A stretch of 64,000 nucleotides of DNA, from the NCBI GenBank assembly GCA_020050685.1, contig JAGVKG010000022.1, positions 1 to 64,000 of the forward strand. Direction: 5' to 3'. Under the pieces are notes generated by a model that searched no databases, was not told the DNA's origin, and was given only the letters and a program-made list of their open reading frames with translations. Made by a program: the position numbers and the translations under genes. This DNA comes from Candidatus Obscuribacterales bacterium. Its GTDB lineage: Bacteria > Cyanobacteriota > Vampirovibrionia > Obscuribacterales > Obscuribacteraceae. Positions 1 through 64,000 of this stretch are shown in pieces (within the stretch, counting starts at the first letter, position 1; each line of letters starts with the position of its first letter).

Positions 1-98
1 TAATAAACCTGCACTTATGATCAAACTACAAGACCTACTCTGTGTTTAATAGGCATCGCAAGGGGTTGCAGGCAACCACGCAAAATGCTTGGGGCCTT

Positions 99-137
99 AA
101 GACGCCAGCCAACAAGGCTGGCGTCTTGTTCTTTTTC
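99..137 (+). terminator. Rho-independent terminator
   Basis: A perfect 12-bp stem (99-110 with 116-127) encloses a 5-nt loop and is followed by a T-rich tract (gttctttttc). It would end a + strand transcript entering from left of the window. No gene can be supported in bases 1-98. Confidence 0.6.
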
Positions 138-196
138 GCAGAACTAATCAACGCGTCTCCCGATCACGACAGCAAGGTCAATTTGGAGGTTGCGAC

Positions 197-213
197 CTAG
201 CCTGACTTCCACG
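197..213 (+). repeat. Left copy of 17-bp inverted repeat
   Basis: The bases ctagcctgacttccacg are the exact reverse complement of 2552-2568. The position next to transposase remnants suggests a terminal inverted repeat. Confidence 0.7.
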
Positions 214-261
214 CCTGGCAAGTAAAATTTTTCAATTAGCGAGTGCTGTGAGTGCGCAAAA

Positions 262-286
262 GCGCATTGCGCGATCATGTCAGTAT
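262..286 (+). repeat. 25-bp direct repeat, copy 1
   Basis: It matches 1883-1907 at 24 of 25 positions (core gcgatcatgtcagtat). Both copies lie beside transposase remnants, so it is probably a shared IS end or subterminal sequence. Confidence 0.6.
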
Positions 287-679
287 GGTGCAGGCGTTCA
301 AAAGTTTCTTGCTCATCCATTTCGTGACGTCGCTGTCAACACCACAAAAGTAGCGAAAGTACAAGTTCTCATCAAGCATATTGCATACCGTTTCATCCGA
401 CAAATTGTACAGATGCTTCAACAAGTGAAGACCAATCATTAGCCTCAACCTTTTTGCTTTACATCCATTTTTACTAAACTTGGCCTGTAACGCATCCACA
501 AATCCATCCCAGTCAATCCTTCCCACCAAAACCACCAGTTCGTGATCTTGTCTAAATATGGTTAGCAAGAAGCCGGGTTCAATTGGTAAACTTCTTTCAG
601 GAACATCGATATTTTCTCCGTTGACAATTTCGATTGAATAACAAAATTGTCCAACAAAAAGATCTCTTTGTCCCATCAT
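275..679 (-). pseudogene. IS5-family transposase, N-terminal remnant
   Basis: This frame encodes 134 residues resembling the N-terminal DUF772-type domain of IS5-family transposases. The recognisable part is the RLMIGLHLLKHLYNLSDE block followed by ENLYFRYFCG. Full-length relatives run to roughly 300-450 residues with a C-terminal DDE catalytic domain. Here the frame leaves the family pattern right after YFCG and stops, so the catalytic part is absent. It cannot be an active transposase. The family call rests on the conserved block only. Confidence 0.7.
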
Positions 680-739
680 TTATTCAGAAAATTTTCACCT
701 GTTTTGCAGGACAAATTAACTACATAAGATCAGATTCGT

Positions 740-1675
740 TTAAGATCGACTGCGTTTTGCTTTATCTGATTTTTGCAACATGGCCTTGCTTTGGCGAATA
801 AGCTCAAATTCTGTGACGGAAATGGCGAAAGGATCTAACGCCTTTTGAGCCTCCTCTAGTCGTTTAGCAAAGCTATAAATCGGTGCGTGAATTGACATGG
901 CATGAAAATCTAATTTTCTCGCATTGGTCAAACCCACCAAGCGTCCGTAACTATCAACAAGCGGACCACCCGAGCATCCCGGTCTTACATGTGAGTTTAC
1001 CACCACATATTTTCTATCGAGAAACCGGCGTGCCTCATTTCCAAATCTGGCAGCCCTTGCTGGTAAACCACCTTGGTATACTTCATACGGGCTAGATATT
1101 TTTTGATACGTACCCGGTGATATATAGTCCTTCGCGAGGCCCTCAGCATGACCTAACGAATAAATAGGATCGCCTTTCTTGAATTTGTTCAGGTTGCCTA
1201 CGAATATTCCACGTGGAATATCTGCCCTGCGTCCTTGAAGCAACAAGATAGCCCAATCCTCTACGGGATCCATTTCTATCACATCGGCTGGAATTATCTT
1301 GCCGTCATTTGATCTTAGTCTGATGTTATGGAGATGATTCACCACATGAGCAGCAGTCATCACAATCTCACCATCGCCAATTGCGCAACCACTGCCGCCC
1401 CAGACTTTTCCCTGAGCATCCCTCCCCTCAGTCTGCACAACACTGGGATCTACTTTCTTATAAACCTTGCGCGTAGCCTCATCAGCACGGGGATGTCTCT
1501 TCGGATCAAGCTGCGCCTGCCATTCTTCCACCAGTCTGGGAACTGCGGGATCTTGCCGATCAAATATAGGAACTTCTGAGCTGCCGTATTCCAGAACCGG
1601 AATTTGCTCGGGTGGTAAATTCGCATTCTTATCTACGAACAAGTTGCTAAACCAATTGCCGTCTCCGAATCCCAT
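740..1675 (-). CDS. Trypsin-like serine protease (S1 family)
   Basis: A 311-residue protein with a complete trypsin-fold triad: His110 in TAAHVV, Asp140 in EDWAILLL and Ser235 in GCSGGPL. The domain spans about residues 75-270. There is no PDZ domain, so it is not a standard HtrA/DegP. No signal peptide is visible (the start MGFGDGNWFSNLF lacks a basic n-region and a long hydrophobic core), so it looks cytoplasmic or is exported by another route. The start is supported by AGGAGGA about 8 bases upstream. A charged tail (SDKAKRSRS) ends the protein. It lies between two transposase remnants and may be cargo of the old element. The substrate is unknown. Confidence 0.85.
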   Translation of the reverse strand: MGFGDGNWFSNLFVDKNANLPPEQIPVLEYGSSEVPIFDRQDPAVPRLVEEWQAQLDPKRHPRADEATRKVYKKVDPSVVQTEGRDAQGKVWGGSGCAIGDGEIVMTAAHVVNHLHNIRLRSNDGKIIPADVIEMDPVEDWAILLLQGRRADIPRGIFVGNLNKFKKGDPIYSLGHAEGLAKDYISPGTYQKISSPYEVYQGGLPARAARFGNEARRFLDRKYVVVNSHVRPGCSGGPLVDSYGRLVGLTNARKLDFHAMSIHAPIYSFAKRLEEAQKALDPFAISVTEFELIRQSKAMLQKSDKAKRSRS

Positions 1676-1882
1676 ATAGCTATCCTCCTGATGGTTAGCT
1701 TAGGTGCGACCTTTCCTAGCAATTAAAATAGCAAATTTAATCCCCGCCTTAAATGGGGTAATTCCCATGCTCGCAAACCATCTAGATTAAATCAAGCCAG
1801 ATTAAATCACGCGATAAAGCTTGATTGATTTCCCTGCTGAGCGAGTGAAAACTCCCAATAAGGTGCTTTTTAAAGTTCATTG

Positions 1883-1907
1883 GCGCATTACGCGATCATG
1901 TCAGTAT
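1883..1907 (+). repeat. 25-bp direct repeat, copy 2
   Basis: Copy of 262-286 with one mismatch (gcattacgcg versus gcattgcgcg). It lies just upstream of the IS1634-type remnant. Confidence 0.6.
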
Positions 1908-1926
1908 TGAAATGAGCTAGCGAAGC

Positions 1927-2538
1927 TTGGTTATTCAAGAGACAAACGACCGGATTGCAAGCAAGTCGTTGTTGGTTTGGTTTTGGGCAAAAAAGGGTTC
2001 CCCATTGGTCATGAGGTTTTCGACGGTAATCGAAATGATTCCACCACTGTCTCTGACATGCTTGATCTGCTGGAGGCTCGCACGGGGTGCAAAGGAAGCG
2101 CTACTGTGGTTGTCGATGGTGGAATGTCCTCACAGGAGAATTTGGGACTCTTGAAAGCAAGGGGATACCACTACGTGGTGGCATGCAAACGTCAGGAGCG
2201 CGCCAACATTTTTCAGGAGTTTGTCAGTGGCGAAAATTGGGAAGAGTTGGTCGGACTGCCATCTCCTAATTGCTATCGAAAAAACTTGCCGGGACAACAA
2301 TGTTCACACGTCCTGGGAAACACTCCGCAAACAGCCTTCAACCCATCAAGTCGTGACGCTGCGCATTCCCTCTGTCGATAAAACGGAAACCAAAATCCGC
2401 AAATCATCAACGCCGGAACCACTCCATCGAGAAATCTACAAAACCTTGGATATTCCCGAGCAAATTATCAAGCCGGTGAAAATCCAAGGGGCAATTATAG
2501 GGACTGAATGCATTGTCAGTGAGCGTGCTAGCCAGTGA
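1927..2538 (+). pseudogene. IS1634-family transposase remnant, frameshifted
   Basis: The recognisable family sequence is split over different frames. One frame (from about 1977) has GHEVFDGNRNDSTT, VVVDGGMSS and LKARGYHYVVACKRQ, typical of the IS1634 DDE domain core. The C-terminal portion (VTLRIPSVDKTETKIRKSS and then REIYKTLDIPEQIIKP) continues in another frame up to the stop at 2538. The N-terminal half of the transposase is missing. At least one frameshift and a large deletion make it inactive. Confidence 0.75.
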
Positions 2539-2551
2539 TTCTGGACTTCAC

Positions 2552-2568
2552 CGTGGAAGTCAGGCTAG
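2552..2568 (-). repeat. Right copy of 17-bp inverted repeat
   Basis: The exact reverse complement of 197-213. It lies 14 bases after the end of the IS1634-type remnant. Confidence 0.7.
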
Positions 2569-2595
2569 TAAAAACATAACTATGCAATAAGCACC

Positions 2596-3936
2596 TTAAC
2601 GTCTTGATGTTGGTGGCGCAACGGTGCTCGACTTGGCTAGCTGCAACGCTGCTTGGGCATTGACTATGCCGTAACCGGCAGCAGGAGATGATGTGGTACG
2701 GGCCAGGGCCTCAATCACTGCGTGATTGCTTAACCTTGGATTACTGTTCCAAATTAAACTTGCCGTGCCGGCAACTAATGCACAGGCAGAAGAGGTCCCG
2801 CTAAAGGCAACGGCATTTCCTTGATTATCAACCGCAGAGACATCTACGCCTGGTGCGGACAACCATACAGGACCGCCGTAATTGGAAAAGTGGGCAAGCT
2901 TGCCGTTCTTGTCCGTAGCAGCAACGAGAATTAAGGAAGGGTCGACTCGACCTGCTAGTTGTGTGCCGTCGTTACCGGCGGGAGCAAATGCAATTCCACC
3001 AACCGTGTGATACAAAGCCAACATGCCATATACAAGCGGATGACTGAGCAAAGTCCAACCCGCATCCACCGGTGCGGCACCAATCATTAACATGGGAATG
3101 CCTTGACCAATTGTCGCAGCAATTCCCAAAATAATATGCTCATCGTCCGTGCCATCAGCATTACCAATCTTTATAGGATATAGATAAGCCCAAGGATCAG
3201 CACCAGCAATGTGTACCTTGTTATCGGTTAAAGCGGCAGCAATACCGGCCATAGCTGTTCCGTGACCAGCCGTGCCACCATCATCTTGAGCATAGCTGCT
3301 TGAACCAATTAAAGACATTCCCGCAGCCATTTTGGCAGATAAATCCGGCACTTCCGCACAGCCAGAATCGAGGATTGCTATCCAATGGCTAGTAGGCTTT
3401 GCCGCTAAACCCCAAGCCTGCGGAACTTTGGTGGAAAGCAGGTTCCACTGACCAGCGAATAAGGGATCACTAGCAATCAGCGCATTACTCGTGTTGCCGC
3501 CACTATTTCCGCTTGTACCTGTTGTTGTACCTATTGTCGTACCAGTTGTCGAGCTGGCTCGGCCTGCCCAGCGACAATGCCAGTTAGGCTGCACTCCCAA
3601 AAACCCAGGTTCCTTTGTAAGCTTCTGAGCAGTCTCAACAAACTTTCCGCTTGCAGTCTTGATTCGCAGCAAGGTTATGTAAGGCAGAGTATACGATCTG
3701 ACAATCGTAGCGTGAAGCTCATCAAGCATTGTCTTCACTTTTTGCATATCGGAATTAGGCGCAACTGCTGCTAGCAGAATATCAGGATCATAAGTACTTG
3801 TACCGCCCGCACTTGCGGGCAGGACCATATTGCCCGACAGGAGGCAAGCAATTACCAGACATGTCGCGCTTATTCTAATTAACTTACTAAACGAACAAGA
3901 GATTCCGCCGCAAATTGATTTACTCATAAGACGCAA
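2596..3936 (-). CDS. Secreted subtilisin-like serine protease (S8)
   Basis: A 446-residue exported protease. A signal peptide with a hydrophobic core near residues 20-42 ends at ASAGG. An inhibitor-like propeptide covers about residues 45-125. A Ser/Thr/Gly-rich linker (TTGTTIGTTTGTSGNSGG) precedes the S8 domain. Catalytic residues are Asp190 (AILDSG), His225 (GHGTAMAG) and Ser382 (FSGTSSA), with oxyanion Asn322 in APAGND. The order and spacing are typical of subtilases of the fervidolysin/thermitase type. A GGGAGA ribosome site serves either the TTG at 3936 or the ATG three codons in; the ATG may be the true start. It probably matures outside the inner membrane and degrades protein. It is unrelated in sequence to the neighbouring trypsin-like protease. 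Confidence 0.9.
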   Translation of the reverse strand: MRLMSKSICGGISCSFSKLIRISATCLVIACLLSGNMVLPASAGGTSTYDPDILLAAVAPNSDMQKVKTMLDELHATIVRSYTLPYITLLRIKTASGKFVETAQKLTKEPGFLGVQPNWHCRWAGRASSTTGTTIGTTTGTSGNSGGNTSNALIASDPLFAGQWNLLSTKVPQAWGLAAKPTSHWIAILDSGCAEVPDLSAKMAAGMSLIGSSSYAQDDGGTAGHGTAMAGIAAALTDNKVHIAGADPWAYLYPIKIGNADGTDDEHIILGIAATIGQGIPMLMIGAAPVDAGWTLLSHPLVYGMLALYHTVGGIAFAPAGNDGTQLAGRVDPSLILVAATDKNGKLAHFSNYGGPVWLSAPGVDVSAVDNQGNAVAFSGTSSACALVAGTASLIWNSNPRLSNHAVIEALARTTSSPAAGYGIVNAQAALQLAKSSTVAPPTSRR

Positions 3937-4076
3937 GGTTCTCCCAAGTATATGGAAATACGCATACTACATACCCAATTAATCAGTATCGTCAAACAGA
4001 AAAAGCCCGCCGAAACAAACAGGCGCGATTAATTCACACCCAGATGGGGTAAGAAAGAGATCACGGAGGGACATTT

Positions 4077-4619
4077 ATGCCGAATACCTTTTCATGTCGA
4101 CTATTGTGTGCAAGCATCAGCTTCATATGGATATTATCGACACCAGCATCCGTTATTGCTGGTGGAAGAGGAAGTCTGTTAAATCAACCGAATGGCAGCC
4201 CTGTACCACAACCATCTCCAAGATTGGATTTGCTCAATCAAGTCAGACAGAAACCAAAACCGCCCGGAAAGCCAATGTGCCAAGGCATGTCCTGCTCACC
4301 GGTACCGATTACTCCTCAGCCCCAATCATCATTTTCCCTTCCGGAGCAGAGAGGACAAAAAGTCGATACGCGCGGGCAATGGATCCCGAGCATGATCAGA
4401 TCTGTATCACCTGTGGGACAAGGCACAGGACAATCCACTTCCCACATGATGCAGGATTACGCCGGCAACCAACGCTACGGCACTAATCAATACACCTACG
4501 ATCCTGGCGACACTGTACGTGATCACCGTGGCGCAGACATCAATTTTGGCGGCGGCAATCCTCATAGGGGTGATCTGCCGGCAGGAAACCTAGATATGCG
4601 CAATCTTACCCGCTGGTGA
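4077..4619 (+). CDS. Small secreted proline-rich protein, unknown function
   Basis: A 180-residue protein with a signal peptide (MPNTFSCRLLCASISFIWIL, cleavage near the Ala at VIAGG). The rest is hydrophilic and rich in Pro, Gly and Gln, with no domain I recognise. Residues about 59-80 carry KPKPPGKP followed by SCSPVPITP, a block repeated almost exactly in the next gene. The start is supported by GGAGGG six bases upstream. Two cysteines in the CQGMSC segment could form a disulfide after export. It is probably co-transcribed with the gene at 4683. Confidence 0.7.
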   Translation: MPNTFSCRLLCASISFIWILSTPASVIAGGRGSLLNQPNGSPVPQPSPRLDLLNQVRQKPKPPGKPMCQGMSCSPVPITPQPQSSFSLPEQRGQKVDTRGQWIPSMIRSVSPVGQGTGQSTSHMMQDYAGNQRYGTNQYTYDPGDTVRDHRGADINFGGGNPHRGDLPAGNLDMRNLTRW

Positions 4620-4682
4620 TCGCACTCTATCATCCCTCGCTAATCATCAGGTGCCAGTAAGCTAAACAATCAGGAGTTGCCG

Positions 4683-5060
4683 ATGCACACCGTTTTTAAA
4701 AAGCCATATCCACATTTAGCTATCGCATTGATAGTGAGCATCTTACCGACTACAAGTTGCGACGCCAGATCATCTGGTGGCACCACTTCTCAAACACGAA
4801 ACACAGCGAAACCAAAACCACCTGGCAAACCGCTTAAGAAAGCAGTATCTTGTTCACCCGTACCGATAAAACCAACAACTCTTCCGAAAGGCACAGATCC
4901 GCGCACCGAATATACAACCGGCGGGCTCTTTTCGCCAATTGGCGCTGGTGCTGGTGGTGGGCCGCATGTAACGATGGAACGACTAAACGACGATTCCCAT
5001 CCGGATGTAGTGGAAATCAAGGCACCGGATAGTAAGCAATTCAATTCATTCACTTGGTAG
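4683..5060 (+). CDS. Small secreted protein, paralogue of the previous gene
   Basis: 125 residues from the ATG at 4683, chosen because AGGAG lies six bases before it; the in-frame TTG at 4677 is too close to that site. A hydrophobic signal segment (LAIALIVSILPTTSC) is followed by a Ser/Gly-rich linker. The cysteine after PTTS could be a weak lipobox but does not fit the consensus well. The block KPKPPGKP...SCSPVPIKP matches the upstream gene, while the rest differs. The stop abuts the stop of the convergent TPR gene. Function unknown. Confidence 0.65.
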   Translation: MHTVFKKPYPHLAIALIVSILPTTSCDARSSGGTTSQTRNTAKPKPPGKPLKKAVSCSPVPIKPTTLPKGTDPRTEYTTGGLFSPIGAGAGGGPHVTMERLNDDSHPDVVEIKAPDSKQFNSFTW

Positions 5061-8000
5061 CTATGGTATCGGCACTTTCAAGCTACAGTGCAGTTCGCTG
5101 TGGGCTGGCACTTTGTTAGTGTTTTTTGGCATGTAGAATTTCAGGCGTTTGACGAAGCCGCTCATATCATCGGGCAAAGGAATGGCAAAGTTGGCATCAT
5201 TTTTCAAAACCAACTTAACTCGAATTCCGAGAATGTCCGGTCTTACACCTTCCACTTCCAAACGAATTTTGTTTGGCTTACCAGGCTTGCCTGGTTTGCT
5301 GACTACCGGAACATCATCATTATTATTGATGTCCTTAATTGCTTGCGAAACATTTCCTGGATCTGTGAACTGAGGGGCATTACCATTTGCCTGTACATTT
5401 TGAGGAACACTGGCAATTTGAGTTGCGGCGCCAGCGACGAGCGGCGGTGCCATAGAAGCACGCAACTCAACTGGTGGTTGAGTTGCGTTATTAGCCTGTC
5501 CTAATTGTGCAGAACCCATCGGTGGGGGATTAGGATCTATTTGTACGTTGCTTGCTTGTGGGCGCAATTCTATTGGCTGATCGCCAGGGCCTGACGGGCC
5601 CTTCATTTGCGGCATGGGCATGCCTGGCATATCAGAAGGAATTGCCCCGGGCATTTGTCCTGGACCATTCATTTGCGGCATTTGCGGTGCAGCCATTTGT
5701 GGTGGCATATTCATTTGCGCTGGTGTATCCATTTTTAGCGGCTGCCCAGGTCCATTCATTGGCATAGGCATTCCGTTTGGATTATTCCTCATATACGATT
5801 GCATTTCGCGCACAGCTTGTTGCGTTTGCTGCAACTGTGCTGCTACCGATTTGGTTTGATTCTCTAAATTTATGAAGCGCTGCATGGCCATATTAATCAC
5901 TGGCATGAAGCCGGCCATATTAAATCCAGCGGCTGCCGGTGCGGCAGCAACCGGAGCTGGCGCTTGTGCTACTGGCACCTGAGGAGCAGCAACGACTTGA
6001 GCCTTAACGGATTTTTTTGCCTTCAGGTTTTTTGCTTTGGCAGTTGTCTTTGCCTTACCTTTAGATGTTGCTTTCGTGCTCGCCTTCTTGGCAGTTGCCT
6101 TCTTCGCCACTTTCGATTTTGCCGCAGTCTTCTTTGGGGATGGAACGCTACTCATTGCAAATCCAGCAGCATTGCCACCTGCCATGATGGCAGCAATGTT
6201 TGGTGGCAATGCCGCCAATGAACCGCCTGAACTTTTACCGCGCGATTCATGAGGCGAACGTCCTTGAGTTCCAGTCATTGATGCCAATCCTGGCGGCAAG
6301 CTCGATGCACCACCGGCACCAGCGCCGCTCATGATTGCACTGAGGTCAATTCCTCCAAGCAGTGAGGAGATTTTGGTCAGATCCAAAGATCCATCAGGTT
6401 TCTTCAAACCCATGGTATCAAGCAAATTGTTGATCTTATCGAAGTCCAAGCTACCATCAGGTTTCTTCAAGCCCATTGAATCTATTAGTCCAGCAACAGC
6501 TGGTGGCAAACCAGGTCCACCGAGAATGGCAGCAAGCTGAGGAGGAAAACCTGGTGGAAGATTTTGAGCCGATGATCCGCCACTCGGTGCTTTGCCACCA
6601 CTAACAATGGCAGCAATATCTGGTGGCAGTCCGGGAGGTGCAGCACCCAATGATGAGCCGGCAGCGGCACCACCCATGATGGCAGCCATATCAAGTCCAC
6701 CGCCACCAGAAGAACTCTTAGGAGCCCCCTTCATGGCCATGAACATCTTCTTCATCATTTCCGCTTTTTCTTCTTTCTTTTGTTGCTCAATGGAATCATC
6801 CACAGCAGCGCCACGCACTTTCCAAAACAAATCGGAAATTGTATTCGTCTGAGTCATTTGTGGTTGTGGTGGCAGCATTGCCTGAGCACCAGGCAAACCT
6901 GGCACAACCGAGCGTGGTGCATTTGCACCCATCGCCATCATGCCAACTGCACCACCGGCCGCTGCCGCTCCCATTGCCAAATTAGCGGCAAAGCCATTGC
7001 CGGATGAACCATTGTATTGCGGCAAGTCAGCCAAGTTTGCAACTGCTTTCAATCTCTCTTGCGCATATTGATTGTTTGGATCTTCTCTCAAGGCCAAACT
7101 ATAACCATCACGAGCTTGCGAAAATTGCCCCAGCTTCTCGTACAAATAAGCACGGAAGACTGTGAGCTTCACGTTATTCGGATCAGCAGCCAACCCTTGT
7201 TGTGTTGCTTGAATGGCGCCAAAAGTGTTGCCCTGAGCATCAAGGTTCTGAGCATAGCCATAAGCTTGATTAGCTTGTTGTCTGGCCATTGCCAATCTGA
7301 AACTCATTCTGGCTTGCGGCAAGTTGGGATTATTTGGATCGATCATCACAACTTGTCTATATTCGCCCTGAGCAGATCTCAAATCGCCAGACAATTGATA
7401 AGCACGCGCCAATCCCAAGTGAGCATTAACATCGTTAGGATTTCTGCCAACTTGCGCTTGCCAAAGTGAAATCAATTCACCGGCTGCAGTCTTATCACTA
7501 GAATCTAAAATCACTGCCCGCGACAATTCCGAGCTTGCACCAACCACATCACCTTCGCGGTTGTATAAAACTCCCAGTTGTCTGTGTGCCGGAGCGTAAT
7601 TGGGATTGATCTCGAGAGCCTTTTGATATTCCGCTTTCGCTTTGTCCTTTTGATTGGCTTGCATGTACAAATCGCCAAGACCAACTGCCGTCTCAGGCAA
7701 TGGTTGAATCTTCATTGCTGCTTGATACTCAACAGTGGCTTCGGCTGTTCTGCCGCGCGCTGCTAAAGAACTGGCCAACGCCGAGCGAGCCTTCGCATCC
7801 TTCGGATCAATGCCTGTGATTCTCAAGACATTGTCCAATTGATTGCTGGCTTGCCGACTGATTGTTCCCGGTTGACCACTAGCCGAATCCATATAAATCG
7901 CTTGGCGCAAAACTTTCATTGCCGAATCATAATCGCGATTCTGAATGAACTTATTGGCGCGCTTGAGCGAAAGCTGTCCCATGTCGGAAAGCAACAAACG

Positions 8001-8387
8001 ATTGTTCGGATACATGCGTGTAGCAATGGACAAGGCTTGATTGGCTTCCTCCAACCTTCCTTGACGCATCAAGAGTTGCGCTTGCAAATGATAATGAGTT
8101 GGACCCGGCGCCGGTGGTTGAGTCCGTCCGGAAGCCATGCCGATGTATTGCGGACCAGAAGCCTGTCCGCCTTGAGCAGGAGCTTGATAGTTTTGATACT
8201 GCCCAGTTTGCACACCAGCAACAGCCATGCCCGAACTAGTGAAGTCACCAGCATCAGCCCTGATGAGCAAAAATGGTTGCAGGAGAAACGCCGCTGCCAA
8301 TGAAATGACACCGACTGTCGTCCTTGCTTTTCGTCTGGCTTTTATCACCGTTTTTGCCTCGTAAGATGGGTATTGGTTGACTGACAT
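5061..8387 (-). CDS. Exported TPR protein with low-complexity and lysine-rich regions
   Basis: A 1108-residue protein. A signal or anchor segment (about residues 24-44) is followed by at least eight TPR units (about 95-470), for example the stretch ending in YQKALEINPNYAPAHRQLGVLY. A Gly/Met/Ala/Pro-rich region follows (470-740), with two tandem copies of GLKKPDGSLD. Next is a lysine/alanine-rich stretch resembling histone H1 tails (about 755-800), a Met/Pro-rich stretch, and a short folded C-terminal region. TPRs bind proteins, so a scaffold in the periplasm or envelope is likely. No catalytic motif is visible. The region before the start has no clear Shine-Dalgarno site, so the start is less certain than the frame. 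Confidence 0.8.
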   Translation of the reverse strand: MSVNQYPSYEAKTVIKARRKARTTVGVISLAAAFLLQPFLLIRADAGDFTSSGMAVAGVQTGQYQNYQAPAQGGQASGPQYIGMASGRTQPPAPGPTHYHLQAQLLMRQGRLEEANQALSIATRMYPNNRLLLSDMGQLSLKRANKFIQNRDYDSAMKVLRQAIYMDSASGQPGTISRQASNQLDNVLRITGIDPKDAKARSALASSLAARGRTAEATVEYQAAMKIQPLPETAVGLGDLYMQANQKDKAKAEYQKALEINPNYAPAHRQLGVLYNREGDVVGASSELSRAVILDSSDKTAAGELISLWQAQVGRNPNDVNAHLGLARAYQLSGDLRSAQGEYRQVVMIDPNNPNLPQARMSFRLAMARQQANQAYGYAQNLDAQGNTFGAIQATQQGLAADPNNVKLTVFRAYLYEKLGQFSQARDGYSLALREDPNNQYAQERLKAVANLADLPQYNGSSGNGFAANLAMGAAAAGGAVGMMAMGANAPRSVVPGLPGAQAMLPPQPQMTQTNTISDLFWKVRGAAVDDSIEQQKKEEKAEMMKKMFMAMKGAPKSSSGGGGLDMAAIMGGAAAGSSLGAAPPGLPPDIAAIVSGGKAPSGGSSAQNLPPGFPPQLAAILGGPGLPPAVAGLIDSMGLKKPDGSLDFDKINNLLDTMGLKKPDGSLDLTKISSLLGGIDLSAIMSGAGAGGASSLPPGLASMTGTQGRSPHESRGKSSGGSLAALPPNIAAIMAGGNAAGFAMSSVPSPKKTAAKSKVAKKATAKKASTKATSKGKAKTTAKAKNLKAKKSVKAQVVAAPQVPVAQAPAPVAAAPAAAGFNMAGFMPVINMAMQRFINLENQTKSVAAQLQQTQQAVREMQSYMRNNPNGMPMPMNGPGQPLKMDTPAQMNMPPQMAAPQMPQMNGPGQMPGAIPSDMPGMPMPQMKGPSGPGDQPIELRPQASNVQIDPNPPPMGSAQLGQANNATQPPVELRASMAPPLVAGAATQIASVPQNVQANGNAPQFTDPGNVSQAIKDINNNDDVPVVSKPGKPGKPNKIRLEVEGVRPDILGIRVKLVLKNDANFAIPLPDDMSGFVKRLKFYMPKNTNKVPAHSELHCSLKVPIP

Positions 8388-8763
8388 CTTGTTATTGACA
8401 ATATTCTATTCAGATCCCTCTTACATTCATAGCTAAGCCGAGCGTGTTTACCCCACTATAGGCAAGGAAAGCAAAACGCCCGAATCCCCCTACTAGAGCC
8501 AGTTACAGCACTTCAAACCAGTTGCTGCCATTGATTACTTTTCTCCAAGGTCACAATTTCACTGCGCCGAATCCCAGATGCTGCCGTACACTTAAGACGT
8601 TGCCAAGAAAAATTCAAGCTGGCAATTTTCAGCCAAATTTGATTGGTAACCGAGGCCATGTTATAAAATTCTAAAACGGCACGGGCAGTAATCTTTGGCA
8701 AAAATTTCCCGGGCGTTTTATAAGAGATATTAGGCACGCTTCATCGCAGGGGTTTATAAGGAA
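8388..8763. other. Divergent intergenic region, TPR gene / adhE
   Basis: 376 bases between divergent starts, expected to hold both promoters. I see no RNA gene and no clear operator. The open frame on the minus strand at 8513-8737 has no family resemblance and no ribosome site and is not called. Confidence 0.5.
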
Positions 8764-11373
8764 ATGGTCACAACGCTCCAAGAGCAAGACACAACGATTA
8801 CCGATTCAGTCGCAAACCTCACAAGACAAGCACGATTAGCAGCTGCCGTCTTCACGCAATACAGCCAAGAACAAGTGGACAAAATCGTGAAGGCAATGGC
8901 AGTAGCAGCCATAGAGAACGCTCACATTTTTGCTCAAGCAGCCTGCGAAGAAACTCGCATGGGTGTGGTCGAAGACAAAATCCTCAAGAACCTCGTTGCC
9001 TCGGAATATCTACATAACCAAATCAAAAATAAGAAAACCGTTGGTATCATTCGCGAATTTCCTGAAGACAACATGGTGGAAATTGCCGAACCAATGGGCG
9101 TGATACTAGCAATTGTGCCGGTCACCAATCCCACATCAACAGTTATCTTCAAAAGTATCGTTGCTGCCAAGACACGCAATTCGATTATCTTTAGTCCGCA
9201 CCTCATGGCGGCCAATTGTTCCAACTTAGCCGCCCAAGTTCTTTACGATGCTGCCATCGCGGCAGGTGCACCAAAAGGATTCATCACCTGGGTGCAGAAA
9301 TCACCGCGCTTGCGTCGTGAAACTGAACTGATGATGGTGCATCCGGAAGTCGATTTGATTTTTGCTACTGGTGGCACGAACATGGTGCGCGCTGCATATA
9401 GCTCCGGCAAACCAGCACTTGGCGTTGGCGCCGGCAATACTCCGGTCTACGTACACAAATCAACTAATATTTCATCAGCGGCGATGGACATTATCATCTC
9501 AAAGACATTTGACAATGGAACCGAATGTCCATCTGAGCAAACACTGATCATCGACAATGAAATCTTGCCAGCGTTGATTGCCGAGTTCAAGCGATTGAAT
9601 TGCCACATTTGCACCGAAGAAGAAACAGCAAAAATCACCGATATCATTCGTGACCCGAAAACTGGTGGCATCAATTACAAGCTGGTCGGACAGTCGGCAA
9701 AAACAATTGCCGATCAAGCTGGTATGAATGTGCCATCCGATACAAAAATTCTGCTCTGCGAATTGAAAGGCGATATCCGCCAACACAAATTGGCAATTGA
9801 AAAACTCATGCCGGTCCTGGGCTTTGTTGGCGTAAATAGCGTTGATGAAGGTATCAATCGATCACTGGACATAAACTATGCTGGTGGCACCGGGCACACC
9901 TCCGGAATTTTCAGTAACGATGATGATGTAGTTGAGCGATTTGCAACAGCCATTAACACCGGTCGCGTGATTGTCAATTCGCCAACCTCCATGGGTGGAT
10001 TGGGCGGACTTTACAATAATCTCAATACGACTTTGAGCTTCGGTTGTGGCACTGGTGGTGGCAACATCACAACAGACAATGTCGGCATCCAAAACTTGAT
10101 CAACTATAAGCGTGTGCCGAAGCGCAAGAACTTTATTTTGACTTTCCAAACCACCAAGGACATTTACATCAATCCTGGCTCAATTGAACATTTGCGCAAC
10201 GTCAAAACCAAGTCCGCCTTCATTGTTACTTATGGCTCGGCTGCCGAGCGTGGTCACCTTTCCATGATCCTGGAACGACTGCCTTCCGATTGTCGCGTTA
10301 ACGTCTTCTCGCAAGTTGGTGTTGAGCCAAATTGGGGAACAATTTCACGCGGCATTGAACAAATGCGCGGAAGCCAACCGGATACGATTATCGCCTTAGG
10401 CGGCGGATCTGTTTTAGACGCGGCTAAAATCATGCGTCTTTTCTACGATTTCCCAGAATTGAAAGTCAAAGAAGTGGCTTTCAACTTCCTCGATTTCCGT
10501 CATCGTATGAACGAGTTCCCGCGCGAATTGCCAACCCAAATGGTGGCAATTCCGACAACATCCGGCACCGGCTCGGAAGTTACTCCTTTTGCCGTTTTCA
10601 CGGACGAAGAAACCAACAGGAAAATCTCGCTCATTGATGAATGTTTACTGCCAAACATTGCTATCATCGACGCTAATTTGACCAAGAGCCTGCCACCACA
10701 AGTGACAGCCGACACAGCAGTCGATGCACTCACCCATGCCCTGGAAGCATTGGTATCAATTTTGGCAACTGACTACACCGATGGTCTGGCGCTTGAGGCC
10801 ATGCGCTTGATCTTTGAAGCTTTGCCTGAGTGCATGAAGAATGGTGCAAACATTGTTGCCCGCCACAAACTGCACAATGCCGCTTGTCTTGCCGGCATGG
10901 CAATTGGCAATGCCTCGGTTGGTATCAACCACGGTCTTGCCCACAGCCTGGGAGCGCGCTTTGATATTTCCCACGGAAGAGCAAACGGCGTTTTCTTGCT
11001 CACGACAATCGGATTCAATGCCGGAATTCCACGCAAGTTCTTGCCGCACTCTGCATATACCGAATACGTTGCAGACAAGAAGTATGCCAGAGCGGCACGT
11101 TTCCTGGATTTCGCAACACAAAAGGATGGCACAACCACGCAAGATTTAGTCGCGGCTCTAAAACGTGGCGTCTACGATCTTCTCGTATCGGTTGGTCAAC
11201 CAACATCAATTGAAGAACTAGGCATCACAGAAGAGCAATTGGAACTAGCCATTCCATCTTTGATTGAAGCAACCTTCTCCGATATGAGCTCACGCACCAA
11301 TCCACGCTTGCCGATGATTTTGGAAATTCAAGAACTCTTTCAGAAAGCTTGGCCAAAACCGGTAAGACCGTAA
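8764..11373 (+). CDS. adhE: Bifunctional acetaldehyde-CoA/alcohol dehydrogenase
   Basis: An 869-residue fusion, the usual AdhE length. The N-terminal half is a CoA-acylating aldehyde dehydrogenase with catalytic Cys255 in GTECPSEQ. The C-terminal half is an iron-dependent alcohol dehydrogenase with the nucleotide-binding GGGSVLDAAK segment, the PTTSGTGSEVTPFAV block and iron ligands in DALTHALEA and NHGLAHSLGARFDISHG. It converts acetyl-CoA to ethanol with oxidation of two NADH, or runs in reverse. AdhE proteins form spirosome filaments in the cytoplasm. Its presence implies fermentation or redox balancing under low oxygen. The start ATG follows TAAGGAA closely. A STAS-like gene follows 13 bases downstream. 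Confidence 0.95.
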   Translation: MVTTLQEQDTTITDSVANLTRQARLAAAVFTQYSQEQVDKIVKAMAVAAIENAHIFAQAACEETRMGVVEDKILKNLVASEYLHNQIKNKKTVGIIREFPEDNMVEIAEPMGVILAIVPVTNPTSTVIFKSIVAAKTRNSIIFSPHLMAANCSNLAAQVLYDAAIAAGAPKGFITWVQKSPRLRRETELMMVHPEVDLIFATGGTNMVRAAYSSGKPALGVGAGNTPVYVHKSTNISSAAMDIIISKTFDNGTECPSEQTLIIDNEILPALIAEFKRLNCHICTEEETAKITDIIRDPKTGGINYKLVGQSAKTIADQAGMNVPSDTKILLCELKGDIRQHKLAIEKLMPVLGFVGVNSVDEGINRSLDINYAGGTGHTSGIFSNDDDVVERFATAINTGRVIVNSPTSMGGLGGLYNNLNTTLSFGCGTGGGNITTDNVGIQNLINYKRVPKRKNFILTFQTTKDIYINPGSIEHLRNVKTKSAFIVTYGSAAERGHLSMILERLPSDCRVNVFSQVGVEPNWGTISRGIEQMRGSQPDTIIALGGGSVLDAAKIMRLFYDFPELKVKEVAFNFLDFRHRMNEFPRELPTQMVAIPTTSGTGSEVTPFAVFTDEETNRKISLIDECLLPNIAIIDANLTKSLPPQVTADTAVDALTHALEALVSILATDYTDGLALEAMRLIFEALPECMKNGANIVARHKLHNAACLAGMAIGNASVGINHGLAHSLGARFDISHGRANGVFLLTTIGFNAGIPRKFLPHSAYTEYVADKKYARAARFLDFATQKDGTTTQDLVAALKRGVYDLLVSVGQPTSIEELGITEEQLELAIPSLIEATFSDMSSRTNPRLPMILEIQELFQKAWPKPVRP

Positions 11374-11386
11374 TTACATTCTTGCA

Positions 11387-11695
11387 ATGGAAATGACAAT
11401 GAAAACCAAAGAGCTAGTAAAAATTTCTGGACAACTGAATAAAGCACAAGAGCAGATTGACGCCAAACTAGCCAAAGGCGAAGACGAGCTTGAACTTGAT
11501 TTTTCAGAAGCAACTTCTGTTTCCGTAGAAGGATTGGAATGGTTGGAAGAACTTTTGCTTCACGCTCAATCAGCAAATTCCAAAGTCACTTTCATCAACG
11601 TGCCGCCAACCATATATAAAGTCTTCAAAGTGGCTCACATCGATCAATTCCTGCAAGCTTGCGGTGGTCCCCCAGTTTCCGGACCGGTTTGCTAA
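11387..11695 (+). CDS. STAS-domain-like protein
   Basis: A 102-residue protein that resembles STAS / anti-sigma factor antagonist domains. An acidic beta strand (ELELDFSEATSVSVEG) is followed by an amphipathic helix and the late TFINVPPTIYKVFKVAHIDQFL segment, which matches the usual end of the fold. The DSSG phosphorylation motif of SpoIIAA is not present (SVEG at that place), so a classical phospho-switch is doubtful. It starts 13 bases after adhE and may be co-transcribed. Three ATGs lie in the first five codons and none has a good ribosome site, so the start is uncertain. Confidence 0.65.
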   Translation: MEMTMKTKELVKISGQLNKAQEQIDAKLAKGEDELELDFSEATSVSVEGLEWLEELLLHAQSANSKVTFINVPPTIYKVFKVAHIDQFLQACGGPPVSGPVC

Positions 11696-11754
11696 TCAAT
11701 CAACACGTGCAGTCGTCTTTCTCTGCATCTTACTTCGGACAAGTTCCCACGCTG

Positions 11755-12147
11755 TTACCACGTCCATGGATAATGGGCGGTTTGCTGATGTCTGAACGTC
11801 GCCAACTCACATTCGAGAGGTTTGCTTAAGAACGCAGGACGCAACGATCTCAATTGACGCCAGCATTGAGGCTTGAATAGAAGGCGTATGATACCGATTG
11901 TAGAAGCGGGTATTGCTATCAGCCAACCGGTTGCGAACAGCGCGGCTAGTCCAGTATCATTTCTTAAAAGTGTCAAGTCGGGATTGTTCCGATCCAAGCA
12001 ATGAGCAACTAATAATTGAGTCTGCTTTGGCAGCTCTGCCAAATCGCCCAGTGTTATTGATTGTTGTTTTGCCTTAGTAGTTTTTGCGGTAAATAGACCG
12101 CCACAAAGCATATTGGAAAAAAAAACGAGTAAGTGGATGAGCTGCAT
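11755..12147 (-). CDS. Possible small membrane protein overlapping the LRV gene
   Basis: A 130-residue frame with a hydrophobic N-terminus (LIHLLVFFSNMLCGGLF) and a second hydrophobic segment (TGLAALFATGWLIAIPASTIGIIRLLF). This would suit a signal-anchored or two-span membrane protein. It overlaps the end of the upstream LRV-repeat gene by 74 bases in another frame and has no visible ribosome site, so it would depend on translational coupling. No family is recognised. It could be a chance frame. Confidence 0.4.
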   Translation of the reverse strand: MQLIHLLVFFSNMLCGGLFTAKTTKAKQQSITLGDLAELPKQTQLLVAHCLDRNNPDLTLLRNDTGLAALFATGWLIAIPASTIGIIRLLFKPQCWRQLRSLRPAFLSKPLECELATFRHQQTAHYPWTW

Positions 12148-12604
12148 TTTTTATTTGTGCTTGGTGCTGCAGTTGATCATCCTTTACCCGAACTTGAGTC
12201 TGTTTCGCGCGATCTTGCACATATGCGTTTTCATCATCAGCCAGTATCTCGAGTATCTTCGTGCTTGTCCGAGGATTTGCAGCCATTGCGTATCGTACAT
12301 CAGGGTTTACATCACCAGCCAGAGTTTGCACCGCGGATCGAGATGTGTTTCTATTTTGGGCTACTGCGAGCCGGACATCAGCCGATTCATGATCGGCCAG
12401 AGATTCTAATATTTCGGAAGACGTCGTACGATTTTCTGCTATGCGTTGTTGTACAGGTGTGTTGAACTTTTGCGACAACAGTTTTAAAACGCTAAGCTTG
12501 GTATTCTGGTTTGATGCCAATCTATTCTTAGCTGCCGTGAACATGTTCCAATGCGGAACACTTCGGACTTTGTCAATTATCGTTTTGGTTAGCTTGTAGT
12601 TCAT
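12074..12604 (-). CDS. Leucine-rich-repeat-variant (LRV/HEAT-like) protein
   Basis: 176 residues from the ATG at 12604, chosen because GAGGA lies four bases upstream; the longer frame begins at a GTG with no such site. Residues about 35-130 form four LRV-type helical repeats, each with a pattern like LADHESADVRLAVAQNRNTS. These repeats usually make a curved protein-binding surface. No signal peptide. A copy of the TTCACC-N4-TTTAAC motif (12745-12760) lies 141 bases upstream. The gene ends inside the overlapping small membrane frame. Partner unknown. Confidence 0.75.
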   Translation of the reverse strand: MNYKLTKTIIDKVRSVPHWNMFTAAKNRLASNQNTKLSVLKLLSQKFNTPVQQRIAENRTTSSEILESLADHESADVRLAVAQNRNTSRSAVQTLAGDVNPDVRYAMAANPRTSTKILEILADDENAYVQDRAKQTQVRVKDDQLQHQAQIKNAAHPLTRFFFQYALWRSIYRKNY

Positions 12605-12744
12605 AAATCCTCGTCTCTGGCAATTCGCCACCGGATTTATAACTGTTTTTGAGTTGTCTCAACGGAAGTGTAAAGTCTGTTCGAAGAAATCCAGAACTTC
12701 CGAACACACTTTAAGTATGACATAGTACTGAACAGAAAGACGTT

Positions 12745-12760
12745 TTCACCCAGTTTTAAC
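12745..12760 (+). promoter_or_regulatory. TTCACC-N4-TTTAAC motif, site A
   Basis: TTCACCCAGTTTTAAC, a 10-bp-period direct repeat of two hexamers. It is identical, on the other strand, to 18186-18201. It lies upstream of the LRV gene. Confidence 0.55.
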
Positions 12761-12788
12761 ATACTCACTGAGTGACGGCTGAATATTT

Positions 12789-13007
12789 TTAGACGTCCCA
12801 AGGCGGGATTGGTCTTTGTTCGCCTGGATAGATGTCCCCAATGTGATTTAAATAGGCTTGGTAGCGTGGATTGTCTGGCTTAATGATCAATACGGTGCCA
12901 AAATTGAATCGAGTATCTATGCTTTTGTGCAGTGCAAGCTTAAGAGTGCCATCTTCATCAAGTGACGCAGTACCAATAGAATTATTTGTAATCTGAAACT
13001 TTTTCAT
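12789..13007 (-). CDS. Small hypothetical protein
   Basis: 72 residues (MKKFQITNNSIGTASLDEDG...). Hydrophilic, probably all-beta at its N-terminus, with no signal peptide and no recognised domain. The 5' flank lacks a clear ribosome site. It is co-oriented with the patatin gene upstream and the LRV gene downstream. It is kept because codon use and residue composition look protein-like, but it may not be expressed. Confidence 0.45.
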   Translation of the reverse strand: MKKFQITNNSIGTASLDEDGTLKLALHKSIDTRFNFGTVLIIKPDNPRYQAYLNHIGDIYPGEQRPIPPWDV

Positions 13008-13115
13008 TTATGAAGTCCACAAACTCGAGCCCTTCGTTGTTGCTTTGTTCACTTTCAGTATACGCCTAATTCACAAGGCAAGTTCACGAAGCAAATTCAC
13101 GAACACTGATATGTT

Positions 13116-14126
13116 CTATGATTTGGTCGGCTCTGAGGTGGGTTGCTGGCTACTCACTTTGATCAGGCTTTCGCACATTTTATTCAGCTCTTGTTTGCTT
13201 TTGCTATCAGCGCAATAGTGGTTGGCCGCATGAGTAAGTGCTTCCATATTGATTTTTGAAGGATTGTCGATAGCGCATGCTAGGTGCTTTGGAAGATCTA
13301 CCTGAAGACGGTAGTACTGTTCACCCTCATGGGACGGCAGAAAATATTTCATTTGCTCATGCACTGATTCGCTTATGCTTTCAAACACAAGCTCAAGCAT
13401 TGGGCGAGACCAATGCACATATCCCCAAAGACTGATAAATTCATTTGTCAACGGGCGTGTCGTTTTTCCGGTGCCCAAGGAGACAATGAAGAATTTTTGA
13501 TTCTCGCCTGGATACATGGACTTAATTTCTGAAACCGCAGTTAGTGCGGGATTATTGGCATACACGCCACCATCTACAAGACAAATAGCCCTACCATTTC
13601 TGGATCTGGGAAATTGCACTGGGTGAAATAGCGTTGGTGAAGCAGATGCCGCAAGTGCTACATCCCTCATCTGAAAATCAAATTCAGTATCTAGTTTTGC
13701 CAATCGACTTTTGAACAGGTAGGGCAATCGGTGTTCGATGTCATAGCAAGGAATCAAGACATCGGTAAGCGCATTCTTGAGTCGAAATTCACCAAAAGCA
13801 TTCTTGAGAACTCGCTGAAATGCAAAGGACCGATATTTTGGTCTTAGCAGATTTCCCCACCATGATTGCGGACTGGAGAAAATGTCGGGAATATCTCGTT
13901 GATACAGTTGGCAGAGGTCCTGAGCGCTGAACTCCGGTTTTCCCATTGAGTCGGCCTTTGTTAATCCAAGCGCCAGAATGCCACCAGTCGATGTTCCGGC
14001 AATTAGATCAAACAGTTGAGAAATTGGCTTTCCCGTCCGTTCCTCGATCGAGGCCAAAATCGTTGCCGGGATGATACCTCTGATACCGCCACCATCAATC
14101 GACAATATCCTAAAGACTCTCTCCAT
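13116..14126 (-). CDS. Patatin-like phospholipase
   Basis: A 336-residue patatin-fold lipid acyl hydrolase. The oxyanion loop is SIDGGGIRG (about residues 9-17), the nucleophile Ser sits in GTSTGG (about 44-49) and the catalytic Asp sits in DGGVYANNPA (about 188). These dyad elements are complete, so the enzyme should cleave fatty acyl chains from phospholipids. GAGAGG precedes the start by six bases. No signal peptide. Its size and motif layout resemble CapV/CapE effectors of CBASS defence, but no cyclase is encoded nearby, so a housekeeping or defence role cannot be decided. Confidence 0.85.
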   Translation of the reverse strand: MERVFRILSIDGGGIRGIIPATILASIEERTGKPISQLFDLIAGTSTGGILALGLTKADSMGKPEFSAQDLCQLYQRDIPDIFSSPQSWWGNLLRPKYRSFAFQRVLKNAFGEFRLKNALTDVLIPCYDIEHRLPYLFKSRLAKLDTEFDFQMRDVALAASASPTLFHPVQFPRSRNGRAICLVDGGVYANNPALTAVSEIKSMYPGENQKFFIVSLGTGKTTRPLTNEFISLWGYVHWSRPMLELVFESISESVHEQMKYFLPSHEGEQYYRLQVDLPKHLACAIDNPSKINMEALTHAANHYCADSKSKQELNKMCESLIKVSSQQPTSEPTKS

Positions 14127-14335
14127 GAAACACCTCTCTCAACTGTTCTATTTTAGCGCGGGACATACAGCCGGGGAGTCATTTCGACCACGCTAGGAGA
14201 ATTCAGCTCGCTTAGCCCAGGACAAGAAGGTATTTCTGTTATTTTTTGCGATGTTCACAAGACTTTAAACTTCAACCTCTACAATTAAAGTGGGAAGTGG
14301 TTCCTGGCCTATTCCTAGCTCAAAGGACTAATAGC

Positions 14336-16051
14336 TTGGCTAAAGAAGAACAGCGAAATTTACAAGACCCGTCATCGATTCTAAAGGAGCAATTGGTGGG
14401 CACGGTTTTTGCTGATCGTTATGAGATCGATGGCCTGATTGGCGAAGGTGGGATGGGCAACGTTTATCGAGCAATGCATAAGCTCATGAAGAGGACGGTT
14501 GCTATCAAGGTGGTGCATCCCGATCTGGTCTCAAGTGCTGACACACTGGCACGATTTCAGCTAGAGGCCGAGGCCGCGAGCAGTTTGAACCACCCGAATA
14601 TCGTTACTGTACACGATTTTGGATTGGTGCCGCGAGCGTACATGGTAATGGACTACTTGGATGGTGTCAGTCTTGCCAATCTGTTGGAAAATGAGGCGCA
14701 TGTCGCTTTAGATCGCAGCCTGCACATTTTCATCCAGGTTTGTGCCGGGCTTGCACATGCTCACCAGTATGGCGTTGTTCATCGAGATTTAAAGCCTAGC
14801 AATATTATGCTGGTAAGCGTTGACGGGCAGACCGATTTTGTAAAAATTGTAGACTTTGGTATTGCTAAACTCATGCTATGCAAAGATGGGCAATCGAAAG
14901 ATCTTACGACTACGGGAACAATTCTCGGTAGCCCGCTTTATATGAGTCCTGAGCAGTGTCAGGCTAAATCGATGGATGCTCGTTCGGACATCTATTCCTT
15001 GGGCTGTATCATGTATCGAGCCTTGAGTGGGCACCAGCCGATTAACGGGCAGGAGTTGATGGAGTGTTTGTATAACCATGTCAACACTCTTCCCATGTCC
15101 TTTCAGGAGATTTGTCCGGAATTGCAGTTACCGCTGGAGCTCGAAGCGATTGTTATGAAGTGCTTAGAGAAAAAGCAGGAGAATAGATTTCAATCGATGC
15201 TGGAGTTGAAGCAAGCGCTGGAAGCACTCGATCAAAGCAGCGTATGCGGCAAAGACATTCCGCCACAATCCACGACAAAAGGATCGACTGAGTCCGGCAA
15301 GAAAGTTAGTAAAGTCGGCGAACAGACACTGGTTGAAATGGAAGTTAGTCGAGCTAAGTTGGTTGCTGAAACACATCGTGCTGCATCTGCTGCTGAAGCC
15401 GGTTATGCTGCTTCTGCACTTGAAGATAGTCTGGCAGCCTCAGCTGCAGAGGCAGGACGCGCAGCATCTGCTGCTGAGTCCGCTCGGGCTACATCTGCTG
15501 CTGAATCTGCACGCGCCACATCAGTTGCTGAAGCAGTGCGGGCGGCCAATGCTGCCGAAGCGGGGCGTGCTGCTTCTGTGGCCGAGGCAGGACGTGTCGC
15601 CTCTGTACATGAAGCTGGTCTTGCTGCATCAGCTGTTGAGGCTGAACGTGCGGCTTCTGCTGCTGAATCAGAACGTGCTGCTTCCGCCACTGAGCCAGGA
15701 GCCAAAGTATCCGTTGCTGAATTGGGACGTTCTGCATCTGCCGTTGAATCCAGCCGCGTTGCTGCTGCTGCTGAATCGGCTCGCTCTGCTTCAGCCAATG
15801 AGGCTGCTCTTGTTGCAGCGGCAGCTGAGTCTGGACGCGCTGCTTCTGTGGCTGAGTCTGGGCTTGCTGCATCTGCGGTGGAAGCCGCTCTTGCTGCATC
15901 TGCGCACGAGGCTGGTCTTGCCGCAGCTGCGGTCGAGTCCGGACGCGCGGCTTCGGCAGCTGAATCAACACGTGCTGCATCTGCGGCGGAAGCTGGACGC
16001 GCTGCCTCCGCTGCCGAAGCTGGTCGCATTGCTTCAGCTGCTGAAGATTGA
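14336..16051 (+). CDS. Ser/Thr protein kinase with a C-terminal nonapeptide-repeat tail
   Basis: 571 residues from the TTG at 14336, preceded by AAAGGA; the frame is open to another TTG at 14246 without such a site. The kinase domain covers about residues 29-300: glycine loop GEGGMGNVY, Lys in VAIKVV, HRDLKPSN, DFG in VDFGIAK, and SPLYMSPEQ. All catalytic elements are present. A linker leads to 24 full nonapeptide repeats plus a partial one (residues 349-571, consensus AASAAEAGR). No transmembrane segment or PASTA domain, so it is soluble, unlike typical Hanks-type bacterial kinases. The tail is probably a long alpha helix or coiled-coil rod. The convergent hydrolase gene ends 11 bases downstream. 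Confidence 0.9.
   Translation: MAKEEQRNLQDPSSILKEQLVGTVFADRYEIDGLIGEGGMGNVYRAMHKLMKRTVAIKVVHPDLVSSADTLARFQLEAEAASSLNHPNIVTVHDFGLVPRAYMVMDYLDGVSLANLLENEAHVALDRSLHIFIQVCAGLAHAHQYGVVHRDLKPSNIMLVSVDGQTDFVKIVDFGIAKLMLCKDGQSKDLTTTGTILGSPLYMSPEQCQAKSMDARSDIYSLGCIMYRALSGHQPINGQELMECLYNHVNTLPMSFQEICPELQLPLELEAIVMKCLEKKQENRFQSMLELKQALEALDQSSVCGKDIPPQSTTKGSTESGKKVSKVGEQTLVEMEVSRAKLVAETHRAASAAEAGYAASALEDSLAASAAEAGRAASAAESARATSAAESARATSVAEAVRAANAAEAGRAASVAEAGRVASVHEAGLAASAVEAERAASAAESERAASATEPGAKVSVAELGRSASAVESSRVAAAAESARSASANEAALVAAAAESGRAASVAESGLAASAVEAALAASAHEAGLAAAAVESGRAASAAESTRAASAAEAGRAASAAEAGRIASAAED
15380..16048 (+). repeat. 27-bp coding tandem repeat (24.8 units)
   Basis: In-frame repeat encoding AASAAEAGR-like units. 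24 full units plus 7 residues fit the length exactly (669 bases). DNA units are diverged, especially at synonymous sites, while the protein pattern (small residues, Glu at position 6, Arg or Leu at position 9) is kept. Confidence 0.9.
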
Positions 16052-16062
16052 ATTGCGCATCT

Positions 16063-17070
16063 TCAATGAGCTGTTGCAAGTTTCTCAGCAACTTTCAGAG
16101 AGCTTGCCAGCCAAGTCTCGACTAACAGGATAGTTTTTTCGTCGTATTGTCCTTCTTCCAACATTATGTGCTCTCGTTGTCCGAGGATGAAGAGATCTTT
16201 TCTCGTGGACGGTATCTCATTGAAAAGCTCAATTGTCCCTTTGACCCTCATCAGCTCATCATCGCCACCATGCAAAAAAAGCATTGGCACCGATTGAATG
16301 TTTACTGACTTATCCATTGTTTTGCCCATGAAGCTTTGAAATTTTAGAAGCTCCGTTGGAGCCATCTTCAGCCGAACAAGAGGATCCTTGCGCCATTGCT
16401 CCTGAAGTTTTGTATTTGAAGTAGCCATCGATAGAAGTTCGTCACCCCAATCCACTCTTTTAGTTGGACGTGTCATCAATTTCAATCCAACTTCCACATT
16501 CATCTTTCCTGCTTTAAAACGCAAATCTCCTGGTGCAGAAGCAATAATGCCGGCAATGTCTTTCTGATATAACGCACCGGCTTGAATAACTATGGCGCCC
16601 CCCATGGATTCGCCAATCAGAACTATTGGTACATTACGATGAGTTACACGGATTACTTTGATGATTTCCCCAAGATCAACAAGACTACGCTGAAAGTCTA
16701 AAGTCTTGTCGGTCTTCATATAGCGTCCGAATCCACGCACATCCATGGAATAGGTAGGATAGCCTCGCTGAGCAAGACGCTGTCCCAGAGCTTTGAATGC
16801 GCCGCTGTATAGACCCAATCCATGTACACAAAGCAATACAGCTTTGTCTTTCACACCGGGAGCTACCCAATAACTGAAATAACCTGGTTTGTCATACTGG
16901 ATCTGTTTTACGGAACGCTGTATTACCTTTGCTGGTATTTTCTTTGGAATTGCTACAACAACTTTTACAGATTTCCCAGGCAATTCCGGGCTGGCGCAAA
17001 GTCCACCAATTGAAGTGGACAGAGAAATTGCCAGCACTATCGGAAAAAGTGTTTTTTTGCTGAAGTCCAT
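16063..17070 (-). CDS. Exported alpha/beta hydrolase, lysophospholipase/monoacylglycerol-lipase type
   Basis: A 335-residue protein with a signal peptide (MDFSKKTLFPIVLAISLSTS, ending near LCAS). The S33-type hydrolase domain has the HGLGLYSG oxyanion region, nucleophile Ser in GESMGG, Asp in GGDDEL and His in QREHIML. This layout matches the monoacylglycerol lipase / lysophospholipase branch (Hydrolase_4). It should act on lipid esters in the periplasm. A double motif site (17243-17285) lies about 170 bases upstream of its start. It faces the Ser/Thr kinase gene convergently. Confidence 0.85.
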   Translation of the reverse strand: MDFSKKTLFPIVLAISLSTSIGGLCASPELPGKSVKVVVAIPKKIPAKVIQRSVKQIQYDKPGYFSYWVAPGVKDKAVLLCVHGLGLYSGAFKALGQRLAQRGYPTYSMDVRGFGRYMKTDKTLDFQRSLVDLGEIIKVIRVTHRNVPIVLIGESMGGAIVIQAGALYQKDIAGIIASAPGDLRFKAGKMNVEVGLKLMTRPTKRVDWGDELLSMATSNTKLQEQWRKDPLVRLKMAPTELLKFQSFMGKTMDKSVNIQSVPMLFLHGGDDELMRVKGTIELFNEIPSTRKDLFILGQREHIMLEEGQYDEKTILLVETWLASSLKVAEKLATAH

Positions 17071-17242
17071 TTTCTTTCCTCACTAGATCTTTGTAAATCA
17101 GGCTTTTCTGGCTTTGAAACCTCTAGAAAGTAACGAAGCAGCGATTACTAGAATTGCAGATCCAAGAATGGATGTTGCAAACTACATGTGTGCCTTCGTC
17201 TAAGACTTCCAGCTCAGATACCTACATTTGACCATGAGCAAC

Positions 17243-17258
17243 GTTAAAGTCCGGTGAA
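17243..17258 (-). promoter_or_regulatory. TTCACC-N4-TTTAAC motif, site B
   Basis: Minus strand reads TTCACCGGACTTTAAC, identical to site E at 18285-18300. It forms a divergent pair with site C eleven bases away, upstream of the hydrolase gene. Confidence 0.6.
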
Positions 17259-17269
17259 CGCTGTCGATG

Positions 17270-17285
17270 TTCACCAAACCTTAAC
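17270..17285 (+). promoter_or_regulatory. TTCACC-N4-TTTAAC motif, site C
   Basis: TTCACCAAACCTTAAC, one mismatch in the second hexamer. It faces away from site B, giving an overall dyad of about 43 bp. Confidence 0.5.
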
Positions 17286-17335
17286 GGTGTCAAGTGTGTT
17301 TTTGTCATCCCAAATCAATTTACTTGTGTGGGTAT

Positions 17336-18106
17336 TTAATAAACTCCAGTTACAGGCTTTCCTTTATTGCTGGCGATAAATTGATCAAGCTGGGAGCCAA
17401 CACGATCGAAAGCGTTGAATAGGGTTCTTGCTTGTTCGTTGGTGAATTCTCCATTTTTAGCGCCCTGGCGAAACTGGACTTCCGTAACCGCTACGTTGTC
17501 TAGCTGTTTTCTCAAGTCGTCGACTTGGGGGCGCGACAAAGTGCTGTGGGCTAGTGCAAGGGAGATCTTTCCTTCAAGCTCTGCTCTGCGCATGGCAATT
17601 ACATCAAGTTGGATAATTTCGCCATTGAAGACGACGAACCGACCATTACTCATAATTGGTATGAAGGGGAAGGCATATATTGCATTTAGCCTTTGACCAA
17701 CAACATCTAAACGTGCTGCAATAACAGCTATCTGCGACATTGGAATGGCGTCACCATACTTTCTAGCAGCAAGTTCTAATTGTGTAATTACGTCTAATTC
17801 GGTGCGCAGGTCATCAGCTTGTACTTGGGTTAGCTTGCCGGTCGCCATGCCTTCACCGATAACTTTTAAAAGTTCACGGCGTTTGGTATCGATGGTCGTA
17901 AAATACAGATCTGGCTTTACTGAAGTTGTCTTTATGGTTGTCGTTGTCACCGTGGTGCCAGCAATTGGAACAATTGCAGTCTCGCTTGTGCTGGTTGTTT
18001 GTTCGACAGTAACTGCGGTTTGAGCATTTGCTGGCAGAGCAAAGAAACAGAAGCCGACCGCTATCAACCAACATAATGTAGTTGAGAGGTTTCTTCTAAT
18101 AGACAT
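17336..18106 (-). CDS. Secreted protein with two helical repeats, unknown function
   Basis: 256 residues from the ATG at 18106, chosen because AAGGAG lies eight bases upstream; the open frame extends 39 codons further without support. A signal peptide (MSIRRNLSTTLCWLIAVGFCFFALPANAQ) leads to a Thr/Val-rich linker and two copies of a helical unit of about 45 residues. Each unit has the pattern RRxELxxxI...LTxxQxDDLRxxLD. The repeated unit ends around the Gln/Asp-Asp-Leu-Arg segment. No catalytic motif. Two motif sites (D and E) lie in its upstream region, shared with the divergent histidine-kinase-like gene. Confidence 0.75.
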   Translation of the reverse strand: MSIRRNLSTTLCWLIAVGFCFFALPANAQTAVTVEQTTSTSETAIVPIAGTTVTTTTIKTTSVKPDLYFTTIDTKRRELLKVIGEGMATGKLTQVQADDLRTELDVITQLELAARKYGDAIPMSQIAVIAARLDVVGQRLNAIYAFPFIPIMSNGRFVVFNGEIIQLDVIAMRRAELEGKISLALAHSTLSRPQVDDLRKQLDNVAVTEVQFRQGAKNGEFTNEQARTLFNAFDRVGSQLDQFIASNKGKPVTGVY

Positions 18107-18185
18107 ATTGAATCTCCTTAAAATTAGTATTGGTCGGCGTCGAATCGGTATATTGCCGCGCTTACTATAAGTATTTGTGAGATGT

Positions 18186-18201
18186 GTTAAAACTGGGTGA
18201 A
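18186..18201 (-). promoter_or_regulatory. TTCACC-N4-TTTAAC motif, site D
   Basis: Minus strand reads TTCACCCAGTTTTAAC, identical to site A (16 of 16). It lies 80 bases upstream of the secreted-repeat gene and in the same orientation as that gene. Confidence 0.6.
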
Positions 18202-18284
18202 TATTGACTTGTGTGTCAATCAAAAGACATAATCAGAACCATCGTGTCCTGTGCTTGATCAAGTCAGCAATCGTTTTGCTTTGG

Positions 18285-18300
18285 TTCACCGGACTTTAAC
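18285..18300 (+). promoter_or_regulatory. TTCACC-N4-TTTAAC motif, site E
   Basis: TTCACCGGACTTTAAC, identical to site B. It lies 60 bases upstream of the histidine-kinase-like gene and in its orientation. Confidence 0.6.
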
Positions 18301-18359
18301 ATTGGACGCCCATAATGACAATATATAAGTACTGGATTCGGCACCCCGGTGGTTGACTG

Positions 18360-19085
18360 ATGAATGATTCAATTTTGGTTATGTTATCTAACTCCTGGAA
18401 GCGTCTTTCTTGGTTGAAACCGGAAGAAACGCCAGTTACAACGTTAACGGCATTTGTGCAAGACTTCGAGCATGAGATGTTGTCCGTGATGACGGCGCTT
18501 CAAGCTAATGTCGATTTATTGCGTGATGAACTGGTGCTGGGTAGAATGCCCATAGATCGCTTCATGATTGTGTACCGAGCGATTGATAGGCTTATTGAAG
18601 ATACTGCTACTTTGTCCGCTGTCTCCGAGCTGGCAAATGCGCCACGTTCCAAGCAGAAACTAATGTTGGAAGAACTAATGCAGGACATTGCAGCGGAAAC
18701 GCAAACGGTGTTTAATACAAGTCAAGTATCGCTTTCTTGCAATATCGCTAGTGGCACAACTATCATCGGCAATGTTGTTCCGCTGAAAGTGATGCTCACA
18801 GGGTTGGTCTTGAGCGTACTTTATAAGTGTCATAAGCTGGACACCCTGAAGATTGTCGGGTCTCATTCCAAGAATCGCGTTAGCTTATCGTTCGATAGCG
18901 GTCAGGATACTGACGATGCTATATTCAAACCGTGGCGACTTGGAAATCTACGCTCAGTCCCTATGAACGGTGATGGCATTAGCTTATCGATGGTTGATGC
19001 TATGGCCAAATTGCACGATGGTCAATTGAGCGTGAGCACCTTTTCAGATGAGAGGCAAGGTTACAGATTGATCTTCAAAGTGTAG
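18360..19085 (+). CDS. Soluble, degenerate histidine-kinase-like protein
   Basis: A 241-residue protein with no membrane segment and no sensor domain. Residues about 30-75 resemble a HisKA dimerisation helix with His38 in FVQDFEHEML. The C-terminal part resembles a HATPase_c domain: a late GDGISLSMVDAMAKLHDGQLSV segment matches the G2 box and following helix. However, the N-box Asn is missing (MLTGLVLSVLYK where NLLxNA is expected) and the DxGxG box is poor (FDSGQDTDD). ATP binding is therefore doubtful. It may be a pseudokinase, phosphotransfer protein or scaffold. The response-regulator gene follows on the same strand. Confidence 0.7.
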   Translation: MNDSILVMLSNSWKRLSWLKPEETPVTTLTAFVQDFEHEMLSVMTALQANVDLLRDELVLGRMPIDRFMIVYRAIDRLIEDTATLSAVSELANAPRSKQKLMLEELMQDIAAETQTVFNTSQVSLSCNIASGTTIIGNVVPLKVMLTGLVLSVLYKCHKLDTLKIVGSHSKNRVSLSFDSGQDTDDAIFKPWRLGNLRSVPMNGDGISLSMVDAMAKLHDGQLSVSTFSDERQGYRLIFKV

Positions 19086-19107
19086 TTGTTGCAGCAAATG
19101 AGGAAGT

Positions 19108-19123
19108 GTTACAACTAGGTGAA
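19108..19123 (-). promoter_or_regulatory. TTCACC-N4-TTTAAC motif, site F
   Basis: Minus strand reads TTCACCTAGTTGTAAC (one mismatch in the second hexamer). It lies in the 278-base gap upstream of the response-regulator gene, just after the kinase-like gene. I see no other feature in that gap. Confidence 0.45.
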
Positions 19124-19363
19124 ATCTTTCCTCCGTGTTATCGTTACAATTCGACTTGTGCCACTTATGCTGTGAAGTCGGTGTAGGCTCACCTCTGCAG
19201 TATTTAGCCAGTTCGATCGGCAGACTGAGCCTGTTTTATAGTTCGTAACGTGGGTATGATCCTAGTAGATAAGGCGATTTATGCGCCGAAGTTATCGGGC
19301 AGTAGTTTCAGAGCTGCCGCTAATCACCTCGTCTTACTGCAACGACGGAGTGAACGCTGAATC

Positions 19364-20038
19364 ATGGCCAGACTGCTACTTAGTGAAACACAGGAAGATC
19401 TAGCCAAGGCAATGGTAGATTACCTGACTATTGATGGCTACACTGTGACGCTAGTGGATAATGGTCTTAGAGTATTTGAGTGTCTAAATAACTATCAATA
19501 CGATGTAATCGTACTCGAAACTGCCTTGCCGGGTCTCGACGGAATAAGCGTCGTTCGCAACTATCGATCTGCAAGAGGCACAACACCAATTTTGCTGATG
19601 GCTGGTAGGCAATCGTCGGATGAATTGCAGTGCGGTCTTGATGCCGGAGCTGATGCATTTTTAGTAAAACCATTTCAGTTGGCTGATCTTTCCGCATACT
19701 TGAGGGCTTTGTTGAGAAGACCAGCCCTTAGGAGTGAACGGGTGCTTATTTCAGGTAATGTAGCCGTTGATACTGAAGCGGGTACGGTAACCAGAAATGA
19801 TGCGCCAGTACACCTGCACCCTATGGAGTTCAAGTTATTGCAATTTCTGTTGAGGCATCCCAACCAAGTATTCAATGTAAATGCACTGTTTGAGCGTGTT
19901 TGGCAGAAAAACATCGGCGGAATGGATACAACAGTAAGGACCCATGTCAGAACGTTGCGTCAAAAGATTGATTCAACTGGAAATTCGTCAATTATTACCA
20001 CCGTTAGAGGTCTCGGTTATAAGGTCGTGGACCGCTAG
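19364..20038 (+). CDS. OmpR-family response regulator with atypical receiver
   Basis: A 224-residue receiver plus winged-helix regulator. The receiver (about 1-118) keeps the Lys in FLVKPF but has Glu in place of the phosphoacceptor Asp: VIVLETALPGLDG aligns with the usual IILDxxLPGxDG. The acidic pair near the N-terminus is also reduced (LLLSETQEDL). The C-terminal DNA-binding domain (about 130-224) is well conserved (HPMEFKLLQFLLRHPNQVF... TVRGLGYKVV). Regulators of this family bind tandem direct repeats, which fits the TTCACC-N4-TTTAAC sites nearby. Asp-to-Glu changes can mimic phosphorylation, so constitutive activity is possible. This is inference. Confidence 0.9.
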   Translation: MARLLLSETQEDLAKAMVDYLTIDGYTVTLVDNGLRVFECLNNYQYDVIVLETALPGLDGISVVRNYRSARGTTPILLMAGRQSSDELQCGLDAGADAFLVKPFQLADLSAYLRALLRRPALRSERVLISGNVAVDTEAGTVTRNDAPVHLHPMEFKLLQFLLRHPNQVFNVNALFERVWQKNIGGMDTTVRTHVRTLRQKIDSTGNSSIITTVRGLGYKVVDR

Positions 20039-20217
20039 CGAAAATTCCTAGCTACTTAAACGTCTTAATAATTCCAACGTTATCGGACCGACAATACCTG
20101 CCTGCCAAAATTATTTTCCCAACTTGTAGTTATCAAGAGGGATATAGTCAAGAGGACTGCGGGCATATCTTGGAAAGCCAAGGCAGGCCAGTCCAGTTCA
20201 GAGGTTCGGAAACCCAA

Positions 20218-21240
20218 ATGGTAAGCGCCCCCTCAATAAATATCAGCAACAAGTCAGCCGGTGCATCTGGTCTGGCCATTCAGGCCGTTAATCTGACAAA
20301 AAAGTTTGGCACGCGCACTTCAGTCGACCACCTTTCATTTTCTGTCCGGCAAGGAGAGTTGTATGCGCTTTTGGGCGACAACGGCGCCGGCAAAACTACG
20401 ACTATCAATATGCTTACGACACTTCTCAGTCCGACTGAGGGCGAGTTTTTCATCGCCGGCCACAACGGCATGAAAGAATCTGAAAAGTGCAAGGATGCCT
20501 TTGGCGTAGTCTCGCAAGACGTGGCAATTTACCAAGAATTGACGGCATACGAAAACTTGGCTTTCATTGCCGAATTATACGGAGTGCCAAAAGCAGAAGC
20601 ACAAAAACGCATTGTCCATTTACTTGTACAAGCAGGGCTAGCCGATCGCGCACATGATCAAGCCGGCGAATTTTCAACCGGCATGCAACGCAAACTTTCC
20701 ATTGCTTGTGCAGTGTTGCACACACCACCGGTTTTATTTATGGACGAACCAACTGTCGGACTTGACCCCGTTTCCCGCCGCCATATCTGGGAAATGTTGC
20801 AAGAGCTCAGAGAACAAGGCGTGACAATTTTGCTTACCACTCACTATTTAGAAGAAGCAGAATTGTTAGCCGATCGCATTGGTATCATCCGCCGCGGCAA
20901 GCTTGTTATGGAAGGCACAATTGATCAACTGAGACAAAAGATTCAAGCCATCCGCTCAGTCTCCATTGATCTTTCAAGAACATACGACGACGCCGATCTG
21001 AAAGCCAAAATCGAAAAAATGAAGAGGCGTGTGGCAACGGAAATCACTTTTGATCCACTGCGCAATACCTTGTTTTTTGCCCAACCAAAATTCATGCCGC
21101 TGATTCAATTCATGGAGCAAGTGGTGGCATGGTTGGCAGAAGAAAATCTCTCTTTCGACAAATTCTCTACCTGCGAACCAAGTTTGGAAGAAGTCTTCAT
21201 CGCCGTAACCAGCAAGGATACGGACACATCAAGCCAATAA
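20218..21240 (+). CDS. ABC transporter ATP-binding protein (DrrA type)
   Basis: 340 residues from the ATG at 20218; a TTG 16 codons upstream is an alternative. Walker A is GDNGAGKTT, the signature is STGMQRKLS and Walker B is VLFMDEPTVGLDP, with the H-loop His in LLTTHYLEEAE. The C-terminal extension is typical of DrrA/CcmA-type exporters. It powers the permease whose start lies five bases after its stop. The pair begins a run of co-directional genes that continues with a MlaC-like carrier, RND adaptor and RND pump. The substrate is not predictable from sequence. Confidence 0.9.
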   Translation: MVSAPSINISNKSAGASGLAIQAVNLTKKFGTRTSVDHLSFSVRQGELYALLGDNGAGKTTTINMLTTLLSPTEGEFFIAGHNGMKESEKCKDAFGVVSQDVAIYQELTAYENLAFIAELYGVPKAEAQKRIVHLLVQAGLADRAHDQAGEFSTGMQRKLSIACAVLHTPPVLFMDEPTVGLDPVSRRHIWEMLQELREQGVTILLTTHYLEEAELLADRIGIIRRGKLVMEGTIDQLRQKIQAIRSVSIDLSRTYDDADLKAKIEKMKRRVATEITFDPLRNTLFFAQPKFMPLIQFMEQVVAWLAEENLSFDKFSTCEPSLEEVFIAVTSKDTDTSSQ

Positions 21241-21245
21241 AAATC

Positions 21246-22289
21246 ATGCACCAAATTCTTGCCATTATCAATAAAGACATCATTGCTTGGACTCGCCGCC
21301 CACTTTATTTCATTGCCTCAATCATGCTTTCTATTTTGATCATTTGGGCAGTAGGCAACACTATTGCTGGCGTTGGCACAATTCCTTTCGGTCTTTATGA
21401 TCCGGCAGGAATTTCCGAGCTATCTCAACATCTAACCGACTCCAATCGCTTTGTCGTTACGACCTACGAAGATTTGGATAAAGCCAAACACGATTTAGCT
21501 TCAGGAAAAATTGCCGTTCTGGCTAATGTTTCTCAAGATCCATTAGAAGATTCGGTCCAGATTGTCACCGAGGGACACAATCCGCTTGTCGACATACAAA
21601 TTTCCACCGGCATTCTTGCCGTGCTGACTCAAAGAGCCAAAGAGCTCAGCTTGCCCTTGCATTCTGCCGCACTCTTTCCTGTGACATTTTCTGTTCGCGA
21701 TTACGTCACACCTGGACTGGTAGCTTATTTATGTTATGTCGTCGCCTGCATGAACTTAGGTTTTTCATGGATTTATGAATGGATGGAAAAAACCTACAGG
21801 CAAATTATTTTGGCGCCGCGAGGATTGCGCGCCGCCATCGTGGCAAAAACTTTCACCGTCACCGTCGAGGCATCCGTCGTGCTCTGGCTAGCCTTGTGCA
21901 TAACCTCGCCTCTAGTCGGCTTTACTCTCGGCTCAAACTTTCTTATGCTCGTCGGCTTTACCTTGTTGTCCATGTTCTGTTTCACCTGCATTGGATTGGG
22001 TGCTGCTTGCGTGCTGAGAACAATTCGCATTTACACAATGACGGTTTCCATCGCTGGTGTTGCCCTAATGTTCGTCTCGGGCGTAATTTATCCGGTCGAA
22101 GCCATGCCGCACTGGGAACAAATGATTGCCTATTCCCTTCCTATGTACTATTCCGCCGATGCCTTTAAAGGAGCCATTCTTGCTACACCAGCAGACTACG
22201 TGCGCGATATGTTGATTTTATCCGCCTGGGCTTGCGCCGGCTTGACAATAGCGGCTATTCTCTTAAATAGACGCCGAGCGACACTCTAG
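21246..22289 (+). CDS. ABC-2 type transporter permease
   Basis: 347 residues from the ATG at 21246; the frame is open further upstream but overlaps the ATPase gene. One N-terminal membrane helix (LYFIASIMLSILIIWAVGNTIAG) is followed by a soluble loop of about 130 residues. A C-terminal bundle of five or six helices (from about residue 155) includes the conserved VSGVIYPVEAMPHWEQ segment typical of ABC-2 permeases. It should pair with the preceding ATPase in the inner membrane and export a drug, lipid or polysaccharide-like substrate. Confidence 0.88.
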   Translation: MHQILAIINKDIIAWTRRPLYFIASIMLSILIIWAVGNTIAGVGTIPFGLYDPAGISELSQHLTDSNRFVVTTYEDLDKAKHDLASGKIAVLANVSQDPLEDSVQIVTEGHNPLVDIQISTGILAVLTQRAKELSLPLHSAALFPVTFSVRDYVTPGLVAYLCYVVACMNLGFSWIYEWMEKTYRQIILAPRGLRAAIVAKTFTVTVEASVVLWLALCITSPLVGFTLGSNFLMLVGFTLLSMFCFTCIGLGAACVLRTIRIYTMTVSIAGVALMFVSGVIYPVEAMPHWEQMIAYSLPMYYSADAFKGAILATPADYVRDMLILSAWACAGLTIAAILLNRRRATL

Positions 22290-22307
22290 ATTAAACGAGG
22301 TCACCAG

Positions 22308-22928
22308 ATGTTCGGACCGAAACCGCTCAAGATTGCCATATGCTTATTGCTAGTTAGCGCCTGGACACTGCCACCGCTTTATGCACAAAGTGGCAAGCAG
22401 GTCGTGCAAGAGGTTGTCACTTTACTTTCTGCACCACCAAATAGAAATGGCTCGCAACGATCGATATATGAGGCGGTCAACCGCCACATGAACTATGAGG
22501 ACATGTGCGCCAATCTGCTCACCTCAAAAGAATGGGAGAAATTGCCTGCCGCCAAAAAGCAGCGCATTCAAACCATGGTGCAAAAACTAATTGAGAAGCG
22601 ATACTATCCGCGGTGGCAAAAGTTATTTTCCAAAGGCAAAATTGCCTTTGTGGGCGAGGCAGAAGCCCGACAAGACGTATACGTCAAGACTCACTTGACC
22701 ATAGGCAAGAAGGAAAGTCAGATTGTCTGGCATTTGCGCCCAAAACTTGGTGAAATGACCATATTAAGCCTGGCAGTCGGACGCAAGGATTTGCTTGCCT
22801 CCATGACTACACGTTTCCAAAGACACCTGAAAGAGGACGGCATAGACGGGGTGATTGTTTGGCTGAGAGATAAACTTGATGAAGAAGAAGTCCACGCTTC
22901 CGGGCCGACGTCGTCGGAACTGAAGTGA
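22308..22928 (+). CDS. MlaC/Ttg2D-like periplasmic phospholipid-binding protein
   Basis: A 206-residue protein with a signal peptide (KIAICLLLVSAWTLPPLYAQ). The rest resembles the MlaC fold: helical N-terminal half with NYEDMCANLLTSKEWEKLP and then YPRWQKLFSKGKIAFVGEAE, followed by beta strands. MlaC carries phospholipids between membranes. In this locus it follows an ABC-2 exporter rather than MlaFED, 18 bases after the permease stop, with GAGG before the start. A role in carrying a lipid handed over by the ABC pair is plausible. The family call is made from sequence pattern only. Confidence 0.75.
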   Translation: MFGPKPLKIAICLLLVSAWTLPPLYAQSGKQVVQEVVTLLSAPPNRNGSQRSIYEAVNRHMNYEDMCANLLTSKEWEKLPAAKKQRIQTMVQKLIEKRYYPRWQKLFSKGKIAFVGEAEARQDVYVKTHLTIGKKESQIVWHLRPKLGEMTILSLAVGRKDLLASMTTRFQRHLKEDGIDGVIVWLRDKLDEEEVHASGPTSSELK

Positions 22929-22995
22929 TTCACCCATGTATAAACTATAATAAGCAGTGGCATCGCTTACTACAAACGACTTACAAATTTGACTT

Positions 22996-24639
22996 TTGGA
23001 CGTTCGCTTGATCAGACAAGATACATGCAAAAACATCTTCCTTGCAGCAAGCTGCATTTTGACTCTTTTGCCTTTAGTTGCAAGTGCTCAAGTTCTGGCT
23101 CAATCGGAGCGTGGTTCTTATTTAGGTGTTGAACCTTCCGGGCAAACAGCCGAGGTAATTCCGCTTTCCTCACTTGGCAGGGCCTCAATTGGCTTGCAAG
23201 TGGCGCCGGTCAAACGCGAGCCGCTACCTTTACAAATTGCCACAACCGGCAAGATTGAAGCGGTGCCAACCAGAGTTTATTATCAACACGCCTTGCTAAC
23301 TGGACGGGTTATCCAAGTTTTAGTCACGCCTGGTCAGTACGTCGAAGCAGGCAAAGCGCTCGTGCTGATTGATAGCCCGGAAATTAATCAATTAGCGGCC
23401 GAGACTTTGCAAATCAAAGCGCAATTAGAGGCGGACATTGCCCAACAAAAGGCACAATTGGATGCAGAAATTAAACAAGCGGCAACTGACGTGAATTTGT
23501 GGGAGGCTAATGCCAAACGCGATAAGGGTTTGTTCGACGAAGGCATTGGTTCACAAAAGGCATGGCAACAATCAAATGCGCAACAAATTCTTTCTCAATC
23601 AAAGTTGAGTGCCTTAAAAACCAAACGAGATCTGACGCTCAAGGCCTTGAAAATCAAACTCGACCTGACCTTTGACTCGCTTTCGCATCGTTTAGCTCAA
23701 CTCGGTGTGTCACCAAAAGAATTTTCTAAAATGATTGCTCGCCAGCACACAATATTAGTTGTGCCGGTTACTAGCGCACGCGCTGGTGTGGTTACGGATT
23801 TGAAGGCCTCCGCCGGTCAATCAATTAGTCCTAACGATATGCTTTGCCGCATCGCAGACTTGAGACAAGTCTGGGCGACTGCTGATATCTACGAAGACGA
23901 TATGGCCCGCATCAAAGTCGGGCAAAAAGTTCTGGTTAAAGTTGCCGCCTTGCCGGAATCAGAATTTTCCGGCACCTTAACTTACATAGGCGCACAAGTA
24001 GATCCACAAACACGCACATTGCCTGTGCGAGCCGAGTTGGCCAATCCAGAAGAAAGACTCAAGCCGGACATGTTTGCCGATCTCTTTGTCCAAACTACCG
24101 ATCCAATTCCAGCAATTCTTTTACCCCAAGATGCCGTGATTCTTCGGCAAGGACATCACGAAGCATTTGTTGAAGTCAAGGGAGGCTTTCGTCCAACCAT
24201 CGTACAAGTGGGCAGAACCTTTGGCGACAAAGTAGAAATCGTCAAAGGACTGCAGCCTGGCGATCCGGTAGTGATGCGCGGCGCATTCCAACTAGAAGCA
24301 GAAACTCTTAAGTCACACGGCAACGCTGAGCTTTTTGTGCAAGCCACAGAAGGTGAACGCTCCATGCCTGGCAGCAAAGAGCCGGAGGAACAAGAGAATA
24401 AAAATCCCGGTATGAGCACGAGCCCGCTGCTCTTAATCGTGATTGTTATTTTGGCATTTGTCTTCGGCTTTATTGTCAGCACGCTTTGGCGGCGTCCAAC
24501 AAAAGTTACTGCCCCAAATAGCACAAGCGAAAGTTATTCTGCCAATCTATCGCCCGATGACAGCACCAGTCACACGGGCACTGAGCGTACTGGTGGCACC
24601 ATAACAACGCGATCAAACAATCCGCAGTCCGGCAGTTGA
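22996..24639 (+). CDS. RND efflux periplasmic adaptor (CzcB/CusB-type MFP)
   Basis: 547 residues from a TTG (a second TTG lies four codons in; the true start is uncertain). A signal peptide (about 12-35) leads to the lipoyl/barrel-sandwich motif (GRVIQVLVTPGQYVEAGKAL), a long alpha-helical hairpin rich in Gln/Lys (about 140-235) and a beta-barrel (ATADIYEDDMARIKVGQ). The membrane-proximal domain ends near residue 450. Unusually, a transmembrane helix (about 472-495, LLLIVIVILAFVFGFIVSTL) and a Ser/Thr-rich tail follow. It links the downstream pump to an outer-membrane channel that is not encoded in this window. Confidence 0.88.
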   Translation: MDVRLIRQDTCKNIFLAASCILTLLPLVASAQVLAQSERGSYLGVEPSGQTAEVIPLSSLGRASIGLQVAPVKREPLPLQIATTGKIEAVPTRVYYQHALLTGRVIQVLVTPGQYVEAGKALVLIDSPEINQLAAETLQIKAQLEADIAQQKAQLDAEIKQAATDVNLWEANAKRDKGLFDEGIGSQKAWQQSNAQQILSQSKLSALKTKRDLTLKALKIKLDLTFDSLSHRLAQLGVSPKEFSKMIARQHTILVVPVTSARAGVVTDLKASAGQSISPNDMLCRIADLRQVWATADIYEDDMARIKVGQKVLVKVAALPESEFSGTLTYIGAQVDPQTRTLPVRAELANPEERLKPDMFADLFVQTTDPIPAILLPQDAVILRQGHHEAFVEVKGGFRPTIVQVGRTFGDKVEIVKGLQPGDPVVMRGAFQLEAETLKSHGNAELFVQATEGERSMPGSKEPEEQENKNPGMSTSPLLLIVIVILAFVFGFIVSTLWRRPTKVTAPNSTSESYSANLSPDDSTSHTGTERTGGTITTRSNNPQSGS

Positions 24640-24649
24640 GGCAATTTCG

Positions 24650-27600
24650 ATGCTAAACGGACTGATCAAGTGGTCAATTCAAAATCGCTTTCTTGTTATT
24701 GTCTTAGCCATCGGTCTATTAGTTGGTGGCTCTTACATGGCAACGCAAGCACAGCTTGATGTCTTGCCTGAATTTGCACCGCCACAAGTGATTGTTCAAA
24801 CCGAAGCTCCTGGTTTGGTGGCAGAAGAAGTTGAAGCCTTAGTTAGCTTACCTTTGGAAACGGCGCTGAATGGCACGGCCAACGTTGCTTTGGTTAAGGC
24901 AATTTCGCAGCCTGGCATTTCTGTGATTACCGTGATCTTTAAATACGGAACAGATATTTACTTGGCACGCCAACTGGTAAACGAAAAGATTCAGTTGAGC
25001 TTACCGCGTTTGCCCAGAATCGTTGGTCCACCAATTATGTTGCCGGTGATGTCCGTGGTTGGTGACATTCTCAAAATTGGTCTGACATCAAACACTGTAT
25101 CGCTTTTGGATCTGCGCACAATAGCCGACTGGGACATTCGCAATCGTGTATTGGCAGTACCTGGTGTTGCTCGAGTTTTGGTTATGGGCGGCGACCTAAA
25201 ACAATTTCTCGTTCTCGTCCATCCGGACAAATTGAAATCAAATAACATCACGCTGGATGATGTGCGCAACGCTGTAGAAAAGGCTAATCATGTATCTGCT
25301 GGTGGCGTGCTTGTCACAGCCGATCAACAATTACCAATTCGCGGTGTTGGTCGAGTCACGGACATCAATGAATTGGCGGACTCGGTAATTATGACCCGCG
25401 GTGCTACACCACTTTTGCTTAAGCACGTCGCCTCAGTCTCCATCGGTCCGGCATTCCGCTTTGGCGATGCAATCATCAATGGCAACCGCGGTGTTTATAT
25501 TGTGGTTTCCAAACAACCCTGGGCTGACACTTTGGAAGTTACACGCAATGTGCAAACGGCAATTAACCAATTACAAAAAGGATTGCCGGACGGCATAAAA
25601 GTAACCTATATATTTCGGCAAGCAGACTTCATCGAAAAATCAATTCACAATGTCCTTTCTGCCATTTTTACCGGCGGCGTCTTGGTAGTAATCATTTTAC
25701 TTTTGTTCCTCTTGAACTGGCGAACATCAATAATTAGCTTGACCGCCATACCGCTTTCCTTACTCACGGCAATTGCGGTGATCAAATGGACCGGTGGATC
25801 ACTAAACACCATGACCTTAGGAGGTCTAGCAATTGCGGTTGGCGAAGTGGTGGACGACGCCATTGTTGATGTAGAAAATGTCTACCGCCGACTGCGCGAA
25901 AACAAGCTCGCCTCGCATCCAGAACCAGTCTTGCGCGTCGTTTATAAAGCCTGCCGAGAAGTGCGTTCATCTGTTGTTTATGCAACCTTCATTGTCGCTT
26001 TGGTGTTTTTGCCTGTCTTTATGTTGAGCGGGGTTGAAGGCAGAATATTTACACCGCTGGGATTTGCTTACATTATTGCCACGCTTGCCAGCTTGCTGGT
26101 TGCCCTGACTGTCACACCAGCAATGTGCGCGTATCTACTCACCACCCGTGGTGCCATTCCCAGCACAGAGCCGTGGACAGTCAGCAAACTGCAAGAAACT
26201 TACGCGCGGCTTTTACACCGAGTCCTCGCCAAACCGAAAGCGGTAATTTTTGCTTCACTGGCTATGCTGATTGCCAGCCTCTGTCTTTTGCCTTTCATGG
26301 GTCAGACTTTCTTGCCAGAATTTCGCGAAGACAATTTGATCATTGCGGCCACCGGTCTAGCCGGTCAAAGTCTAGAAGCAACCGATCGCATGGGCGTTGC
26401 CTTGGAGCGAAAGTTGCTTGAGCATCCGGAAGTGCAGGCAGTGGCACAAAGAGTCGGAAGAGCCGAGCTTGATGATGATGCGGGCGGGCCGCACTTTAGT
26501 GAATTTGATATTCGCCTCAAAGAATCGAACCGGCCGCTCAGCGCCATATTGAAAGATTTGCGCGGACACTTAAACGAAGTGCCAGGCATTGCCTTTGATG
26601 TTGGCTCGTTTATTGCCCATCGCATGGATGACGTTCTTTCTGGTGGCACGAGGGCCGACATTGCCATCAAAATTTTTGGACCGGACCTGCCGACTTTGAG
26701 AGAATTAGCCAGCGAGATTACTACGATTGTCAAAACTGTTCCTGGAACGGTGGATGCTCGACCGGAAGCGCAGGTGCTGATGCCACAAGTAATCGTCTCA
26801 ATCGATCGACAACGAGCAGCACGCTACGGTCTCACCGCAGCCGATTTATCCAAGAGCATCGAAACTGCCTTCAATGGCAATGTAGTTTCACAAGTTTTAG
26901 AATCACAGCGCATGTTTGGTTTAAAAGTTTGGTACGACGAGCAGTCGCGTCACAATTTGGATCTTATCAAAGCAACTTTAGTGGACACACCAAGCGGTGC
27001 ACGAGTGCCGTTGTCAGCACTAGCAACAATTGAAATTGGTGACGGCTCGTCGGCCGTAATTCGAGAAAATGCAGCACGACGCATAGTTGTTCAAGCCAAT
27101 GCTCAAGGTCGTGATGTGGTAAGCATTGTTAACGAGATTCGCGAGAAGATCAACAAAAAGGTGGCCATGCCTACTGGCTATTACATTGTTTACGCCGGCC
27201 AATACGAAGCACAACAAGATGCCAGCCGTTCACTTTTTTGGACATCAGCTCTGGCATTTCTTGGTATTCTCCTATTGTTACAACGCGGATTTGCCTCGTG
27301 GAAAGCAACCTTGCTCGTGATAAGCAACTTACCGCTTGCCACCATCGGCGGTATTATCGCTGTTGCCCTTACCGGCAACGTAATTAGTATTGGTTCGATG
27401 ATTGGTTTCATTAGCCTCTTTGGCATCTCCACAAGAAACTCTATTCTCCTTGTTACACACATAAAGTCACTAATCGAATCCGGCGTTTCATTTGACGAAG
27501 CTGTCTTTAAAGGCTCATTGGATCGTTTGGCGCCAGTTCTTATGACAGCATTGGCTGCCGCCTTAGGCATGTTACCCTTAGCCGTCTGGGGAGGCACCGG

Positions 27601-27760
27601 GCGCGAACTTGAACAACCACTGGCAGTCGTGATTGTCGGCGGTTTGATCACAAGTACGGCTTTGACACTCTTAGTCATTCCTGCACTCTTTGAAGTATTT
27701 ATGCGTCCAGCAGTGCAAGCAAAAAGTGAACACGACGAATTAACAGCTAAAACATTTTGA
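24650..27760 (+). CDS. RND heavy-metal/multidrug efflux pump (CzcA/CusA type)
   Basis: A 1036-residue inner-membrane RND transporter of the HME branch. It has twelve expected helices, with the N-terminal helix at residues 13-31, and two large periplasmic loops. The proton-relay region is GEVVDDAIVDVEN in helix 4. The porter domain begins ATQAQLDVLPEFAPPQV, typical of CzcA-like pumps. It starts 10 bases after the adaptor stop and is surely co-transcribed. It exports substrate with proton import. The metal or organic substrate is not decided by sequence; I see no methionine clusters that would favour copper. Confidence 0.92.
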   Translation: MLNGLIKWSIQNRFLVIVLAIGLLVGGSYMATQAQLDVLPEFAPPQVIVQTEAPGLVAEEVEALVSLPLETALNGTANVALVKAISQPGISVITVIFKYGTDIYLARQLVNEKIQLSLPRLPRIVGPPIMLPVMSVVGDILKIGLTSNTVSLLDLRTIADWDIRNRVLAVPGVARVLVMGGDLKQFLVLVHPDKLKSNNITLDDVRNAVEKANHVSAGGVLVTADQQLPIRGVGRVTDINELADSVIMTRGATPLLLKHVASVSIGPAFRFGDAIINGNRGVYIVVSKQPWADTLEVTRNVQTAINQLQKGLPDGIKVTYIFRQADFIEKSIHNVLSAIFTGGVLVVIILLLFLLNWRTSIISLTAIPLSLLTAIAVIKWTGGSLNTMTLGGLAIAVGEVVDDAIVDVENVYRRLRENKLASHPEPVLRVVYKACREVRSSVVYATFIVALVFLPVFMLSGVEGRIFTPLGFAYIIATLASLLVALTVTPAMCAYLLTTRGAIPSTEPWTVSKLQETYARLLHRVLAKPKAVIFASLAMLIASLCLLPFMGQTFLPEFREDNLIIAATGLAGQSLEATDRMGVALERKLLEHPEVQAVAQRVGRAELDDDAGGPHFSEFDIRLKESNRPLSAILKDLRGHLNEVPGIAFDVGSFIAHRMDDVLSGGTRADIAIKIFGPDLPTLRELASEITTIVKTVPGTVDARPEAQVLMPQVIVSIDRQRAARYGLTAADLSKSIETAFNGNVVSQVLESQRMFGLKVWYDEQSRHNLDLIKATLVDTPSGARVPLSALATIEIGDGSSAVIRENAARRIVVQANAQGRDVVSIVNEIREKINKKVAMPTGYYIVYAGQYEAQQDASRSLFWTSALAFLGILLLLQRGFASWKATLLVISNLPLATIGGIIAVALTGNVISIGSMIGFISLFGISTRNSILLVTHIKSLIESGVSFDEAVFKGSLDRLAPVLMTALAAALGMLPLAVWGGTGRELEQPLAVVIVGGLITSTALTLLVIPALFEVFMRPAVQAKSEHDELTAKTF

Positions 27761-27774
27761 TAGGGAGACATACT

Positions 27775-28578
27775 TTGCCAAATCAGTTTGAAGGACAAGT
27801 AGCCATAGTTACAGGTGGTGGCACAGGGCTTGGCAAAGCAATGGCTCTAAATCTTGCTCGCAATGGCGCCAAAGTAGTGATTGCCAGCCGCAAGCTGGAA
27901 AATCTCAATCCAGCAAAAGAAGAAATTGCCAAAGTCACAAAAGCTGAACAAGTAATTGCTTGTCAAACTGATGTGCGCGATCCGGAACAAGTACAAAACT
28001 TGATCAATCAAACCAAAGAAAAATTTGGTCGCATAGATATTTTGATCAACAATGCTGCCGGCAATTTTGCCGTTCCATCCGAGAAGCTCACACCTAATGG
28101 CTGGAAAGCTGTCGTGGAAATTGTCCTTAATGGCACATGGTTTTGTTCCAGCATTGCCGGTCAGGAAATGATCAAACAAGGTTCGGGCTGCATTCTCAAT
28201 ATCATCGCCACATATGCTTGGACCGGTGCACCAGGGGTGGTGCATTCTGCTTCTGCCAAGGCGGGCGTTCTGGCAATGACAAGAACTCTGGCAGCAGAAT
28301 GGGGGCATTATGGCATTCGCGTCAACGCCTTTGCTCCTGGCGCTATGGTTACGGAAGCAGCCTCAAAGAATTTGTTATTTGACACAGAAAAAGCCCAAGA
28401 GCAAGTGCGCAAAAAAATTCCCCTTGGTCGTGTGACCTCAGTGGAAGAAATGGCCGAGCTGGCCGCATTTCTCTGCAGCCCCAAGGCAGCCTTTATCACC
28501 GGCGACGTGATGACAGCAGACGGCGGCAACTGGCTCGGACGCGGCTTCATGGACTTGATGGAACACGCCTCAGGATGA
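27775..28578 (+). CDS. 2,4-dienoyl-CoA reductase (SDR)
   Basis: 267 residues from the TTG at 27775, chosen because AGGGAGA lies seven bases upstream. The NADPH motif is TGGGTGLG and NNAAGNF follows. The catalytic part does not have the usual YxxxK but ATYAWTG followed by HSASAKAGV. That is the arrangement of DECR-type reductases, where the active Tyr lies earlier than in other SDRs. It reduces 2,4-dienoyl-CoA to enoyl-CoA in degradation of unsaturated fatty acids. It is 14 bases after the RND gene and may share its transcript. The last codons and the stop fall in a dispersed repeat (see 28568-28637). Confidence 0.9.
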   Translation: MPNQFEGQVAIVTGGGTGLGKAMALNLARNGAKVVIASRKLENLNPAKEEIAKVTKAEQVIACQTDVRDPEQVQNLINQTKEKFGRIDILINNAAGNFAVPSEKLTPNGWKAVVEIVLNGTWFCSSIAGQEMIKQGSGCILNIIATYAWTGAPGVVHSASAKAGVLAMTRTLAAEWGHYGIRVNAFAPGAMVTEAASKNLLFDTEKAQEQVRKKIPLGRVTSVEEMAELAAFLCSPKAAFITGDVMTADGGNWLGRGFMDLMEHASG

Positions 28579-28637
28579 CAGCCGTCTATTCAAAGTTGTT
28601 GTGTCATATTGCGGGCGAGGCTTGCCTCGCCCCTACG
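28568..28637. repeat. Dispersed repeat with REP-like palindrome, copy 1
   Basis: CCTCAGGATGACA (28568-28580) and, 32 bases later, the palindrome GGGCGAGGCTTGCCTCGCCC followed by CTACG. Both parts recur at 47911-47978. The first part overlaps the end and stop codon of the reductase gene. Confidence 0.6.
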
Positions 28638-28660
28638 CGGGAAGACACATGCTGATCAGT

Positions 28661-31093
28661 TTATTTGATTAGCACATTCATGGCGGCGCGGAGATTTTCT
28701 CTGTCGAGTTGATCGTAGGACAAATTCTTCCATCTGCGGGTTGGAGACTCGTCTAGAAATTTCACGAGTTCGGCGACGGATTGTTTTAGGGATGGTATTG
28801 CCGCGAGTTGATTTTTCTTGGTGCCGCCGTTAACCCAGAAATCGCTGAGGACTTGGGCGCGAATTGAGGGGCTAATTTCGTATAAGTCAAAGATTTGATC
28901 GTCGATCAGTTTCTGATGATCAGCTTCCTTGCGATTCAAATCTTCAAGATGTTCAACATATTGGAAATGAGCTTGCTTTAGATCAATTTTGCTTTTCACA
29001 TCAGTTGAATAACGCAAAATTGCTGGCCCCTTGTAGTCCGGTGAAAGTAAATCGAAGCTGTCCAGCTCTTGCGCCAAAACAATTGCCTGCTTGGTTGCAT
29101 GAGCGACTGTCGCGAGAACTTCTTTTGGCGGATCCAAAAATGGCAAACGTCTTAGATCACCGATTTGAAAGTTGACTGTCGGATTTAGCACTCCCAACAA
29201 GAAGCGCGCCAAGGAAGAATTCAAAAATCCCAATACATAATAAAGATAGTCTGGCTCGCCGCTACGCTGAGTAAAGATTGCCGAGCTGGCAATATCGAAA
29301 ACAGATTTCTCACTTAACAAGCGTGCTTTGAACCCGCGCGTACCGATATAGGAATAAGTGATGCCCTGCTGAAAATAGAATCTCTCGCCTGGCAAAGATC
29401 TTGATTGGCCGCGCTGAGCACGGTAGTTTCGAATCGCCTCTCCGTTATTAGCAAATTGAACCATATACGGTGTCTTGCGATACCACTTTTGCCCACCGCC
29501 TTTGTCATAAGCAACATAGTTATCTTGTTCTTCTTCTGGCACTTGAAAGTGTAGTTTGACAAACAAATCGTTGTTGCAAGTAAACAAACCATTTGTACAA
29601 ACAATGCCTGTGCTCTCGCTTTCCATAGCCGGAAGAGCAGTAAACAACTTACTTAAATCACCAGGACACCAGAACGCAAAACCCAGATCACAATCTGCCT
29701 CTGAATATGGCAGCGCCTTAATTCCTTGACTGGCTGCAAGCTCTTTCAAGTCATTATCCAAAATCCGCCAGCACTTCACCGGCAAAACACTTGCCAGCTT
29801 GCCCTTCTTTTCGGCAACATAAATTGCATTGCTAACTTTCTCGCCAGGCTTAGCTTCAAAAACACCTGAGCCCAACAAGACAAGCGAGCGACAGATGCTC
29901 TTGTCTTGCAGATGCGTGCGCAAATTTTGATAGCGTTGTGTGGAAAGAAAACTTTGTTGGCAAATTATCGCCATCCTTCCATCTTCTCCCAGCAAGCGCA
30001 GCGACAATTCCAAGAACGCCGCATAAAGATCGTAATGCGATTGACCATAATTCTCTCTGACAAACTGGCGAACAGTTGGTGGCATCAGTCTGTGACTAAG
30101 ATATGGTGGATTAGCAGCAATTGCCGTGAAGTCTCCCAGTCCCGGCAATTCGGCAAGTGCTACTACACCATCAAATCCATAAGCTTGCACACCGGAGCTC
30201 TTTTGATCATCGACACCCAGCCAGAGACTGCCAATACCATCCACATGATCAGAATCACTGCTAAGCCAGAAAAGTTTTGGCAAGGGTAATTCGACAACGT
30301 CGGTTGACCAATCGCGCGCCGCAAGATAAAGCGAAAGTCCGGCTAATTCAAGCACAAAAGCATCTATGTCAAAACCGTACAACTGCTTTTCAAAAATCTC
30401 CGACAACGCCACTACTGGCGGTGCATGCTTTTTGTTTACCTGGTAATCAAATAACTTCTTCAAAGCCTCAAGCAAAATATGTCCAGCGCCACAAGCAGGA
30501 TCGCAGAAAACCACATCTTCATTGCTGTCCAAGCTGGCGTCCAAGTGACTGCCTACCGTCTCGTCAATCAGAAACTCACTTATCCAAGAGGGCGTGAACC
30601 ACTGAGTCAGTTTTGGCAGATCCGAGACTTCAACATCCGCGGCTTTTACACTTTGAGCATCAATATGATCTGGAACCTCTAAAACTGATTTACGCGGGCG
30701 GCACAAAAATACTTGGTAAACCCAACCGACAAAAAGCGGATCTTTTAAAAGCGGCTCTTGCTGAAATTGCGCCAATATTTCCCGGCTCGGAAGTGCAGCC
30801 AGAACATCTCTGGTGCAAATCCGCCTCGCCAAACCTGTCAAGCGATCTCCGAACTTGGTCGCATCCAAAATTATCGGCCTATCGCCAGCCAGCTCTCGGA
30901 AATACTCGATCCCCGGTGACTCATAAAGCCAGGAGGGACAAAGCCCCCTGGATGCCAACGAGAATAAAGCCGCCAAACCCGCCACATCCTCAGGAGCAAA
31001 TTGCCTGGCCGACTGCGTGCACAAACGCACAAACTTGCTGGCACTGGCCACAAGTTGGCGATGATAATTTTGTGCCCTTGAAATCATAGCCAA
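28661..31093 (-). CDS. Orphan N6-adenine DNA methylase, PglX/Eco57I-like
   Basis: An 810-residue protein. The SAM-binding motif I is DPACGAGHILLEAL (about residue 205) and the catalytic motif IV is NPPY in AIAANPPYLS, diagnostic of N6-adenine methylases. The GAGHIL form and the preceding LTQWFTPSWISEFLI block resemble BREX PglX and related class gamma enzymes. The C-terminal 400 residues should hold the target recognition domain. No nuclease domain is visible, and no BREX or restriction gene lies nearby. It may act as a solitary methylase. The start may be this TTG (AGGAG six bases upstream) or the ATG two codons later. Confidence 0.82.
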   Translation of the reverse strand: MAMISRAQNYHRQLVASASKFVRLCTQSARQFAPEDVAGLAALFSLASRGLCPSWLYESPGIEYFRELAGDRPIILDATKFGDRLTGLARRICTRDVLAALPSREILAQFQQEPLLKDPLFVGWVYQVFLCRPRKSVLEVPDHIDAQSVKAADVEVSDLPKLTQWFTPSWISEFLIDETVGSHLDASLDSNEDVVFCDPACGAGHILLEALKKLFDYQVNKKHAPPVVALSEIFEKQLYGFDIDAFVLELAGLSLYLAARDWSTDVVELPLPKLFWLSSDSDHVDGIGSLWLGVDDQKSSGVQAYGFDGVVALAELPGLGDFTAIAANPPYLSHRLMPPTVRQFVRENYGQSHYDLYAAFLELSLRLLGEDGRMAIICQQSFLSTQRYQNLRTHLQDKSICRSLVLLGSGVFEAKPGEKVSNAIYVAEKKGKLASVLPVKCWRILDNDLKELAASQGIKALPYSEADCDLGFAFWCPGDLSKLFTALPAMESESTGIVCTNGLFTCNNDLFVKLHFQVPEEEQDNYVAYDKGGGQKWYRKTPYMVQFANNGEAIRNYRAQRGQSRSLPGERFYFQQGITYSYIGTRGFKARLLSEKSVFDIASSAIFTQRSGEPDYLYYVLGFLNSSLARFLLGVLNPTVNFQIGDLRRLPFLDPPKEVLATVAHATKQAIVLAQELDSFDLLSPDYKGPAILRYSTDVKSKIDLKQAHFQYVEHLEDLNRKEADHQKLIDDQIFDLYEISPSIRAQVLSDFWVNGGTKKNQLAAIPSLKQSVAELVKFLDESPTRRWKNLSYDQLDRENLRAAMNVLIK

Positions 31094-31291
31094 ATCTCAC
31101 TCCTACTAACATAGCTAATGCTCGCATGAAATAAGGCTATAGTTCGATAGAAAAGGTTGTCATTTAGTGTATAAGATCAGCTATACGCAAATTTCTTACT
31201 ACCTCCATCTTTAGCTGGGGTAACAACGCGCCCAAGCGCGCCAGAGAAATTTCAAAATTACGCCATTTAGCATTGGGGAGCTATCCGATTT

Positions 31292-32407
31292 ATGAATAAG
31301 GCCGGACTTGAAGACGTAGTAGCCGCAACGTCAACAATTTGCGACGTAAATGGAACGCAAGGACGGCTCATTTACCAAGGATATGACATTCACGACCTAG
31401 CAGTTAATTCCACGTTCGAAGAAGTTGTTTATTTGCTTTGGTTCGGCAGAATGCCAAACAAACAAGAATTTGAAGCAATTAATCGCGAATTGCGTGTCAA
31501 TCGCAAACTGCCTGCCGAAGTCATCAAAATGATGCGCGAGTTCCCCAAGCAAACACCAGGCATGGATGTTTTGCGCACGACCGTGTCAATGCTTTCCATG
31601 TTCGATCCGGACACGCTCAATAACGATCCGGAGGCCAACATTCGCAAAGCCACCCGCTTGACGGCACAATTCCCAACTATCGTTGCTTACTGGGATAGAA
31701 TCCGCAACAACAAAGAAGTCTTGGCACCAAAAGAAGATTGCAATCTGGCCGCCAACTTCCTCTATATGTTGAACGGCACAGTACCAGATGATGTTAGTGC
31801 CAAGTCACTGGACATCGCCTTGATCTTGCACGCCGATCATGAACTGAACGCTTCCACATTTGCTGCCCGCGTCGCCGCTGCCACTCTTACCGATATGCAC
31901 GCCGCCATTACTGCCGCCATCGGCACATTGGCCGGACCATTGCATGGTGGTGCCAACCAAGAAGTGATCAAAATGCTTCTCAAAATTGGTGATGTGGAAA
32001 AGGTTGAACCCTACATCAAAAAGATGTTCGAGGAGCACAAAAAAGTCTCTGGCTTCGGCCACCGCGTGTACAAAACAGAAGATCCACGCGCTACTCACTT
32101 GCGCAGAATGTCCGAAGAACTCGGCAAGCGCGAAGGCGATCTCAAACTGTTCCAGATGTCACGCAAAGTGGAAGAATTGGTCATGGCAGACAAAGGTCTT
32201 TATGCCAATGTTGACTTCTACTCTGCATCCGTCTACTACTTGCTCGGTATTCCAATAGATTTGTTCACCCCAATTTTTGCCATGAGCAGAGTTGCCGGTT
32301 GGACCGCACACGTACTTGAGCAGTATGCCAACAACCGCTTGATTAGACCAAGAGCCGAGTACACCGGTCCGTCTAATTTGCAGTACGTCGGCATCGAGAA
32401 GCGCTAA
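31292..32407 (+). CDS. gltA: Citrate synthase
   Basis: A 371-residue citrate synthase of the short bacterial type II/methylcitrate-synthase-like size. Catalytic elements are visible: His in GPLHGGANQEV, His in GFGHRVYKTEDPR and Asp in NVDFYSASVYYLLGIP. It condenses oxaloacetate with acetyl-CoA at the entry of the citric acid cycle; activity on propionyl-CoA cannot be excluded. GGGAG precedes the ATG by about nine bases. It stands alone between the methylase and the RDD gene. Confidence 0.93.
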   Translation: MNKAGLEDVVAATSTICDVNGTQGRLIYQGYDIHDLAVNSTFEEVVYLLWFGRMPNKQEFEAINRELRVNRKLPAEVIKMMREFPKQTPGMDVLRTTVSMLSMFDPDTLNNDPEANIRKATRLTAQFPTIVAYWDRIRNNKEVLAPKEDCNLAANFLYMLNGTVPDDVSAKSLDIALILHADHELNASTFAARVAAATLTDMHAAITAAIGTLAGPLHGGANQEVIKMLLKIGDVEKVEPYIKKMFEEHKKVSGFGHRVYKTEDPRATHLRRMSEELGKREGDLKLFQMSRKVEELVMADKGLYANVDFYSASVYYLLGIPIDLFTPIFAMSRVAGWTAHVLEQYANNRLIRPRAEYTGPSNLQYVGIEKR

Positions 32408-32435
32408 CTAGCCAAGGGAAACTTTCTCTTCGGTA

Positions 32436-33203
32436 CTAACTGATTTTGCCTTGGGCTTTGTAAGCCAAGTAGATTTTTTCCAGAAAAATCTCCGGCGGAT
32501 CATCGGTTGTCGTCTGAATTTTCTGTTTGAAATATTCTTCCAACTTGTGTGCCAAGAGCGGCCGTTTGCCCGGTGCAAATTTTGGTCGACGGGAAAGAAA
32601 TGAAACTAAAAGTTCATACTCATCCGGCGTGATTTGCCCAACATCGAAATAGAGATTCGGTGTCAAGTCCGGCGTAAGAGTGACGGTTAGATCTTCTTTT
32701 GCTGCTTGTCGCTCGCGAATCACAATTGTCCCTGCCGCCAAATCACCTAAGCGCCTTTCCGATGCATCGGCAAAAATTGTTACAAGCCCAACCAAACCAA
32801 GCCCAGTGTCCACTATGCGAATCAGATTACGCACAATCACAGAAGACCAAGACACCGGTTGCCCATTGCTCTCAATCACGCGAATGCCCGCAAATTTCTT
32901 GCCCGGCGTTTGCCCCTGCCAAGTTCCCTCAAAGAAAATAAAATAGCCAAAGATCACCACAAAAGTGGTCAGAATCGCCACTGCCCCCAGGTAGTAATAA
33001 GCCAATGTCCTGGCTTCCCGCGGCCAACTCATCTCATCCACCCAATAAGCCGAGCCCGCGCATGCCGCCAAAATCAAAATGATCACCAGGTAGCTGATTA
33101 GCGTATCGACAAAGCAAGCCAAAATCCGATTGCCCAGACCGGCAAGCTCCAGGTGTAAGTCCACATTTTCCGGGGTAGATATAAGGTAGTCCGTATCTGG
33201 CAA
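32436..33203 (-). CDS. RDD-family membrane protein
   Basis: A 255-residue protein with an RDD domain (about residues 15-160). It has the leading AGLGNRILACFVDTLISYLV helix, a second helix pair and the GKKFAGIRVIESNG block, with three membrane spans. The C-terminal part is soluble. RDD proteins are often linked to transport or Na+/H+ exchange, but the function is not fixed. It is divergent from the SpoIIM-like gene 58 bases away, an arrangement seen in many genomes where the two families occur side by side. Confidence 0.82.
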   Translation of the reverse strand: MPDTDYLISTPENVDLHLELAGLGNRILACFVDTLISYLVIILILAACAGSAYWVDEMSWPREARTLAYYYLGAVAILTTFVVIFGYFIFFEGTWQGQTPGKKFAGIRVIESNGQPVSWSSVIVRNLIRIVDTGLGLVGLVTIFADASERRLGDLAAGTIVIRERQAAKEDLTVTLTPDLTPNLYFDVGQITPDEYELLVSFLSRRPKFAPGKRPLLAHKLEEYFKQKIQTTTDDPPEIFLEKIYLAYKAQGKIS

Positions 33204-33261
33204 TTTATGCGCCTCCAGTTATGAACGCAATTTATGACCATTCAACCATGAACGGGTCACT

Positions 33262-34242
33262 ATGAACATAGAACGTTGGATCCAAGCCAGACAACCATCG
33301 TGGAAGCAGCTAGAAGAAATTCTGGGTGCAATTGATAAGCACGGCATGAAAAGCCTGAGTGCAACCAAGCTGCGCGACTTGGGCAAACTTTATCGCCAAA
33401 CCAGTGCCGATTTATCGTCAGCCCGCGCTTATAAATTGGGCGGGCGCCTGCCTGCCTACTTAAACAATCTTGTCGTCCGGGCCCACAACCAGGTCTATCA
33501 TCGGCGAAAAAATCACCTGGAAGACTTGTTTCGCTTTTACTGGGAGACCTTTCCCAAACTGGTAAACGAGCACTCTCTTTACATTATTTCGGCCATGGTG
33601 CTTTTTCTGACGCCGCTTCTCGCTTGTTATTTTGAGGTGCGCCACGACATTAATTTTGCCCGCCTGGAAGTTTGCGCCGGACATCCGATCGTGCCGGAAA
33701 GACTTTGGCAAACTATAGAAAAGAAAAAAATGTGGACAAGCGGTATGCAGGAATTTAGCCCGGTTGCCGCCTCAGAAATTGCTACCAACAATTTACGGGT
33801 GGCAATTCTCGGATTTGCCTTAGGTGTTACTGGCGGACTTGGCACGGCTCTGGTTCTGGTCGCCAACGGCATGTTCATTGGCACCATATTTGGTGTTTGC
33901 GAGCGGTACGGTTTAGGAGACAAGCTACTTTCCTTTGTCGCGCCCCACGCGGTGCTGGAATTGAGCGCCTTAGTGATTAGTTCCGCTGCCGGTCTTTTAA
34001 TTGGTAAAGCCTTGTTATTTCCCGGCAACTACCGGCGCCTCGACAGCCTGCAAATTGCCAGCAAAAAAGCCGCGGGCTTATTTGCCGGCTGCATTCCGCT
34101 ATTACTAATTGCCGGAACAATCGAAGGTTTCATCTCACCTTCTGAAGGTTTCAGCACCGCATCAAAATATGTCTTGAGCATCGGCACATTGATTTGTTTA
34201 GTGATCTATCTCTTCGCTCCCAGATACGGCAAGCCGAATTAA
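33262..34242 (+). CDS. SpoIIM-family (DUF95) membrane protein
   Basis: A 326-residue protein. The N-terminal 100 residues are soluble and helical (ATKLRDLGKLYRQTSADLSSAR is the characteristic block). A stage II sporulation protein M-like membrane region with five or six spans follows, including the FALGVTGGLGTALVLVANG and PHAVLELSALVISSAAG segments. Outside sporulating bacteria these proteins have an unclear envelope role. It is paired divergently with the RDD gene. Nothing here suggests sporulation. Confidence 0.88.
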   Translation: MNIERWIQARQPSWKQLEEILGAIDKHGMKSLSATKLRDLGKLYRQTSADLSSARAYKLGGRLPAYLNNLVVRAHNQVYHRRKNHLEDLFRFYWETFPKLVNEHSLYIISAMVLFLTPLLACYFEVRHDINFARLEVCAGHPIVPERLWQTIEKKKMWTSGMQEFSPVAASEIATNNLRVAILGFALGVTGGLGTALVLVANGMFIGTIFGVCERYGLGDKLLSFVAPHAVLELSALVISSAAGLLIGKALLFPGNYRRLDSLQIASKKAAGLFAGCIPLLLIAGTIEGFISPSEGFSTASKYVLSIGTLICLVIYLFAPRYGKPN

Positions 34243-34319
34243 TCCGCAGAGAAAAATTCTTTCGTTAGAATAGTTGTTGGCGGCGGCTGCCAACTGGTTG
34301 GTTTTTTCAATCTCTGGGT

Positions 34320-35567
34320 ATGACTTATATGTCTCGAAAACCAAATTCCAGGTCAAATCGGCAAATGAATCAGGCGAATTTCGCGGAAAATCCGGCGGGT
34401 CAGAATATCAGGAAGAAGAAAAGAAGAAAGCCCAGGCGCCTCCCGCCAGGGCAACGTCTAATTTTGTATTTTGCCTTTGCTTGCGGCCTGATGCTCACTC
34501 ATTCATTGGCGATCACGGCTGATACAACATCGCCATCAGCGGTCCAGACATCTCAAGCACTATCAATCTTTACCGACACGAAGCCGGTCGGCGAGCTAAA
34601 GGTAACGACGGACTTCAATGAAATTGAGGCACAGTTGCGCAAAGAGGCGGACAAGCCCAAGCTCCATGCCGGAATTTTTGCTTACGAACCAGCAACCGGA
34701 AAATATGTCGATGTGGATGGGCATCAATCAATTGCTGCCGCTTCCATAATTAAACTGCCGGTCTTGATTGCACTGATGCAAGAAATGGACAAGGGCACGC
34801 TCAAGCCCTCCGACAAAGTTTATGTCACCAAGGATCTGATTGGTGGCGGCTCTGGTATTTTGCAGTGGCGCACGCCAGGCACGCAATTGACCTTGGGTGA
34901 AGCCACAGAGTTGATGATCAAAATTTCTGACAACACTGCCACCAATATTGTCGTCAATGCGCTTGGTGGCATGGACAACGTCAATCAGCGATTCGCCAAA
35001 ATGAATCTCCATCAAACACGCATAAATAATTGGTTGCCTGATCTTGGTGGCACAAATAGAACCAGTCCTTATGAATTGACCTATCTTCTCTCGCGCGTAG
35101 ATCAAGGCGAACTGATTTCCAAAGAAGGTCGCCACTGGGCGTATCAATTAATGGAGCATGTAAAAACCAGAAGTCTCTTGCCCGTCGGCTTGATGCCTGG
35201 TGCCACCATTGCTCACAAAACCGGTGACATCGGTTCGATGGTTGGTGATGCCGGTATCGTGCAAGCGGCAAATGGCAAACGCTACATTGTTGCCATACAA
35301 GTGGAAAGGCCACACAACGATTTGCGTGCTAATCATTTGGTTCGGCACTTGTCTAGAATAGTGTACTCAGGCTTTGCCGACTCCGTGGTCGAGAATATCT
35401 CTTTTGCTGATATTGATTCACAATACGCAGCTCCAGCTCGTGCACATCGCAGCCGCCATCTACGCCGCTCTACCAGGCACATTGCCCGCCATGCACGCAA
35501 AGGCCAAAGCAATATCAAATACGTGCATTACCAGCACACAAAGAAAGCTCATCTCAAGCGCGTGTAG
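34320..35567 (+). CDS. Class A beta-lactamase-fold serine hydrolase lacking the Glu166 equivalent
   Basis: A 415-residue protein. The N-terminus is basic and followed by one hydrophobic segment (about 47-67), a signal anchor. The beta-lactamase fold has Ser142-Ile-Ile-Lys145 (SxxK), Ser193-Asp-Asn (SDN) and Lys310-Thr-Gly. In class A enzymes the deacylating Glu166 lies in a WEPEL-like omega loop; here the aligned residues are W238-L-P-D-L, so that Glu appears absent. The protein may bind penicillin without efficient turnover or act as a peptidase or esterase. A His/Arg/Lys-rich C-terminal tail (about 365-415) is unusual. No regulator of ampR type is adjacent. Confidence 0.82.
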   Translation: MTYMSRKPNSRSNRQMNQANFAENPAGQNIRKKKRRKPRRLPPGQRLILYFAFACGLMLTHSLAITADTTSPSAVQTSQALSIFTDTKPVGELKVTTDFNEIEAQLRKEADKPKLHAGIFAYEPATGKYVDVDGHQSIAAASIIKLPVLIALMQEMDKGTLKPSDKVYVTKDLIGGGSGILQWRTPGTQLTLGEATELMIKISDNTATNIVVNALGGMDNVNQRFAKMNLHQTRINNWLPDLGGTNRTSPYELTYLLSRVDQGELISKEGRHWAYQLMEHVKTRSLLPVGLMPGATIAHKTGDIGSMVGDAGIVQAANGKRYIVAIQVERPHNDLRANHLVRHLSRIVYSGFADSVVENISFADIDSQYAAPARAHRSRHLRRSTRHIARHARKGQSNIKYVHYQHTKKAHLKRV

Positions 35568-35722
35568 TACACGTGCGATACAAAGATACAGCAAAAATTC
35601 GCCTGTCTGACAGAAAGTCACGGCATAGCGCTTTGTTGGCAATCACGCCGCGTTGTGCTAAACGCGTTCAGTGGTCGGTGAACACGGCTAGCAGCACCCG
35701 CCCCTACGAACTCTTATTCTGA

Positions 35723-36343
35723 CTAGTCTTGTCTGGGATTGCTCAGAAGTGGGCTGGTCAAATTTGCTGTGCGCTTGACTTGACCCAAGAGGCGCTGTCC
35801 ATTGCGAACAATTGATTGCGACTCTGCCAACAGTTGTCCAAGAGAATTGATATCAGTATCAATCTTCTGTAAAAGTGAATCAGCATAGTGGTCAGCACCT
35901 TCGCGTGTGCGGCGTGCATCTTCCTCTGCTTCTTGCTTAATGCGCTCGGCTTCTGCCATAGCTTCCCGACGCATTTGCTCGACTTCGGCAACCACTTGGC
36001 GGCGGATACGCTCAACTTCGGCTTGTACAGCCTTGAGCAATTCCGACTCATGCACCATGGTTTCAGCTTGGCGGCGAGCGATAGAAATAATTTGTTCGGC
36101 GCGACGTTGTGCTTCAGAAACAATCTCGTCACGTTGACCGAGAACTTCCGATGCTTCACGCAATTCTTCTGGCAATCTGGCGCGAGACTTGTCAAGCACA
36201 TCCAAGAATTGGTCGGCGTTAATCAGTTTAAACTTGTAGACGCCGGCAGCATCATCAATCAAGTGCTCAAGCAAATCGAGATGCTTGTAGATGGAAGTTT
36301 GCTTGTAAGCGTTTGTTGCGGCCGGAGCGATTGCTGTCGTCAT
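35723..36343 (-). CDS. Coiled-coil protein, DivIVA-like
   Basis: A 206-residue protein. After a short N-terminal region (IYKHLDLLEHLIDDA and then LDVLDKSRARLPEELREA), residues about 65-165 form a long charged coiled coil (RRQAETMVHESELLKA and similar). This is the pattern of DivIVA-like or ATP-synthase-b-like scaffold proteins. Its ATG follows directly on the stop codon of coaD, so translation is probably coupled. A role in cell-shape or division scaffolding is suggested by family resemblance only. Confidence 0.75.
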   Translation of the reverse strand: MTTAIAPAATNAYKQTSIYKHLDLLEHLIDDAAGVYKFKLINADQFLDVLDKSRARLPEELREASEVLGQRDEIVSEAQRRAEQIISIARRQAETMVHESELLKAVQAEVERIRRQVVAEVEQMRREAMAEAERIKQEAEEDARRTREGADHYADSLLQKIDTDINSLGQLLAESQSIVRNGQRLLGQVKRTANLTSPLLSNPRQD

Positions 36344-36832
36344 TTATTTGGCACCTCTAGTGAAGTGTTCCTGTAAGTAGTCGTGAACTGGCGGGGGTAC
36401 AAATTGAGATACGTCGCCGCCCAATCGAGCGATCTCCTTGACAGTGGTCGAACTAATAAAAGAATACTCGGCTTTTGACATTAGAAAAATTGTTTCTAGT
36501 TCAGGAAACAATTCTTTGTTCATCTGAGCCATGCTTAGTTCGGCCTCGAAGTCTGAAATAGCTCTTAGTCCCCGGATGAGGATTTGAGCGTTCTCAATCT
36601 TCGCGTAGTCTACGGTTAACCCTTGGAAATCTCCCACTTTGATGTTTGGGATGCCTGTAGTCGCTTGTGTAATGAGCATTTTGCGCACTTCCACCGACAG
36701 ACTGGCTGATTTTGAGGGGTTGCCGACCACCGCCATTAGCACTTCATCAAAGAGCTGGGAAGCTCGCTGAACGATGTCCAGATGGCCGTTGGTCAGGGGA
36801 TCAAAGGAGCCGGGGTAAATTGCTCTTACCAT
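36344..36832 (-). CDS. coaD: Phosphopantetheine adenylyltransferase
   Basis: A 162-residue protein of normal CoaD length. The nucleotidyltransferase signature is YPGSFDPLTNGHLDIV with the TxGH motif, and the C-terminal ISSTTVKEIARLGGDVSQFVPP matches the family. It makes dephospho-CoA from ATP and 4'-phosphopantetheine, the fourth step of CoA synthesis. A dyad (36853-36870) lies just upstream. The coiled-coil gene follows without a gap. Confidence 0.95.
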   Translation of the reverse strand: MVRAIYPGSFDPLTNGHLDIVQRASQLFDEVLMAVVGNPSKSASLSVEVRKMLITQATTGIPNIKVGDFQGLTVDYAKIENAQILIRGLRAISDFEAELSMAQMNKELFPELETIFLMSKAEYSFISSTTVKEIARLGGDVSQFVPPPVHDYLQEHFTRGAK

Positions 36833-36852
36833 GAGAACTTTCTTTCCAAGCT

Positions 36853-36870
36853 CGTTACCGATTGGTAACG
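36853..36870. promoter_or_regulatory. 7-bp dyad upstream of coaD
   Basis: CGTTACC-GATT-GGTAACG, a perfect inverted repeat 20 bases upstream of the coaD start. It could be an operator or a short 5' leader hairpin. Confidence 0.4.
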
Positions 36871-37026
36871 CCCTTTAAGCCTCGAGAGACCACTAAAGAC
36901 AGGTCTTATCGACCTTGTCAAAGGAGGATCATAACATGGTCCAACCTTGGAAACACAAATCAAAGTCAAGAACTTGCTAATGATCAGCCAGTGGCGCTGT
37001 TTCCACTCATAAGATTTTCCCAAGGG

Positions 37027-38892
37027 TTATTTAAATACCACTTGACTTCCCTTGGGCAAAGAGCCAATTTGTTGATCTGTTGCATAAGGCAAAATGAAAC
37101 TGAAAGTTGAACCATGACCAAGGGAAGATTTTGCCAGCACGCGTCCACGATGACGCTCAATAATCTTCTTGACAATGGTCAGTCCAAGACCGGTGCCTTT
37201 TATTGTGTGCACCTTACGTTCCACTCGATAAAAGCGATCGAAAATGTGCGGCAATGATTCTTCCGGAATTCCGATGCCATTGTCGGAAACAGAAACTTCT
37301 ATTTCCTTAGCCGCATCGTGCTTAATCACCGACACATCAATATGTCCGCCCACCGGAGTGTACTTAATTCCATTGGTGAGTAGATTGATGATCACGCGCT
37401 CTATAGATTCTTGATTGATGTAGACAGGCGGCAGCTCGCTTTCAAAATGCATCTCAACTTCAATCTGCCTATCCGCAGCCATGAGATTGACTGCACGCAT
37501 AGCATATTCAACCGCAGCGCGAACATCGTGCGCTTCCATTTCCAAATCCGTTTCGCCTTCTTCAACGCGTGAAAGCTCAAGCACTTCATTCACTAAATAG
37601 GCAAGCCGGTCCACTTCGTTATCGATCGTTTGCAGAAACTCTCGATAAACGTCCGGGTCTAATTTTTCGCCGTGATTTACCAGAGTGTCGATATAGCTTT
37701 TAATAGACGTGATTGGCGTGCGCAGTTCGTGACTGACATTGGACATGAATTCGTTTTTCATCCGCTCAAGTTCAGCTTGGCGCGTGATGTCCTGCATGAT
37801 CATCACAGAGCCAAGAAACTCTTTATCGAGCACAAGCGGGGCAATATTCAAACGCACCGTGCGCATGCCCAAGTGAATTTGTTTGATTACTGGCTCAAGC
37901 GAACCGGGCGAAACCGTATCCGTAAAAGCTTGAATGATTTGGCAAATCTGCGGCGAGTCCGGACCTTCCGTGCAAAAGACAACCGGCTTACCAACCAGTT
38001 CTGCTACATCTTTGTCAAACAATTGCGCTGCAGCACCGTTGACGATTTGCACCTTATTATCGCGGTCGCACACAACCACGCCATCGGCGATAGACATGAG
38101 AACAAGTTCGAGCTTGTTGCGTTCCGTCATCAACGAATCAACATTTTGCTTATCGTATTCTTGCAAACGGTTGGACATCAAATTGAAAGCACGCACGAGC
38201 TGATCTAACTCACGCCCCACATGTTGTTCGTACAGTTGCCGTCCAAAACGGCCGGCAGCAATTTGCGTCGCGCCCTCAGCTAAAGCTTTCAGCGGGCGGT
38301 TGATCAAAGCATAATTCACGGCCAAACCCAAGGCGGCCAGAAATCCAACTAGCGCAAAGATGGTACACAGAAAAATACGTGTCTCGCGTGGCGTGCCAAG
38401 CAAAGTAAAGCCTTGGCTATCCAGACCAACCCAACACATACCGAGTCGTTCTTGCGCGCGCCTCATTGGCACGGCAATATTCATGAGCGGCCGATAGCCA
38501 GCCGGACTAGGATAAACGCCTGGTGCATCCTGATCGTTGAGATTCTGCCGATAAATTGGATAGATTTCCGCCTGCTGCTCGCGATTGTTGGTTTTTCGCA
38601 GCAAAGCTTGGCTGTCGAGAATAATTCTTCCGTGCTTGTCCTTGAAAGCAACATAGGCGATAGCCGGTGTCTGCCCCATTTCGGAAAGAACGTAATAGCG
38701 CAGGCCCTCGATGTTGCCACCATTGTGCAGAGCCTCCGCTCCGCCGCGCGCCAGGGCTTGAGCCATAGCAATACCGAACTGCTCAACCGAATGATTGATG
38801 GCAGCTTGCTCGTGGTGCAGAAAGATCCAAGAGGTAAAAGTGACAAAGGCAGAGATAGAGACCAAACCAAGCACGAGCAGCTGTTTCTGCAC
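37027..38892 (-). CDS. Membrane sensor histidine kinase (HAMP-PAS-HisKA-HATPase)
   Basis: A 621-residue kinase starting at GTG. Membrane helices lie at about 5-26 and 177-200 and enclose a periplasmic sensor of about 150 residues. A HAMP domain (INRPLKALAEGATQIAAGRFG), a PAS domain (about 262-365), a HisKA domain with SHELRTPITSIKSY and a HATPase_c domain follow. The latter has NLLTNGIKYTP, DNGIGIPEESL and GTGLGLTIV. All catalytic boxes are intact. The domain order resembles WalK/VicK-type kinases. No response-regulator gene is adjacent, so its partner must be elsewhere. Confidence 0.92.
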   Translation of the reverse strand: MQKQLLVLGLVSISAFVTFTSWIFLHHEQAAINHSVEQFGIAMAQALARGGAEALHNGGNIEGLRYYVLSEMGQTPAIAYVAFKDKHGRIILDSQALLRKTNNREQQAEIYPIYRQNLNDQDAPGVYPSPAGYRPLMNIAVPMRRAQERLGMCWVGLDSQGFTLLGTPRETRIFLCTIFALVGFLAALGLAVNYALINRPLKALAEGATQIAAGRFGRQLYEQHVGRELDQLVRAFNLMSNRLQEYDKQNVDSLMTERNKLELVLMSIADGVVVCDRDNKVQIVNGAAAQLFDKDVAELVGKPVVFCTEGPDSPQICQIIQAFTDTVSPGSLEPVIKQIHLGMRTVRLNIAPLVLDKEFLGSVMIMQDITRQAELERMKNEFMSNVSHELRTPITSIKSYIDTLVNHGEKLDPDVYREFLQTIDNEVDRLAYLVNEVLELSRVEEGETDLEMEAHDVRAAVEYAMRAVNLMAADRQIEVEMHFESELPPVYINQESIERVIINLLTNGIKYTPVGGHIDVSVIKHDAAKEIEVSVSDNGIGIPEESLPHIFDRFYRVERKVHTIKGTGLGLTIVKKIIERHRGRVLAKSSLGHGSTFSFILPYATDQQIGSLPKGSQVVFK

Positions 38893-39206
38893 AGAGATGG
38901 TCCCGCGTAGCTTCTGGATTTGTTCAATTAAGAGATTTTGATTTAATATTTTGCTCAGCCTTCTCTTTTCAACTGCGTCGAGAAAACGCCAATTGTCCCA
39001 ACAAGTCCAATTCTAGCGCCTTTCAGGGGATCTTCAAAGTTTCTCAGAGAGGCTTTCCTTACAAATAGTGAAGTTTAGCCGTCTCTTGAAAAGGGAATGA
39101 CTGACCTCGGAGACCTCGGTCTTTTAGCTAACCACAACCATTTTGCAGGCTTTAGAACATTTTGGGTAGGCAATTGGCAAACGATAAATCCTGGGAGACA
39201 CGGAGT
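38893..39206. other. Divergent intergenic region, sensor kinase / sigma factor
   Basis: 314 bases with promoters expected in both directions. The only pattern I see is a short tandem repeat GACCTCGG-A-GACCTCGG at 39103-39119. Confidence 0.4.
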
Positions 39207-39956
39207 ATGGGAAGGGCAGAGCCCTCGCCAAACCCTGTTGGCAGCGAACACGCCGATAATCTGGTCAAGCAGTACATGCCTTTGATCAGCCATATCGCTC
39301 GCCGCTACAGCCGCTTCAACACCGACATTCTGGAAGACCTAATTCAAGTCGGTGCTATTGGCCTGCTCAAAGCGATAAAGTATTACGATCCCAACCGCGC
39401 TCACAGCGCTTCCTTCAAAACGCTTGCCGCTTGTTATATCAAAGGGGAAATTCGCCATTACCTGCGCGATCATTCCTCTCTCGTCCGCCTGCCACGCAAG
39501 TTCAATGAAATCAACATGCAATTGGCACTCCTGCATGAAAGTCTTTCCAAGGAATTGGATCGCACGCCAACCATTTACGAGCTTTCCGAACGCTCCGGAT
39601 ACAGCATCCAGCAAATCTGTGACGCCCAACAATCGGCAGATGCTTGCACACATTATGAGTCGTTTGAATCCATGGACGAGCACGACGAGCAGGAAGATTC
39701 GCGTGCGCTTGCCGAAGTTGTGCCAGACCGCAAATATCAAGACTTCGTCTTAGCCGAAGAAGACCGTGAAAGAATAGCGGGTGCAATGAAAGTCCTTTCT
39801 GAAAAGACTCGCCAAATTATGGAATTCATTTTCTTCCATGATTTGACACAGAAAGAAACAGCAAGGAAAATGGGAGTGTCGGAGATGGTGGTATCACGGG
39901 CGGTGCACAGTTCACTCAAGAAGCTCAAAGATGTTTTGGCTACCGAAGTAGTTTAG
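39207..39956 (+). CDS. RNA polymerase sigma-70 family factor (SigB/SigF group)
   Basis: 249 residues from the ATG at 39207, with GGGAG about ten bases upstream; a TTG 15 codons earlier is less likely. Region 2 is clear (YMPLISHIARRYSRFN then DLIQVGAIGLLKAIKYYD), then region 3 (LPRKFNEINMQLALLHESLSKELDRTPT) and the region 4 helix-turn-helix (LTQKETARKMGVSEMVVSRAV). Lack of region 1 and the overall length place it with general-stress/flagellar-type group 3 sigmas. It selects an alternative promoter set. A PilT gene follows 20 bases downstream. Confidence 0.9.
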   Translation: MGRAEPSPNPVGSEHADNLVKQYMPLISHIARRYSRFNTDILEDLIQVGAIGLLKAIKYYDPNRAHSASFKTLAACYIKGEIRHYLRDHSSLVRLPRKFNEINMQLALLHESLSKELDRTPTIYELSERSGYSIQQICDAQQSADACTHYESFESMDEHDEQEDSRALAEVVPDRKYQDFVLAEEDRERIAGAMKVLSEKTRQIMEFIFFHDLTQKETARKMGVSEMVVSRAVHSSLKKLKDVLATEVV

Positions 39957-39976
39957 ATCAGAAAGTCGCAATAACC

Positions 39977-41065
39977 ATGTCGCTAACTACAAAAAATGTA
40001 CCTGCCGCAATTGAAGGCTTGGTCGATCTTGCAATCGAGCACAAAGCCTCCGATATCCACTTCAAGGCTAACCGTCCGCCACAGTTGCGCATTGATGGTG
40101 CAATTCGCTCGGTTCCCGGAATGCCGGCAATTGATGCAAACAATTTAGAGAACATGCTGCTTGGTTTGCTTGATACGCGGCAAATGCATGTGTTTCAAGA
40201 AGAGGCAGATGTCGACATAGCCTTGCAAGCAAGACAAGCGCGCGTGCGTGTGAACATTTATCAGGACATTGATTGCATTGGTGCTGCCATGCGTATCATT
40301 CCGCTTGAGGTGCCAACGATTTCACAACTTGGCTTACCACCAGCGGTAAACGATCTGACTCATTGCCGCTCGGGTTTGATTCTCGTAACCGGTGTGACTG
40401 GTGCCGGCAAATCAACAACCTTGGCAGGAATGATTGACGAAATAAACTCGCGCGAAGCTGGACACATTTACACAATGGAAGACCCCATTGAATTTGTACA
40501 CACGCCAAAAAAATCCATAATCACGCAGCGCGAAATTGGCTTTAGCACCAAAAGTTTTTCTGCTGCCTTGCGCGGCGCCTTGCGTGCCGACCCTAACGTA
40601 TTGCTGATTGGTGAAATGCGCGACACGGAAACTATTCTTGCTGCCTTAAAAGCAGCTGAAACCGGCCTCTTAGTTCTCTCGACATTGCACACGCAGTCTG
40701 CACCAAAAACCATTCAACGGATTCTCGGCGGCTTCGATCCATCAGTGCAAGAGGCAGTGCGCGTGCAATTAGCTAACGTGCTGAAGGCCGTCATTGCCCA
40801 ACAACTGATACCACTGCGCGATGGTGGCAGGATGGCCGTGCACGAAATCATGATCAACACTCTCACGATTCAAGAAGCAATTCTTGCCGGCAAGATGGAT
40901 GACATTTACGAATACATTCGCAATGGTGCTTACGACGGCATGCAAACCATGGACGGCGCAATTCTGCACGCTCTCAAAGCCAGCTTCATCGCTCCAGAAA
41001 CCGCCAAGAAATACGCAATAGATCCAAACGAAATGGAGCGCATACTACGCGGTGCTGCAATCTAA
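39977..41065 (+). CDS. pilT: PilT-type twitching-motility ATPase
   Basis: A 362-residue hexameric secretion-type ATPase. Walker A is GVTGAGKSTT, the Asp box is MEDPIEFVH, the Walker B region is LLIGEMRDTET and the His box is LSTLHTQSA. The N-terminal PAS-like domain is typical of PilT. It drives retraction of type IV pili at the inner membrane. It lies 20 bases after the sigma-factor gene and may be expressed with it. No other pilus gene is in the window. PilU-like retraction ATPases are an alternative. Confidence 0.9.
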   Translation: MSLTTKNVPAAIEGLVDLAIEHKASDIHFKANRPPQLRIDGAIRSVPGMPAIDANNLENMLLGLLDTRQMHVFQEEADVDIALQARQARVRVNIYQDIDCIGAAMRIIPLEVPTISQLGLPPAVNDLTHCRSGLILVTGVTGAGKSTTLAGMIDEINSREAGHIYTMEDPIEFVHTPKKSIITQREIGFSTKSFSAALRGALRADPNVLLIGEMRDTETILAALKAAETGLLVLSTLHTQSAPKTIQRILGGFDPSVQEAVRVQLANVLKAVIAQQLIPLRDGGRMAVHEIMINTLTIQEAILAGKMDDIYEYIRNGAYDGMQTMDGAILHALKASFIAPETAKKYAIDPNEMERILRGAAI

Positions 41066-41839
41066 TTATTGCTTGGGCTTTTCCTGTTGCTTCCCTTGCT
41101 CCATAGCCCATTTGCCCACGTTGTCCACTATTTCAAAACCATCAACTCCAGCTGCAACAACTTTTCCTTCCGGCACCGCACTCTTGGCTTTTGCAAACTG
41201 CGTGTCAGTTAATTTGGGTGTTCGATAGATTTCTTTATCCGTCGACCAATGCGCCTTGCTCATATCCCAGTCCAGTTTGACACCGTCTTTAATTTCAATC
41301 GCAAATTCTCGAGAGGATGTAAGCCCCTCACCCCACTTCGCATCATTTCCCTTTTGTAATTTGAATTGAAGACTGGGATAGTCACCTTGCGGGTTCAACT
41401 GCTTGTGCATCTCAACAATCTTTTCTACGCGCGCAGCTGCTTCCACTGCCTTTACAGGGTCTCCGATTTCCTTCAGCTTCCTTCCGAAATCATCAAACTT
41501 ACGATTCTCAAAATCTTGGCGCAATTGAGTCATCTGATAATTGTTTTCAATCAGCTTCTCTGGAGTGCCAGAATACATACCTTGATCGTTTGCCTTTAGA
41601 CGCGTTAATTCAGCAATTCCATTCTTCTCATCACCAGAAATATTGAGAACGGGAACGAAATTATGCGCCGATTGACCAGCCGCAACATCTTTGCTGTTCA
41701 GAGCCATAATTTGTTTGCCAAGTTTATAGGCCTCTTGCGGAGGCAGGGACTGGAGCACAAGCTCAGCATTTTCTTGACCCTTGCTACCCTCTTTGCCCTC
41801 TAATTGACTTGTTAGTTTTTGAATATCCAACTCTGACAT
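41066..41839 (-). CDS. Hypothetical hydrophilic protein
   Basis: 257 residues from the ATG at 41839, where GGGAG lies about eight bases upstream; the frame is open 41 codons further. The protein is hydrophilic, rich in Lys, Gln and Glu, with no signal peptide. The N-terminal third (ELVLQSLPPQEAYKLGKQIM) looks helical. No domain is recognised. Its stop abuts the pilT stop. It belongs to a local group of small soluble unknowns (41.0-44.2 kb) that could be related in role. Confidence 0.65.
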   Translation of the reverse strand: MSELDIQKLTSQLEGKEGSKGQENAELVLQSLPPQEAYKLGKQIMALNSKDVAAGQSAHNFVPVLNISGDEKNGIAELTRLKANDQGMYSGTPEKLIENNYQMTQLRQDFENRKFDDFGRKLKEIGDPVKAVEAAARVEKIVEMHKQLNPQGDYPSLQFKLQKGNDAKWGEGLTSSREFAIEIKDGVKLDWDMSKAHWSTDKEIYRTPKLTDTQFAKAKSAVPEGKVVAAGVDGFEIVDNVGKWAMEQGKQQEKPKQ

Positions 41840-42594
41840 AACCCATCTCCCATATTCATTACGAAAATACTTAGTAAGTAACCCCAGTGATTGATGCGTT
41901 TTCCCCAAGCAGGAAAGATTTGAGCCATCTACCCTAAACGTACCCAGTAGTAAAAAATTCAAGCAGCTACTGCTTTTGAGCCCGTTCTGTCAGTAAATTA
42001 CCGCGATTTAATAAAGAAGTCAAGCGCATTTAAGCTTGTCTAGTTCGGCCTTTTGGCCTTCCCAATCCAAACTATCGAAAGGACTTTGACAAACTTCCTT
42101 GATTAATTCCTCGCCGATCGGCAGTTGTCATGATTGACGTGAAATAAATTTCAGAAGTAAGATCACAAGCATCTGATAAAAAACGCCGGAAAGCTCTTGC
42201 CGGCAGGGAAATGGCTATTTAACTAGGTGAACTGAATGTCCCGTTTTCATAAAGTGGTAGCTCTGGCGGATCTGGATAATCGATTGAAAGCAATCGTGAA
42301 AATGAAGATTCGCGAGTTTGTTCACCTTTCACCTTGTTTCCACGACTTACCAGCGCCCGACCCAATTCAGTTCACATTCTCAGCAACACCGAATCTGCCA
42401 ATTCGCCGGCATTTCGGCAATTGCCCAAATTATCGGCATCGTGCTATCCGTCGCCATCGCGCCGTAAGCCGCACCAGAGCCTAGTTTAATCAATTCTCTT
42501 AGTTGAAATACTGTGCCGCTGGGTATAGTCTAATTGACCATCCGCAGGGTAACCGGATGAGAGCGGTGGAGGCCCTAGCAGAGAGGATAGAAGA
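41840..42594. other. Gene-poor region
   Basis: About 750 bases without a well-supported gene. A frame at 42236-42484 (82 residues) starts plausibly (MSRFHKVVALADLDNRLKAI) after AGGTGA but loses protein-like character in its second half; it may be a decayed gene. A promoter-like pair precedes the next gene: TTGAAA (42503-42508) and TATAGT (42524-42529) with a short 15-base spacer. A hairpin-forming leader (CATCCG...CGGATG, 42540-42561) follows it. Confidence 0.4.
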
Positions 42595-43041
42595 ATGGCT
42601 GAATTAGGGGCGAGTGATCAAGCCTTTGTAAAAAAGTTCGAGGAAGCACTAGCAAAATCAGACGAGAAGCAGACTAATGCCTGTCTGGAACAGTGGCAGA
42701 GGCTCAATCGCGAAGAGAAACAAACAGTCGTCGAGCAGATGAACAAAGATAAGGTAACGTCAGTTCTGACAAACGATGGCAAAGAACTGATAGTAGGCAA
42801 CCCGTACACTCCTCTAAACCCGGTCAAAGTCTTTCAACAAAAGGAACATGGCTGGAAGAGAGGAGACTTCTTTGCCGAAACAGCCGCACGTTCCAACGCA
42901 GATCTAGCCAGGCAAGCCAATGAGAATCTTCAACGCGACATACGCAACAAGATCTCTCCCGAAACGGCTGAGACGATGCGAAAAGTTACTGGCGCAATAC
43001 AGAAAGCGTTTCAACAAGCACCGGAAAAACCGAAGAACTAA
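42595..43041 (+). CDS. Hypothetical hydrophilic protein
   Basis: A 148-residue highly charged protein with helical N-terminus (FVKKFEEALAKSDEKQTNAC) and no signal peptide. GAGAGGA lies about seven bases before the ATG. A short middle segment (SVLTNDGKELIVGNPYTP) may be beta. No family is recognised. It faces the next gene convergently. Confidence 0.6.
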   Translation: MAELGASDQAFVKKFEEALAKSDEKQTNACLEQWQRLNREEKQTVVEQMNKDKVTSVLTNDGKELIVGNPYTPLNPVKVFQQKEHGWKRGDFFAETAARSNADLARQANENLQRDIRNKISPETAETMRKVTGAIQKAFQQAPEKPKN

Positions 43042-43063
43042 TTTGCCTCATAGACAGCAAACT

Positions 43064-43612
43064 TCACTTTCCTTGCGGGTTTGATGCCTCCTTGGACATT
43101 TGCCACAACTGCTTTGCCATGGCCGGACCTTTTTCCGGATTCTTATTGGTGAACGGATTTCCCTCACCGATAAAGAAGTTCTTGAGCATCATCGCACCTT
43201 TACCAATTTCCTCGAAAGGATTTGGTACAGCCTTATCCCGATGAAGCTCTGGAATATTACGCCAATGCTTCGAGATTGGATCACGGCAGTATGACTGGCT
43301 TGCCCACGAGTCGTCCTTCCAGGGGCTATCGAAAACAATTTGTGTAATTTCCTTGGTCTTTTTGTCTCTAATGAATTGAGCAAGCGGCAAATGTTCTTGC
43401 TGCAAATCGCCTCTCTTAATTTCCGTTTCCATTTTCCGAAGCAGTTTTTGATCAGTTTTATTCAAGAAGCTTTCTAGAAGTTTTGCATCCTCGTGCTTGG
43501 CCAACTTCTCCATTTGGTAAGCCTTTTCGTTTGCGCTTACTTCCTGATGCGTCGATCCCTCACGGTGTCTACCTTTACCGTGGGAATGTTTTCCTGCGTG
43601 GCTGTCGCTCAT
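43064..43612 (-). CDS. Hypothetical hydrophilic protein with His-rich start
   Basis: A 182-residue protein. The first 25 residues are rich in His, Lys and Gly (SDSHAGKHSHGKGRHREG), which could bind metal or nucleic acid. A charged helix and a compact segment with several Trp residues (VFDSPWKDDSWAS) follow. No signal peptide and no recognised domain. It ends 22 bases from the convergent neighbour. Confidence 0.6.
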   Translation of the reverse strand: MSDSHAGKHSHGKGRHREGSTHQEVSANEKAYQMEKLAKHEDAKLLESFLNKTDQKLLRKMETEIKRGDLQQEHLPLAQFIRDKKTKEITQIVFDSPWKDDSWASQSYCRDPISKHWRNIPELHRDKAVPNPFEEIGKGAMMLKNFFIGEGNPFTNKNPEKGPAMAKQLWQMSKEASNPQGK

Positions 43613-43725
43613 GTACCCTACTCCAATCGCCCACCCTTGACAAGATTAGCACGCCCTAAATTTTGGACATCGTTCGAAAGGCGTATTTTGCGCCCTGCCT
43701 TACATTTTAAGTGGATTAATTCTGC

Positions 43726-43753
43726 TTGACAAGGGGTATATAAAGGATACAGT
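43726..43753 (+). promoter_or_regulatory. Sigma-70-like promoter
   Basis: TTGACA (43726-43731), 16-base spacer, TACAGT (43748-43753). It lies about 60 bases upstream of the ATG at 43815 and leaves a leader of about 55 bases. Confidence 0.5.
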
Positions 43754-43814
43754 AGACGTAGCTTCTGATCCGTAGGATATCAACCGGGTCCAGCAGTTAC
43801 AAGGATTTGTCGCG

Positions 43815-44180
43815 ATGTCCGAAAATAGATACCACCCCCTGCAAGAGATCAAGGGCTTACTAGATAAAAACGATGTACGACAAGCAGCGGTAGATTGGCT
43901 AGAGAATGCCAAACTATTTCAAAAGCTTGGGCGCTCAGAAGATCTCAAAATGGATGCCGATCTTATGATCGATATGATGTTCGGCAAATTCAAATACGAG
44001 AAAGACGCTAAAGGTAATCCAGTGGCGCTCATTTTTGACGGCAAGCCACTCGTTCAGCCAAGCGAGATGCGCCTAGTCGGTGTTCCAGTCAGTGCTGAAG
44101 CAAAGGATTTACCTGAAGATCAGCAGTCGAAAACAAATAGACAAAATGCAATCCAGCGTCACTTTGGCGCAGAAGACTGA
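43815..44180 (+). CDS. Hypothetical protein
   Basis: A 121-residue soluble protein with a helical first half (LLDKNDVRQAAVDWLENAKL) and a beta segment with GNPVALIFDGKPL. No signal peptide or recognised family. It has its own promoter-like sequence and is followed by a strong hairpin terminator. Confidence 0.6.
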   Translation: MSENRYHPLQEIKGLLDKNDVRQAAVDWLENAKLFQKLGRSEDLKMDADLMIDMMFGKFKYEKDAKGNPVALIFDGKPLVQPSEMRLVGVPVSAEAKDLPEDQQSKTNRQNAIQRHFGAED

Positions 44181-44191
44181 TTAAGGCAAAC

Positions 44192-44216
44192 GGGAGACGC
44201 TTTGCGTCTCCCACTG
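44192..44216. terminator. Bidirectional hairpin terminator
   Basis: A perfect 9-bp stem GGGAGACGC/GCGTCTCCC (44192-44200 and 44204-44212) with a 3-nt loop. It lies between the hypothetical gene (+) and the 3' end of tRNA-Pro (-) and could serve both. The flanking T tracts are weak. Confidence 0.55.
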
Positions 44217-44227
44217 GCTTCCTGTTA

Positions 44228-44302
44228 TGGTCGGGACGAGAGGATTCGAACCTCCGGCCTCACCCACCCCAAGGGTGCGCGCTACCCCTGCGCCACGTCC
44301 CG
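44228..44302 (-). tRNA. tRNA-Pro (anticodon GGG)
   Basis: A complete 75-base cloverleaf read on the minus strand. The acceptor stem is CGGGACG/CGTCCCG, the D stem GCGC/GCGC, and the anticodon stem CACCC/GGGTG has the loop TTGGGGT with anticodon GGG. The T arm contains TTCGAAT. The discriminator is A, and the CCA end is encoded in the DNA (44230-44228). The long open frame crossing it on the plus strand is an artefact for this part. Confidence 0.95.
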
Positions 44303-44349
44303 TCATCGCTACATTATATTACAGGGTACAAAGACTGCTATTATTTAGC

Positions 44350-46734
44350 TTGACAGCAGTTTTCGTCCCTGGTGGTTCTACTTTTACTTTGCAAACAAAC
44401 GTCGCCGAGCTTTTCCCATTCACATTAGATGATTTCCAGCTTGAGGCAATTACTCACCTGGACGAAGGCAAGTCCGTTGTCGTATGCGCGCCGACCGGTG
44501 CCGGCAAGACAGTGATTGCGGAATTTGCAGTTGAGATGGCGATGCAAACAAACAAGCGCTGCTTCTATACGACCCCGCTCAAAGCCCTTTCCAACCAAAA
44601 GTTTTACGACTTTCGCACAAAGTACGGCGATGACAAAGTCGGGCTTTTGACTGGTGACACCTCCATCAACCGGGATGCTGCGGTTGTGGTGATGACAACA
44701 GAAGTCTTTCGCAACATGATGTATGGCACCATCCTTGGTGACGTGGCTCGCAACTTGCGCGATGTCTCGTATGTAATTTTAGATGAATGTCATTACATGA
44801 ACGATGCGGAGCGCGGCACCGTTTGGGAAGAGTCAATCATTTACGCGCCAAAAGATATTCAACTGGTAGCGCTTTCGGCCACGATTGCCAATGCGGAAGA
44901 ATTGACGCAATGGATCGATGAAACACATGGACCAACCGCGCTGGTATCATCGTCGTTCCGTCCAGTACCTCTGCGATTTTATTATTTCGGCGACCGGCAC
45001 ATTTATCCCTTGCTCAGTCCAGGACATGGTGTCAATCATGTTTTAAAAGAACGCTTTGGTAACAAGCGTCGCTTCCACAAAGATAGAAAGCGCCCGCAAG
45101 TTGGTGCGCTCGGCCCGCGTCCTGGCGATGTGCTTGGAACGCTTTCCGGTCGCAACATGTTACCGGCAATTTTCTTTTTATTCTCCCGTCGCGGCTGCGA
45201 AGAGGCAATGAAGAAAGCGCGCGGCATCCCACTGGTTAATCACGATGAAGAACAAGAATTGAAAGAACAAATTGCTCACTTCATCAAAGACAATTCCAAT
45301 CTGCAGAACCATCCACACCTGCCTTATCTTTATGAAGGTATGTCCGTGCACCACGCAGGCATGCTGCCATCGTGGAAGGGCATGGTAGAAAAACTTTTTC
45401 AACGCGGTTTACTGAAAGTTGTTTTTGCCACTGAAACTTTAGCGGCTGGCATCAATATGCCAGCCCGCACAACTGTGATCAGTTCCATTTCCAAGCGTGG
45501 TGACGAAGGTCATCGCAACTTGCGTGCCAGCGAGTTCTTACAAATGTCTGGTCGCGCCGGTCGTCGTGGCATGGATACCGTTGGTCACGTTGTCGTGCTC
45601 AATCATCCATTTGAACCGGTAGATGAAGCAGCCAAATTGGCCACCGCTCCAGCCGATCCGCTTTCATCGCGCTTTACTCCTTCTTACGGAATGGTGTTGA
45701 ATCTCTTACAACGTCACAGCGTAGATGAAGCACGCGACTTAATTGAACATAGCTTCGGCCAGTTTCTTTTGAACGAACAAATCGAACCACTGCACTTACA
45801 AAAAATAGCCTGGCAACAAGAGCTGGAAAAACTTTCCCATCCGCTCTGCCCAACTGAAATTGGCGACTTGCCACTTTATTTGCGCAGATTAGATCAAGCC
45901 CGTGCCAAGCAAAAGCAAATGCGTTCCATGGACAAGGGCATGCACAAGCGTACCGAGCCGCATTTGGTACAGAAGGATGAAGAGGCACTCTTGGTGGCAT
46001 TGGAAGCAGTGCGCCAAGACATGAAAGACGTGCTTGCCGAAGCTTATCGCATGCCGTGTCATGGCTGCCCAGTGCAAAAGCCTTGCAGCAAACAATCCGA
46101 TCGCGTTCGCCATTTGCAAACACGAATTAAAGATGTCGACAAAAAGATCAGTCGCGAATCAACTAAGTATTGGCATACTTTTGAATCACTGGCAAATGTT
46201 TTACGCCTAGAAGGTTATTTGCAAGGTGACACACCAACAGCACTTGGACGGACCGCGTCGGCAATTCGCGGCCAAAACGAATTGTTCTTGACAGAAGTGG
46301 CGATGAGCGGCTGTTTGACCAAACTAGCACCAGATCAATTGGCAGCTGTGATCACAGCTATGGTCACCGAAGAAGACAGGGATACAAGAAATGCCAGAGT
46401 ACGCGTAAGCCCACAAGCAGAAAAGGCTTTGGAAGAAGTACACAAAATCGGGCGACGCCTCTGGAAACTGCAAAGAGAATTCGACATCGAGATCCCAGTG
46501 GAATTTGGCACCGTATTTTGTCCGATTACAGAAATGTGGGCACAAGGCGCCACATGGGAAGCGCTGCGCATGAGCACAATGTTCGACGAAGGAGATATAG
46601 TCCGCTGCCTTCGCCGCACGCTTGATATGTGCCGTCAATTTATCCGAGCCGAAGGAATTCCCAAGGATTTGGTTGACCTCTGCATAAAAGTCGAACAACT
46701 AATTGCCCGCGATGAAGTACGCGAAGATTTTTAA
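44350..46734 (+). CDS. Ski2/Mtr4-like superfamily 2 RNA helicase (HelY type)
   Basis: 794 residues from the TTG at 44350; a TTG at 44389 is also possible, and the frame upstream runs through tRNA-Pro and must not be used. Motif I is APTGAGKTVIAEFAVEMA, motif II DECH, motif III SAT and motif VI QMSGRAGRRGMD. The C-terminal third resembles the DSHCT domain of Ski2/Mtr4/HelY helicases. A cysteine cluster (CHGCPVQKPC, about residue 603) could bind a metal or iron-sulfur centre. These enzymes unwind RNA using ATP and are widespread in cyanobacteria and actinobacteria, where they are linked to RNA decay or rRNA processing. The exact role is not known. Confidence 0.9.
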   Translation: MTAVFVPGGSTFTLQTNVAELFPFTLDDFQLEAITHLDEGKSVVVCAPTGAGKTVIAEFAVEMAMQTNKRCFYTTPLKALSNQKFYDFRTKYGDDKVGLLTGDTSINRDAAVVVMTTEVFRNMMYGTILGDVARNLRDVSYVILDECHYMNDAERGTVWEESIIYAPKDIQLVALSATIANAEELTQWIDETHGPTALVSSSFRPVPLRFYYFGDRHIYPLLSPGHGVNHVLKERFGNKRRFHKDRKRPQVGALGPRPGDVLGTLSGRNMLPAIFFLFSRRGCEEAMKKARGIPLVNHDEEQELKEQIAHFIKDNSNLQNHPHLPYLYEGMSVHHAGMLPSWKGMVEKLFQRGLLKVVFATETLAAGINMPARTTVISSISKRGDEGHRNLRASEFLQMSGRAGRRGMDTVGHVVVLNHPFEPVDEAAKLATAPADPLSSRFTPSYGMVLNLLQRHSVDEARDLIEHSFGQFLLNEQIEPLHLQKIAWQQELEKLSHPLCPTEIGDLPLYLRRLDQARAKQKQMRSMDKGMHKRTEPHLVQKDEEALLVALEAVRQDMKDVLAEAYRMPCHGCPVQKPCSKQSDRVRHLQTRIKDVDKKISRESTKYWHTFESLANVLRLEGYLQGDTPTALGRTASAIRGQNELFLTEVAMSGCLTKLAPDQLAAVITAMVTEEDRDTRNARVRVSPQAEKALEEVHKIGRRLWKLQREFDIEIPVEFGTVFCPITEMWAQGATWEALRMSTMFDEGDIVRCLRRTLDMCRQFIRAEGIPKDLVDLCIKVEQLIARDEVREDF

Positions 46735-46748
46735 GCGACTATTAGCGC

Positions 46749-46803
46749 ATATTTTTACCATGAAATTCCCTCACCAAAAGCAGGAATTTCATGGTAAAAA
46801 TAT
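46749..46803. repeat. Perfect 21-bp inverted repeat between convergent genes
   Basis: The arms 46749-46769 and 46783-46803 are exact reverse complements with a 13-base loop. It lies between the helicase and cmk stops. The T run is inside the 5' arm rather than after the stem, so it is not a standard Rho-independent terminator. Confidence 0.8.
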
Positions 46804-46811
46804 TTGGCTAG

Positions 46812-47522
46812 TCAATCCACCGCGATCCCAAGATGCTTACGACAAATTTCTAAAATCTTCTCCACCACTTGCTCGATGCTCAAATGATCCGTGTTCACTT
46901 CAATAGCATCATCGGCCTTGCGTAAGGGATCGACCTTTCGCGTCGAATCAATTTCATCGCGGCGTTTGATATCTTGCAAAACCGAATCATAGTCTAGGAC
47001 CTGTCCGAGTTGGGCAAGATCGTTGATTCGGCGGTGCGTGCGCACATCGGGACTTGCGGTCAAATAGATTTTTACGTCCGCATTTGGCAGAACGGCAGTG
47101 CCGATGTCGCGCCCTTCCAGCACGGCACCGCCTGTGGTGGCAATTTTTCTTTGTTGTTCCAACAGAGTCTTTCGCACGCCGGCAATGGTTGACACCGGGC
47201 TGACGAAGGCGCTCACTTCCGGCATGCGGATATCGCGCGTGATCTCGGTGCCATTCACATAAACACGCACGCGCCCACCGGATGTTTCATCTTTTGGTTT
47301 AATGACAATTTCGGTACGATTTACCAAATCGACAATCGCATCGACATCTTCGATGTCTAAATTATTTTGCAGAGCAAGCCAGGTTACCGCTCTGTACATC
47401 GCGCCCGTATCGAGATACAAGCAGCCGAGAGCATCTGCTACTTTTTGCGCAACAGTAGATTTGCCGGCCCCTGCCGGTCCATCGATTGCTACAACTAGTT
47501 TGCCAAGATTTGAATTAGGCAT
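46812..47522 (-). CDS. cmk: Cytidylate kinase
   Basis: A 236-residue (d)CMP kinase. The P-loop is GPAGAGKSTVA, followed by YLDTGAMYRAVTWLA, the CMP-binding region EGRDIGTAVLPNADVKIYL and the late RDEIDSTRKVDPL segment. It phosphorylates CMP and dCMP in the cytoplasm. Length and motifs are standard. The selenoprotein gene upstream is co-directional, 26 bases away, and may be co-transcribed. Confidence 0.95.
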   Translation of the reverse strand: MPNSNLGKLVVAIDGPAGAGKSTVAQKVADALGCLYLDTGAMYRAVTWLALQNNLDIEDVDAIVDLVNRTEIVIKPKDETSGGRVRVYVNGTEITRDIRMPEVSAFVSPVSTIAGVRKTLLEQQRKIATTGGAVLEGRDIGTAVLPNADVKIYLTASPDVRTHRRINDLAQLGQVLDYDSVLQDIKRRDEIDSTRKVDPLRKADDAIEVNTDHLSIEQVVEKILEICRKHLGIAVD

Positions 47523-47548
47523 GATGATTCAATTCTTGTTCTCGTGCC

Positions 47549-47887
47549 CTATCTATCAAGAAAGCGTTTCGTGAACCATTGAAAAAAACTTGGCGGTTTT
47601 TCAATATTTGCACTTGCCTTGGCTTGCGCTTCTTCAATGGACACCCCAGCTTCCAATAACTTTACGATCTCGATTACTTCACAGTCTTCAGGAAATCTGC
47701 TGACGGCCTTTTTGGAAAAGATCAATTGTCCATTATGCTCAACTTCAAAAATACCACCAGAGCCTTGAATCAATGCCGATGACTCACCAAGTTTTCCTTC
47801 GATTTCGGCTGCCAACCTGACAGCCCGGTTGCGGTAGCCTCAAGCTCCGCAATAAGTGATGATGAATGGGGGTTTTTCGGGGGGCAT
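47549..47887 (-). CDS. SelW-like selenoprotein (Rdx family), UGA read as Sec16
   Basis: 112 residues from the ATG at 47887 if the in-frame TGA at 47842-47840 is read as selenocysteine. The N-terminus is MPPEKPPFIITYCGAUGYRN, with the CxxU motif (Cys13, Sec16) in the first beta strand, exactly where SelW/Rdx proteins have it. The part after the TGA also fits (GIFEVEHNGQLIFSKK, FPEDCEVIEIVKLL). AAGGA lies eight bases before the ATG. A bacterial SECIS-like hairpin follows the TGA directly (47839-47807). Rdx proteins have a thioredoxin-like fold and redox roles. A normal gene finder would report only the 88 residues after the TGA. UGA is a true stop elsewhere in this window. sel genes are not in the window. 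Confidence 0.85.
47807..47839 (-). promoter_or_regulatory. bSECIS-like hairpin after the Sec codon
   Basis: The minus strand directly after the UGA can pair GGCT/AGCC, CC/GG and AACC/GGTT around a 9-nt apical loop that begins GGG. One A-C mismatch and a 2-nt bulge interrupt the stem. A G at the loop start and the short UGA-to-loop distance agree with bacterial SECIS models, though the distance is at the short end. Confidence 0.55.
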
Positions 47888-47910
47888 ATCGGTTTCCTTG
47901 TATGAGAGAT

Positions 47911-47978
47911 CCTTCGTCGCTTCGCTCCTCAGGATGACAATCTGCTTGCAGCAGGCGAGGCGTGCCTCGCCCCTACGG
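47911..47978. repeat. Dispersed repeat with REP-like palindrome, copy 2
   Basis: CTTCGTCGCTTCGCTCCTCAGGATGACA (47912-47939), followed by the palindrome GGCGAGGCGTGCCTCGCC and CCTACG. Both parts match 28568-28637. The last ten bases (CGCCCCTACG) also occur at 35699-35708. Confidence 0.6.
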
Positions 47979-47994
47979 ATGACAGTCGTTCAAT

Positions 47995-48726
47995 TTATTT
48001 CTTGTTGAAGAGACGCTTCCACCAGGGGGCGTTAAGCACAGCAATGTATTCGTCCTTCAAGACTTTGAATTCAGACTTGGCGTAAGTCAATTCTTCTTTC
48101 AATTTTTGCGTTTCATTGGCGTTCATTTCCAGAAGACGCATTGAGCCTTGCATCTGTGTAATCAAACGCAAATCTTCCATACGCAATCTACGCTCATCAG
48201 CCAATTGCTTTTGCGCCTGTACCAACTCACGCAAAAGATGTTCGACTTCTTCGCCGCGATCAATAACAATGGCTGGACTTTCTAAACTTTGGTTTTCGGG
48301 ACGCCAAGGCAATCTGCGTTTTACTTTTGGACCATCAGCCGCACCAGAATAGGAATTCATATCTTCGTTTTCTGCCTCTTCATAAATTGCCGCACCGTCG
48401 GATTGCGAATTTACTTGCCGCAAACGAAATCCTGGCGGTGGAATTATTCTCCACTCTTGTCCGTTGCCCGCGGATATCCTTTTGGCTGACCAACCATCTG
48501 GCAATTTATTGCCCCAGCGGCCAATTATGCTGCGCTCAAGCGAACGCAAGGACTTTCCTAAAATTGCGGCCGCCTGCTGCAAATTTAATGCCGGTCTCGG
48601 AATATCGTAGCCGGACTCGGATAGACCCTCGCCACTGTAGTTATTAGTTTCCAGCGTTTCCTGATTTTCTTGATTGGCAGCTTCTTGTTGCAAATCTGCC
48701 GCAATTGTTGAATTTTCCGTCGCCAT
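47995..48726 (-). CDS. HTH-like plus coiled-coil protein, unknown function
   Basis: A 243-residue protein. A disordered start precedes a likely helix-turn-helix of MerR/excisionase type (about 45-85, LNLQQAAAILGKSLRSLERS). A variable linker and a long coiled coil (about 165-225, QLADERRLRMEDLRLITQMQ) follow. It ends in a Trp/basic tail (PWWKRLFNKK) that could contact a membrane. No catalytic motif. It may bind DNA and multimerise, but no target is evident. Confidence 0.65.
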   Translation of the reverse strand: MATENSTIAADLQQEAANQENQETLETNNYSGEGLSESGYDIPRPALNLQQAAAILGKSLRSLERSIIGRWGNKLPDGWSAKRISAGNGQEWRIIPPPGFRLRQVNSQSDGAAIYEEAENEDMNSYSGAADGPKVKRRLPWRPENQSLESPAIVIDRGEEVEHLLRELVQAQKQLADERRLRMEDLRLITQMQGSMRLLEMNANETQKLKEELTYAKSEFKVLKDEYIAVLNAPWWKRLFNKK

Positions 48727-48812
48727 AGTTACGCCGACCTCGCATTTAGTTACAAGCTATAAGTTTAGCGAGAAATCGCCACCTGGCAACAAAAAGTAAA
48801 TTAGAGAATTAC

Positions 48813-48850
48813 AGCAAAAGGCGGAAGCAAACCTATTGCTTGCTCCCGCC
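48813..48850 (-). terminator. Rho-independent terminator of the superoxide dismutase gene
   Basis: On the minus strand an 11-bp stem GGCGGGAGCAA/TTGCTTCCGCC (one G-U pair) with a 9-nt loop is followed by TTTTGC. It begins 20 bases after the sod stop. Confidence 0.75.
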
Positions 48851-48869
48851 CTTCAGGACACTCCGTTTC

Positions 48870-49487
48870 CTATTTAATCAAGCGCTTCTCAACTACCGAC
48901 CAATCGATATTGCTGAAGAAGGATTCAATGTATTTCGGACGATCGGCTGGCTTGTAATCCAGAATCCAAGCGTGCTCCCATACATCCATTACCAAAATTG
49001 GTTGCCAACCAGCGATATTGCCTTCTTCGTGCAAGGTTATCCAGTTGTTGGAAAGTGTCTTGGTGATCGGGTCTTGGAAAAGCACTGCCCAGCCAACACC
49101 GCGCATGGCGCCGACTTTGGCAAAGTCGTTTTTCCATACATCAACGGAAGAATAAACTGAGGCAAGTGCACTGCCAATTGGTGTGCTTTCCTTAGGAAGA
49201 TCAGAGCCACCGCCTGCTTTGAGGTTCTCAAAATAGAACTCGTGCAAGCGCATGCCGTTGAACTCGAACCCGTAACGACGCTTGAGCTCGGCATACTCTG
49301 GCGAACCAGACTTGCCACCTTCTGTAAGCTCAATTACCTTTTCATTAAGAATGTTTGTGTTCTTTACATAGCCGGAATAAAGACCAAGGTGAATTTCGAT
49401 GGTTTTGTCAGAAATTCCGGTCAGTCCTTTTAGGCGGGAAAAATCTTTTTCCACAAAAGGTTTGTATGAAATTTTTTGCTGCAACAT
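48870..49487 (-). CDS. sod: Fe/Mn superoxide dismutase
   Basis: A 205-residue enzyme of the Fe/Mn SOD family. Metal-ligand regions are visible: TIEIHLGLYSGYV (first His), MRLHEFYFENL (second His) and VMDVWEHAWILDYK (Asp and third His). The last motif has AWILDY where AYYLDY is usual, a mild variation near the active site. It detoxifies superoxide in the cytoplasm; the metal cannot be assigned by eye. AGGAGAG precedes the ATG by about six bases, and a terminator follows the gene. Confidence 0.92.
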   Translation of the reverse strand: MLQQKISYKPFVEKDFSRLKGLTGISDKTIEIHLGLYSGYVKNTNILNEKVIELTEGGKSGSPEYAELKRRYGFEFNGMRLHEFYFENLKAGGGSDLPKESTPIGSALASVYSSVDVWKNDFAKVGAMRGVGWAVLFQDPITKTLSNNWITLHEEGNIAGWQPILVMDVWEHAWILDYKPADRPKYIESFFSNIDWSVVEKRLIK

Positions 49488-50049
49488 TGTTCTCTCCTAG
49501 GGGACGGGTCATCTGGCTTCCGAATTAGCAAGAACTAATTTGTATCACAGATCAATTTCCAAGAGCACGCCTCGCAATCCGTCCTGATCCCAATTGTTAC
49601 AAGCTCATTAGTAAACAAGTGCCCCAACCAATTCATGCAAACTTAACGGGCGGCACTTGAATGCCGCCCGCCTTTACTTTATCGCTGACCAACGCCAGCC
49701 TTCCCATAATTTGGGATGTTCCTTCATCGGGAATTAGTTAAGTTGCAAAATTTCTGATAGGGATGTTCCTCTATAAGAAACCTCCATCATCAATATCCGT
49801 CAACAATTTCTTTGTACCCAAGATGCAAATTTGCAAAACCGCAGAAAGCATAATTGAACATTTGTTAACAAATTTAAGGACGACATGCTAAGCTTATAAA
49901 GCTAGGGAACGAACCAACCTTGCCACGATCTTGCGGAAACAGATTGAAAGCAAAGGTGGTTTCTCGCGTGCAGTCCGGCGCCTATTCGACAGGTCCACTC
50001 ACAAGTCCGTTTAATTTAGTACAGGGTCGTTTTAAATAAAACAGAGCAA
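49488..50049. other. Intergenic region, sod / SNF2 gene
   Basis: 562 bases between divergent genes. The clearest pattern is a hairpin GGGCGGCA-CTTGAA-TGCCGCCC (49648-49669) followed on the + strand by a T-rich stretch; it may be a terminator or part of a small RNA. No coding frame is supported. Confidence 0.4.
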
Positions 50050-53000
50050 TTGATGAACCAGGCGTCTGGCAAAAAATTATCTCTTTCCCTCAAGGCTGTA
50101 CAAGAAGCAAGCAGCGAGCCGGTATATCGCCGCGGTATTCAGTACTATCGCCGCAAAAAAGTTTTGAAGTATGAGGAAATAAACGGGGGCAGCTTAATCG
50201 AAGCTCTCGTGATTGGCTCCGAGTCGCAACCGTACAAAATCCGCGTTGTCATTGACAGCCCGGAGCAGTTTACGGCTGAATGTTCCTGCCCTTATTTTGA
50301 ACCGGTGTGCAAGCACTCGGTCGCGGTCTTACTGACTAACGTGGCCAAAAATCATCCTGGTATTCGTTTTGACATTGGTGAATCGGACAGACAGCGCGAA
50401 AATGTTTTCGAATCAGGACCGCGTGCCAAGGACTTTCTTGAAGATCCCCGCGCGCAAGCAGGCGAAGGTTCCGGAAATGAACCCGCCGAAGTTAGCGCCG
50501 ATCCCAGTGAGCCAGAGATAACTCTTGGTGTATTAGTTATTGAAAAACCTTTGGCTTTGATTCTCGGGACAATTCCGGATGAAATTCAAGGCAAAGTAAA
50601 CATTCTCAAAATTCCACCGGAAGCATTGGATTATTTACCAGCCGGATCGCGTGCCTGGAAATTAGCAAAGTATTTGACGATGCTGCCGCAGATCACTAAA
50701 GGACCGGCAGGCGGTCATCGCATTCCGCGCGCCGATGAGGGTTGCGTACTCGGTCATGCAAGTTTGTGCGCCCGCTTGATCAATACAAGCGACAACAAAG
50801 TGATGACTTTCTCCCAGGATGCAATCAAACCGCGCTTGATCATTTCCGAAACGGAAAATGGTGAACTTTCCCTGCGTTTACTAGCAATTACCGAAGATGG
50901 CAAAACTTTAGCAGAGCCGCTATTTTTCCTTGGACAATCATCGTATGTACTTGCCGATGGTGTGTTCTACTTTATTGATGCTAGCCCGCTTTCGCGTTTG
51001 TTCCAGTTTTTTGATTCTTACGGCAAGATGACAGTTAAGCTGGACGTGGTGCCAAAATTCTTGTCTCAAGATATTCCAAATCTGATGAAGAAGCTGGATG
51101 TACAGCTTGATGAAAGCAGCGCACCATTTCCCATGTCAATTAATGAGCCACCACAGGTGGTGATACGCCTTGTGGAGAAGCGCCCAGGACAAGGCAATGG
51201 AAATGGCAACGGCAATGGCAATGGCGTCCATGGACACAATGGACATGGCGATTCCGATACCGTATTTTTGGATCTGGCATTAGGTTTCCGTTACGGCAAT
51301 TTGGTTTTGCCTTCCCGCGATGAAACCTCCGCAGTCGAGTCGGAAGTTTACACGCGCACAATTTCCGAGGAAGGGCAAAGTGTTTGGGTCAAGCGACTTT
51401 GGGATCAAGAAGGACAGCTTAGACGCTTCCTCACCAATCTTCAGCCAACCCGCACAATTGCCGACCGCTTTTATTTCATCGACGAAGCGGCCTGTGATGC
51501 TGTGTTCTATCTGTCATCTGAGCAAAGCAGCGATTGGGAAATTCAAGGCATCAACAACCTGCACAAATATCGCGTCATGAATGAGCCGGTCAAGATCAAG
51601 GCCAATTTGATGCTCAACAAAGACGCCTTCAAGTTTGAGTTTCAACTTCAGGCATTCGCCGCCGATCAGTCTATTCCGTTTACCCAAATTATCGATTCTG
51701 TATTTCGCAATAGAAATTATTTGCAGCTGGAAGTTGCCGAGGGAGACAAGCAGTACGTACGCTTGCCTGTACAGACACTGCTCAGTTTATTGAAAGCTGT
51801 CGGACAAAGCAAAGAGACCGCCCGTCCACTTTACCAGGCATTGCCAATTGCTGCGGCACTGGAAGCACACGGAATTGATATCGAATACGATCAAGGCTTT
51901 AGCGACTTCATTGAAAAATTGTGCAACTTCCGCACTCTCGAACCACAAGCCTTGCACAAAGATTTCCGCGGCAGTTTGCGCGAATATCAAAAAGAAGGCT
52001 ACAGCTGGCTCAAGTTCTTGCGCGAGTATGGACTGGGTGGCATTCTTGCAGACGACATGGGTCTGGGAAAAACCATTCAAACCTTGGCACTTCTACTTGC
52101 CCATCACAAGAACGCCAAGCGATCACCATCTTTGGTGGTGGCACCAACATCAGTTGTCTACAACTGGATGATGGAAGCAGAGAAATTCACACCGACACTT
52201 AATACCGCACTATTTCTTGGCCGCGATCGCCACGAGCTCTTAGCTAAGCTCAAGCGCCAAACTGGCACCAAGCCAGATGTTGTCTTCACTACTTACGGTA
52301 TTATTCGCCGCGACTATGAAGCACTGAAGGAAGTTCAGTTCGATCATCTGATTCTCGACGAAGCACAAAACATCAAGAATCCGGAATCTGTAGGCGCAAT
52401 TGCTTCCAAGAGCCTCAAGGCTCTGCACCGTCTGGCTTTATCCGGTACGCCTGTAGAAAACAGACTGCGCGAACTGTGGTCCATTTTTGATTTCTTGATG
52501 CCGGACTTTTTGGGCGAGTACAAAGAATTCAACGAAACTTTTGAACGCCCAATTGAAAGCGGCAATGAAAACTCCGGACAAAAGCTGCGCAAAATTGTCC
52601 ATCCATTTATTCTTAGACGTCTTAAGAGCCAGGTCGAAAAAGAGTTGCCTGATCGTACAGATGTTATCAATCTCTGTGAAATGGAAGATGATCAACGCTC
52701 GCTTTATCTTGATGTTCTCGATGAATGCCGTCAAAAAGTATTTGGCGAAATTGCTTCCAAAGGCATCGGCAGATCACAAATTTCAGTTTTGGCTGCCTTG
52801 CTCAGGCTGCGACAAGTTTGTTGTGACCCACGCCTCCTGAAAAACAGACCAGCCGATGAGACGCTGCCAGAATCAGGCAAGCTCGAAGCACTGATGGAAA
52901 TGGTTGACGAACTTGTTGAAGGCGGACACAAGATGTTAATCTTCAGCCAATTCGTCGAAATGCTTTCCTTAATTCGACCGGAGCTTGAGAAGGCCGGCTA

Positions 53001-53388
53001 CGAATACGAATATATTGATGGCCAAACACCAGCCAAGGATCGTTTGGACAAGGTCAACAAATTCAACGCCGATCCAACTATTCCAATCTTCTTAATCAGT
53101 CTCAAAGCTGGCGGTACCGGACTTAACTTGACCGGTGCTGACTATGTCATTCATTATGACCCTTGGTGGAACCCTGCTGTTGAAAACCAAGCAACTGACC
53201 GGGCACACCGTATCGGACAGACCAAACACGTCTTCAATTACAAGCTGATTACCAAGGGAACTGTAGAAGAAAAAATTCTTGCTTTGCAAAAACGCAAACA
53301 GAAGCTTGCAGATTTGATCATCGGCGGTGACGAAGGCATTGCCAAAGAGCTTACTAAAGAAGACCTAGAATTCCTCTTCTCATTCTAA
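50050..53388 (+). CDS. SWI2/SNF2-family ATPase with SWIM zinc finger
   Basis: A 1112-residue helicase-like protein. A SWIM zinc-binding motif CSCPYFEPVCKH (about residues 78-90) is followed by a variable domain and a Gly/Asn run (GNGNGNGNGNG, about 383). The SNF2 ATPase has motif I ADDMGLGKTIQT, motif II DEAQ in LILDEAQNIKNP, motif III ALSGTP, and motif VI TDRAHRIGQTKHVF. This is the usual bacterial HepA/RapA-related SNF2 layout, where the protein moves along DNA or remodels RNA polymerase. Bacterial SWIM-SNF2 proteins have no fixed role. Its stop overlaps the ATG of the next gene by one base (TAATG). Confidence 0.92.
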   Translation: MMNQASGKKLSLSLKAVQEASSEPVYRRGIQYYRRKKVLKYEEINGGSLIEALVIGSESQPYKIRVVIDSPEQFTAECSCPYFEPVCKHSVAVLLTNVAKNHPGIRFDIGESDRQRENVFESGPRAKDFLEDPRAQAGEGSGNEPAEVSADPSEPEITLGVLVIEKPLALILGTIPDEIQGKVNILKIPPEALDYLPAGSRAWKLAKYLTMLPQITKGPAGGHRIPRADEGCVLGHASLCARLINTSDNKVMTFSQDAIKPRLIISETENGELSLRLLAITEDGKTLAEPLFFLGQSSYVLADGVFYFIDASPLSRLFQFFDSYGKMTVKLDVVPKFLSQDIPNLMKKLDVQLDESSAPFPMSINEPPQVVIRLVEKRPGQGNGNGNGNGNGVHGHNGHGDSDTVFLDLALGFRYGNLVLPSRDETSAVESEVYTRTISEEGQSVWVKRLWDQEGQLRRFLTNLQPTRTIADRFYFIDEAACDAVFYLSSEQSSDWEIQGINNLHKYRVMNEPVKIKANLMLNKDAFKFEFQLQAFAADQSIPFTQIIDSVFRNRNYLQLEVAEGDKQYVRLPVQTLLSLLKAVGQSKETARPLYQALPIAAALEAHGIDIEYDQGFSDFIEKLCNFRTLEPQALHKDFRGSLREYQKEGYSWLKFLREYGLGGILADDMGLGKTIQTLALLLAHHKNAKRSPSLVVAPTSVVYNWMMEAEKFTPTLNTALFLGRDRHELLAKLKRQTGTKPDVVFTTYGIIRRDYEALKEVQFDHLILDEAQNIKNPESVGAIASKSLKALHRLALSGTPVENRLRELWSIFDFLMPDFLGEYKEFNETFERPIESGNENSGQKLRKIVHPFILRRLKSQVEKELPDRTDVINLCEMEDDQRSLYLDVLDECRQKVFGEIASKGIGRSQISVLAALLRLRQVCCDPRLLKNRPADETLPESGKLEALMEMVDELVEGGHKMLIFSQFVEMLSLIRPELEKAGYEYEYIDGQTPAKDRLDKVNKFNADPTIPIFLISLKAGGTGLNLTGADYVIHYDPWWNPAVENQATDRAHRIGQTKHVFNYKLITKGTVEEKILALQKRKQKLADLIIGGDEGIAKELTKEDLEFLFSF

Positions 53389-56300
53389 TGTTGTACTGCA
53401 GTTTTTCAAACATTTCAGTTAAGTCTGCCGCCAAACAGGCAAACTGGGATAGGCATAAGAATCTACAACTAATAGCATTAGTACTTTTATTGGTCTGGCA
53501 TTTTGTTTGCTTCCCTTCTCATGCTTTAGCCGGACAATTTCGCGATACACGAGAGGCACAAGCTGCGGCAAATAATGGCGAGCCAGTTGGCAGAACCCTC
53601 AATGTAGATCTCACATCAACTGCCGCAATTGTGCAAGCCTCCGAACTAGCAAATATTGCTGGCGTCACCATCCAAGTCGGCAATCTGACTCGCACAATTG
53701 CTCAAACAGATTTGTTGACAGCAGCCGAAGCAATTGCTGCCCATCAAGTAGTGACGACAGGACAACAATTCTTGCTTTTGAGTGCAGAAGGTTCCGCCAA
53801 TGGTGGCAGCTTTGATTTGCATCTCTTTGCCAACGACAATTTACAAAACCTGGTTATTCCACAAGGTGTGACATGCACGCAAAATTTCAGCAAAAGCGAT
53901 CCATTAAATATCTCAGGCGGCTTGACTAACTACGGCACACTTAACTTCACCACGCAAGGTCGCGCCAATATAGCAGCGGTTATCGCAGAAGATATTCTCA
54001 ATCAATCTGGAGCCACCATTAGCGCGCGCGCCAACTTGCATTTAACAGCGACTAATAGTCTGACAAATCTTGGCTTGATTACAAGCACTGGCAATCTCAC
54101 TTTGAACTCAAGCAATATCACAAACCAAGGAATTATTTCAGGTGGCGAAAACATCCTGGTTCAAAATCTTACAAGCTCCGGCATCCAAGCTTTCGGCGGC
54201 ACTTGGTCTGCGCCGCAAATCAATTTCTTTGCTCCCATTGGTGCAGTCAATGTTGACGCAGAAATTATTAATGGCTTGGTTTCTGTCAAAGCACTGGCAG
54301 CTCAAGTAACTGCCGATGCCAGCAATTTGACCATTGCCAATATTGATGTAAGCGGCGATCCTTTATTTACTTCCGCTGGCGACCTGACACTAGTGGCAAA
54401 CATAACCGCAGCCGGTCAACCATTCACAGCAATTGCTGCAGGCAACATTATTGGTGCCGCAAAAACAGGGACAGTGATTTCCACAGCCAGCGGCGGCGGT
54501 GGTGGCGATGTGATTTTGTTAGCCGGTGCTGCCAACCAAACTGTTGACGGTATAACCACTGTCACAGGTGCAAGCGGCCTAACTGGAAATATTTCCGGAA
54601 TTAAAAGCATTAACGCATCTGGAACTGGTGGTGGTTCGGCAGGTGACGTGATTCTGGCAACTTTCGGCGGAACCATCACTGTTATTGGCGACATCAACGT
54701 CAACAGCACAGCAAATACAGCCGGCAATATCTTGGTGCTTTCGCCGGACAATATCACTATCAACAATCTCAATTCTCAAGGAACGCATGGTGGCACACCA
54801 GCAATTGTGATCCGCAATGCTTCACCAGCTATTGTCGATACTCTTACTTTCAATGCCGCTGGCGGATTACTTACGGGAGAAATTACTACCGGTGCTGCCA
54901 GCACACAAGCAAGCGCCTCAGTTACTGCCGGAAACCTAAGTACTGCTAGCAGCTTTGCTGCCGGTGGCGATGTCTTGATCACTGCCAACAATGGTGTGAC
55001 TGTGACAAGCATAAAAACGCTTGGGGCGAACATGCGCAAATTTAGCAATGGTGTAAATGGACTGCCCGGCGGAGCCGTGCAAATTGAAAATCTCAATTCA
55101 CAAGTCACTATTAAAGGACTGATTGATACATCAGGCGGCGGTGGCGCAGCCGGTGCATGGGCATCATCACAAGACGGTGGTGATGGCGCCAATGCTGGCA
55201 ATATTTCCATAACGTCAATTGGACAAATTGTTACTCAAGCAATTCTTGCAGTTGGTGGCGGCGGTGGTGGCGGTGCCGGATCAAGTGTTGTCGGCACAGA
55301 TGCAGGTGATGGCGGCGACGGGGGCGCAGGTGGCATTATCAATATTGTTAGCAGTGCCGGCATTACAGTTGGCGCGCTCTCTGCTGGTGCTGGCAATGGT
55401 GGCGGTGGTGGCGGTGGTTGTTGCGAAGGTGGAACTGGTGGATTTGGTGGCACGGGTGCTACTGGTCAACCCGGAATTCGCGCCTTAGCAAAAGGACTTT
55501 TACTTGGTACATTCCCATACGGAACATTGCCCGGCGGATTTTACTACGGGCCTGGTGGTGGCACGGCAGGACAAGGCAAGTACGGTGGCGGCGGCGGACC
55601 AGGCGGTTGGTGGGGATTTGAATATGGTGGCACTGGTGGCACCGGTGGCTCTGCTGGCGCGATTACAGTCACCGCAGTACAAAACGTTGTTACTGCCGAT
55701 CTATCTGCCATAGGAGGCGGCGCAGGCGGCGGTGGTGGCATGACTGCGCAAGGTGGTGGCGGATCATCTGGTGCGTCTGGTGGCAGAGCGGAAGATTTGA
55801 TCAAAGTTGGTGATGGCACACCAGGCGGTGCCGCAGGACGCTACTCCGGTGGTGGTGGCGGACAATGGCATCAAGCTGGCGCTGCAGGCGGAATATTTGG
55901 TGGCCGAGGCGGCAACTCAGAAGTCGATGGAAATGGTGGCAATGGCGGACCATCAGGTGGTGGTGGTGGTGGCGGCTGGACAAAAGGTGGACTCGGTGGT
56001 GGCTCTGGTCCAACCGGATTCGGCGGTAATATCACAATCACATCAAGCGAAGGTGCAATTTCAACCACCGGCAATATCGAGACATTTAGTTTTACAAAAG
56101 CAGCTGGCAACATTTCCCTCACTGCTAAAACGGACATCGCAATAACTGGTTCGGTGCGCAGCGACAGCGGTACAGAATCAGGTGAGACATCTATTAGTAC
56201 AGAGACTGGCTCGATCGCCATCGGCAAGAACATCGATGCCTCAAGTGGTGGCACAGGCAATGGCAATAACATTTCATTGTTTGCTCACCAAGGGACAATT

Positions 56301-58613
56301 GCCGTTGGTGCACCAGCCAACACTCTCGGAATCAACGCAGTTGGCTCAATCAATACAAGTAGCGTTGGTGCAGCTGCCGGGGAAGTTTTAATTGAAGGCG
56401 GCGGCATGGTAAGTGTTAGCGACAGCATCATTACCAGAAGCGGCAAACTTAGCATAGGCTCAGGCGGTGCTGTATCTATTTCCACCACCGAACTTGAAGA
56501 CAGCCCAATTGCCGCACACATCGGACGCGCGATCATCGGCGGTTATATCGACAGCCGAGGTGGTGATTTTGTCGATGGGCAAACAGGCGGATCGGTGAGT
56601 ATCATTTCCGGTACACTACAGATTCTTGGCGCGATCACAGGCGCAAGCATCATAACCTCAGGAAGCAATGGTGCCGAGGCCGGTTCAGTCAATATTCAAA
56701 CCTTTGGCATTCAATCGGTACCAAGTGCTTTTGATCTAACAAGCACCCAAGCATCCGAGATGGCATTACCGGGCGGATTGTTTTCCGTCGGAAATTCGAC
56801 CATTAATGGCACCGCTGCCAACATAGTAAGCGGGGACACTGTTGCTTCACTGCAAAATGCCGCAAGCATAATTGAATCTACTCCGCTTAATTTAGCTGAC
56901 GATACAATCGTGATTCAAACAACTGGTTCCAGTTTCACGATCAACCAAGATGGTATAGATACAGAAATTTCAGTTGTGGATGAATTTGGCAACCACAGCA
57001 TGGTCACGCCCGCCCAAGCAATTGCTTTATATCAGCTCTCTCACGATCAATTGCAAACAATTGGACTCAACGCACTGGGACAAGCAACAAACACAAACCC
57101 GAACACAGGATTGGGACCAAGCCTGATTGCAATTCCTGAATTCGAATTGCCAAAACAGTTCACATCTTTCAATCTGCAATCTGCGAGCCTCGATGGCGGC
57201 ATTGAGCTAAACATCAGTGGCATCACACCAAAGTTAGTCATGCCCACGGCTTTGCCAGCCACAATTGCCGGTTTTATCAACTTCACATCAGACAACTCAA
57301 GTGCCCAAATATTGTTTAACGCACAGCCCCTGTCAATTGCATCAACAGGTGGTATCACCGGTACAAGCACAACAGTCCTAACGCTTTCCGGCAGCAATGC
57401 TAATTGGAACAACGAAGGCGTGATTCAATCAGGTTCTCTGGTCATACAAAGTTCGGCAAACTTATTCACTTTGAATTTGGGGGCAAGCGGCTTGATCGTA
57501 GGACCGTCCGAATTGGATCAAGGCTCTGTGCAATTCCTTGCCCAAGCCTTGATCATAAATGGTGGCACATTCGAAGCAATAACTGTTAATGCAACCGTCA
57601 ACAAAGTTTCGATTGCCAGCAAATTTGCCGAAGCGGCAGCACTAGGCAACATTGCCGCCACCGCCATCAGTGTCACAGCAAATCAGATCAATATCGCACC
57701 AGGTTCCACGCTAATCACCCAAGCACAAGTTGTCTCAACTGGCAGGAGAGCCGGGCAAAGTGTTGGTGCTATTGCTGGCATTACCCTTCACGCAACAAGC
57801 GACGCCATTGATATCGGCAGAGACAGTCAGCTTATAGCTATCAATGGCGCTGTTCAATTATTGGCAGACCAAGGCTCAATTGAGATTGGCAAACATGTAT
57901 TAATACAAGCAGGATCTCTTTCGGCTAGTGCCACACCACAAGGTCTAATCACAACCAAGTTCCTGGCTACAAGCGGGCAGGTTACCATCACCAGTGGATC
58001 ATCCACCGGAATTCTCATTGATTCTGCCGCTGGCGCCGATCAGACATCAATCATCAGCAATGGACAAGACATGCTTTTAGTTGCTCTGAATGGTGGCGGG
58101 ATTGCATTCGGCGATTCAGCAATACTGAAAGTGAACGGTGGCAATTTAGTAGCACTAGCGTCCGGAGAAATTTCCGGCAATCAAACAAACTTTTCGGCCA
58201 GAGCCTTGAGCAAAGCGGGAATGAAAACCGGTGGTGGCATAGAGATTGGCTCTGGTCTGACCACAAGCGCGAACATCATCAATTACTATCGCACCAGACC
58301 GCCATTTAAGACTTTTACACTCAGCCCCAATCCACTACCGGATATCGGCACAAATGTAACGATCAACAACAATGCCATTAATCAGGGCATGGTGCAGGTC
58401 AACATCATAGGTGGTGGCACAGTTGCTATTAGCGATTCTACAATCAGCCTCAAGCGCGGCATAGTTGTTTTCGATGCCACAGGCGCCAATGCCGCAATAG
58501 AAATAAATGCTGCCACCTTCAGCACCGAAGCCAACCCAATTTCTTATCAATCACAATCAACCAGTGATGGCGAATACCTTGTCGACACTAGTGATTTTGA
58601 TTTAGACGATTAA
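53388..58613 (+). CDS. Very large exported Gly-rich beta-helix protein (FHA/adhesin-like)
   Basis: A 1741-residue protein. A long N-terminal region of about 30 residues precedes a hydrophobic signal segment (about 28-50, LQLIALVLLLVWHFVCFPS), cleaved near ALAGQ. The body repeats short motifs such as ITNQGIISGG and LTLNSSNI, typical of right-handed beta-helix adhesins or filamentous haemagglutinin-like proteins. Residues about 590-880 are extremely Gly-rich (GGGGGGAG runs). No autotransporter barrel, sortase signal or SLH domain is visible at the C-terminus, which ends in an acidic tail (DFDLDD), so how it is surface-bound is unclear. Probably translationally coupled to the SNF2 gene. Confidence 0.8.
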   Translation: MLYCSFSNISVKSAAKQANWDRHKNLQLIALVLLLVWHFVCFPSHALAGQFRDTREAQAAANNGEPVGRTLNVDLTSTAAIVQASELANIAGVTIQVGNLTRTIAQTDLLTAAEAIAAHQVVTTGQQFLLLSAEGSANGGSFDLHLFANDNLQNLVIPQGVTCTQNFSKSDPLNISGGLTNYGTLNFTTQGRANIAAVIAEDILNQSGATISARANLHLTATNSLTNLGLITSTGNLTLNSSNITNQGIISGGENILVQNLTSSGIQAFGGTWSAPQINFFAPIGAVNVDAEIINGLVSVKALAAQVTADASNLTIANIDVSGDPLFTSAGDLTLVANITAAGQPFTAIAAGNIIGAAKTGTVISTASGGGGGDVILLAGAANQTVDGITTVTGASGLTGNISGIKSINASGTGGGSAGDVILATFGGTITVIGDINVNSTANTAGNILVLSPDNITINNLNSQGTHGGTPAIVIRNASPAIVDTLTFNAAGGLLTGEITTGAASTQASASVTAGNLSTASSFAAGGDVLITANNGVTVTSIKTLGANMRKFSNGVNGLPGGAVQIENLNSQVTIKGLIDTSGGGGAAGAWASSQDGGDGANAGNISITSIGQIVTQAILAVGGGGGGGAGSSVVGTDAGDGGDGGAGGIINIVSSAGITVGALSAGAGNGGGGGGGCCEGGTGGFGGTGATGQPGIRALAKGLLLGTFPYGTLPGGFYYGPGGGTAGQGKYGGGGGPGGWWGFEYGGTGGTGGSAGAITVTAVQNVVTADLSAIGGGAGGGGGMTAQGGGGSSGASGGRAEDLIKVGDGTPGGAAGRYSGGGGGQWHQAGAAGGIFGGRGGNSEVDGNGGNGGPSGGGGGGGWTKGGLGGGSGPTGFGGNITITSSEGAISTTGNIETFSFTKAAGNISLTAKTDIAITGSVRSDSGTESGETSISTETGSIAIGKNIDASSGGTGNGNNISLFAHQGTIAVGAPANTLGINAVGSINTSSVGAAAGEVLIEGGGMVSVSDSIITRSGKLSIGSGGAVSISTTELEDSPIAAHIGRAIIGGYIDSRGGDFVDGQTGGSVSIISGTLQILGAITGASIITSGSNGAEAGSVNIQTFGIQSVPSAFDLTSTQASEMALPGGLFSVGNSTINGTAANIVSGDTVASLQNAASIIESTPLNLADDTIVIQTTGSSFTINQDGIDTEISVVDEFGNHSMVTPAQAIALYQLSHDQLQTIGLNALGQATNTNPNTGLGPSLIAIPEFELPKQFTSFNLQSASLDGGIELNISGITPKLVMPTALPATIAGFINFTSDNSSAQILFNAQPLSIASTGGITGTSTTVLTLSGSNANWNNEGVIQSGSLVIQSSANLFTLNLGASGLIVGPSELDQGSVQFLAQALIINGGTFEAITVNATVNKVSIASKFAEAAALGNIAATAISVTANQINIAPGSTLITQAQVVSTGRRAGQSVGAIAGITLHATSDAIDIGRDSQLIAINGAVQLLADQGSIEIGKHVLIQAGSLSASATPQGLITTKFLATSGQVTITSGSSTGILIDSAAGADQTSIISNGQDMLLVALNGGGIAFGDSAILKVNGGNLVALASGEISGNQTNFSARALSKAGMKTGGGIEIGSGLTTSANIINYYRTRPPFKTFTLSPNPLPDIGTNVTINNNAINQGMVQVNIIGGGTVAISDSTISLKRGIVVFDATGANAAIEINAATFSTEANPISYQSQSTSDGEYLVDTSDFDLDD

Positions 58614-58614
58614 C

Positions 58615-60831
58615 CTACAAGCGCCCGATACGATCTTCGCCTGAGGCAATTGTGTAAGCCCAGGCAGCAAATTCTTTGCGCAGAATCTCGTCATTCATGG
58701 CAATCAAACTATCGGTTGGCAATTGCAGAATCTGACAAATCTGAAGCAGATCAAGTTTTGTAAAATGGTCGCGAGCCGCAAAAGTTCCGTCATCCCGCAA
58801 GACAAACAATTTCTTGCGCAAGCAGGCATTGATTGCCGGAGCATGCGGATCGTCTGCGCTTACATCAGGAGACGGCGCTTTATCTGCATTTGTTTTGCCC
58901 ATCAAATCAAACATCGCGGCCAAGGCAACTGCCGCATCTTGTCTGGCAATTGGCTCATTAGGGTGGAAACTAAGATTGGCATGCGCGCCTGGCATGATAC
59001 CTGTGATTGCCAAAAATTGAATGGCGGCAAAATCAGGATGCTCGCAAGGGACATCATCAAACCAATAAATTGGTGAACCTTGTTCAACCAGCATTTGTTG
59101 AATCTTGCGATAGTGTTTCTTGTTGTCCCAGATTTTGTCGATATCTTTGTTGTTAGCAATTGCAAAGCTGGCAAGCAAACCAGCTGCTTCGCCAATTGCC
59201 CATTCAATTGGATGCAATCTGAATGCACCATTGGTCACATGCGTCACACCAATATTTTTACAAGCCGGCACCAAATTCTTCATCTTCATTGGTATTAAAC
59301 TGCCCAAAGGCAATTGGAATGGATTGGTAGGCTGTGCAGCTCCCGGTACATCCTGTTCGCCATGAATATCAATCGGATACAAACCAATGCCAACAGAATC
59401 AGAAAATGCTTTGGCGCGTGCGCCTGAGTTCGCAGCAGAAGCAATGTCTTGTTCAACCACTATTTGTTTGGCAACAATTCTTCTGGACTCGCGGATATAT
59501 GGGTATTTCGACAAGCCATCCGTCGTGCCCATGATGTCAGTCCGCAAGAGAAGTTCCGGATAGCCTACGCCTTCATCATCACGAGGCGCTTCGGTTTGCA
59601 GCCAATAAAGAAAACCAAGAGAAAGTGCCTTGCCCAACGCCAGTCTTTCCGCTTCTGTTTCCGGCGGCTTATCAATAATATTTTCACCGCGCAAATCGTT
59701 ACTGTCCCAATTGATCATTGCCAAATCGTGCTCAAAACCAGAGTCTGCAAATTTAGCTTTCTGAATCAAACGCCTGTATTCCCAGAAAGGCAAACGAAAG
59801 GTCAAGGTTGAATCAAAATCATTTCTGGTTGTCGTCTCAAACATCTTGTAGCCTTGAAACGAGAACTTTTCCTTAGCGACAAACTGATCATAATGCGGCG
59901 GCTTGTCTATGACATGACTTTCGCCCGGTCTCAACTCAAGCACAAAGGGATAAGTAAAGTCTTGCACGTTTTCGCGATTGGCAACTTCTGGTGCATGCGG
60001 TTCATTAGTTTCAGATTTTGATTCTGCACCAGATCGATACTCCGCTCCGGAAAGGGCAATCAGATCGCCAAGCTCCGTTGCATCGATACAAATTTGTGGT
60101 TTGAAAACGACGGGCTTGCCACTTTCCAAATCAATCATGGTGACTGTTTGAATTCTCTCGCCTTCCACCTGAACTTCAATCGGCTTCAAGCGGTATTGCA
60201 CTTTCAAGTCGGCTTCCGCGCACAAAGGCGCAAGTATTTCGCCCAGCTTCCTGACTGCAACTTTCGGCTCAAAAGAAAGTCTTGTCACCCAACAGCCGCC
60301 AGGATTTAAATAATTCTCCTTGGCTGCATCAGTCGAAAGTCTATGTTGCAAACGGTAGTGCTGACGAATTGCCGTGCGAAATTTTTGATAGCGCAAACTG
60401 GCACCACTTGTCTCCACCAAATAATTTTCATCAAGCGCAGACACGCCCTGCGATGTCATCTGCCCGCCAAGCCAATCTGTCTCTTCCGTCAAACAAACAG
60501 AAAGTCCAGCCTCTGCTGCTTGTATTGCACAAGCGACACCACCCATGCCACCACCAACAACCAACACATTGCACTTAATGGCCGCCGGTAATTTTTTTGG
60601 TGCAGTAAGCTTTTTAATCGCGCGTGCCGGATCGGCAATCGTCACACTTTGCACATCGACACAAGCCAATTCCGCTTTGGCTTTGTTCGGCAAAGCTGCC
60701 ATTTTTTCTTTTTTGATTTCTGCGGTTGCATCCATGATTGTGATTGAATTTATGAGAAGAGCGATTGTGAAACTTATTTTTGATCGTCGCCAAAACTCCC
60801 GCTGCGAGAACCTCAATTTTGCATAACGCAT
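58615..60831 (-). CDS. FAD-dependent oxidoreductase with SLH-like C-terminus
   Basis: 738 residues from the ATG at 60831, since an AGGCG-like site precedes it; a TTG five codons upstream is an alternative. A hydrophobic N-terminal segment (about 18-33) could be a signal. The FAD_oxidored domain starts at VLVVGGGMGGVACAIQAAEAG with TEETDWLGGQM and ends near HLHPIEWAIGEAAGLLA-like sequence (about residue 565). A C-terminal segment (ITGIMPGAHANLSFHPNEPI then RQDAAVALAAMFD) looks like an S-layer homology unit. Such enzymes oxidise unknown substrates. An extracytoplasmic enzyme tethered to the envelope is suggested. Confidence 0.8.
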   Translation of the reverse strand: MRYAKLRFSQREFWRRSKISFTIALLINSITIMDATAEIKKEKMAALPNKAKAELACVDVQSVTIADPARAIKKLTAPKKLPAAIKCNVLVVGGGMGGVACAIQAAEAGLSVCLTEETDWLGGQMTSQGVSALDENYLVETSGASLRYQKFRTAIRQHYRLQHRLSTDAAKENYLNPGGCWVTRLSFEPKVAVRKLGEILAPLCAEADLKVQYRLKPIEVQVEGERIQTVTMIDLESGKPVVFKPQICIDATELGDLIALSGAEYRSGAESKSETNEPHAPEVANRENVQDFTYPFVLELRPGESHVIDKPPHYDQFVAKEKFSFQGYKMFETTTRNDFDSTLTFRLPFWEYRRLIQKAKFADSGFEHDLAMINWDSNDLRGENIIDKPPETEAERLALGKALSLGFLYWLQTEAPRDDEGVGYPELLLRTDIMGTTDGLSKYPYIRESRRIVAKQIVVEQDIASAANSGARAKAFSDSVGIGLYPIDIHGEQDVPGAAQPTNPFQLPLGSLIPMKMKNLVPACKNIGVTHVTNGAFRLHPIEWAIGEAAGLLASFAIANNKDIDKIWDNKKHYRKIQQMLVEQGSPIYWFDDVPCEHPDFAAIQFLAITGIMPGAHANLSFHPNEPIARQDAAVALAAMFDLMGKTNADKAPSPDVSADDPHAPAINACLRKKLFVLRDDGTFAARDHFTKLDLLQICQILQLPTDSLIAMNDEILRKEFAAWAYTIASGEDRIGRL

Positions 60832-60996
60832 GCGGACGCCTGCCAAGCAGATTAGTTACCAATTCGTTTATCTTAGCTGAACTTATCTTGTACTGCCCCC
60901 ATAAAACCTGATTCAATACATAAAACTTGCGGAGCGCATATAAAACGCGCAACCAACGCTCGCGCAAAAGGCACCGCCAATAGAGGAAACCACGCC

Positions 60997-61599
60997 TTGA
61001 CGAACCAACAAACAAGCAAATGCAAATCTCCGGTTGTAAACATTATTGAAAGCCTTTCGCCCGACATTTTGGTCTCGGCTGCCAAGATTAAGGTACTCTT
61101 GATGGATGTAGATGGTGTCTTGACCAATGGCGAGATTTTTTATTTCCCCGGACCAGACGGCAAGATGGTTGAGTTCAAGGGCTTCAATTCGCAAGATGGG
61201 CTAGCCCTACATTGGTGCCGCGAGGCAGGCATTGCCACCGGCGTAATTTCCGGACGCGAATCGCCATCCGTCAACGAACGCGCCAAGAACTTGGGCATGC
61301 GCTATGTTTATCAGGGCTTGCTGGACAAAGTCGCATCGTATGAAGAAGTTTTGCAAGATGCCGGTGTGACAGCTGATCAAGTTGCTTTTATTGGTGACGA
61401 TTTTACCGATGTACCTTTAATGGTAAGGTCGGGTCTGGGTTTTGCCCCAGCCAACGCCCGACCAGAGGTGCTGGCCAAAGCTGATTACATCACGCAAGTA
61501 AGGGGCGGCGACGGAGCAGTGCGTGAAATTATCGAATTGATTTTCCGCGCCCAGGACCGTTGGCAGGGCATCATTGAGAAATATCATTTAGGCGCCTAA
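60997..61599 (+). CDS. kdsC: KDO-8-phosphate phosphatase (HAD family)
   Basis: 200 residues from a TTG with AGAGGA about nine bases upstream. HAD motifs are present: DVDGVLTNG (motif I), ISGRESP (motif II), Lys in LDKVASYEE and GDDFTDVPLM (motif IV). The lack of a cap domain and the FNSQDGL block match KdsC. It removes phosphate from KDO-8-phosphate during synthesis of the LPS inner-core sugar, so the cell should make LPS. No other kds gene is in the window. Related YrbI-type phosphatases with other sugar substrates cannot be excluded. Confidence 0.85.
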   Translation: MTNQQTSKCKSPVVNIIESLSPDILVSAAKIKVLLMDVDGVLTNGEIFYFPGPDGKMVEFKGFNSQDGLALHWCREAGIATGVISGRESPSVNERAKNLGMRYVYQGLLDKVASYEEVLQDAGVTADQVAFIGDDFTDVPLMVRSGLGFAPANARPEVLAKADYITQVRGGDGAVREIIELIFRAQDRWQGIIEKYHLGA

Positions 61600-61686
61600 T
61601 GCCACAAATTATATCGACAGAAACGGCAGTCTTAAGGGCGCAAAGCTATAGGATGTTCAAGAGACAGCTTCCTGACATCACAAATA

Positions 61687-62544
61687 TTAAACTATGCTAC
61701 CACCACCTACGCGAATGAGTTGTCCGGTGACCCAACGCGCTTGCTGGGAACACAGAAAGACTACGACATCAGCAACATCATCGGGTTGACCAGCTCTTCT
61801 CAATGGAGTCTGTGCAGCAATCTCGCGCTCGAAGTTTGCATCTATCCAGCCAGTTTGAATAGCGCCCGGGGAAACAACGTTCACCGTGATACCGTACTGA
61901 CCAAGTTCTTTGGCTGCCGAACGACTGTAACTTTCTACTGCCGATTTTGCTGCAGCGTAGGAAACTTCTTCCGGAAAACAATAAGAGCCGCTCGTACTGA
62001 TATTGATGATACGTCCCCATTTTAAGTCACCACTAGCATACCGTCGCGCATATTCAGCCATTAGAAGCGCGGTCCCGCGAGTTATGACATTGAAGTGAAG
62101 ATCCACCGTATGTTCCGAAATGGTGGCTAGTACTCGGCCGATCCGATCTTCCGCGTTGTCTTCGCAAGGCGAGAAAGTGTCAGCTGCCCAACTTGCAGCA
62201 TTGTTTACCAATATGTCTATATGTTCAAATTTTCTCTGTGCTTCTTCGAAGAGTTTGCAAATGTTATTTGGCTGCCCGAGGTCGCATTCCCACGCAACTG
62301 CATTGCCGCCTCGTTCATTGATCAAATGAACAATATGATCTGCTGTCTGTGACTGTCTTGCTTTATATAGTGACTCGCCCGGAGCATCGAACAAGTTTTC
62401 CAGGGGCAAGTCCTTTTGTGGTCGGAAATAATGCAAAAACACAGAAACACCTTGATCGGCCAAGGCATTAGCGATAGCCGCGCCAATCCCGTGATTTGCA
62501 CCCGTAATCAAAGCTGTTTTTCCGTCCAATCCTGTATCGATCAT
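61687..62544 (-). CDS. Short-chain dehydrogenase/reductase
   Basis: A 285-residue classical SDR. The cofactor motif is TGANHGIG, NNAAS follows, and the catalytic Ser (NISTSGSY) and YAAAK (YxxxK) are intact. It resembles 3-oxoacyl-ACP reductases and glucose-dehydrogenase-like SDRs, but an insertion of about 25 residues after the second strand (QKDLPLENLFDAPGESLYK) sets it apart. The substrate is unknown. It is transcribed in the same direction as the downstream side of the HTH/nucleotidyltransferase-like pair, 20 bases beyond it. Confidence 0.85.
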   Translation of the reverse strand: MIDTGLDGKTALITGANHGIGAAIANALADQGVSVFLHYFRPQKDLPLENLFDAPGESLYKARQSQTADHIVHLINERGGNAVAWECDLGQPNNICKLFEEAQRKFEHIDILVNNAASWAADTFSPCEDNAEDRIGRVLATISEHTVDLHFNVITRGTALLMAEYARRYASGDLKWGRIINISTSGSYCFPEEVSYAAAKSAVESYSRSAAKELGQYGITVNVVSPGAIQTGWIDANFEREIAAQTPLRRAGQPDDVADVVVFLCSQQARWVTGQLIRVGGGSIV

Positions 62545-62564
62545 TTTGTCCTCATGTCGAAATA

Positions 62565-63008
62565 CTAAGCAACTTCAGAAGACTTCTCATCGCCGGAAAC
62601 AAGAGCCTCGGCAACTTTGGTAATAGTCTGCCACGTTGCAGTTGCGTAGTCTGACTTTTCATAGTCTTGCAATTGCTGATAGTGCCAACCTAGCCTATCA
62701 GCTAGTTGCTGTTGCGTAAGCCCCTTATAAATACGCCATTGAATAAGAAGAGTGGGCAAATTCTGCACCATGTTCAAACTTGCCGGTTTTTTCTTGTGCG
62801 TCTTGATGGCGAGATAAGATTCTACCTGTTCTTCAAGTTGAGCAATTTGCGCTTGTAGAGCTTGTAATTGTGCATCTCTCAACCATTCCTTGCCATCAGG
62901 TAAAGGCATCTGATGCAGCTCAGCCAAAGAATCCTGCAGCTGATTTATCAGAGCGGTAGTGGTCCTAAATTGTCTCTCGTTTTTAATCACGGTTTTCACC
63001 CAATTCAA
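62565..63008 (-). CDS. XRE-type HTH protein, putative antitoxin
   Basis: A 147-residue protein. A coiled-coil N-terminal half (LQALQAQIAQLEEQVESYL) precedes an XRE helix-turn-helix (about 88-135, WRIYKGLTQQQLADRLGWHYQQLQ). The frame overlaps the end of the upstream gene by 26 bases. The actual start may be this TTG or one of the GTG codons 3 or 6 codons in. Overlap with a nucleotidyltransferase-like gene suggests a two-gene toxin-antitoxin or defence unit in which this protein would bind DNA and repress the operon. Confidence 0.75.
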   Translation of the reverse strand: MNWVKTVIKNERQFRTTTALINQLQDSLAELHQMPLPDGKEWLRDAQLQALQAQIAQLEEQVESYLAIKTHKKKPASLNMVQNLPTLLIQWRIYKGLTQQQLADRLGWHYQQLQDYEKSDYATATWQTITKVAEALVSGDEKSSEVA

Positions 63009-63417
63009 TAACTATTATGCCTTTAATGTTAACGTTAATATCGAGTTGAAAGATTTCCAGATGGTCAATTCCTTTCATAAGTTCCGGTATGCGGGGAAAA
63101 ATATCGCCTTTGTATTTGCTCTTAATTTCAGCTAGCTGTTTGAAAGGATTTAGCAATAGGGGATCAATTGTCGGTTGTATATTTTCAATCTCCCAGCAAG
63201 CGTCATAATCGTTAGGCTGTACCTTATCAGTAATGAAGCTGCCATTTAAATATAGGCGTGTACAGCCAGCTTTCGAGAGTTCTTTGACCAGCAGTTTAAG
63301 ACCATTGAAAAGATTTTGTCTGTAGGAATTGTAAGCAAAGCGCTCTTCTACTTCTTTTAAAGTAGCCACATGTATGCCCGGTGGTAAATTTCCATTATCA
63401 TCAAGGGCTGGTATCAT
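62983..63417 (-). CDS. Nucleotidyltransferase-like protein (DUF6932-like), putative toxin
   Basis: 144 residues from the ATG at 63417; the frame runs 15 codons further upstream through a promoter and is not used there. The core LNGSFITDKVQPNDYDACWE has the form GS-x9-DxD, close to the GS-x10-DxD metal-binding signature of minimal nucleotidyltransferases. C-terminal residues (INVNIKGIIVIELGENRD) complete a beta strand. Homologues I recall are called DUF6932. It could transfer nucleotides to a target such as tRNA or protein, as MNT-type toxins do. The HTH gene overlaps its end. The -10 hexamer ends six bases before the ATG, so the message is probably leaderless. Confidence 0.7.
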   Translation of the reverse strand: MIPALDDNGNLPPGIHVATLKEVEERFAYNSYRQNLFNGLKLLVKELSKAGCTRLYLNGSFITDKVQPNDYDACWEIENIQPTIDPLLLNPFKQLAEIKSKYKGDIFPRIPELMKGIDHLEIFQLDINVNIKGIIVIELGENRD

Positions 63418-63423
63418 AATACA

Positions 63424-63452
63424 AGTGTATAGTTGTAGTGCGTCCGTGTCAA
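63424..63452 (-). promoter_or_regulatory. Strong sigma-70 promoter of the putative toxin operon
   Basis: On the minus strand: TTGACA (63452-63447), a 17-base spacer and TACACT (63429-63424). The expected start point falls on the A of the ATG at 63417, seven bases after the -10 hexamer. Confidence 0.65.
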
Positions 63453-63598
63453 GCGGGTTCAATCTAAGATTATTGCGCTGGTCAGCTTACTTCGCGCTTG
63501 GTGTTGGCCGTCCGCTTCATGTTGCGTATTTGTAGACCCTGGGTATAAACATTTTGGCAAGTTAATCTGCCAATTTAATGTATTCGGGGGAGATTGTC

Positions 63599-64000
63599 GT
63601 GGCAAGAGCAGATCGCCGTGTGAGAAAGGCTCTCGACGAATCTTATCGTTACTGGCGCATTGTGGACAAAAACAATGAGCGCCCAGAATTATTCAGCTTG
63701 GCTAATTCCTTAAAGACGCTTACAGCCTCTCTGGAACTGGCTGAAAATGGTGAATTTAAGCTGACTCGCCAGCTCTGGCGCCGCATTCAGCAAGCGCTTT
63801 TCGACAAATTAATCACAAGTTTTCCTGGCTATATAACCGTTATGGATATGGATGGCGCCCAAATTTTGCCAAAGTCGGAGTTTCCCGAAGATGGCGAAGT
63901 CATCTTCCATCCGGAGAATTGCCGCCGTGCTGATGACCACTTTCACATGGAAATCAAACATCTTTATCCTGCCACTTTCTACAATTTAAAGAAGGTCTGG
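63599..64000 (+). CDS. Hypothetical protein, cut by the window end
   Basis: An open frame from the GTG at 63599 to the window edge (134 codons, no stop), with GGGGGAG about seven bases upstream. The protein starts MARADRRVRKALDESYRYWR and continues with helical, charged sequence and then LITSFPGYITVMDMDGAQIL. No signal peptide. No family is recognised, and the C-terminal part lies outside the window. Confidence 0.7.
   Translation, partial: MARADRRVRKALDESYRYWRIVDKNNERPELFSLANSLKTLTASLELAENGEFKLTRQLWRRIQQALFDKLITSFPGYITVMDMDGAQILPKSEFPEDGEVIFHPENCRRADDHFHMEIKHLYPATFYNLKKVW

Follow-up and report, generated by a model that had tools for sequence, protein, structure and literature searches.

We identified a selW-like gene interrupted by a single in-frame UGA in a member of Candidatus Obscuribacterales (Melainabacteria, Cyanobacteriota), a non-photosynthetic relative of cyanobacteria, and found by computation that the UGA is conserved, that a conserved SECIS-like hairpin accompanies it, and that the same genome carries a complete selenocysteine (Sec) machinery. 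Judged from these comparisons, the UGA at codon 16 almost certainly encodes selenocysteine. The window, i.e., the whole stretch of 64,000 nucleotides analysed here, belongs to a genome of 4.2 Mb in 70 contigs (98.7% complete), and contains the following features:

46812..47522, minus strand: cmk, (d)CMP kinase (PF02224, 255 bits; TIGR00017, 254 bits)
47549..47887, minus strand: selW-like gene (Rdx family), 112 aa with TGA translated as Sec at residue 16
47807..47825, minus strand: bSECIS-like hairpin GGCTGTCAGGTTGGCAGCC (fold, synonymous-codon constraint, covariation, model R1)
47840..47842, minus strand: in-frame TGA, codon 16, in the CGAU motif (23 of the 29 family members aligned have TGA at this column)
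47895..47898, minus strand: Shine-Dalgarno-like AGGA, seen in the sequence 7 nt 5' of the ATG

A conserved in-frame TGA in an Rdx/SelW-family gene

The open reading frame extends from an ATG at 47887 to a TAG ending at 47549, with the TGA at 47842-47840 as its sole interruption. Translated with TGA as Sec, the protein begins MPPEKPPFIITYCGAUGYRNRAVRLAAEIEG..., which places the CGAU motif at residues 13-16. A preliminary description of this DNA had already given the start codon, the frame, the TGA at codon 16, the CxxU motif at residues 13-16 and a ribosome site before the ATG, and our coordinates, including the AGGA, agree with it throughout. Its assignment of the product to Rdx/SelW likewise held in profile searches, in which the protein scored 66.2 bits against PF10262 (Rdx; curated cut-off 22.6) and 57.5 bits against TIGR02174 (CXXU_selWTH; cut-off 34.2). 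Solved Rdx/SelW structures were also matched by sequence, and because of this homology, structures included, we regard family membership as settled. Both positions of the CxxC/CxxU motif are invariant as C or U in our alignment (A1), and by analogy with the family the product would most likely act as a thiol/selenol oxidoreductase through its CxxU active site.

Next to the gene and on the same strand is cmk, whose ATG (47522) lies 26 bp downstream, as expected from the preliminary description's placement of the frame upstream of cmk. The same arrangement, with cmk co-oriented and 3' of the SelW gene, either directly or after ~1 kb, recurs in 22 relatives' loci, which suggests that the SelW-cmk linkage is old. 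The intergenic region upstream of the selW-like gene holds TCATCCTGAGGAGCGAAGCGACGAAGGATCT at 47907-47937 and the palindrome-like GGCGAGGCACGCCTCGCC at 47954-47971, each present as a single copy in the window; both are possibly dispersed repeats.

While a single-sequence search of the genome contigs returned no match, a search with an alignment query did, and the named relatives among its matches were Candidatus Obscuribacter, Obscuribacterales and Melainabacteria. SelW-like matches were found in 38 of the 50 genomes of the window's family, and all 38 genomes with Rdx matches in the class sample belong to that family. Across 29 aligned SelW-like genes, the column in question reads TGA in 23 (the present gene included) and TGC or TGT in the remaining 6. 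A tree built from 81 SelW-like proteins, many of whose forks the short length of the protein leaves unresolved, places the Cys rows together in a single group within the Obscuribacterales group, a placement that fits Sec-to-Cys conversion. Several genomes of genera g5 and g18 (G004-G009, G029-G031) carry a Cys-type SelW together with a second, shorter SelW-like paralogue with an in-frame TGA, and have kept SelA.

These comparisons bear directly on whether the TGA might be a true stop, with the downstream frame being either a pseudogene or a protein of its own, 88 aa long and started at TTG. Translation table 11 does yield only that 88-aa TTG-started fragment at this locus, and annotation under the standard code cuts the gene short. 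However, coding conservation spans the TGA in more than 20 genomes, the 15 residues preceding it contain the invariant family ITYC, and homologues carry TGC or TGT at the same position. The preliminary description had named relatives with a real stop and no coding conservation upstream of it as evidence that would count against selenocysteine; what the relatives have instead is conserved coding on both sides and, in some homologues, cysteine. The comparative data largely refute a true stop, which we consider very unlikely.

A SECIS-like hairpin conserved beyond protein need

The hairpin (GGCUGUCAGGUUGGCAGCC) has a stem beginning 15 nt 3' of the UGA and carries an AGGU at its loop, the first base of which (AGGT in the DNA) falls 22 nt after the UGA. 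The fold of a 61-nt segment has an energy of -23.8 kcal/mol (z -2.6) and holds two helices, the first spanning the UGA and the second being the conserved SECIS-like helix. The bSECIS-like hairpin of the preliminary description therefore exists, with the refinement that the conserved helix is this second one, its stem starting 15 nt from the UGA. With a G in its apical loop and a position just after the UGA, the element has the properties expected of a bacterial SECIS. No Rfam match was obtained at the hairpin, although Rfam may have no model for bacterial elements of this kind; model R1 scored 64 bits here and at most 19 bits in the rest of the genome.

Conservation of the hairpin is most apparent in its codons. 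In every gene that retains Val and Arg there, codons +7 and +8 after the TGA are GTC and AGG (synonymous identity 1.0); codon +9 is mostly TTG (0.76). Most other codons have a synonymous identity of roughly 0.2-0.65. Codons +7 to +9 build the top of the hairpin, with compensatory changes in the lower stem, and at the level of nucleotides the hairpin is conserved beyond what the protein would need. Furthermore, the hairpin has been lost from the Cys versions of the gene: energies of the hairpin segment average -10.4 kcal/mol in Sec forms (range -6.8 to -15.4) vs. -2.4 kcal/mol in Cys forms (range 0 to -5.3), with no overlap between the two. The hairpin is 94% paired, with a covariation score of 0.208 vs. 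0.118 in shuffled alignments and 13 double-change cells vs. 5.0; since this shuffle control retains phylogenetic relatedness, most of the case for the hairpin is carried by the synonymous constraint and by the difference between Sec and Cys forms. Taken across many genera, the conserved position of the UGA, its frame and its hairpin are far beyond chance.

Selenocysteine machinery and its co-occurrence with the TGA form

The preliminary description implied a full selA, selB, selC and selD system elsewhere in the genome, and all of its components were found: a tRNA-Sec (69.7 bits, anticodon UCA), SelA (514 bits), SelB (335 bits, with a GTPase and SelB-wing_2/SelB-wing_3 winged-helix domains) and SelD (369 bits) with an adjoining YedF (155 bits). 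The yedF gene lies directly downstream of selD (contig C34, L019:741-1373); adjacency of selD and yedF is a known selenium-metabolism pairing, and YedF is a marker of selenium metabolism. The GC content of the machinery loci is 45-47%, compared with 47.6% in the window, and this match, together with the fact that most relatives have SelA, argues against contamination. Absence of tRNA-Sec, SelA and SelB was the other observation proposed as damaging to the selenocysteine interpretation, and because that interpretation has survived this test as well as the one on relatives with a real stop, we regard it as supported.

Presence of SelA also follows the TGA form. Using presence lists that were compiled by hand and that count shorter TGA-bearing paralogues in, we found SelA in 28 of 28 genomes with a TGA-SelW vs. 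1 of 7 without (Fisher p = 4e-6, genomes at least 85% complete). A TGA-SelW without detected SelA occurred in five relatives, all at most 84% complete. Of 386 genomes sampled evenly across the phylum, 8 have SelA, among them genomes of three other families; outside the window's family it occurs in a handful of genomes (families f8, f18 and f24; G050, G056, G065, G075, G078, G093, G102).

Two further explanations of the open frame were weighed. The TGA could be reassigned in this genome (e.g., to Trp) or read through at random, since the frame stays open only when TGA is taken as a residue; yet 7 of 34 large non-overlapping ORFs in the window end in TGA, homologues have Cys rather than Trp at the aligned position, and a tRNA-Sec with a UCA anticodon is present along with SelB, which makes this extremely unlikely. 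A sequencing or assembly error turning TGC or TGT into TGA has a negligible probability: even though the genome is a draft in which a peroxiredoxin elsewhere has a TGA resembling a frameshift, this reading is refuted by independent genomes, since 22 further genes in the alignment, all from genomes assembled separately, share the TGA, and the hairpin occurs in TGA forms only.

We are therefore highly confident that this is the gene of a SelW-like selenoprotein. Loaded with Sec-tRNA(UCA), SelB would bind the AGGU-looped hairpin just 3' of the UGA and deliver selenocysteine at codon 16, and the ribosome would read past the UGA to the TAG at 47549, giving a small protein of the SelW/Rdx family whose active site is CxxU. 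SelB-driven insertion at a SECIS adjoining the UGA is the established mechanism in bacteria (PMC1794560).

A limited search of the same genome confirmed no second selenoprotein, and as a result the whole Sec machinery may serve a single known gene. Only the selW-like gene was convincing in a genome search with the SECIS model, inspection of the next five matches giving no credible selenoprotein. An AhpC-TSA peroxiredoxin with one in-frame TGA (contig C53:61281-61619, L145) was considered and rejected because it retains the catalytic Cys (TFVCPTE) and its TGA falls where the frame appears shifted. Formate dehydrogenase-like matches had no internal stop and fell below cut-off.

Taxonomic setting and comparison with known systems

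Surveys of 2006, 2015 and 2022 reported Cyanobacteria to be without Sec decoding (PMC1794560, PMC5322559, PMC9312934). A literature search on selenium or Sec in Obscuribacter, Obscuribacterales, Vampirovibrionia and Melainabacteria gave no relevant report by title and abstract, an absence that is no proof. Our results in Obscuribacterales point to a complete and conserved Sec system within Cyanobacteriota in the broad sense, with Sec-to-Cys conversion and loss apparently visible among close relatives. As we read them, the surveys deal for the most part with photosynthetic cyanobacteria and with older collections of genomes, and the result therefore extends rather than overturns them. We lean toward the view that Sec decoding in the Melainabacteria branch is genuine and vertically kept, contrary to the surveys, with the cmk-linked SelW-like selenoprotein as its main and, in some species, possibly only client.

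The new element is this taxonomic setting; the kind of selenoprotein is already known from Sargasso Sea data, in which SelW-like selenoproteins are the most abundant selenoprotein family (PMC1088965). Like that bacterial set, the present protein has a short Rdx domain with a CxxU redox motif, occurs in Sec forms with Cys homologues, and has a bacterial-type SECIS right after the UGA; unlike it, the Obscuribacterales subfamily has a longer C-terminal tail, in which a Trp is conserved, and shows a conserved linkage to cmk. Within the SelT/SelW/SelH family, the protein exceeds the TIGR02174 cut-off but, at 78.6 bits, falls under the cut-off of 88 for NF041051, the Campylobacter equivalog. Finally, the hairpin shares with the E. 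coli fdhF SECIS its location 3' of the UGA and an AGGU motif at the loop, whereas its stem sequence is unlike that of fdhF and its AGGU starts 22 nt after the UGA, compared with 18 nt in fdhF.
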